Shown here: positions 1 to 30,624 of the stretch, one piece after another
Position numbering within the stretch: the first letter of the stretch is position 1
How the letters are laid out: the number at the start of each line of letters is the position of its first letter
IMG/VR virus record: IMGVR_UViG_3300044655_000464
Location: 1-30,624 of that record
Direction: 5' to 3' (one strand)
DNA length: 30,624 bases
Origin: a virus
Notes under the pieces: model-generated
Told to the model about the DNA's origin: nothing
The model's input: the letters and a program-made list of their open reading frames with translations, nothing else
Databases searched by the model: none
Program-made: the position numbers and the translations under genes

Positions 1-829
1 CTGTAAGATTATATCTCTCTACGATTTCACTCATAGAAAGAACTTCAATCAAACCTAAAGCCCAACAGTCAGATGTGTACTGAGCATTACGATTAGCTAA
101 GTACCATACGTTAGATGGGTTCTCTGTCTTATAGGTAAATCCTAAGCGAGAATTATCTGGGTAGAAGTGGTGAAACTCTTTACCTGTTACCAAGAAATCT
201 AAGAAAGCTTGCTGAGACTTCTCTCTAAAGTTAAAGTGGTACTTAAGAGCATTTAAAGTTTTGTTACCCCACTCTTCTGCAACAGAAGTATAATCCAAAA
301 TTTTGTTCTGGATTTCTTGTTGCATCTGAGCTTCTTGTTCGGGATCAACAGGTTGACCTTCTAACTGAGCTTCTAACTTCTTTAAGAAATGTTCTTTAAT
401 TAACTCTGTACGGAAATCAATAGTCTCGTTTACAGCTTCGTCATCTACTGCTTTAACCTTGTACTTGTGAGGACGGTTAATTAACTCTCCCTTCAACTGA
501 TTGATAGGAGGGTTAACAATAGGATAGTGCTTTAAGTGCTGAGGTACTTCAGGCTCTTGATCAGGTACATCATTTAAGTAACTGATTAGTTCCTGCATCT
601 CAGGGATGTTTGTGTAGTCAGAGAAGTTAAATTCTCCGTTAAGCAACCTATAGTTTTTTCTAAAGGTGATATTCTGCTTGTACTGTGCAAATGCAATATT
701 TGCAAAGTAGTCCATAGTAGACTTAATCCAGCTCTCCTTTTCTTTATCCGATAAGCTTACAAACTGCTCAGGATAAAAGTAGGCGTGATTGACTGGATCA
801 GTGTACTCTTTGAGAGATTCAATAATCAT
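1..829 (-). CDS. Portal protein, N-terminal part (cut by window edge)
   Basis: The frame opens with ATG at 829 and stays open for 276 codons to the window edge, so the C-terminal part lies outside. The protein is soluble and rich in Tyr, Asn and Glu. It contains a stretch reading NPPINQLKGELINRP near residues 111-125, followed by a Gln/Glu-rich helical segment, a pattern I associate with portal proteins of crAss-like and other Bacteroidota phages. A portal forms the dodecameric ring at the capsid vertex through which the terminase pumps DNA. The gene begins 22 bases after the large terminase stop, and that gene order is the strongest support. No promoter is visible in the gap, so it is probably the last seen gene of the packaging operon. 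Another head-vertex protein cannot be excluded. Confidence 0.72.
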   Translation of the reverse strand, partial: MIIESLKEYTDPVNHAYFYPEQFVSLSDKEKESWIKSTMDYFANIAFAQYKQNITFRKNYRLLNGEFNFSDYTNIPEMQELISYLNDVPDQEPEVPQHLKHYPIVNPPINQLKGELINRPHKYKVKAVDDEAVNETIDFRTELIKEHFLKKLEAQLEGQPVDPEQEAQMQQEIQNKILDYTSVAEEWGNKTLNALKYHFNFREKSQQAFLDFLVTGKEFHHFYPDNSRLGFTYKTENPSNVWYLANRNAQYTSDCWALGLIEVLSMSEIVERYNLT

Positions 830-851
830 TGTATTTGTTATTTAGTTTTAG

Positions 852-2864
852 TTAATAGCGAAAAGGTGATGAAGTTGTACGAAAAAGAGACGAACCTTTC
901 TTCTCTCTAAAGTATGCTTGCATTCTAGTATCCTGACTTGCATCAGAAATAATTACTTGAGTGTTTAAAGACTTAGCCATAGCTAAAGTAAGACCAAATG
1001 AAATAACTCGGTCAACGTTTAACTTAGGTGTGAACTTAATTAATTCCTTAATTAGAACAGGATCTAAGATTCTAGTAACTCCTAGACGTTCTTTTATAGT
1101 GTTACCATCTGCATCTCTTTCTATATCTACTACTTCTGTGATGTACTCAATGATAAGCGACATTAAATAGTTTTTAATATCCTTGGTCATGTGAATTCCA
1201 TAGTCACGATTAACTGTAGAGTTAGGGTGGATGTCGTTAAGAAACTTAGGTGTCTTCTCTAAAACTCTAGGAGACTCTTGCTTATCTACACAGTGCTGAA
1301 TAAAACCATAGTCCATGTTCTCACAAAGAGTCTTAGCATTGTAATACTTAAGAAGCATCTTAGTAGTATCGTACCAAGTCTCAATCTTCTTAGGACGACC
1401 TGTATAACAAGCTACTACCATATTCTGCCAGCCTTCTCCGTTAAGATTATGTACTCGCTTATAAATGTAAGTAGACCCCAAAGAAGTTGAGTAGTGTGCC
1501 TGTGACTGTTTGTATGGATCCGTTCCTGCTGTATAAAGTCCATAGGGGGCTTCTGACAGAGGATATTCCCAAATCTGTACACAACCCTCAATATTATCTG
1601 TTGGTTTAACAGGGAAGTTCGTAACAGCCTTTTTCTCGGTAAACTTGTGACGTACTGTTCCGTCTGCTGACATGTAGAGTTCTACGTTGTCTGCTACAAT
1701 CTCTTGGGCAGTTAACTTCTGTAGTTGTTCTTGAAGTAAATCTACTGGGAAAATGTTCTGAGATAACTCTAAGAAACACTCCTCGTGCGTGAGAGGATAG
1801 TACATTACTTCTTTTAAGTAAGTCTCTAATCCACTAGACTTTTTAATCTGTTCTCTAGACTTTAAGATAAGTTCTTTACCCTTCTCTTCGTCTGCTACCC
1901 AAATCTTAATTAAGTCTAACTCAGAAGCCTCTTCTTTGCCTAGATAAAGTCCTAAGGATTTTTCTTCCTTTGGTACTTTTAGAGATTTAGTTCCTGGAAT
2001 AAACAATCCATAACTCTTACCTGTTTCGTTTGCCTCTACAGGTAGGAAGTTGTAAGCTTCTGGGTTATTAAATAATTCTTCTAGGTCAGCAGCTTTACTC
2101 ATGTCTCCCGAAGTTCCGATAACAAATGGAGAACAACGCCATCCATAAGGACTATCGAAACACGGAGTAGTTGCCGCTAAGCAACTAAGAATCTTACCCT
2201 TTCCTCCTTCTTCCAAAAGAAAAGAAGACAGAGTAAGACCAGCAGCTGCTTCCGTATTGTTGCCTTCATCAAAGTTACGTACGTGAAATTTAGACCACTC
2301 ATTACGAGCATTGGTCTTTTTATCTTTAAAACCTAAAGTAACCTGCTTCTTCCAGTCATCCTCAATACGAGGAAATCTAAAGTAGTCAGGAAGATTACGA
2401 ATACCTAAGTCTACGTAATCTGTAATTACTTTTAAGTCAGGTTGGTTAAGTGCAGATATCAAGTTATCAGAACCCTTCTGTGTAATGGCTTTGTGAGCCA
2501 TATAAGAAGAAGTCAAAACAGACTTAGAGATACGTCTGGATCCTACCATAACAACTCCTTTCTTTCCATCCTCGTGATTCTCTGCCTTGTGAATGGTTTC
2601 ATCTACAGCTAGGTAGGTGTCCCAAAGTTGAGGTTTATCTAGTTTACGAACTTGACGCTTACCTACTATAGTGTCTATATAAATAGACCAATAGTTTAAA
2701 TGCCAATAAATGAAAGGAGAAAAGTAAAATCCATTAATAGTAACACCTTCTGTAATCTTCTTATCCTCGTTTTCCCAAAACGCAGTATATTCCTCTGAAT
2801 CAGTATCAGGGAAATTCCTTACGTTGATTAGGAACTCAGGACTATCTAGATTAGGATGTATCAT
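852..2864 (-). CDS. terL: Terminase large subunit (TerL)
   Basis: This 670-residue protein has the size and layout of a large terminase: an N-terminal packaging ATPase and a C-terminal RNase H-like nuclease. A Walker A-like loop GSRRISKS lies at residues 108-115. A Walker B-like segment FLLEEG at 215-220 ends in the acidic pair expected for the catalytic carboxylate. The nuclease domain shows the typical first acidic motif AGTDPY with Asp449, and a second acidic patch (CENMD, about residue 512). The Walker A loop lacks the usual second Gly before Lys, a deviation seen in terminases. The enzyme cuts concatemeric DNA and drives it into the prohead with the portal, whose gene follows directly. 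Its start overlaps the upstream stop as TAATG, suggesting translational coupling. The terminase identity is secure; the lineage is not determined here. Confidence 0.93.
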   Translation of the reverse strand: MIHPNLDSPEFLINVRNFPDTDSEEYTAFWENEDKKITEGVTINGFYFSPFIYWHLNYWSIYIDTIVGKRQVRKLDKPQLWDTYLAVDETIHKAENHEDGKKGVVMVGSRRISKSVLTSSYMAHKAITQKGSDNLISALNQPDLKVITDYVDLGIRNLPDYFRFPRIEDDWKKQVTLGFKDKKTNARNEWSKFHVRNFDEGNNTEAAAGLTLSSFLLEEGGKGKILSCLAATTPCFDSPYGWRCSPFVIGTSGDMSKAADLEELFNNPEAYNFLPVEANETGKSYGLFIPGTKSLKVPKEEKSLGLYLGKEEASELDLIKIWVADEEKGKELILKSREQIKKSSGLETYLKEVMYYPLTHEECFLELSQNIFPVDLLQEQLQKLTAQEIVADNVELYMSADGTVRHKFTEKKAVTNFPVKPTDNIEGCVQIWEYPLSEAPYGLYTAGTDPYKQSQAHYSTSLGSTYIYKRVHNLNGEGWQNMVVACYTGRPKKIETWYDTTKMLLKYYNAKTLCENMDYGFIQHCVDKQESPRVLEKTPKFLNDIHPNSTVNRDYGIHMTKDIKNYLMSLIIEYITEVVDIERDADGNTIKERLGVTRILDPVLIKELIKFTPKLNVDRVISFGLTLAMAKSLNTQVIISDASQDTRMQAYFREKKGSSLFRTTSSPFRY

Positions 2865-3181
2865 TAACTAAATTGTTTCATCTTACCGTTAATCTCTTGA
2901 GATCCACGGGCTTCTGCTTTTTGTTCTTCTTTCTCTCTAAGACGATCTACTACTTCAAGTAAAGCTAAGTATTCTTTCATAGTATCTCTAAGAGATTTGA
3001 TTTGTGATTCTTGGCTAGCAATAACCATAGGCATTGTTCCTCCTTTGGCTGTAGGCTTCCATTCAATTCTGTCTTTCAATCCATTGATAGGATTGTTATC
3101 TATATATGCTCTCCACTCAGTTAAGCGTTGTTCTGCCCATTCAAGTTCTGCTGATATATAGGATAGTTTTTTAGTTGCCAT
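2864..3181 (-). CDS. Small helical protein upstream of terL (possible small terminase)
   Basis: The 105-residue product is highly charged and predicted to be helical, with coiled-coil-like segments near residues 8-28 and 58-92 (ending VDRLREKEEQKAEARG). It has no signal peptide or membrane segment. The stop codon overlaps the terL start as TAATG, and its own start lies inside the end of the preceding 68-residue gene, so the genes are translationally packed. A short helical protein directly upstream of a large terminase is the usual place for the DNA-recognising small terminase subunit. I see no helix-turn-helix that would prove this, so the role rests on position alone. It could equally be a head-assembly or scaffolding helper. 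Confidence 0.7.
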   Translation of the reverse strand: MATKKLSYISAELEWAEQRLTEWRAYIDNNPINGLKDRIEWKPTAKGGTMPMVIASQESQIKSLRDTMKEYLALLEVVDRLREKEEQKAEARGSQEINGKMKQFS

Positions 3182-3377
3182 TGTTGTATTTTTTTAAGAA
3201 GTCTGACTGGTTCATGTTCATGATGTCTTCAAGAACACGTGCATAGAAGTCTTCATCTCTTCCAGTCTTTCCGTACGAGTATCCTGCTTTCCAGAAAATC
3301 TTAAACGTCTCGAATAAGTTATCCTGTAAAGTCTTAGATACGTAGGGTTGCTGACTAGGGGCTTGGTGGTTTTCCAT
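3171..3377 (-). CDS. Small hypothetical protein (68 aa)
   Basis: The ATG-initiated frame encodes 68 residues: a Gln/Pro-rich N-terminus (about 1-15) and a mostly helical remainder rich in Phe, Tyr, Asp and Lys. There is no signal peptide, membrane helix or recognisable motif. It overlaps the following coiled-coil gene by 11 bases and begins 5 bases beyond the stop of a 43-residue frame, so it fits the operon packing. I do not recognise a family. The overlap and the lack of a competing frame support it as a real gene. Confidence 0.6.
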   Translation of the reverse strand: MENHQAPSQQPYVSKTLQDNLFETFKIFWKAGYSYGKTGRDEDFYARVLEDIMNMNQSDFLKKYNNGN

Positions 3378-3381
3378 AATC

Positions 3382-3513
3382 TTATTTTTTAGAAGAAACC
3401 TGTGTTAAAGGTTTGTCAGCAGGCAAGAAGTAAATCTGTACTCCACACTTACTTCCTGGTTTCTTGTCACAACCATTCTTGATTGTGAGTTTCTTTACTC
3501 TACTTTGTGCCAT
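3382..3513 (-). CDS. Very small basic protein (43 aa)
   Basis: ATG at 3513 opens a 43-codon frame ending in TAA at 3382-3384. It fills what would otherwise be a gap between the zinc-ribbon gene and the 68-residue gene. The product is basic (MAQSRVKKLTIKNG at the start, SSKK at the end) and carries two Cys in the pattern C-D-K-K-P-G-S-K-C, about residues 15-23. The start lies 19 bases inside the end of the upstream gene, like other overlaps in this operon, and is preceded by an A-rich leader. No family is recognised. It could be a structural mini-protein or a nucleic-acid-binding peptide. The main doubt is its length. Confidence 0.5.
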   Translation of the reverse strand: MAQSRVKKLTIKNGCDKKPGSKCGVQIYFLPADKPLTQVSSKK

Positions 3514-3869
3514 AATAGTTCTATTTGTTTATCTGGTTTAGATGCGTTCCAACTCTCTACTCCACAATTCGAAGATAGAGATGCTGTTTTGAAGGTGCAG
3601 ATACACCCACAAAACGAACAGTGTAGTTCTGACCTGGTAGTGCTGTAGTGTTCGCCCGTGAGTTGTAAGTACTCAGGGGAAGATACTGCGTTTGTTGAAT
3701 TGTAGGGACACTTGAGACAAATATCCATTCGCTCTGCGATAATGTTCTGTTTTTCATTACTCAATAGTTTGAATTGGTTCGCTGTCTTCGTTGCCACTCC
3801 CTCCAGTACTTTGTTCAAATTCTTTAGACCCTTCAGGCTCAGGGCCATGTACTCTTTGTAAGGATTCAT
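3495..3869 (-). CDS. Cysteine-rich zinc-ribbon protein
   Basis: The 124-residue product has a helical N-terminal half (about 1-48) and a Cys-rich C-terminal half. Cys residues occur at about 51, 54, 84, 87, 89, 91 and 102. The first pair sits in CLKCPYN and the second cluster in HCSFCGCICTFK. This C-x2-C ... C-x2-C-x-C ... C spacing is typical of a small zinc ribbon with a possible extra metal site, ending in a Trp-containing segment. Zinc-ribbon proteins of this kind often bind DNA or RNA or act as transcription factors, but the substrate here is unknown. The gene overlaps the end of the IHF-like gene by 113 bases in another frame, unusually long even in this operon. A later start would shorten the overlap. 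Confidence 0.7.
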   Translation of the reverse strand: MNPYKEYMALSLKGLKNLNKVLEGVATKTANQFKLLSNEKQNIIAERMDICLKCPYNSTNAVSSPEYLQLTGEHYSTTRSELHCSFCGCICTFKTASLSSNCGVESWNASKPDKQIELLWHKVE

Positions 3870-4311
3870 ATAAATATTTGTGGTTTTGTTTTAAGGTTAT
3901 AAGAGTTCTATCAAAGTAATCAACTACTACAGGTGCGTATAGTTTTTTAGATTTTCCTCTTTCGTATCTGTCTTCAAATAACTTAATCCAGTTCTCTAGC
4001 AAGTAGTAGTTATTATATCCTCTGAGTGCTGTAAGATCTTCTCTAGGAGAATCTGTAAGCAAAGTTTCAGACTTAAGTTTAGTAGCTATAGTCTTCATTG
4101 CCTTGTTAGGATTAAATACTAGAACTCCTAATCCAGACAATCTTACTTTAACTGTGGGTAGCTCTTTAATCTCTTCGATGGTTTTTTTAAGATACCACTC
4201 GTAGACTGTGCTTACTTGGTCTATAGTCATATCCATTTCCTTAGCAACCTCGGAGTAAGCTGCGTAGGTTTTTATTTCGATGTTGTCGTATTTATCCTTT
4301 ACAGTTCTCAT
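3757..4311 (-). CDS. IHF/HU-like DNA-binding protein
   Basis: The first 75 residues of this 184-residue protein fit the IHF/HU fold. Two helices (YSEVAKEMDMTIDQVSTVYEWYLKK region, about 19-43) are followed by a beta strand with VKVRLSGLGVLVFNP at about 54-68, matching the 'I-x-G-F-G-x-F' turn of HU proteins. A further helical and Tyr-rich region and an acidic Glu/Ser/Gly tail extend it well beyond the usual 90 residues. HU-family proteins bend DNA and act as dimers, so in a phage a role in packaging, replication or late transcription is plausible. From memory, IHF-like proteins near the head genes are common in crAss-like phages. The gene overlaps the winged-helix gene by 4 bases (ATGA), indicating coupling. 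Confidence 0.75.
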   Translation of the reverse strand: MRTVKDKYDNIEIKTYAAYSEVAKEMDMTIDQVSTVYEWYLKKTIEEIKELPTVKVRLSGLGVLVFNPNKAMKTIATKLKSETLLTDSPREDLTALRGYNNYYLLENWIKLFEDRYERGKSKKLYAPVVVDYFDRTLITLKQNHKYLYESLQRVHGPEPEGSKEFEQSTGGSGNEDSEPIQTIE

Positions 4312-4664
4312 GCTTGTGCAGCTTCCAACTGGGGTTCTACCTTTTTAGTTTCTCCTGTAGAAAGAATCAAAGTGAGTGTAACGTCTTGCTTGCTAGTAGG
4401 ACACAATCTTCTGTTGACTGTGTTTTTTTCTAAGATGCCCATTTTTCTTAGTCTAGTAATCCCGTTAGAAATTACTTGGACTGATGTGCTAAACTCACTT
4501 GCGATTCTTTCTTTTACTTCCTTGTCTAAAGTACCGTAGTAAGAACTATGGGCTAATATACTAGTGTATAGATCTGACAATCTATACCCTGCAAGTCTAA
4601 GCAATACATCAATATATGCTTGATGTAACTTGACTCCTTCTTCATATCTACGTGCTACTTTCAT
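4308..4664 (-). CDS. Winged-helix DNA-binding protein
   Basis: The 118-residue product has a central helix-turn-helix at about residues 45-82: TLDKEVKERIASEF, a turn, then SVQVISNGITRLRKMGILEKN. This is the arrangement of a winged helix with a recognition helix followed by a beta wing (residues 83-105). It resembles the winged-helix domains of MarR- or RepL-type proteins. As the first gene after the promoter at 4689-4718, next to a divergent control region with palindromes, it may regulate its own operon and the opposite plus-strand gene. A role in replication or packaging-site recognition is an alternative, since small terminases also use helix-turn-helix domains. The fold is fairly clear; the function is inferred from position. 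Confidence 0.68.
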   Translation of the reverse strand: MKVARRYEEGVKLHQAYIDVLLRLAGYRLSDLYTSILAHSSYYGTLDKEVKERIASEFSTSVQVISNGITRLRKMGILEKNTVNRRLCPTSKQDVTLTLILSTGETKKVEPQLEAAQA

Positions 4665-4688
4665 TGGTTTGGTTTGTTTTTACTTAAA

Positions 4689-4718
4689 CAAATATACCAT
4701 TATAGCAAAAAAAGTCAA
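4689..4718 (-). promoter_or_regulatory. Bacteroidota-type promoter for the packaging operon
   Basis: On the minus strand TTG (4718-4716, within TTGAC) is followed by 19 bases and then TATATTTG (4696-4689). This matches the Bacteroidota sigma-factor pattern with a -33 TTG and -7 TAnnTTTG. Transcription would start about 4683, giving a leader of about 20 bases before the winged-helix gene at 4664. The same pattern and spacing occur at four other gene heads in the window. Confidence 0.7.
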
Positions 4719-4738
4719 GTTAAATGTTAAGTCTAAAG

Positions 4739-4767
4739 ACACGTGTAACATTTTATATTACACGTGT
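4739..4767. promoter_or_regulatory. Inverted repeat, candidate operator between divergent genes
   Basis: ACACGTGTAA at 4739-4748 is repeated as its exact reverse complement TTACACGTGT at 4758-4767, with a 9-base spacer. Each arm contains the self-complementary octamer ACACGTGT, and the two octamer centres are 21 bases apart, close to two helical turns. That geometry suits two dimers of a regulator binding the same face of the DNA. The site lies upstream of the packaging-operon promoter. It could also form a hairpin, but no gene end is nearby to terminate. Confidence 0.55.
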
Positions 4768-4802
4768 TAAGAGAAATTTTAATCTAGATAATTATTTTAC
4801 TA

Positions 4803-4823
4803 GTTTGTAAGTATTAGACAAAC
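4803..4823. promoter_or_regulatory. Second short inverted repeat near the plus-strand promoter
   Basis: GTTTGT at 4803-4808 and ACAAAC at 4818-4823 form a 6-base inverted repeat with a 9-base spacer, the same spacer length as the larger palindrome at 4739-4767. It lies just upstream of the -33 region of the plus-strand promoter at 4850-4857, where a regulator could act. Short arms of this kind can occur by chance. Confidence 0.3.
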
Positions 4824-4849
4824 ACTATAGACAAAAAAAGATTTAAACT

Positions 4850-4857
4850 TATATTTG
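4850..4857 (+). promoter_or_regulatory. Promoter -7 element for the plus-strand gene
   Basis: TATATTTG at 4850-4857 is a perfect TAnnTTTG element. No good TTG lies 19-21 bases upstream, so the -33 half is weak or the promoter needs an activator. Transcription would begin near 4863, only about 15 bases before the ATG at 4878. The position shows that the in-frame GTG at 4857 lies inside the promoter and cannot be the start codon. Confidence 0.5.
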
Positions 4858-4877
4858 TGTTAATTAAAAACACTGCT

Positions 4878-5150
4878 ATGTCGATGGAAAAGATTAAAAA
4901 ACCCACAGCTCAGGAAGTGTTTGACATATTCCTGTTAGCCTTGCAAGACGAAGAGATTAAGATAGCAGGGGATATAGAAGGATTTAAAAATGCTTTGTAC
5001 GAAGGCTTCAAAGACTTTACCTACAGAAAGAGATACACAGAAGAAATGTTGTGGGAATACATAGAAATGGCTATGGACTCTCTTGTAGACGATGATCCTC
5101 CAATGCAACAGACTGATTATCTAAAGGGTCAGCAGGCTGCAGGACTCTAA
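4878..5150 (+). CDS. Small acidic hypothetical protein, only plus-strand gene
   Basis: The frame encodes 90 residues from ATG 4878 (or 88 from ATG 4884). An in-frame GTG at 4857 overlaps the promoter element and is rejected. The protein is acidic and mostly helical, with DIFLLALQDEEIKIAG near 15-30 and an acidic VDDDP patch near residue 75, and has no signal peptide or membrane helix. I do not recognise a family. It is transcribed divergently from the packaging operon and faces an intergenic region with palindromes, the typical place of an early or regulatory phage gene. It is followed by 340 bases with no gene that may be co-transcribed as a structured RNA. Confidence 0.72.
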   Translation: MSMEKIKKPTAQEVFDIFLLALQDEEIKIAGDIEGFKNALYEGFKDFTYRKRYTEEMLWEYIEMAMDSLVDDDPPMQQTDYLKGQQAAGL

Positions 5151-5176
5151 AAAATCCACAAATTTTCAACACACCA

Positions 5177-5412
5177 GACTTCTGACCTACAAATGCTATT
5201 ACATTTGTAGACTGACACCACTTCTTAGTGTTCGCAGATGAGGATTAGAAAGTAATCTGCTAGAAGTCGGATAGTATGAGTAGCCCTCAGAGGTGAAAAG
5301 AGGTTTCTCCGATAGTGTCGAAATGTTCTTACGAAGTTTACAGTGCTCTGACCTACAACTAATAGACCGTAGGCAATAAGTGGACAGAACAGAGACTTAG
5401 CTCCGAGAGCTA
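5177..5412. ncRNA. Candidate structured non-coding RNA
   Basis: The 340 bases from 5151 to 5490 have no convincing reading frame on either strand but are full of complementary segments. GACTTCT (5177-5183) pairs with AGAAGTC (5262-5268) and encloses three hairpins: CTACAAATG/CATTTGTAG (5187-5195 with 5202-5210), CACT/AGTG (5219-5222 with 5227-5230) and GCAGAT/ATCTGC (5234-5239 with 5255-5260). Together they make a compact four-way junction with short linkers. Further on, CTCTG/CAGAG (5346-5350 with 5390-5394) encloses CCTAC/GTAGG (5352-5356 with 5369-5373), and TAGCTC/GAGCTA (5398-5403 with 5407-5412) has a 3-base loop. One extra G-U pair (5184 with 5261) slightly favours the plus strand, where it could follow the 4878-5150 gene. 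I recognise no known RNA family. A packaging RNA, regulatory RNA or DNA-level site are all possible. Confidence 0.5.
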
Positions 5413-5460
5413 TTTGGTTAAAAACTGCTGTAATATAAGTTAGAATAGAAAGTCAAAATA

Positions 5461-5481
5461 GACAACTTCTCATTTGAGAAG
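5461..5481 (-). terminator. Possible terminator of the envelope operon
   Basis: CTTCTC (5466-5471) and GAGAAG (5476-5481) form a 6-base stem with a 4-base loop, 10 bases past the stop of the 5491-5937 gene. On the minus strand it is followed by a moderately T-rich stretch (TTGTCTATTTTG), not a clean T-run. It is the only hairpin at the end of the long operon, so it is the best terminator candidate. Confidence 0.35.
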
Positions 5482-5490
5482 GATATTATC

Positions 5491-5937
5491 CTATTTCAAG
5501 TTTTCAAATCCATTCTTAAACGACTTCTCCAAGGCCTTAGAGTAAGCTTTTCTGTTGTGAGGAATCCCTTCTACAGAAACAAACATTGCATTTACATAGA
5601 CAATCTTCTTTGCTTCTCCTGTTACAACAGTTCCATTGACATTGATCTGTGTAATTACAATGTACTCACGCTTAAGAAACTGTAAGCCTACAATGTTTAA
5701 GAGTTGTTCAGGCATAGCAATGGATTTGATTTCTCCTGAAATAGGACTGCCCTCATTACATAATTGGTACTTTGAAGAAGCGATCTCTTCTAAGGTTGTC
5801 TGTGCTCCGAAGATGATAGGTCTTCCTCCTATCTCTGTTACAGAAGCAATTGAAGTTACAGTGTCAACTTTGTAGCATTGAGCACTCAGAGAAGTCATCA
5901 TAGTGACTAAAGCGGAAAGTATAAATAGTTTTTTCAT
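5491..5937 (-). CDS. Small secreted hypothetical protein
   Basis: The 148-residue product starts with a Sec signal peptide (MKKLFILSALVTMMTSLSAQ) with likely cleavage near residues 18-20. The Cys at 21 is not in a proper lipobox, so I favour cleavage by signal peptidase I over a lipoprotein. The mature part is predicted to be beta-rich in the middle (VGLQFLKREYIVITQINVNG, about 83-102) with a helical, lysine-rich C-terminus. It is the last gene of the operon and begins one base after the stop of the PA14 gene, so it is co-translated with other exported proteins. I compared it mentally with CsgE and CsgF, because of the CsgG-like gene nearby, and found no convincing match. Function unknown; periplasmic or outer-membrane-facing by its signal. 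Confidence 0.72.
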   Translation of the reverse strand: MKKLFILSALVTMMTSLSAQCYKVDTVTSIASVTEIGGRPIIFGAQTTLEEIASSKYQLCNEGSPISGEIKSIAMPEQLLNIVGLQFLKREYIVITQINVNGTVVTGEAKKIVYVNAMFVSVEGIPHNRKAYSKALEKSFKNGFENLK

Positions 5938-5938
5938 G

Positions 5939-7090
5939 TTAGTAAGTTACTGCTCCAGAGTATCCAGGAGCTATTAGATATAGATTTAAAGTTCCTCCAC
6001 TAGTTAAAGTAGAAGTTGAGAAGGTAGCTACTCCTGGATATGTAGTACGCACATTACCAGTAGAAGAAGAGATTGTATTGTACTGAGCAGCTGTAAATAT
6101 TCTTACATCAGAGGCTAACCTCCATCTAGTAAATCTTCCTGACTTCCTAGCAGCTACATAGTATTTGTCTGCAATGTTTAATCTTCCGTCATCATTAACA
6201 TCAAATCTGTGATAAGATAATCCATTGACTGTAGACTTACCTAAGATAATATTAGATACTGTTTGAATATCTGTGCTAGTGTAAGCCTGAATTCTTGTAG
6301 GTACATCTACTTGTATATACCATTGCGTACTTGCAGTAGTGGTTCTAGAGAAAGCATAGTATCCTGAAGAGTTAGTATACGCTGTAGCATCTAAAGTCCA
6401 AGAAGAGGTTGTAGTAGTTACTGTCCCTACTTCAGAAGATTGATAAGAATGTGCAGATTGAGAAGGTCTTCTCCAGATAAGATATAATCCATCTCCGCCA
6501 GAGTATTCTTGCATGCGTGCAATAAACGTATAAGAAGTACCTGCGGTTAAACTCACACTGCCGTATTTGTAAGTACCTACTCCTTTACCTCCATAGTATT
6601 CAATAATACTTCCTGTGTTTACTAGCCAAAGATCTGATCCATCATCAGAAGTCATACCAAAAGAATAAGTGCCAGTTTCTGCAGGGGTAAAAGTAAAACT
6701 TACTTCTGTAGCATAGTAATCCCCACTACTAGGAACACTAGCACCTGCAGAAGTTAATGTACTATAAGTTCCAAAATTTAAAGAAGAGTTACCCGACATT
6801 GTAGTTGTTGACCACAAACTAGTGTGAGAGTAACTTGTGTTAAAACACCTATCCATTTCTGATCTCGTAGAAGGATAAGTAGAGTACTGTGTGGTAGCAC
6901 CAGTTCCATTATGAGTTCTATAAACCTTTACTGTAGTAGAGTTATTTCCTGTAGTAGTTGTTGTTCTTTTATAAAGCTTCACAGGAACGTTTATAGCAGC
7001 ACCTCCATTAGCACTGTACATATATCCTGAGTAAGTGAATTGTGCACTCAGTGGGTTCACAAAGAAGAGTAAAACAATGATCCACCTCAT
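5939..7090 (-). CDS. Secreted PA14-domain protein with dockerin-like module
   Basis: The 383-residue protein has a signal peptide (cleavage near SAQ at 15-17), a Thr/Ser-rich N-terminal part and a PA14-like beta-barrel at about 105-210. The latter shows the hallmark TSDDGSDLWL (147-156), then SLTAGTSYTFIARMQEYSGG and a Trp-Arg-Arg-Pro end, as in PA14 carbohydrate-binding domains. After a linker comes a calcium loop DVNDDGRLNIAD at 287-298, with acidic residues at positions 1, 3, 5 and 12 of an EF-hand as in dockerins. It continues into a segment (KSGRF, DVRIFTAAQYN) that is clearly related to one in the 632-residue T9SS-tagged protein of the same operon. No T9SS tail is seen here. The likely role is binding glycans or partner proteins at the cell surface or on the virion. 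It overlaps its upstream gene by 4 bases. Confidence 0.8.
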   Translation of the reverse strand: MRWIIVLLFFVNPLSAQFTYSGYMYSANGGAAINVPVKLYKRTTTTTGNNSTTVKVYRTHNGTGATTQYSTYPSTRSEMDRCFNTSYSHTSLWSTTTMSGNSSLNFGTYSTLTSAGASVPSSGDYYATEVSFTFTPAETGTYSFGMTSDDGSDLWLVNTGSIIEYYGGKGVGTYKYGSVSLTAGTSYTFIARMQEYSGGDGLYLIWRRPSQSAHSYQSSEVGTVTTTTSSWTLDATAYTNSSGYYAFSRTTTASTQWYIQVDVPTRIQAYTSTDIQTVSNIILGKSTVNGLSYHRFDVNDDGRLNIADKYYVAARKSGRFTRWRLASDVRIFTAAQYNTISSSTGNVRTTYPGVATFSTSTLTSGGTLNLYLIAPGYSGAVTY

Positions 7091-8547
7091 ATCAGTAACT
7101 TAGCTCCCATTAAGATTTGAAAGTTTAAGATATCTTGTCCTGCTACGTAAGTTCCTCCTCCAGTAATACCTAAGCCAAAAGTCTTGGTCATTTTGTAGGT
7201 AAAGTTAAAGAAAGGAATTACAATAGGCTTAGCTTCAAATAAAGACTCTGTATAATATTTAGAGTAGGGAGAATAGATTCCTGCTGCAATAATTGTAGCA
7301 TCTATATTCTTAGTAAGTTTTCCCTTGTACATAAATCCACCTATAGCAATTGTAGAAATCATCTCTTCTCCAAATAACTTACCATAGGTTCCAGCTGCTC
7401 CGTAAAGTGCTGTAAAGTTCTTAACTGAGTTTACTCTTACAAACAAGAGTGTGTTTGATATTGATTTAGGCATCAGACTTAGACCATCTGAAACAACACT
7501 AATGTGTTTGTTGCCTTTTTTATTTGCTCCTATCCACGAGCGTACGCACGAGATATTACCGATTCTAGCATTAAGCATGTAATCAGCTGAAAACCCAAGA
7601 GAAGAAGTACCATCTCCTTTTACTCTTGTAAAGGAGGCAGTACCTCTTGCATCTTGTGCTCCATCAGACTTAGTCTGAATACCAACTAAATCACCAGTTA
7701 CTAATATTGCGGGCTTAGCAACTTCGGCTTTAGCTTTATTGGCTGCTTTCGCAGTACCACTAGACTGAGTCTTTTGTTGCTCAGTCTTAGTTTCTTCTAC
7801 TTGTTGGTCGGAGGGTTTTTCTTCTTGTACTTCCGTTTTTTCTTCGGTTTTACCTCCGCCACCACTTCCTCCACCTTTGGAGCTTCCACTACTGCTTCCA
7901 CTACCACTGGAATTTCCACTGGAGCTGGAGCCACTGCTTCCTCCATTACCTTCTCCGCTGCTACCACTACTTCCGGGATTTCCGTTGTCAGTGTTCCCGC
8001 TTTGATTTTCTGGTGCATTTCCTCCATTGCTGCTGCTTCCAGTTTCTCCTGACGAGCTGCTAGAAGAATTAGAATTACTAGAGCTGTTACTAGTACGATT
8101 CCGAGAATTAGTTCTGCTGTCATTATTGTTTGTTTTATTGGTTGTTCCTACGTTAGTTCCTGAAGAGGTGCTAGATCCTACGTCTACATTTACACTACCT
8201 ACATTTGAAATAGCCCCTAAGTTCATTACATTGCTTACAATGTTTAGAGTCGTATTTGTTGTGGTAGTTGTAGTAGTAGTTACTCCAACTCCTTGACAGG
8301 GTGATGTATTTTGATACTTCAAATATACACTATTTATCCAATTATCAAACGTTCCATCTTGTAATTCTGTATAAGAGAATGTTTTAACCTGTCCATAGTA
8401 AGCAATTACTATAGGACTGGACATGTCAGCATTAATAAATTTTAGCTCCTGTGTGCAAGGATCTGTGTATGAATAGATAAAGCTCTGCCCATTTACGGAC
8501 AGAGCTATAATCATTAATAAAGTAAAAAGCTTAGTTTTTAAATACAC
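7087..8547 (-). CDS. Secreted protein with Ser/Gly-rich linker and probable beta-barrel
   Basis: The 486-residue product has a signal peptide (MYLKTKLFTLLMIIALSVNG) and an N-terminal domain of about 65 residues with two Cys (SYTDPCTQEL and TSPCQGVG). A poly-Thr run and Asn-rich stretch follow, then a long Ser/Gly/Asn-rich linker (about 142-250) that turns acidic and Lys/Gln-rich. The C-terminal 190 residues alternate polar and apolar residues with Gly and aromatic positions, as in a small outer-membrane beta-barrel. No catalytic motif is visible. Being co-transcribed with a CsgG-like lipoprotein suggests outer-membrane placement, but this is inferred. The linker coincides exactly with a second open frame (7797-8123), which may explain its odd composition. 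It overlaps the CsgG-like gene by 17 bases. Confidence 0.78.
   Translation of the reverse strand: MYLKTKLFTLLMIIALSVNGQSFIYSYTDPCTQELKFINADMSSPIVIAYYGQVKTFSYTELQDGTFDNWINSVYLKYQNTSPCQGVGVTTTTTTTTNTTLNIVSNVMNLGAISNVGSVNVDVGSSTSSGTNVGTTNKTNNNDSRTNSRNRTSNSSSNSNSSSSSSGETGSSSNGGNAPENQSGNTDNGNPGSSGSSGEGNGGSSGSSSSGNSSGSGSSSGSSKGGGSGGGGKTEEKTEVQEEKPSDQQVEETKTEQQKTQSSGTAKAANKAKAEVAKPAILVTGDLVGIQTKSDGAQDARGTASFTRVKGDGTSSLGFSADYMLNARIGNISCVRSWIGANKKGNKHISVVSDGLSLMPKSISNTLLFVRVNSVKNFTALYGAAGTYGKLFGEEMISTIAIGGFMYKGKLTKNIDATIIAAGIYSPYSKYYTESLFEAKPIVIPFFNFTYKMTKTFGLGITGGGTYVAGQDILNFQILMGAKLLI
7797..8123 (-). CDS. Nested membrane protein in an alternative frame (overprinted)
   Basis: A 108-codon frame, shifted one base from the surrounding 486-residue gene, opens with ATG at 8123 behind an A-rich leader (AATAAAACAAACAAT) of the kind seen at other starts in this phage. 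It encodes one membrane helix at about 4-22 (LILGIVLVTALVILILLAA), a short charged helix, a Val/Glu/Pro-rich rod (about 48-90) and a strongly basic end (KPKKKRKYKKKNPP). This topology suits a small inner-membrane protein such as a spanin-like or TonB-like rod, or a holin partner, and nested lysis genes like Rz/Rz1 are known. The outer frame is low-complexity exactly here. Caution: repetitive coding sequence can leave neighbouring frames open by chance, so its reality needs comparison with relatives. Confidence 0.5.
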   Translation of the reverse strand: MTAELILGIVLVTALVILILLAARQEKLEAAAMEEMHQKIKAGTLTTEIPEVVVAAEKVMEEAVAPAPVEIPVVVEAVVEAPKVEEVVAEVKPKKKRKYKKKNPPTNK

Positions 8548-9232
8548 CTGACTTAATGAGATTTTGGATCACATTAGTACAAGCAGTTTCAAGAGATTTA
8601 CGGGTAGCTTTACCTACTGTGCTTTGAGAAAATTTCATATCGTCTAAAGACTTTAAGAAAGATTCGCCTGTCTTTGTAGATTCACCTTCACCAGATCCAA
8701 TATAGATCTGACCTGTTTTAGCATCCACAAAGCGGACCTGTAAACGGATGAAGGTAGTAACCACAACCTTTGACTTAAGGCCATCAACTTGCTCGTCTTC
8801 ATCAACAGCAAAATCAGCCACAGTAACGTAAACAAAGTAGTGAGCAGGTTTAATCTTACCTTTTCCATCAACAGGCTCATCGAATACGCCTTTCTTTGAT
8901 GCTTTGAATTGTGTGACCATTCTTTCTTTGATCTCTGACTTCTCTTCTGTGAATATAAATCTATTTGTTTCATCCAAATAATCAAGTACAGACTCCGCAA
9001 ATCCTAGACCTACATTCTTCTCTTGCAGAGCAGGATACAAAGCTAATACCTTAGTCATATCCACGCTTACTACTTGTACTGTTTTTTTAATAGAATCTGT
9101 ATAGTTAGATACAGTAGATATGTCTTTCACCTCTACTTTATCTTCCTCGGTAGTAGTCTTCATAGAACCACAACCCATTAATAGTAAGACTAACCAAAGT
9201 CTGTTAAGCGACTTACCAAGGATCTTCTTCAT
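8531..9232 (-). CDS. CsgG-like outer-membrane lipoprotein
   Basis: I choose ATG 9232, because the 233-residue product then begins with a compact lipoprotein signal ending in LLMGC, with Cys21 as the lipidated residue. A longer start at 9283 would place 17 odd residues before it. The mature part resembles CsgG: FAESVLDYLDETNRF, then EIKERMVTQF, a strand YFVYVTVADF, and RFVDAKTGQIYIGSGEGES. The family forms a nonameric outer-membrane pore that exports curli subunits in bacteria. It also resembles the related LpoB-type lipoproteins, so pore formation is not certain. I find no clear CsgA, CsgE or CsgF partner. From memory, CsgG-like genes have been noted in some marine phages. It overlaps the 9213-9533 gene by 20 bases. 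Confidence 0.72.
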   Translation of the reverse strand: MKKILGKSLNRLWLVLLLMGCGSMKTTTEEDKVEVKDISTVSNYTDSIKKTVQVVSVDMTKVLALYPALQEKNVGLGFAESVLDYLDETNRFIFTEEKSEIKERMVTQFKASKKGVFDEPVDGKGKIKPAHYFVYVTVADFAVDEDEQVDGLKSKVVVTTFIRLQVRFVDAKTGQIYIGSGEGESTKTGESFLKSLDDMKFSQSTVGKATRKSLETACTNVIQNLIKSGVFKN

Positions 9233-9533
9233 CAGCTTGGGGTTTGGTTGCAGGAGCAGCAGGTTGAGCAGCAGGTTTTTCAATTACACGTTCTTTGATG
9301 ATTGTGTTAGTACCTCCGCTAGATTGCTTCTGTTGGTTAGTGTTGTTGTTCTCTAGGTTTACATTAATTACAGGCTGAGCAGCTTGTTCTGTTTTAGCCT
9401 CTTCTTTAGGTTCTTCACCGCCACCGAATTGAGTAGCAAACCATGCACCTCCTGCAGTTACAGCAGTGGTGACTGCGCCAATGATTGCTTTCTTAGTAGC
9501 AGACATTACGCTTTCTTCTTGTTCTTCTGACAT
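9213..9533 (-). CDS. Small protein with one hydrophobic segment and Pro/Ala-rich tail
   Basis: The preferred start is ATG 9533 (106 residues), because it lies just after the stop of the upstream gene; ATG 9581 would add 16 residues overlapping that gene. The product has a short acidic N-terminus, a Gly/Ala/Thr-rich hydrophobic stretch (KAIIGAVTTAVTAGGAWFATQF, about 15-36, split here across a Lys at the start) and a Glu/Gln/Asn/Pro-rich tail ending DEEDPW. This looks like a single-pass or peripherally inserted membrane protein. It sits between a two-helix membrane protein and the CsgG-like lipoprotein, in an operon with lysis genes, so a lysis accessory or membrane anchor is possible. No family is recognised. 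Confidence 0.65.
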   Translation of the reverse strand: MSEEQEESVMSATKKAIIGAVTTAVTAGGAWFATQFGGGEEPKEEAKTEQAAQPVINVNLENNNTNQQKQSSGGTNTIIKERVIEKPAAQPAAPATKPQADEEDPW

Positions 9534-9537
9534 AGTA

Positions 9538-9888
9538 TTAGGAGTTATTTGGGTTAGATAATGATTCACCGTCCTCTTCATCGACCTTCTGAATTAACAT
9601 TTTGTCACGGTCTTCTGAGTTAAACCAGTAGTCAACTACTTTGTTCAAGTTACCTACAAAGGCACCAAAAAGAATAAGTAACATCTCTTTCCAGTTCTCT
9701 TGGATTTCTATTCCAAAAAATACTGCAGAGTTAATACCAAGAATAATAAAGAAGAACAAACCTAATACGATAGCTGTAATCTTCCAACGATTAGCCTGCA
9801 TTTGCTGCAGCATGTAATAGAATCTATTCTTAGGATCTACTGGGACTGGTTCTGCTTGACTAAAACCAAGCGTTTTTTTAATGTTCAT
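9538..9888 (-). CDS. Two-helix membrane protein, holin-like
   Basis: The 116-residue product has two membrane helices, at about 36-58 (ITAIVLGLFFFIILGINSAV region) and 67-82 (EMLLILFGAFVGNLNK), separated by a short loop. A motif NKVVDYWFNS follows at about 82-91. Its cytoplasmic ends are charged, with an acidic tail. Small two-helix proteins with a 'GAF-G...K-V-DYWF' ending are common in phage genomes and often labelled holins. It lies in the same transcript as a cysteine peptidoglycan enzyme and another holin-like protein, which supports a membrane-lesion role. It begins 4 bases before the T9SS gene stop (gap 9889-9892) and ends 4 bases before the next start. No lysis evidence can be seen from sequence alone. 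Confidence 0.65.
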   Translation of the reverse strand: MNIKKTLGFSQAEPVPVDPKNRFYYMLQQMQANRWKITAIVLGLFFFIILGINSAVFFGIEIQENWKEMLLILFGAFVGNLNKVVDYWFNSEDRDKMLIQKVDEEDGESLSNPNNS

Positions 9889-9892
9889 AGTT

Positions 9893-11791
9893 TTATTTAG
9901 TTACGATAATTTTAGAATGTAAGGTCTCATGCTCTGTTACGACAGTAAGCACATAGACGCCATTAGAGAGACGATCTAGGTTAGTAGTATACTTGTACTT
10001 ACCTGCAGGCATTTTCTCGTTTAAAATGGTCTGTATGCGTCTTCCTACCTCATCAGAGATAGCTACGTCTACGTCAGCATCTTGTTTGATCTGGAATTGT
10101 ATCTGTACTGCTCCATCTGTAGGGTTAGGGAATACGATGATAGAGTTAAGATCATTTAAAGAAACAACTCCTTTGTTAATCCTACGTACCTCAATAATAC
10201 CCATAGCAGGAGTGATGTTCATGTCTTTAGACTTAGCATCACCTACGTATTTAGCACCAGTCCATAAAGCTGCAGTAGCCCAAGAGTCTTGTGGCTTCTT
10301 AGCAATAAACTGAAGAGTGAATACTTGGTCTCCGTCATTTAAGAGGTTTTCGTTAGTTAAGTCAGCTGCTCCCCAAGATACTGTACCGTTAGAAGGGTTT
10401 AAGTAAGAAGTCCACTTCATCATCTTTTCAGTGTTCTCTACTTTCTTAAACTCTAAGTAAGCAGTATCATAACGTAAGTCTAATTGAAGTGCACCCAACT
10501 GTTTGCCATCTGTAAGAACTTTAACAGGAACGTTAACTAAGTTACCTTCATCTACAGTTACTTTAGGCATGTTAATCTCGATAGTTTCTGCAGGGAAATC
10601 ATAACTTACAGTCTCATCAATGATGTAACGCTTAGCATTAGCTGGGTTAGTAATCTTGATAGGAGTCAAACGAGCCATCTTAAATCCTGTAGCGTTAGCA
10701 TCTCCTTTAACAGCTACGTAGTAAGTGATAGAATCACGACCATCAATAGTGTAATCAAAGTTGTTAATAGTAGAGTAAGTAGCAGTTAAGTTAGTAGCTG
10801 ATCCGTTAATTGAGTTGTATTCAGCAACTGTAAAGAACATTACATCTTTCTTAGAGTTAGGCCAAGCTGAGAATCTACCTGCTAAACGACCGTAAACAGA
10901 GTATACGTCAGCAATAGTAATAGAACCATCAGTGTTGTTTACATCCATTGTGTAATAGTCAAATCCAGAAGGAGTGTATTGAGCTAAGATAGATTGGTTA
11001 ATCTTTTGTGCATCTGCAGTAGAGAATACGTTACCAGGAGTCATTGTATCTCCCTTAACTACCATACGTACATCCCAGTAAGTAGTATCCAAGAATTTAC
11101 GGAATACTACAACACCACTAGAGTTAGTTGCTTTAGCTTCTACCTGAGTCCAAGATCCACTAGGGGCTTTCTTCTCTAAAGACACCCACAAGTTCTTAGC
11201 GTCAGAACCTGTTACGTTTTTAAACTTAGCAGCAAATCTTAATACTTTTTGGTTGAAACGACCACCATAAGAGTAAACTACCAAAGTAGTATCGTTACCC
11301 CAGTTAGTAGCTGCTTTGTTAGCAAATGATTTAACACCTGCAACTTTCAAAGTTTTAATAGAATCTAAAGTATTCCATGTTGAGCTTCCTGCGTGCGTGA
11401 AGGTTAAATCAAAGGTAGCTCCGTTAGAATAGTTGTAAGTAGAGCTAGATCCAGTGTAAGCCAAAGTTACTGTCAAGAATCCTTGTGAGTTACTATCTAC
11501 GTACTGAAGATACTGATCTGTAGTAGAGATCTTCAAAGAAGGAACTACAGCAGTGAATGCAGTGTTATCGTAGAATACACGGAATTGCATACCAGTGATC
11601 TTCTCTGAAGTAGAAGTGTTATAGAAATGTAAAGGTGCTACTGTCTGCCCTGCAGTAGTGGTAGCAACTTGGTAACCAGAGTCAATTACGACCCAATGAC
11701 CTGTACCTGGGGAAGTAGCAGAAGATTGTGCTGATGCATTGCCAACCAACAATGTCAACACCCCGATGATAACTTTAAATAGTTTATTCAT
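9893..11791 (-). CDS. T9SS-tagged secreted protein with cohesin-like and dockerin-like modules
   Basis: The 632-residue protein has a signal peptide (cleavage near ASAQ at 19-22), a first beta-sandwich of cohesin type (about 35-175) and a linker domain. A dockerin-like calcium loop follows at 283-295 (DVNNTDGSITIAD, one residue longer than the canonical loop), with the GRFSAW and FFTVAEYN segment after it. A second cohesin-like domain (about 405-535, with VNVPVKVL and LGALQLDLRYD) leads to a C-terminal type A T9SS sorting domain at 551-632: FPNPTDG, a DEVGRRI turn, LSNGVYVL and the final KIIVTK. That tail is the signal by which Bacteroidota T9SS exports and anchors cargo to the cell surface. 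A phage gene with such a tag implies delivery to the outside of the infected host. Surface masking, adhesion or superinfection exclusion are possible roles. Confidence 0.85.
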   Translation of the reverse strand: MNKLFKVIIGVLTLLVGNASAQSSATSPGTGHWVVIDSGYQVATTTAGQTVAPLHFYNTSTSEKITGMQFRVFYDNTAFTAVVPSLKISTTDQYLQYVDSNSQGFLTVTLAYTGSSSTYNYSNGATFDLTFTHAGSSTWNTLDSIKTLKVAGVKSFANKAATNWGNDTTLVVYSYGGRFNQKVLRFAAKFKNVTGSDAKNLWVSLEKKAPSGSWTQVEAKATNSSGVVVFRKFLDTTYWDVRMVVKGDTMTPGNVFSTADAQKINQSILAQYTPSGFDYYTMDVNNTDGSITIADVYSVYGRLAGRFSAWPNSKKDVMFFTVAEYNSINGSATNLTATYSTINNFDYTIDGRDSITYYVAVKGDANATGFKMARLTPIKITNPANAKRYIIDETVSYDFPAETIEINMPKVTVDEGNLVNVPVKVLTDGKQLGALQLDLRYDTAYLEFKKVENTEKMMKWTSYLNPSNGTVSWGAADLTNENLLNDGDQVFTLQFIAKKPQDSWATAALWTGAKYVGDAKSKDMNITPAMGIIEVRRINKGVVSLNDLNSIIVFPNPTDGAVQIQFQIKQDADVDVAISDEVGRRIQTILNEKMPAGKYKYTTNLDRLSNGVYVLTVVTEHETLHSKIIVTK

Positions 11792-12249
11792 TTTTTATTT
11801 AGTTTGTGTATTTGTTCTATTGCGTTTGCCAGTAACCATGGCTCAGGGGTTGGTAGTTTATTTATAAAGCCTACCTCGTAGATATAACACTTAAGTTCCT
11901 CTTCACTATCTGATTGTTCCACTGGATGCAATCTGTAGTATAAGTGAAGACTTTCGTGTACTATAACACAAGCTAGGTTAGGTATTGAATTTATTTTTAT
12001 GTCTCCTGTAGCAATGTAGATTACGTTACCATCTTGAGAGACGTTGTTAGAGGAATAGGGACTTATCCAAAAATCTATGATGTCTACGACATCTATCACT
12101 CTAGTGTATGTGTTGACATCTGTTTGTGCGATTAAGCTTAAGGCAGAGTCCACCTTTAAATCCCAACCATCCCCTGCCTTCAGAACTTTAATCTGTGAAG
12201 AACAGGGGATAGAGAGAATCAAAAAAAGACTTACGAGAAGTCCTCTCAT
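11788..12249 (-). CDS. Secreted HExxH putative metallopeptidase
   Basis: The 153-residue product begins with a hydrophobic signal (MRGLLVSLFLILSIPCSSQ). The mature part contains VIVHESLHLYYR with HESLH at 98-102, the zinc-binding motif of gluzincin-like metallopeptidases, in a helix directly after a Cys-Val-Ile strand. Acidic residues at 116-118 and 125 (EEELKCYIYE) could supply the third zinc ligand. The domain is small for a peptidase, and the length and fold are not those of a family I can name. The gene overlaps the T9SS-tagged gene by 4 bases (ATGA). In context it could process envelope proteins or act with the endolysin next to it. A lipobox is not convincing, since proline precedes Cys16. 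Confidence 0.62.
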   Translation of the reverse strand: MRGLLVSLFLILSIPCSSQIKVLKAGDGWDLKVDSALSLIAQTDVNTYTRVIDVVDIIDFWISPYSSNNVSQDGNVIYIATGDIKINSIPNLACVIVHESLHLYYRLHPVEQSDSEEELKCYIYEVGFINKLPTPEPWLLANAIEQIHKLNKK

Positions 12250-12837
12250 TTACTTAATATCTTTAGACTCGATAAGAGTGTAGGTAAAAGAATTACCACC
12301 CAATGCAGCAGCTTTCTTACAGATAACCATGAATGCATCAAAGTCCGCAGACTTCTTGAACACTTGGCAACCCTCACTCCAGTTCTCCACGTAAGTAGAA
12401 TCTGCACCAGCCTTGTGAATGTTAATACCGAAAATGCCTTCTTGTATCTTAGATTCATCATAGTTCATGTCTTTGTTAGCATCACGGTAAACCTTTACGT
12501 TTGCTTTCTGTTTCAAAGCTTCGTACTTACCTTGGTGTAATCCTACATGGTGTGAACCTGAGTATTGACCAGGTACTAAGCGAGCAACTCCAGCAGCGTT
12601 GTGGAATTCTTTAACACCCTTAGTTCCAGGATCAGTAGTAGCAGGCCAGATCTTAAATTTCCACTCACCGTTTTCTTTGTAAGAAAGAGTCAAGTGATCG
12701 TCAAATACGTTGGTTACTTTAGTACCAGTAGAAGAGTTACGTACTCCAATAATGTTTACGTTAAAGTCACCGTTCTCAAAGTACTTGTAGCCTTTGGCTT
12801 TCATAGCAGCTTCGATTTGTTCTCTAGTGTAGCTCAT
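12250..12837 (-). CDS. YkuD-like cysteine peptidoglycan enzyme, putative endolysin
   Basis: The 195-residue cytosolic protein (no signal peptide) shows the catalytic layout of an L,D-transpeptidase (YkuD) fold: His141 in INIHKAG, then SEGC at 154-157 with Cys157 as nucleophile, spaced about 15 residues. Known YkuD enzymes carry S-x-G-C-[IV]-R; here Gln-Val follows. The N-terminus (YTREQIEAAMKAKGYKYF) resembles helices found at the start of this type of Bacteroidota phage protein. A peptidase version of this fold would cleave peptidoglycan cross-links and release progeny. Its place directly after the holin-like gene supports a lysis role. Export without a signal would depend on that holin. An alternative is a peptidoglycan-modifying enzyme. 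Confidence 0.75.
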   Translation of the reverse strand: MSYTREQIEAAMKAKGYKYFENGDFNVNIIGVRNSSTGTKVTNVFDDHLTLSYKENGEWKFKIWPATTDPGTKGVKEFHNAAGVARLVPGQYSGSHHVGLHQGKYEALKQKANVKVYRDANKDMNYDESKIQEGIFGINIHKAGADSTYVENWSEGCQVFKKSADFDAFMVICKKAAALGGNSFTYTLIESKDIK

Positions 12838-12839
12838 AA

Positions 12840-12860
12840 TTTATAGTTTATAGTTTATAG
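12840..12860 (-). repeat. Triple CTATAAA heptamer in the endolysin leader
   Basis: Three perfect tandem copies of the heptamer (CTATAAA on the minus strand) end two bases before the endolysin start codon at 12837. They fill almost the whole gap between the holin-like stop and the endolysin start. Copy-number change by slippage would alter the leader in steps of seven bases. It may simply be an A-rich initiation region made by duplication. Confidence 0.6.
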
Positions 12861-12864
12861 TAAA

Positions 12865-13212
12865 TTAATCTTCGCTAGGTGCTTCTGGCTTCTTCATGAT
12901 TTTCTCAACAGAAGTCAAACCTAAACAACCAAAAGCCAACAACGCTACAGCATCCACTAAAGGAACAGAAGGAGCAAAGTGTGCTTCGGTAAAAGAGTTA
13001 GCGTACAAAGTAGCGCATAAAGTCACTGTGCATGCTAAGCCACACAGACGTTTCATAGAGACAACACCCTTCTCATCTTTGAAGAGGCCTCCGATAAAGT
13101 TTAAAAATTTCATATAGTTACCTTTTTTTAGTTTGGTTAATAGTAAAATCCCGTAATCCTCTAGCAACCACTTAGACAGCAGCAGTGTGAGGAATATAGA
13201 AAAACTCACCAT
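12865..13212 (-). CDS. Holin-like membrane protein with two possible starts
   Basis: From ATG 13212 the product is 115 residues with a first membrane helix (FSIFLTLLLSKWLL, about 4-17), a cationic loop and then, from Met34 (ATG 13113), an 82-residue protein with two further hydrophobic stretches (RLCGLACTVTLCATLYA and LVDAVALLAFGCLGLTS). The open frame extends back to TTG 13239, which I do not accept. The internal ATG 13113 has a Shine-Dalgarno-like AAAGG 7 bases upstream, rare in this phage, and gives a more usual small holin. Both starts could be used, as in dual-start holins, with the longer form adding one helix. It is the first gene behind the promoter at 13294-13323 and precedes the endolysin-like gene. 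Holin function is inferred. Confidence 0.62.
   Translation of the reverse strand: MVSFSIFLTLLLSKWLLEDYGILLLTKLKKGNYMKFLNFIGGLFKDEKGVVSMKRLCGLACTVTLCATLYANSFTEAHFAPSVPLVDAVALLAFGCLGLTSVEKIMKKPEAPSED
13121..13126 (-). promoter_or_regulatory. Shine-Dalgarno-like site for the internal holin start
   Basis: On the minus strand AAAAGG lies 7 bases before ATG 13113 (the leader reads AAAGGTAACTATATG). Most starts in this window lack such a site, so its presence supports initiation at 13113 in addition to or instead of 13212. Confidence 0.45.
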
Positions 13213-13293
13213 AAGAACGATATCTGATAGAATGTTCAAAGCAACTTCGGACTTTCATAGATTATACTTTAGGTGAGAAAAGGTTGGTTGAGA

Positions 13294-13323
13294 CAAAGAT
13301 AAAACTTTAAAAAAATAAGTCAA
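13294..13323 (-). promoter_or_regulatory. Promoter of the lysis and envelope operon
   Basis: Minus-strand TTG (13323-13321, in TTGAC) is followed by 19 bases and TATCTTTG (13301-13294), the same pattern as the promoters at 4689 and 30001. It lies just downstream of a strong terminator (13338-13370), so the operon that follows is separately controlled. Transcription would start near 13288, leaving a leader of about 75 bases to ATG 13212 or 175 to ATG 13113. Confidence 0.72.
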
Positions 13324-13337
13324 CTAGTTAGTAGTTA

Positions 13338-13370
13338 AACAAAAAAACCCCCAGATTTCTCTGAGGGTTT
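13338..13370 (-). terminator. Rho-independent terminator after the 13391-13690 gene
   Basis: On the minus strand AAACCCTCAGA (13370-13360) pairs with TCTGGGGGTTT (13355-13345) over 11 bases, including one G-U pair, around a GAAA tetraloop. A run of seven T follows from the end of the stem. It begins 20 bases past the stop codon at 13391. This is a textbook intrinsic terminator and cleanly separates this gene from the lysis operon. Confidence 0.9.
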
Positions 13371-13390
13371 CTGTTGCGTAATAGTTATTA

Positions 13391-13690
13391 TTACAATACT
13401 TCTGCCTGAGTAAAAGGAACTACAGGGGTCTCTGATGCAGGAGCTTCAGCAGCAATGTGCTCAAAGGTATCCAAATTGATCTGACCTTTACCGTAGTTAG
13501 CTTCAATAGATTGGAAGAACTCATTCTGTTCTTTTACTACTTCAGCCATTGCTTCTTTTACTTTCTCTTTTACAGAAAGCAAGTCATTCATCTGGAGTTC
13601 GATCTTACCCAAATCCATAATTACGTTTTGAGTCTTTTGTTGGAAGCCTTTGATTGCTTCTACTTCTTGTTCGGTTAACTTAGTTGCCAT
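13391..13690 (-). CDS. Coiled-coil hypothetical protein (99 aa)
   Basis: I choose ATG 13690 (start MATKLTEQEVEAI). The longer frame back to 13717 would begin inside the -7 promoter element. The 99-residue product is strongly helical, with heptad-like hydrophobic positions at about 15-75 (DLGKIELQMNDLLSVKEKVK and onward), and ends in an Ala/Pro/Val-rich tail. No signal peptide or membrane helix is present. It has its own promoter (13715-13746) and terminator (13338-13370), so it is monocistronic and possibly highly expressed. A short coiled coil beside tail-fibre genes may act as a virion assembly factor or fibre chaperone. No family is recognised with confidence. Confidence 0.75.
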   Translation of the reverse strand: MATKLTEQEVEAIKGFQQKTQNVIMDLGKIELQMNDLLSVKEKVKEAMAEVVKEQNEFFQSIEANYGKGQINLDTFEHIAAEAPASETPVVPFTQAEVL

Positions 13691-13714
13691 GATATATTGT
13701 TTAGTTGGTTTATG

Positions 13715-13746
13715 CAAATATAATGCTTTTCTATAAATCCTGCCAA
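13715..13746 (-). promoter_or_regulatory. Promoter of the coiled-coil gene
   Basis: Minus-strand TTG (13746-13744) is followed by 21 bases and TATATTTG (13722-13715). The -33 half overlaps the stop region of the upstream gene at 13748. Transcription would begin near 13709, giving a leader of about 19 bases to ATG 13690. Confidence 0.65.
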
Positions 13747-13747
13747 A

Positions 13748-14254
13748 TTAGCAGTCTTCTACCTTAGCAGCAGAGAATAAGCTGACAAGTTTTGCTTTCA
13801 AGTGGCTGTAGCCAAATGCAAAAATGTCAACACCTTCAGCTGAAGATAAATCAGGAACAGTGTTAGTTACTGTGTATTCCTCGGTAACTTCTTCAGTAGT
13901 GTACTCTTTTACAGTGTACTCTTCTGATACCTCTTCACCTTCTGCGTTAGTGATAGTACGAGTCTTAACTACGTCCTTCTCTACTGGTTGCATCATAGTG
14001 CGAGTCTTTACCTCTTCTACTTGCTTAGTCAAAGGAACAGATAAGTACTCACCAATTGCTTGGTTACGTGCTTGATCTCCACCCATAGGGCCCATAGAAG
14101 CGTTGTTAGGAGTAGCATCTTCTTCACTTAAGTAAAGTTGAATGCGGAAGTTAGCGTTACCAGATTTAGAAATTTGGTAATCAGCAATACGGACGTAAGC
14201 ATTTTGGGTTATCCCTTTATCGGTACCAATGCTTTTTGTGATTTTAAGTGCCAT
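13748..14254 (-). CDS. Hypothetical phage protein with Glu/Thr repeats (168 aa)
   Basis: The N-terminal domain (about 1-50, with MALKITKSIGTDKGIT and ANFRIQLYLSEED) is beta-rich and of a kind I associate with small structural genes of Bacteroidota phages. The middle (about 82-135) is low-complexity, with imperfect repeats of KTRT and EEYTV, and looks like an insertion. The C-terminal 30 residues are helical. There is no signal peptide or catalytic motif. It is the first gene after the fibre operon and has its own promoter at 14291-14321. A structural or tail-accessory role is likely but unproven. The acidic, Thr-rich middle suggests an extended rod or linker. Confidence 0.72.
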   Translation of the reverse strand: MALKITKSIGTDKGITQNAYVRIADYQISKSGNANFRIQLYLSEEDATPNNASMGPMGGDQARNQAIGEYLSVPLTKQVEEVKTRTMMQPVEKDVVKTRTITNAEGEEVSEEYTVKEYTTEEVTEEYTVTNTVPDLSSAEGVDIFAFGYSHLKAKLVSLFSAAKVEDC

Positions 14255-14259
14255 TGTTG

Positions 14260-14275
14260 TAAAATTATAATTTTA
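14260..14275. repeat. Perfect 16-base palindrome in a 5' leader
   Basis: TAAAATTATAATTTTA is its own reverse complement and lies 6 bases before the start at 14254, downstream of the promoter at 14291-14321. It could fold near the ribosome-binding region, but its all-A/T stem would be weak. It may only reflect the A/T-rich leaders of this phage. Confidence 0.4.
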
Positions 14276-14290
14276 TGTTTGTATACATAT

Positions 14291-14321
14291 CAAATATACT
14301 AAATATATTTAAGTTTGTCAA
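14291..14321 (-). promoter_or_regulatory. Promoter of the 168-aa gene
   Basis: Minus-strand TTG (14321-14319, in TTGAC) is followed by 20 bases and TATATTTG (14298-14291). It directly follows the stop codon of the 2126-residue fibre gene. No terminator separates them, so read-through from the fibre operon is also possible. Confidence 0.68.
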
Positions 14322-14322
14322 G

Positions 14323-17300
14323 TTACTTGTTCTTTAGGAGTTCTACTTCAGCCCTAAGAGCCTCAATTAATGCTTGCTGTTCTTTCATGGCTTGAACCAA
14401 TACAGGTACTACTTTTTCGTACATAACTGTTTTGTATCCATCACCTCTAGTGTGCACTACTTCTGGCAATACCTCTTCAAGTTCTTGAGCAATAAAACCA
14501 AAGTCTGCTCCTTCTCTATCAGATACATTCTCAGTAGGTACCCAATCAAATGTTACAGGTCTAATCTGGTCAATCTTATCAAGACCCTCTGTCATACTAA
14601 CAACATTAGTCTTAACTCTTGAGTCTGATAAACCTTGTACAATAGTACCCTGCCACTCAAGATTATTGGTGTTTTTAGGGACTCTTCCTACAAGTTGAAA
14701 ACTATTATTAACTTTTCTTTCTAACCTTAATTCTTGACCACTCCAATCAGGAGCATTACTTATCCATCTGTATGATTGAGTTTGACCACCATCTGCATCA
14801 CCTACTAATTCAATAGAGGCTGATGTTGCTTGACCATATGGTACTGATCCTCGGACAACAATTTTAGGGGTACCTCCTTCAACAATAGTTAAAGTATCAC
14901 CCACCATGTCAACAACTGTTCTCCAATCACACCAAGCACCACGACCAGTTCTATAGTGAAGTTTTCTACTGTTAGCAATACTATTTCCAGCATTGTCAGG
15001 AAAATACATTTGAAACATATCTTCTCCTGAAATTCCATAAGAAAGCAAACTACCATAATTATGTACACTACTTGGAGGACGACCAACTCCTGTAGCTCCA
15101 GAAGCTGAAGCAACTCTTAGTTTACCACTAGTGTAATAAGTATCCCAGTTTTCACCTACAAGATATCCATATGTATTTAATTGACCAGCATTAGTAGCAC
15201 TTCCTGCAGACCCTGCGCTGCTAGCATAGTTTACAGACTGAGAACCAATGTTTCCAGAATCAATAATGGTTCTCCAAGAACTAAATCCTCCATTAGCAAC
15301 TACACGAACTGCAAAGTTATTACTATGGAATGCGTGCGCTAGTTGAAACCCATAGTTTGGATTCCAAGAGTTACCCATACAGTTAATCCAATGAGTCCAA
15401 TCTCCAAATGGATTTCCAGTTGGTTGATTGTAGAAGAAGAATCCAGACTTTTGTGCAGTGTTATTCATGTCAGAATAATTAGTGCTACCAAATGATCCAT
15501 CTCCGAATATAATTCTAGAAGAATCAATACCATCAATAAGTTCTGAGTCCGCAGCCTTACCTGAAGTTGTTAACCAACCACCATAATTTCCAAGTTGATT
15601 TCTTACGTGAGCAAGACTTGACTTTCTAGACCACCCATCACCATTAGAAGTAATAAAACTACTAATTGTTGGGTTCTCAGATTCACCAGTACTAAAATTA
15701 ATATGGCTTGCATATATATACCCATTAGCATCACGTTGGACAACATGGTTTCCATTTATCCCAGTTGAGTAACTAAATCCTAATGAAGTTAAAAAACCTC
15801 CATAGTTGCCTAAGTCATTGGTAAATTGAGATAGAGCAGTAGGACGAGAACTTACGTTAGTCCATGCTACTGAGTTAGCAACAGCAGAAGTACCGTTATA
15901 ATAAGCCCCATCGCTAGTGATAGAAGCACTTTGACCAAGATATATAGTATCTCTTGAGTAGTAATTTAAATATATCCCAAAACCATCTTTACAATCTATA
16001 TGTAAATTTCCGTTTGATGAAGATACTGTTGCATGATCAACTGATCCACCATTTCCACCAAGTCTAGTATATTGACCAGAAGTATTTGGTCCAAGTAATA
16101 TTTCCCCACGCCCTCTAAAGGATGTCTCAGTACTGTTTGGATCTAAATAATAAGTAGTATCATTAGAATCATAAAAAATAGGAGCCCTCATAGAACCACT
16201 AGCATGTATATTACCACTAGTATCAATTCCTGCTACAGTTGCCCCAGCTGCTTCAGAATAAAAATGGAAAGATTCAGTACCCACTAACTGATTAGTTGTT
16301 CTCTTACCTACATACCAAGAAGAACCTGATCCACCAACATAACGTACCATTGCCTCATATCCATTTCCTGGATTGATTGTTAAATATTTGTGCGATGCAC
16401 CAGTTATATTAATAGGAGTGGTATTTGTACCAATAATGCCAAAATAACTAGCATCATTAATACTGTTTCCGTTTACGTACATAGTGCCATACAACCAGTT
16501 TGTACCTGTGCTATATATACCTGCTGGGTGATATGATGCTTCTCCTGTTCCTCCTACGTTAGCATTGCCACGGTAAGCTGCTGAGTACATTGTTCCTACT
16601 GCATATATTGTACTAGCAGACCAAATATAACCATTAAAGTTGGATATCATCCATTGAGCATAAGCTGAACTTGCTCCAGTAAAGTTAGATGTTAAAACCC
16701 CGTTACCACTTGAGTTAGCTGCAGACATACCAACCAATTCAGCTCCAAGTGTTGTGTATCCACCAAAAGTGTGATTTCCACTAGGAGCATTTTTCCAGTA
16801 TAGTCCCCAGTTAGCGGCATTTTCCTGGAATATCCATGCATCAGCTTCTGATACAGCGTGTTTTAATAAAACTGAACCACTTGAAACAGTTGTAACTATT
16901 CCACCGCTTAGTGTTAATGATCCATAAATCTCAGTGTTTCTACTAGAATCCGTTCTCAAACTCCAGTTACCTGCGTTATTTAGAAAACCAATGTTGTTGC
17001 TAGTATCAGCATAAACATATCCACGAATAGTACTTTGGTGATTACTTCTAAACTGAAGCTCAACAGCACCTCCACTTCCTGTAATAGCCCAAGCTCCACT
17101 TGAGAGTGAATAGAAGTGAGTTCCGTAATCTTGGTTATACATACCTTGAGCACCATACTGACGAAGCCATCCAGAAGTATAGATTTGTGCCCATCTATAT
17201 GAACCATTACCAAGAGAGTTCTCAGCATCACTATATGGAGTTACATCTACAGTATCAAAAGCATATCTTCCAGGACTATTAAAATATACACCATTGCTGT

Positions 17301-20300
17301 TTCCTATATTTTCAAAATAAAGCCATCCATTATTATTGTAAGGACCTATTGCTAAATAATTAGAAGCAGAACCATAAAGTTTTATATAACCAGTAGCTTC
17401 ATCGGATATTAACCTTGTATTGGTAGTACCAAGATTAATTTGCACAAGTCTTGATGTACTATTAGGATCAAGATAATATCCAGTGTCTTGAGAGTCGTAG
17501 AAGATAGGAGCCCTCATATCAGTGTTAGAGTAAATAGTTCCTCTAACATCTAAAGTATAAGCAGGGTTACCTCCAGAACCATGAGCACCCCAATCTCCTC
17601 CAATACCTACAGCGTTATCTATAATACGCATAATAGTATTACCTTGATAACCTGCTATACCATTGTGAGGATTCCAGTTAGTATTTCCGTAAGCATTATT
17701 TGAGAATCCAAAATCCATAAATTCCCCAGATCCACCACATCCAATAACCCACTGTCTTTGACTTAAACCGTTAAATGTAAATTGAATAGTTGGGCCATGT
17801 GAAGTGTTACCTGTTTCTGTGTGATTTAAAGTCATCACAGGATAAGCTCCTGTTAAATATACTGTAGGACGAAGGTTACCATCCTGCATTGTATAAGGAG
17901 TAGAATTACCCCCTACAATTAGACGGTTTCCAAAATTACCTGCAGCGCCTCCATTTACATATAAATCTCTACTAAAACTTGCAAAATAAGTAGAGCCATT
18001 GTACCCTATGGAAGCAAAAGTATTATTACCTGAAGTATCATTCATGATACGCAAATAACTCTCAGCGTTATTACCATTAGTGTCTAGTCGTAATGTTATA
18101 TCGTTGAATGAGTTAATGGAGATATTATCACTGAAACTACTATCAAAATTAGTAGACATAATACCATGATTGTATGGTTCATCGTAGTTTGCATTCCAAT
18201 CAAAGGAAATCATTGCTACTCGTCCCAACTTACTACTATAACTTCCATAACCTTCCATGAAAGCACCTGTGTTTACATAGTGTCTTATTGCTGTAATTCC
18301 ATTGTCTGTAAAATAACCAGATACATTACCTGTACTTCCTTTAATTCTAAAACCAGTACCTGTATAGTAAACCATCTCTTCCCAATCATCTGCAGCATTC
18401 CACAAGTAGTGATTGTTATCATTGTTGGTTCTTAGATAAAGTTTATTATCATTAAGACCAAAAGAACCCCCCAAACTACCGTATGGAACATATCTATTAT
18501 CTGATTCAGTTTCTGTATAGTATCTATCGTCATGGTTATGAGAGGGGAGAGAGGTAAGATACCCTGCACTTGCATGATTACCCCACCCATAAGCCGTGTT
18601 CCAATTTGAAGAATTGTCTGTGAAGTTACCACTATGATAAATAGTCCACCAAGGAGTATTCCATGCTCCAGAATATCCAGATCTCCAAACCAAGGTAGTT
18701 CCGCCAGCATGAACCCCTGCTATTTGCCACATAGTATCAGAAGCAGCTACGTGTAAAATAGGCGCATAGTTAGGATTACCTCCTGTTCCATTTTCATTCC
18801 TAATTACTCTAGTATAACCACTGCTAATATTACTAGTTCCATTTCCTAAGAAAGTAGTAAATATTCCTGTTGTTGTATCTCCAGATGTAATATATCCACT
18901 GTTATTCGTAAACTGAGAGATATTCATACTACTCAAAGCACCTGCAGTTGTAGCGTACGATACGTTCTGAGACCCAATATTTCCGCTGTGAATTAAAGTT
19001 CTAAAGCTACCACCTGTATAGAATGTTCCGTTAGCATACAAGTAAGAAGTTCCGCCAACATTAGACCCAATATAAGTACCATAATCTCCATTCCATCCAA
19101 AAGCGTCAGCCATTGCCCCGTGAGAGAACATTGTACCGCTAGATCTTGTTGTTTCAATTCCTCCTGCTATTTTTAAGGATGTGCCAGCATTTGGATCTAA
19201 ATAGTAAGTTGTATCATTTGAATCGTAGAAAATTGGTGCACGTAATGAGTTGCCTGCTTGCAAATAGTTATTGACATAAACATTATTACCATCAATTTCC
19301 ATTTGAATACCATGCTGCCAATCATAGAAATCAAGTTTATTAAATGCAAATCTTGCCAAACTACCAATATTTTCTAAAGCGATTTGAGAACCTTGTCCAT
19401 TAAACCATGTTGTATTTCCACTAATATATGTTCCAGCTAAATATGCGTTTCCACCTACGTGCAATTGTCCAGCAGTCTCAAATCTAGCGTTGGTATAAAT
19501 ACCTCCGTTATTTGAGTTTAAGTAATATGATGCTCCATTAAGATAGAAAGCATTTGAAGCAAAGAAGTTTGTTGCGTAACTATTTGTAGTAGTTATGTTG
19601 CCAATACCGCTAATGTCTATACCTTGTCTTAGGTATCTGCCGTCAAGTAGAGATTGCTTTTTAGTTCTGAGACCATCAATTCTAGAAGAGTTAACCTGAC
19701 CAAGAGTTAAAGGCGTAGGTGCATAAACATCATATTGATTTGTACCTGACCAAGCATCATCATAAGATAATGTACTTGCACTATATAAAATATCAGGTGC
19801 ACCACTTTGATAGAAACCGTTGATAGGTTGATCTGAAAATAAGTGATAAACAGCTCCACCACCTCTAAGCATAAAAATATAACCCATAGAGTGACTGTAT
19901 ATAAACATATCAGCACACACATTTGTATAGGATTCATTAAATACCCTAATACGATCAGCATATTCTGCTCCTCCCCAACCACCAAAGTTACCTTCCCAAT
20001 CTAAGAGAAGACCTCCGTGGTGTACCCCAGTTCCAATTGGATCCCAAGGAGCTGTTTCTCCATAACCACGCTTAATTATAATTCTTCTCCAAACATCTTG
20101 GTCGCCTCCCCAGAATTGTACAGCATAAAAAGTATTTGCATTTCCGTTAACTGTAATATCAACCTTGTAAGGAAGTGTTGTAACATCTAAAGTATTCTTA
20201 AGTAATTGAGTCTGAGTCCCAGTTAAATTCGTACCATCAATGTACAGGTAATTTGTATAAAGAACGTTTAAGTTACTTGTACCTGCAAAGTCTCCGTAGT

Positions 20301-20703
20301 AGTTTGTATTCTGAGAATCATAATAAATTGGTGCTCTAAAACTAGCAGTAGAATAAACTATACCGTTAAAAGTAGAATCTGCATTATTACCGTAGGCAAA
20401 ATTAGCACCTCCATAAGTCGAAAGACCATACCCTGGAGTATTTCCCTCGCCTTGTCCCCATCCACCTGGATGACCTATACCTACTTTATGGTAAAGGTGC
20501 ATATATTCATTTGTGAATCGTCCACGAATACCATATACATTAAGGGACTCACCTCCAGAGAAGTAGGTCGTTCCACCTATTGTTTGTCCTCCAGAGGTTG
20601 TTATAACGTTTGCAGGTACACTTGTTAAAGCATAACTCCCGATGTTACCTGTGTGTATAGACTGGTAACCGCCTATTGTGGTATTGGATAATAAATTAGC
20701 CAT
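14323..20703 (-). CDS. Giant tail fibre with S74 chaperone C-terminus (2126 aa)
   Basis: This 2126-residue protein is rich in Gly, Ser, Asn and aromatic residues, with short repeating units of beta-helical fibre character. Four copies of a RAPIFYDS...YYLDPN unit lie along it, and a shared NWNTAYGWGNHASAGYLTS unit occurs near residues 700-720. The last 115 residues form a peptidase S74 intramolecular chaperone: SDSRVKTNV with the Ser of the Ser-Lys dyad, then DFGFIAQELEEVLPEVV and the final coiled coil (EALRAEVELL). Such chaperones trimerise the fibre and then cut themselves off. The protein probably binds the host surface. Its start overlaps the stop of the 1281-residue fibre by 8 bases, so both are coupled. 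No terminator follows. Confidence 0.88.
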   Translation of the reverse strand: MANLLSNTTIGGYQSIHTGNIGSYALTSVPANVITTSGGQTIGGTTYFSGGESLNVYGIRGRFTNEYMHLYHKVGIGHPGGWGQGEGNTPGYGLSTYGGANFAYGNNADSTFNGIVYSTASFRAPIYYDSQNTNYYGDFAGTSNLNVLYTNYLYIDGTNLTGTQTQLLKNTLDVTTLPYKVDITVNGNANTFYAVQFWGGDQDVWRRIIIKRGYGETAPWDPIGTGVHHGGLLLDWEGNFGGWGGAEYADRIRVFNESYTNVCADMFIYSHSMGYIFMLRGGGAVYHLFSDQPINGFYQSGAPDILYSASTLSYDDAWSGTNQYDVYAPTPLTLGQVNSSRIDGLRTKKQSLLDGRYLRQGIDISGIGNITTTNSYATNFFASNAFYLNGASYYLNSNNGGIYTNARFETAGQLHVGGNAYLAGTYISGNTTWFNGQGSQIALENIGSLARFAFNKLDFYDWQHGIQMEIDGNNVYVNNYLQAGNSLRAPIFYDSNDTTYYLDPNAGTSLKIAGGIETTRSSGTMFSHGAMADAFGWNGDYGTYIGSNVGGTSYLYANGTFYTGGSFRTLIHSGNIGSQNVSYATTAGALSSMNISQFTNNSGYITSGDTTTGIFTTFLGNGTSNISSGYTRVIRNENGTGGNPNYAPILHVAASDTMWQIAGVHAGGTTLVWRSGYSGAWNTPWWTIYHSGNFTDNSSNWNTAYGWGNHASAGYLTSLPSHNHDDRYYTETESDNRYVPYGSLGGSFGLNDNKLYLRTNNDNNHYLWNAADDWEEMVYYTGTGFRIKGSTGNVSGYFTDNGITAIRHYVNTGAFMEGYGSYSSKLGRVAMISFDWNANYDEPYNHGIMSTNFDSSFSDNISINSFNDITLRLDTNGNNAESYLRIMNDTSGNNTFASIGYNGSTYFASFSRDLYVNGGAAGNFGNRLIVGGNSTPYTMQDGNLRPTVYLTGAYPVMTLNHTETGNTSHGPTIQFTFNGLSQRQWVIGCGGSGEFMDFGFSNNAYGNTNWNPHNGIAGYQGNTIMRIIDNAVGIGGDWGAHGSGGNPAYTLDVRGTIYSNTDMRAPIFYDSQDTGYYLDPNSTSRLVQINLGTTNTRLISDEATGYIKLYGSASNYLAIGPYNNNGWLYFENIGNSNGVYFNSPGRYAFDTVDVTPYSDAENSLGNGSYRWAQIYTSGWLRQYGAQGMYNQDYGTHFYSLSSGAWAITGSGGAVELQFRSNHQSTIRGYVYADTSNNIGFLNNAGNWSLRTDSSRNTEIYGSLTLSGGIVTTVSSGSVLLKHAVSEADAWIFQENAANWGLYWKNAPSGNHTFGGYTTLGAELVGMSAANSSGNGVLTSNFTGASSAYAQWMISNFNGYIWSASTIYAVGTMYSAAYRGNANVGGTGEASYHPAGIYSTGTNWLYGTMYVNGNSINDASYFGIIGTNTTPINITGASHKYLTINPGNGYEAMVRYVGGSGSSWYVGKRTTNQLVGTESFHFYSEAAGATVAGIDTSGNIHASGSMRAPIFYDSNDTTYYLDPNSTETSFRGRGEILLGPNTSGQYTRLGGNGGSVDHATVSSSNGNLHIDCKDGFGIYLNYYSRDTIYLGQSASITSDGAYYNGTSAVANSVAWTNVSSRPTALSQFTNDLGNYGGFLTSLGFSYSTGINGNHVVQRDANGYIYASHINFSTGESENPTISSFITSNGDGWSRKSSLAHVRNQLGNYGGWLTTSGKAADSELIDGIDSSRIIFGDGSFGSTNYSDMNNTAQKSGFFFYNQPTGNPFGDWTHWINCMGNSWNPNYGFQLAHAFHSNNFAVRVVANGGFSSWRTIIDSGNIGSQSVNYASSAGSAGSATNAGQLNTYGYLVGENWDTYYTSGKLRVASASGATGVGRPPSSVHNYGSLLSYGISGEDMFQMYFPDNAGNSIANSRKLHYRTGRGAWCDWRTVVDMVGDTLTIVEGGTPKIVVRGSVPYGQATSASIELVGDADGGQTQSYRWISNAPDWSGQELRLERKVNNSFQLVGRVPKNTNNLEWQGTIVQGLSDSRVKTNVVSMTEGLDKIDQIRPVTFDWVPTENVSDREGADFGFIAQELEEVLPEVVHTRGDGYKTVMYEKVVPVLVQAMKEQQALIEALRAEVELLKNK
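16141..20340 (-). repeat. Four RAPIFYDS modules in the 2126-aa fibre
   Basis: Units coding for versions of RAPIFYDSNDTTYYLDPN lie near 16141-16191, 17461-17517, 19191-19245 and 20279-20338. The last is the most divergent (RAPIYYDSQNTNYY). They separate longer unique stretches, marking modular growth of the fibre by duplication. Similar nucleotide sequence between copies offers recombination sites. Confidence 0.8.
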
Positions 20704-23700
20704 TTATCTTTTTGTTTAATTCTTGGACTTGATTAGTTAATTCTTTTACTGCACCTATAAGAGCAGCAGTTAAGCGAGAGTAGTTGACCCCTACAGGTTC
20801 TCCGTTCTCATCATATTGTACAAATTCTGGATACACTTCAGCAACTTCTTCTGCAATAAGACCTAGTTCTGTGGTCTGAGACCCAATCTTATTGTAAGTG
20901 ACTGGTCTCAAATTTACTACCTTTTCTAAATTTCCCTCACTTGTTTCTATGTTTTCTTTTAATTTAAGTGAAGATGATTCTGTAAGGAATCCACCTATAT
21001 TTAGATTTCCAGGAAAAGCAGTGTTACCTGCCCCATCTAATAGCGTAGCAGTTCTAGTTAAACTACTAAATACTCCAGTATATTGTCTTACATAAATAGG
21101 TTCAGTACCATCATCAGAAGTTGCAATTTCAAGATACCCAGCATTAGAAGAAGTGCTATTTGCATGTATTCTCCAAAAATCATTATCTCCTATTGTTCCC
21201 TGTAATGCTGTACCTATATTATTTATAAATGAAATAGTTCCACTCATTGTGCCTCCAGCTAAAGGAAGCTTAGTGGCAATACTATTAGTTACTGTAGTTG
21301 CAAAGTTTGCATCATCCCCTAAAGCAGCAGCCAATTCATCAAGTGTATCTAAAACGCCTGGGGCTCCGTTAATTAGGTTATTGATTTGGGTTGTTACATA
21401 AGATGTAGTAGCGTAACTATAAGATGCATGATTACCCCAAGAATAGGCTGTATCCCAGTTAGACTTATTATAACCACTAATTGAATTAGCTCCATTAAAG
21501 AAGTTTTGAATCTGTGCGTCCGTGTAAGCATTTGTTATACCGTAACCAGATATAGTTGTAGGTGTACTTGTAATAGTAGACCAAGCTTGAGTATGAGCAG
21601 TTACACTTGTAAGATAGCCAGCAGAAGCATGATTCCCCCATCCGTATGCAGTGTTCCAGTTACTTACATTAGTTGAAGTGAAGTTAGCAGATGTCCATAC
21701 ATCTGCATAAGAACTGTAAGCAGTAGCAGACCCAAATGTCTGTTGGTAAATACGCATTCCAATACCACTCTTAAGGAACATAACAAGGTTGTCATTTCCA
21801 CCTGAGCCATCTGTGTAGGAACGCATATGCAAATAATCTGCATAAGGACTACTATTATCATTTCCCCACGAAGTGAATCCAAATTGTAAATAACCTGCAG
21901 TGGTTTCAGAAGGAGAGATAGTTCTATTATCGTATCTAAGAAGTTGTCCTGATTGATTAGTTACTTGACCAGCTTCACCTGCACTATTTGCATAACTTAC
22001 GCTTTGAGAAGCAATGTTAGAAGTAGTAATTGCAGTAGAAGCATTTTGCTTAGCTGCTAAAGCAGTACTTAACCAACCATTTGTTGTTGAATAAAAATCT
22101 CCAGCATTACTAAAATAAAACTTATCACCATCTCCATTGCGATGGAAACCTAATTTATCAGCATCTGTTGTTACCCACCAATAAGCACCTGTAGTAGAAT
22201 TATACCATGTTTGTGAGTATCTATCTGCATTATATCTAAAGTATACACGACTATAGTTATTTTGTTCAACAGATACGTTAAAATTACTTCCATCTAAATA
22301 TAACCAAGTTGTGCCTCCACCTGTTGATCTAAGATAAAAATGACTGGCATCAAAATAATGACCCCCTCCTATACCATTACTAAGGTGTGTATTATTCCAG
22401 GGATCACGTAAGTTTAAGAAACTACTTCCTTTTTGTAATCTTACATTATCTGCAACATCTGCAAACAATAGACTACCAGTCATAGTATCACCTGCAGTAT
22501 TAACCCAAATGTCAGATACTGATGTTAAATATCCTGCTGATGCGTGATTCCCCCATCCGTAAGCAGTGTTCCAATTTGTTGAATTTCCACCTGTTGCAGA
22601 TATAACACCATCTACAACTAATTTAGTTGCTGGAGTAGTATCTCCAATTCCAACATTTCCATTATTTAAAATAGACAATGCTAATGTTCCAGCAAATATA
22701 TCATCATTATTTGCATTAACCCAGAAACGCATAGCAGCACTATAGTCATAAGCCATTCCACCCCACTTAGTACCGTTACTATTAAAGATAAGTCCTGGGT
22801 AAGTTGCTGCTAAAGTTGCTGTTCTATTCCAACCACCTGTACCTGATGCTCCACCAGTAACGTGTAAAGGAGTAGCAGGACTTACAGTACCAATTCCAAC
22901 ACGTACATTATTTGTATTAAATCCTGGAGTAAGTACGGTAAGACCAGTAGTTAAAGCATAGTCAGAACCTGTTCCCCAAGTTTGTACTTTTAAATCTAAT
23001 CTACCTCCACCAGTTACTTGAGAATACTCCAAACCAGCCAGAGGATTATTATCATAAGAAGATGTACCTAATGATAAAGTTGCTGTAGGATTTGCTACCT
23101 TAATACCTACATTTCCAGCAGTTACTAATGATGTAGTAGATCTTGTTAGATTTAAAAAATATAAATTGCTTTGTGAATTATCTGTAGTAAAAGCACCATT
23201 TGTACCATTAACATATAAGTCACCAACTACATGTAGTTTATAAATTGGGTTTGTAGTTCCAATACCAACATTTCCTCCATCGGGGTTTAAGTTTAAGAAT
23301 GCCCAAGTTCCAACTCCTCCTGCATTATCACTTACTTGCAGTTTAACTTGAGAATTGTCAGAGTACATGGTAAGACCTCTAGTGCCTCCACCTGCTCCCC
23401 CTGTTGTAAATCTAGCAATGTTATTCCCAGTAGCTCCACCGTTTACTTCTAATTTATATCCTGGACTATTAGTCCCAATTCCGACATTGCCACTAGAAGC
23501 AACACGCATTTTTTCGGAGTTAGCAGAATTAAAAACTAAAGTCCCATCACTGTAAGGAAAGAATCCTGTACCCCCACTACTAGCATTTGTTAATCCATAA
23601 CCATCATTAACCCAGACTGAAGCTCCAATAATGTACGTTGTTCCTGCAATGTTAGCTGCAAATCCAGCATAAGTTGTTCCTATAGAAAGTCTGTTAGCAA

Positions 23701-24541
23701 CAAAAATATTGTCTGTACTAAACTTAGAAACATAATAGACTCTAGGAGTTCCTGTAGGAGTTCCTGCAGTTTGAGAAGTTGTGTACGTAGTCCAACCCAA
23801 TGTTTGTAGACGCCAACTACCTGTATCCCAAGTAGATCTATAGTATTGTAATTCGTACTTTCTATAGTTAGAAGAAGATTGAGTAAGAACAACCCTTACG
23901 TTATTACTAAAGTAAGTATCATTAGTACTACTTCCATATATGTTTACGTTAATAGCATGATTTTCATTGTTAGTTGGAAAATCACATTCTGCTCTTGCAG
24001 TAATATGAATCCTATAGTGAGAGTTATCAAAGTAACCTGTGTCTCTGTATTCTCCCCAAAGATTAAAAGATTGGCATGTTGATGTTAAAACTACTTCTGC
24101 AATCTTATACCAACCATCACTTGAAGGATACCCATAAGTATGATCTCCTTCTATATTTCCAAAATTAGAAATTAAGTAGGTAGTGTTGTCATAACTTACA
24201 CTTGTTCCTGACATTCTTACTAAGCCAGTTCCGTTAAGTTGTGATTGCTTAGAAGCTATACTGTTTGTAATAGTTGTGGAGAAGTTGGCATCATCACCAA
24301 GAGCTGCTGCTAACTCATTAAGAGTATCTAAAGCTGCAGGGGCTGAATCCACTAAGGCAGCTAATGCACTAGTCACATAAGACTGAGTAGCATATCCGCT
24401 TAAACTAGCAGAAGTTAAGTACCCTTGAGAAGTAACCCAAGATTGTGTAGCTGCAAGAGCTCCATTAATAGTAATAGTTCCCGAGGTAACCACATTACCC
24501 CCTACTATAAGTCCGTTCTTTACGATAAATTCATTAGACAT
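20696..24541 (-). CDS. Tail fibre with S74 chaperone C-terminus (1281 aa)
   Basis: The 1281-residue protein starts at ATG 24541 with MSNEFIVKNGLIVGGNVVTSG, a usual fibre head. A module SAPAALDTLNELAAALGDD near the start recurs close to the C-terminus as APGVLDTLDELAAALGDD. In between are five 'GNVGIGT..P..KL.V.G' repeats and three NWNTAYGWGNHAS units. The C-terminal 95 residues are an S74-type chaperone with SSLKLKENI, LGLIAEEVAEVYPEFV and an EL-rich terminal helix. This domain directs trimer folding and is released by self-cleavage. The gene follows the homing endonuclease stop by 3 bases. Its role is receptor binding or virion decoration. Related modules in three consecutive genes imply duplication. 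Confidence 0.88.
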   Translation of the reverse strand: MSNEFIVKNGLIVGGNVVTSGTITINGALAATQSWVTSQGYLTSASLSGYATQSYVTSALAALVDSAPAALDTLNELAAALGDDANFSTTITNSIASKQSQLNGTGLVRMSGTSVSYDNTTYLISNFGNIEGDHTYGYPSSDGWYKIAEVVLTSTCQSFNLWGEYRDTGYFDNSHYRIHITARAECDFPTNNENHAINVNIYGSSTNDTYFSNNVRVVLTQSSSNYRKYELQYYRSTWDTGSWRLQTLGWTTYTTSQTAGTPTGTPRVYYVSKFSTDNIFVANRLSIGTTYAGFAANIAGTTYIIGASVWVNDGYGLTNASSGGTGFFPYSDGTLVFNSANSEKMRVASSGNVGIGTNSPGYKLEVNGGATGNNIARFTTGGAGGGTRGLTMYSDNSQVKLQVSDNAGGVGTWAFLNLNPDGGNVGIGTTNPIYKLHVVGDLYVNGTNGAFTTDNSQSNLYFLNLTRSTTSLVTAGNVGIKVANPTATLSLGTSSYDNNPLAGLEYSQVTGGGRLDLKVQTWGTGSDYALTTGLTVLTPGFNTNNVRVGIGTVSPATPLHVTGGASGTGGWNRTATLAATYPGLIFNSNGTKWGGMAYDYSAAMRFWVNANNDDIFAGTLALSILNNGNVGIGDTTPATKLVVDGVISATGGNSTNWNTAYGWGNHASAGYLTSVSDIWVNTAGDTMTGSLLFADVADNVRLQKGSSFLNLRDPWNNTHLSNGIGGGHYFDASHFYLRSTGGGTTWLYLDGSNFNVSVEQNNYSRVYFRYNADRYSQTWYNSTTGAYWWVTTDADKLGFHRNGDGDKFYFSNAGDFYSTTNGWLSTALAAKQNASTAITTSNIASQSVSYANSAGEAGQVTNQSGQLLRYDNRTISPSETTAGYLQFGFTSWGNDNSSPYADYLHMRSYTDGSGGNDNLVMFLKSGIGMRIYQQTFGSATAYSSYADVWTSANFTSTNVSNWNTAYGWGNHASAGYLTSVTAHTQAWSTITSTPTTISGYGITNAYTDAQIQNFFNGANSISGYNKSNWDTAYSWGNHASYSYATTSYVTTQINNLINGAPGVLDTLDELAAALGDDANFATTVTNSIATKLPLAGGTMSGTISFINNIGTALQGTIGDNDFWRIHANSTSSNAGYLEIATSDDGTEPIYVRQYTGVFSSLTRTATLLDGAGNTAFPGNLNIGGFLTESSSLKLKENIETSEGNLEKVVNLRPVTYNKIGSQTTELGLIAEEVAEVYPEFVQYDENGEPVGVNYSRLTAALIGAVKELTNQVQELNKKING
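21413..22576 (-). repeat. NWNTAYGWGNHASAGYLTS modules (two fibres)
   Basis: Copies lie near 21413-21465 (divergent, SWGNHASYSYATT), 21608-21662 and 22523-22576 in the 1281-residue fibre. Another is near 18551-18611 in the 2126-residue fibre. The unit is near-identical at protein level between the two genes, showing exchange or shared origin. Confidence 0.75.
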
Positions 24542-24544
24542 GTC

Positions 24545-25255
24545 TTAGTATTTATATTTCCAAACAAATCCGTATGCTAACTTCTTAGTTCCACGAATAC
24601 ACTTTCCTATATGACTATCATCATAATTTAAAGTAGAAGCTATGTTTTTTATGGTAGTTGTCCATTCTCTTATTACAGAATTATCTACTGGGTTAATTTG
24701 TAATATACCACCATGATTTTCTAATAAATTCTTTTCTCTAGTGTTTAAACATGCTAATTTATAACTATCAGGTTTAATTCTATTTTTATTAGCTATTGAT
24801 ATTTTTTTCTTGGCTTCTTCAGAGCAAGCATAATTAGACTTTTTTGGAGCCCTTCCTTTCTTTGCTAAACTCATAAGTTGTTTTGTTTCTTCTGATCTTT
24901 TCTGCCCTAAGTGATGACTGCTTCTTTTTAATTTGGTTTCTTCTGTATCTACTCTACCAAAAGTACCATCTCCACCTGCAGTCATGTTCATACCTAAAGG
25001 ATTGTTTTTGTAGAAAGTATTTAACAAAGTAATATACTCAATTTCTTTAGTAGAAAGTAAGTCGGGATTACATGTTTCTAAAACTTCTAAAGTATGGTTT
25101 TCCCAACCATACTTTTTTATACTATTGTAAATTAAGGGTTGCTTCTTACAGTTACAGTTTCTGTAACAAGAAGTTCTACTAGACAAGCACATAGTTTTAC
25201 CTATGTAAACTTTTCCATTAGGGTTTGTGATTTTGTAAATTGTAGCTTGCTTCAT
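24545..25255 (-). CDS. Free-standing GIY-YIG homing endonuclease
   Basis: The 236-residue protein has a GIY-YIG nuclease domain at about 1-95: TIYKITN (5-11), KVYIGKT (15-21), Arg27 and the metal-binding Glu in KEIEYI (about 71). Three NUMOD3-type repeats (TEETKLKRSSHHLGQKRSEETK and two similar, about 108-160) follow, then a NUMOD1-like DNA-binding segment near 185-233 with IREWTTTIKNIAS, HIGKCIRGTKK and GFVWKYKY. This is the build of phage homing endonucleases that cut an allele lacking them and spread by repair. It sits between two fibre genes without splitting either, so it is free-standing. No intron is evident. It starts 34 bases after the 1556-residue fibre stop and lies in the fibre operon. 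Confidence 0.9.
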   Translation of the reverse strand: MKQATIYKITNPNGKVYIGKTMCLSSRTSCYRNCNCKKQPLIYNSIKKYGWENHTLEVLETCNPDLLSTKEIEYITLLNTFYKNNPLGMNMTAGGDGTFGRVDTEETKLKRSSHHLGQKRSEETKQLMSLAKKGRAPKKSNYACSEEAKKKISIANKNRIKPDSYKLACLNTREKNLLENHGGILQINPVDNSVIREWTTTIKNIASTLNYDDSHIGKCIRGTKKLAYGFVWKYKY

Positions 25256-25289
25256 TTTTTATTGTTTTCACTATCCAACAATGTTTTTA

Positions 25290-28200
25290 TTAGAAATATT
25301 TATAACTCATTACTATCGTGTAAGGATTAGCACTTGAGTTGACTGCGTTAATTCTTGCATCTGAGCCCACTAGAGAGCTTGTAAAGTTAACAGCTATAGT
25401 TGACCCTATATCAGGGGTAGTTGTTTCCGTATGAGCAATTGTAGGCGTTCCTGATTGATTCCAGGTAACCATGATTGTACCAGCTCTTTGGTCTGTAAGT
25501 GAGTTGTTGTTTAAAATATAGTACTCAATGAAAGCACACATACCTACGCTTACGTTCTGAGCCCATACAATAGTAGTAGCACTAGGATTGATAGTAGCAC
25601 TTGAAGACATGTGTACTACTCCGTTACCAGAGTTTACAGTTCCTACTCTAAGTTTATCTTGTACTCTTACTTGTCCGTTTACATCAAAGTTGTAACCAGG
25701 TGAGGTTGTACCTATGCCGACATTAGTGCCGTTATCATAAATTAAAGAGTTTGTAATCGTATCTGCATCACTCCACTTAGTCACATAGTTAGCTGTACCT
25801 GATCCATCTACCCCTGTAATTTCGCTTAAGCTTACCCAGTCAGTACCTGAACCTGTAGACTTAAGTATCTGACCAGATGTACCTGCTTGGTTATTAGAGT
25901 CATAGAAAGCTCCTGTAACTCTGATATTACCTGCTACATGTAACAACTGAGAAGGACTAGTAGTGCCGATACCTAAATTGCCACTACTATCTAATTTCAT
26001 TTTGGTACCACTTGTACCTAATCCCCAATAGAATCCTCCAAGAGCATTAAACCACATGATCTCACCTCCACCTCCTGATCCATCTAACCCAATCCCTGCA
26101 TCATTATATATTCCCCCATTATCATAAAACTTTAATCGGTATCCAGTTTCTGATGAAGGATTACTAAACCCATTAGAAAAATTACCTATACCATTTACAT
26201 CAAGTTTATATGCAGGACTACTTGTCCCAATACCTACATTGCCTCCCGCTACAATACGCATATTCTCAGACCCTAGGGTTCCGAATGATATGTAATTGCC
26301 TGTTCCGTATTGAACAAAATACGTTGGTTTACCTGAAAACTCAAATCTATTAGTTATAGTATCCCAATGTCCAATATTAATAACTCCGGTTCCATCAGTA
26401 ATTCTAAACGAATCTGCTGAAGATGCTGTACTTGTTTGAACAGTTAAACGTGCTCCGGGAGAAGTTGTGCCGATTCCTACGTTACCAGATGAGTTTATTA
26501 CAAATGGATTTGAGTTTAAATACGAATCGTAAAGGTATGTTATATTATTATTCCTGTACCAAACGCTATAGTAAGTTGCATTGGCTTGGTCAAAGAAAGT
26601 ATATGCAGCTGCTAATCCAGTTACTTTTGTTTCTCCTACAACATGGAGTTTTGAAGTAGGGCTAGTGGTACCGATACCTACGTTGCCTGCATCAGTAATG
26701 CGCATACGTTCAGTTCTGCTATTAGAAACTCCCGTATAAACATAAAATGCTAAATCACCTGCTACAGTAGTTCCAGGAGAAAATACAGACCCTATACCTG
26801 GGGCTGAGTTCCAATAACCTGAGTTATCAAAATTAGTATCTCCTAAGTAAATTTGAGCTCCGTCTGTACTTACGTTGTGATATACTGCTATGTGACCATT
26901 GTTTATTTGAAATTTTGCTTTAGGATTATTAGTCCCTATACCTACATTCCCTCCATTAAAATGAGTTACCCCATTAGATCTAATAGCAATAGTTGTTGAT
27001 CCAGCTGATGTACTTGCAAACAGACCAGAGTCAATACCTCCTGCTGCATATGCGTGGATATTACCTGCTACATGAAGTTTTTCGTTAGGACTACTAGTCC
27101 CTATTCCTACGTTACCTGAAGTTTTTGCTAACCATGTATTTCCTGATTGTGCTATTTTGTAGTTTCCGTTTGCACTAAATTCGATTATAGATGAATTAGA
27201 ATAAATTTCCCCTCTAGTTACAGTAGAACCGTTTACATCTAGCTTAAACCCAGTTTGTGGACTATTAGTCCCAATACCTACATCGCCTGTAGAGGTAATA
27301 CGCATCTTTTCAGAACCATTGGTCTGAAAGCCCATATAATTATCTGCATGGTAGTACCATATTTGCCCCACATAAGTATCAGCTCCTGCCCCATCTCCGA
27401 ATAAAATATAGCCATAACCAGTAGTAGATGTCAGAATGTTAAGACCGTTCTGACTGTCAGACGTGTTACCTACTTGTAACTTAGTACCTGCATATCCAAC
27501 TGTAGTACCACCAACAATAAGTTGACCACCTGTAGTAAGACGCATTTTCTCGGTTCCACTAGTCCAAAATTGTAAAGTTTCAAAATAACTATCTTGACCT
27601 AATCTTAAAGTATTAGTAGTCCAAGATAATGCTCCACCACCTGTTAAACCTGCAAGATTGTAAACATTTGCATTTACAAATCCTGAAAAACTACCATCTC
27701 CAACTACTTGTAATTTAACTGAAGGACTTGTAGTTCCTATACCTACGTTACCCGAAGAGTTTACATAAAGCCTACTGGTCCCACCAAGACTAAAATTTAA
27801 AGCAGTAGCCCCACTAGTTCCAGCAAAGTAAGCGTCTGCAGATGGACCTATCCCTAAGAAAAGTTGACCAACTGAGTTTCTAGCATTAAATCCGCTTTCT
27901 CCAGCTAGTAAAGTATCTCCACTAACAACATAAGTACTGTTAGCTCCTTTAAATTGTGCTACATAAGTTGCTCCAGTATCTACTACATTAAGTTTAAATG
28001 CTGTGGTTGTAGTACCTATACCAACATTACTTCCAGCAGGATTCAAGAGAAGATCCATAGTAGAAGCACCTGCTCTTGCTTGGATAGATGCTTTACCTCC
28101 TTGGTTCTCTATGTTAATACTGTTACCGTTACCTCCGTATACAAATGAAGCAATAATTTGATTATAAGGAGATGAATTTGCTCCTAGAACATATAATCCA

Positions 28201-29960
28201 GCTCCATCTGCATTTACTTGTAGTTTATATGAGGGATTACTGGTTCCAATTCCTACATTTCCACTAGATTTTACAGTTAATAAAGCATTAGAATATTGAG
28301 CAGAACTTACATCGTTACTAGTACCTGTTCTAGCAATTACATATCCTCCATCAAAGTCGGTATAAGGAGTACCTGCAAACCAAGTAGATCCTACACCACT
28401 CATGTGGACACCTGCTCCACGATAGTTATTGTGGGAATTTAACCACAATCTAGATGCTGTGTAATTTGATCCTCCATCTGATTGAACTGTTAAGTCAGGT
28501 CCTACCGTAATAGAGGTATTTGTTGTTGCTCCTCTTCCAGTTACTGTCGCAAGTGTATCGGCCTCAGCAGTTAGATAGTTCGGAGACCAATTCTTCCAAA
28601 GACCATCTGAGTTATATCTCAATAACTGACCTGCAGTAGGCAAGTTTGTTTTTAAATCTACATCATGTAACTCATCTAACTCAAATCCATTCTGTACTTT
28701 AACGAAGATTTCTCCGTTGTTAGCGTTTTTACGGGTTACTATACCTATAAAAACTAGGTGAGCAGGAGCGTACGGTTTATTAATTAAGCCGTAAATTAAG
28801 TTTCCTCCTGTTCCTAACCACACAGGATCACCTGCTGCGCCTGCAGTTGAGGTATCCAATCCTGCTAAAAGACCTTCTGTTACTACGTTAGCAAATCCGT
28901 TTGTAGAAACTGTGGAATCCAAAAGACCCATAGTCTTACTAGATGTGGCCTCAGAAGCATTAGAAGCCAAACCAACAATCATATTGGTTCCGTCTGCACT
29001 AGTTACGTAGACTGCTTGACCCTTATTAATCGCTACACCAGCTTTTACTTGGTGTTGTAACTTTGAGGTATACCCAGCTGTTGCAATAGTCCAAGATCTA
29101 TCCGCAGACAGATCATATGAAACACCGTTAATAGTAATTAAACGGGATGTAGGAACGTATCCTGCAAGTGCTGCCGCAGTGATATAACCTGGTCCATTAG
29201 TTAATTGGTTAAGGTTTGTAAGAGTAGAAGCTGTCCAAACAGTACTTCCTGCATAAGTTAAGTTTCCTGTTCCGCTTCTACCTAATGCATCAGTATTTGC
29301 ATTACCAAAGACAATATAACCATTGGCATTATTCTGCTGACCCATTACCCTAAAGGTATTGGAAGTGTTTATGTCTCCAATCCAAGCATCATCTCCAATC
29401 TTTACGTTGGTGCCATTTCCGTTATTTGTTAAATAAACTTGATCAAAAGAAGGAGTTGCTGAGGTAGCAACAGATTGTCCAATAGAAACAGTTACGTTTC
29501 CTGTGCTAGAACTTACTGTTACACCTGTTCCCGCAATAATTGATGTTACTCCACCAGCAGGTACAGGAGTAGTAATAACTTTACCTGTAGAATCAAATGC
29601 TAAGTATCCTACAACTGTGCCATTAAAAGAAGTTGTAGTAGTGTAAAAAGGTAAATTTAACTGTCCAGTTGCAAGATTTACACCTAATGCTACACCAGTA
29701 GATCCTGTGTTAGTTCCATACATTACACGGAACTGATCACTGTAGTTGTCTAAATGGGCAGCATAAGTTTGACTGGTTCCCTTTTGTAATACTAATTGTC
29801 CTCCTTCTAAAGTGGTATGAGCACCTAAAAATAAACTAGCCTCTGAAGAAGTTGTAGCTCCATTAAGAGCTAGTACATTTATTTCTGCTCCCCCTGTAAA
29901 GGTAGCTAAGCCTGATACGGATATACCGCACTGAAAAGTCTGAATACTTAGGTACTTCAT
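25290..29960 (-). CDS. Giant tail fibre without S74 domain (1556 aa)
   Basis: The 1556-residue protein begins MKYLSIQTFQCGISVSGLA at 29960. Residues of the first third are mixed beta-rich domains (GTGVTVSSSTGNVTVSIG near 140-160, then a 'KLQHQVKAGVAINKGQAVYV' region resembling a jelly-roll-like fibre insertion). From about residue 550 to 1430 run eleven 'SGNVGIGTTSP..KL.V.G' repeats of roughly 40-90 residues, typical of long beta-stranded fibre shafts. Unlike the other two fibres it ends in a compact C-terminal domain of about 120 residues (ending NPYTIVMSYKYF) with no S74 signature, so it may fold unaided, use another chaperone or be the receptor-binding tip. It is the first gene of the fibre operon, 41 bases after its promoter. 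Confidence 0.85.
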   Translation of the reverse strand: MKYLSIQTFQCGISVSGLATFTGGAEINVLALNGATTSSEASLFLGAHTTLEGGQLVLQKGTSQTYAAHLDNYSDQFRVMYGTNTGSTGVALGVNLATGQLNLPFYTTTTSFNGTVVGYLAFDSTGKVITTPVPAGGVTSIIAGTGVTVSSSTGNVTVSIGQSVATSATPSFDQVYLTNNGNGTNVKIGDDAWIGDINTSNTFRVMGQQNNANGYIVFGNANTDALGRSGTGNLTYAGSTVWTASTLTNLNQLTNGPGYITAAALAGYVPTSRLITINGVSYDLSADRSWTIATAGYTSKLQHQVKAGVAINKGQAVYVTSADGTNMIVGLASNASEATSSKTMGLLDSTVSTNGFANVVTEGLLAGLDTSTAGAAGDPVWLGTGGNLIYGLINKPYAPAHLVFIGIVTRKNANNGEIFVKVQNGFELDELHDVDLKTNLPTAGQLLRYNSDGLWKNWSPNYLTAEADTLATVTGRGATTNTSITVGPDLTVQSDGGSNYTASRLWLNSHNNYRGAGVHMSGVGSTWFAGTPYTDFDGGYVIARTGTSNDVSSAQYSNALLTVKSSGNVGIGTSNPSYKLQVNADGAGLYVLGANSSPYNQIIASFVYGGNGNSINIENQGGKASIQARAGASTMDLLLNPAGSNVGIGTTTTAFKLNVVDTGATYVAQFKGANSTYVVSGDTLLAGESGFNARNSVGQLFLGIGPSADAYFAGTSGATALNFSLGGTSRLYVNSSGNVGIGTTSPSVKLQVVGDGSFSGFVNANVYNLAGLTGGGALSWTTNTLRLGQDSYFETLQFWTSGTEKMRLTTGGQLIVGGTTVGYAGTKLQVGNTSDSQNGLNILTSTTGYGYILFGDGAGADTYVGQIWYYHADNYMGFQTNGSEKMRITSTGDVGIGTNSPQTGFKLDVNGSTVTRGEIYSNSSIIEFSANGNYKIAQSGNTWLAKTSGNVGIGTSSPNEKLHVAGNIHAYAAGGIDSGLFASTSAGSTTIAIRSNGVTHFNGGNVGIGTNNPKAKFQINNGHIAVYHNVSTDGAQIYLGDTNFDNSGYWNSAPGIGSVFSPGTTVAGDLAFYVYTGVSNSRTERMRITDAGNVGIGTTSPTSKLHVVGETKVTGLAAAYTFFDQANATYYSVWYRNNNITYLYDSYLNSNPFVINSSGNVGIGTTSPGARLTVQTSTASSADSFRITDGTGVINIGHWDTITNRFEFSGKPTYFVQYGTGNYISFGTLGSENMRIVAGGNVGIGTSSPAYKLDVNGIGNFSNGFSNPSSETGYRLKFYDNGGIYNDAGIGLDGSGGGGEIMWFNALGGFYWGLGTSGTKMKLDSSGNLGIGTTSPSQLLHVAGNIRVTGAFYDSNNQAGTSGQILKSTGSGTDWVSLSEITGVDGSGTANYVTKWSDADTITNSLIYDNGTNVGIGTTSPGYNFDVNGQVRVQDKLRVGTVNSGNGVVHMSSSATINPSATTIVWAQNVSVGMCAFIEYYILNNNSLTDQRAGTIMVTWNQSGTPTIAHTETTTPDIGSTIAVNFTSSLVGSDARINAVNSSANPYTIVMSYKYF
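25678..28260 (-). repeat. Eleven VGIGTTSP repeats in the 1556-aa fibre
   Basis: Eleven units with the core NVGIGTTSP followed by KL.V.G are spread through this stretch, for example near 25678-25735 and 28200-28260. Spacing is irregular, with unique beta-rich segments between. Five more units lie in the 1281-residue fibre, linking the genes. Confidence 0.85.
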
Positions 29961-29971
29961 CTGCTAGTTGT

Positions 29972-30001
29972 AAAAAAGCTAGGGGTTTTTAGGCCCCTAG
30001 C
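29972..30001 (-). terminator. Rho-independent terminator before the fibre operon
   Basis: On the minus strand GCTAGGGG (30001-29994) pairs perfectly with CCCCTAGC (29985-29978) over 8 bases with an 8-base loop, followed by six T (29977-29972). It ends the gene at 30023-30624. Its T-run ends 12 bases before the next start codon, so the stem overlaps the promoter of the fibre operon (30001-30030). Confidence 0.9.
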
Positions 30002-30030
30002 AAAGATAAGGTTTTAATTAAATTAAGCAA
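30001..30030 (-). promoter_or_regulatory. Promoter of the tail-fibre operon, overlapping a terminator
   Basis: Minus-strand TTG (30030-30028) is followed by exactly 19 bases and TATCTTTG (30008-30001). The -33 half lies within the end of the upstream gene, and the -7 element touches the first base of the terminator stem. Transcription would begin near 29995, inside the stem, so the new RNA lacks the 5' half of the hairpin and is not terminated. Confidence 0.7.
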
Positions 30031-30624
30031 TTTTAATCACCAATACTCTAAGAGCATTTGTAGCAACAGGAGAACAGAATCCTAAAGTAACTACGTTGGT
30101 GGTTGTACGAACTACATCGCACTCTACATCAGCTCCTGTAGCAACCTCGTAAACCTGAACAATAACATCGTTAGTAGCTAAGTTATGAGTCACTACCATG
30201 CTAGTTGCTGGTGCAGCAGGACCTGTTACAGCATAACGCAAAGCAGCTAATCCAGCAGGAGTAACTACTAAGGTTGAGCTTGACATTGCCAATGCTTCGG
30301 CAGTTGTTGCTAATTCTACAACACCTGCAGCACTTGTAGTAGCGTTTACACCACTTACAGTGATAGAAGTTGTTCCTGAACCAGAAACTGTGATACCGTT
30401 AGATCCACTGATTGTGATTCCTGTAATTACGTCACCTGCTAAGTCAGCAGAACTTAAATATTTAATTACACCTCCGTCAGAAACCAAGTATTTGTTTCCT
30501 GTGTAAGCAGCACCAGCGTCAGCAATAGAACCTACGTGTAAAGGCTCAGTTACAGTAGACCAGTAGTCACTAGTCTCATTCCAGATGAAAGAAACGTTAG
30601 TACTTGTTCCTCTTTCTACTTCAA
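30023..30624 (-). CDS. Structural or fibre protein, C-terminal part (cut by window edge)
   Basis: The frame is open from the right edge (30624) to TAA at 30023. An apparent TTG start at 30487 is not a real start, since codons continue upstream in the same frame. The visible 199 residues include ETSDYWSTVTEPLHVGSIAD, repeats of Ser/Gly/Thr-Val strands (GITISGSNGITVSGSG), a helix-like AAGVVELATTAEALAMSS segment seen in phage tail fibres, and a C-terminal beta-sandwich (TNDVIVQVYEVATGADVE, VVTLGFCSPVATNALRVLVIKIA). This ending resembles a common adhesin or fibre tip domain of phages. It has its own terminator at 29972-30001 and probably precedes the fibre operon on a separate transcript. No S74 domain is present. 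Confidence 0.8.
   Translation of the reverse strand, partial: EVERGTSTNVSFIWNETSDYWSTVTEPLHVGSIADAGAAYTGNKYLVSDGGVIKYLSSADLAGDVITGITISGSNGITVSGSGTTSITVSGVNATTSAAGVVELATTAEALAMSSSTLVVTPAGLAALRYAVTGPAAPATSMVVTHNLATNDVIVQVYEVATGADVECDVVRTTTNVVTLGFCSPVATNALRVLVIKIA

Follow-up and report, generated by a model that had tools for sequence, protein, structure and literature searches.

How are the transcripts of a virion gene ended, and those of the tail-fibre genes behind it begun, where the two nearly touch? The question arises on the minus strand of a viral genome fragment (IMG/VR record IMGVR_UViG_3300044655_000464; the whole 30,624-nucleotide stretch analyzed is called the window), for which an earlier note had proposed that a fibre promoter overlaps the preceding terminator. 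The answer that we consider likely is a bifunctional junction, insulator and promoter in one element, whose parts are collected in Table 1.

Table 1. Features of the fibre junction and of the predicted fibre unit in the window
Feature	Position	Strand	Remarks
Upstream gene, 3' end, open at the window end	30023..30622	-	Head-decoration profile phrog_2647, E 1.2e-8
-33 element TTG	30028..30030	-	Within the final two sense codons of the upstream gene
-7 element TATCTTTG	30001..30008	-	TAHHTTTG form in 24/24 relatives
Predicted transcription start	29995..29996	-	5 or 4 nt past the -7 box; inferred from Flavobacterium spacing (PMC6847099, PMC9723704, as far as available)
Terminator stem, 5' arm GCTAGGGG	29994..30001	-	Predicted to lie mostly outside RNA from the fibre promoter
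Terminator loop CCTAAAAA	29986..29993	-	One column varies among 17 haplotypes
Terminator stem, 3' arm CCCCTAGC	29978..29985	-	One column varies, G-U in L023
T tract TTTTTT	29972..29977	-	6-7 T per 8 nt in each of 8 distinct element forms (24 relatives)
First tail-fibre gene, 1556 aa	25290..29960	-	phrog_9942, E 2.7e-45
Homing endonuclease gene, between the first two fibre genes	24545..25255	-	phrog_314, E 1.3e-35
Second fibre gene	20696..24541	-	Peptidase_S74 C terminus
Third fibre-like gene, 2126 aa	14323..20703	-	Peptidase_S74 C terminus
Next strong same-strand terminator	13343..13372	-	Likely end of the fibre unit

Reading along the minus strand, a TTG is followed by a spacer of exactly 19 nt and by TATCTTTG, which ends at the first base of the terminator stem; the layout described in the earlier note was thereby confirmed. 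The upstream ORF stops with TAA at 30025-30023, and base 30001, the final G of the -7 box, is the only base that box and stem have in common. The hairpin (30001-29978) contains 8 bp, 6 of them G-C, with T6 directly after it. Hairpin and T tract together fold at -15.6 kcal/mol (z -3.4, a stability reached by 0 of 200 shuffles), and when 22 extra flanking bases are included, the z value is -2.9 and 1 of 200 shuffles is as good. The junction thus combines the stable G+C-rich hairpin and T tract of an intrinsic (Rho-independent) terminator with the TAHHTTTG -7 box and the TTG near -33, about 19 nt upstream, of a Bacteroidota sigma-ABfr promoter.

Pooled over the window and five relatives, the intergenic distances from TTG to TAnnTTTG peak at 19 nt (33 cases) and 20 nt (18 cases), with 1 to 8 cases at each of the other spacings from 8 to 32 nt. 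Within genes there is no peak (12 cases at 19 nt, 18 at 20 nt and 6 to 25 at the others). Because the six records are related and not independent, these counts represent fewer independent cases; still, an intergenic peak at 19-20 nt that is absent within genes indicates that the Bacteroidota promoter is very probably in use in the phage group. The window contains a single TTG-spaced box with its predicted start in a terminator-like stem, and such a combination turned up in 2 of 1000 first-order shuffles of the window (both strands).

The likely start site can be derived from published spacings. Of 434 candidate promoters in F. johnsoniae, 241, with 4 or 5 nt from box to start, were taken as probable, a figure describing candidates selected for that very spacing (PMC6847099, in the part available), and the F. 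psychrophilum box occupies -12 to -5 (PMC9723704, likewise). A spacing of 4-5 nt would place +1 at 29996 or 29995, within the 5' arm. Either start leaves at most 3 bp of the stem, and RNA running from there to the end of the T tract folds at -3.0 or 0.0 kcal/mol, compared with -15.6 kcal/mol for the read-through RNA, so that new transcripts should escape the terminator. The hairpin of the relative L023 is weaker (-12.6 kcal/mol), and truncated at the predicted starts it retains -0.6 or -0.1 kcal/mol. Counting against escape, a start at 29998 or 29997 would leave a 5- or 4-bp stem of -7.8 or -6.7 kcal/mol. The predicted fibre leader measures 36 nt in the window (a length taken from L002, whose sequence there is identical to that of the window) and 34-42 nt among relatives, which fits the mean leader of 33 nt given for F. 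johnsoniae in the available part of PMC6847099. That new transcripts begin inside the stem and escape the terminator, as the earlier note had expected, is therefore well supported at the level of sequence, the predicted start lying in the 5' arm and the truncated hairpin being almost or wholly abolished.

The gap between the upstream stop codon and the fibre start is 62 bp in the window and 60-69 bp in the clade that carries the element (23 of 24 loci placed, L022 being left out, plus L227). Since the next strong terminator lies at 13372-13343, the predicted unit comprises three large fibre-type genes and the homing endonuclease gene; a weaker same-strand match within the first fibre gene (29471-29455) may be a chance one. 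It looks as though the tail-fibre genes form a separate transcription unit through the element. The first fibre gene itself is mosaic. In 11 of 12 relative pairs its first 300-1500 nt are shared and nucleotide identity then falls to ~0.3-0.65, and the identity of the upstream gene in those pairs stays at 0.77-0.99; in the twelfth pair, L002 versus L012, the fibre gene start itself aligns poorly. Because the gene is variable past this shared part, a fixed promoter and an unchanging fibre N terminus could hold expression steady as one fibre is exchanged for another.

On the other side of the junction, the relative G003 gives a view beyond the end of the window. There the equivalent junction, 7.2 kb after a capsid gene (L087:1596-3215), lies between the fibre gene and a 477-aa protein that matches virion-structural profiles. 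The match of this capsid gene to PF23898 (1.9e-30) identifies it as a crass-type major capsid gene. In the window, a fragment, no gene of that type was seen. The best named capsid match (28.5%) is Leptolyngbya phage Lbo-JY46, a phage whose record is not classed in Crassvirales. The upstream unit of G003 begins after another terminator (L087 7455-7484), and from that terminator to the junction no TTG-spaced TAHHTTTG promoter was found on the strand of the upstream gene.

Scanning viral contigs with the upstream protein yielded 78 loci. The element is kept in all of the 24 closest (L002-L025, 80-100% identity) and is absent from the 27 junctions viewed among the 54 weaker loci (L026-L079). These 24 relatives and the window represent 17 haplotypes, across which 3 of the 36 element columns (TTATC through the fourth T of the tract) are variable; between the stop codon and the element 8 of 14 columns vary, and in the adjacent upstream coding stretch 121 of 199 third codon positions. 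Tested against the third positions, the difference has a binomial probability of 6.4e-11, a value that treats columns as independent and uses a 36-column block delimited after the alignment was seen. The first variant, C to A (L020, L021, L023), affects a permitted -7 box position and gives TATATTTG, and the box is TATCTTTG or TATATTTG in 24/24 relatives. The second changes one loop base (L020, L021), and the third one stem base, giving a G-U pair (L023). The promoter spacer is 20 nt in L020, L021 and L023 and 19 nt otherwise, the junction of box and stem being unaltered. The -33 TTG is also retained in 24/24 relatives, possibly under a coding constraint (Ile-Ala); it is the weaker evidence, because similar codons end the gene in the distant relatives L026 and L027. 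This conservation shows that the combined promoter-terminator element is maintained.

According to these observations, the junction would work as follows. Transcripts coming from the upstream virion gene would contain the entire hairpin and end in the T tract. The host RNA polymerase, carrying the Bacteroidota housekeeping sigma factor, would bind TTG-N19-TATCTTTG and start inside the 5' arm, at 29996 or 29995. The new RNA, with no more than 3 of the 8 bases of the 5' arm, could not form the terminator and would continue into the fibre unit, probably as far as the terminator at 13372-13343. With a stop upstream and its own start inside the stem, the fibre unit would be insulated and driven by its own promoter.

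It seems unlikely, though conceivable, that both signals work and that their overlap is an accident of compaction, the start inside the stem having no selected role; a terminator lying fully upstream would then serve equally. Such an ordinary order does exist in the window, where the terminator 13372-13343 precedes a promoter at 13323-13294, every one of the five scanned relatives shows one or more terminator-like sites a short way ahead of a promoter match, and overlaps in other geometries are present as well. However, the register between -7 box and stem is fixed in 24/24 relatives despite the one-nucleotide spacer change in three of them.

The word switch in the earlier note raises another possibility, that a polymerase that pauses or terminates at 29972-29977 physically covers the start region of the fibre promoter, so that the fibres fire only as upstream transcription falls and the two units are mutually exclusive in time or held at a fixed ratio. 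We regard such a true switch as rather improbable; regulation was not shown by any test run, and an insulator plus a promoter is the simplest reading. From the earlier interpretation, the shared base, the predicted start in the 5' arm and the predicted loss of the hairpin stand, and neither the switch nor the high expression ascribed to the upstream gene gained support from any test run.

A location over the start site is typical of operators. The pair GCTAGGGG-N8-CCCCTAGC, at about -5 to +19, might accordingly be a DNA operator bound by a regulator of phage or host origin rather than mainly a terminator, and the loop is nearly invariant as well, which a plain terminator would not require. We think this very unlikely. 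Within the window and those parts of five relatives that were scanned, the spaced pair CTAGGGG/CCCCTAG is confined to this site, single halves being found elsewhere; a T tract follows the hairpin in 24/24 relatives; and the stem change in L023 keeps the RNA pair (G-U) but breaks the DNA symmetry. That only the terminator is functional, with a chance or weak promoter match and fibres expressed by read-through, is highly improbable, for although the -33 motif is weakly defined in F. johnsoniae (PMC6847099, available part) and TAnnTTTG by itself is not enriched in the window (41 observed, 36.2 expected), the -7 box is retained in 24/24 relatives with its sole change at a permitted position, and no other TTG-spaced promoter was found between the upstream gene and the fibre start.

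The insulator-promoter reading raises the question of how widely the arrangement occurs. Eleven phage records, several of them up to their last few kb, were scanned for starts inside stems. A TTG-backed site was found once each in the window, G001, G002, G003, G004 and G007, always at the fibre junction, and also, in a different geometry, in crAss001 and, with a low stem score, in Lbo-JY46; the scanned records of phi4:1, phi14:2 and cr6_1 had none, and neither had one shuffle of each scanned record. With a looser stem threshold G004 gains two overlaps with weak stems, and with the TTG requirement dropped there are 3 additional sites in G001 and 2 in G002; all these extra sites have weak stems or other geometries, or lack the TTG. 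A general design of the phage group was ruled out, since five relatives have one TTG-backed site per genome at the stricter threshold. A second candidate, in G001 and L129 (TATATTTG, 1 nt, a hairpin and directly after it tRNA-Leu), was set aside for want of a TTG at 18-21 nt; this junction of box and then terminator lies at about 4230-4300 of L080 (reverse strand), a contig in which the tRNA-Leu was called. In G001 and G002 (L083, L101), the -33 TTG of another promoter falls within the 3' arm of the terminator before it.

Pattern scanning of viral contigs gave 42 loci. The same element, with TTG-spaced TAnnTTTG, is present in 24, and the remaining 18 hairpins lack the combination of TTG and box. 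Among genome contigs there were 10 matches, and the one whose flank was examined (L194, JAFMJI010000035.1), a 45-kb contig in a Chitinophagaceae MAG, carries the phage element. A pattern search of 296 genomes from the phylum of that MAG returned 6 with a match, one being the same MAG, and 400 kb of one of these genomes contained 20 TTG-backed promoters, 148 terminator-like sites and one predicted start in a stem, of different geometry.

Relatives were also collected by capsid protein, using the best 80 loci of at least 600 matches. Of these, 41 were tabulated; 38 of them extend at least 6 kb downstream, and in 33 the downstream part measures 8.7 kb or more, so that the junction position is covered. 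The element was found in 1 of the 38 capsid relatives (L227, the contig of L020), 5 of which have less than 7.3 kb downstream and may end before the junction position; L274 has a start-in-stem match lacking the TTG. In 8 capsid loci (84-86% capsid identity), those where an L255-type fibre homologue could be placed, the fibre start lies 8-12 nt past the preceding ORF and there is no such element; three of them have one gap sequence in common. Two of these 8, L243 and L255, were compared with G003: their preceding ORF aligns with the 477-aa protein at 34-35% over 121 aa, and their fibre ORF resembles the G003 fibre along 141-220 aa. In L026 and L027 the stop codon overlaps the next start codon. 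Such close packing suggests co-transcription in these relatives, and among the relatives examined the insulated fibre unit, seen only in the element clade, looks specific to that clade.

The phages of this group are freshwater phages that probably have Bacteroidota hosts. The host of the window phage looks like a Bacteroidota because a window gene (9893-11791, minus strand, 632 aa) encodes a C-terminal Por_Secre_tail type IX secretion sorting domain (2.9e-11), in addition to a Cohesin domain (1.1e-13). The N terminus of this protein resembles a signal peptide by eye, and the protein is present in 5/5 relatives at 77-99% identity; its sequence suggests that it may be exported by the type IX system of the host. 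The binning of L194 is a further, weak hint to the host. Another minus-strand gene (5939-7090, 383 aa) has a weak PA14 domain match (1.4e-5).

The element suggests a way for a phage clade to set up a fibre gene as an independent, insulated unit using about 60 bp, one element serving as end and beginning, and it is a ready test piece for Bacteroidota transcription. Promoters may overlap terminators in general. In T7, the terminator Tphi follows the major capsid gene. LUZ100 has a T7-type terminator after its major capsid gene, which likewise separates one virion gene from following structural genes; unlike here, the capsid unit uses a phage-specific promoter, and the available part of the report mentions no overlapping promoter (PMC10134795). 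In Kayvirus, terminator t97 and promoter p98 follow each other immediately before a structural gene, but p98 comes after t97 and late transcription reads through, whereas the box at the fibre junction precedes the stem and shares a base with it (PMC7698491, in the part available). The open-licence papers PMC10134795, PMC7698491, PMC7566282, PMC4245973, PMC6316719, PMC10994844 and PMC3890552 do not describe the arrangement in their available parts, which cannot show it to be unpublished. In the crAss-like phage crAss001, the gp39-gp40 gap (L185, MH675552, about 35.07-35.13 kb) also has a promoter match of Bacteroidota type within a terminator-like hairpin; there, however, one arm of a single long hairpin holds the TTG and the opposite arm TATATTTG, an arrangement seen in one record. 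The Bacteroidota sigma-ABfr promoter (TTG / TAnnTTTG, -33/-7) agrees with the junction in its boxes and in the predicted 4-5 nt to the start (PMC6847099, PMC9723704, both as available), and the 19-nt spacing is the one preferred in the phage group, but at the junction the box is fused to a terminator stem. Both parts are thus known in kind, and what is new is their conserved overlap by one base.
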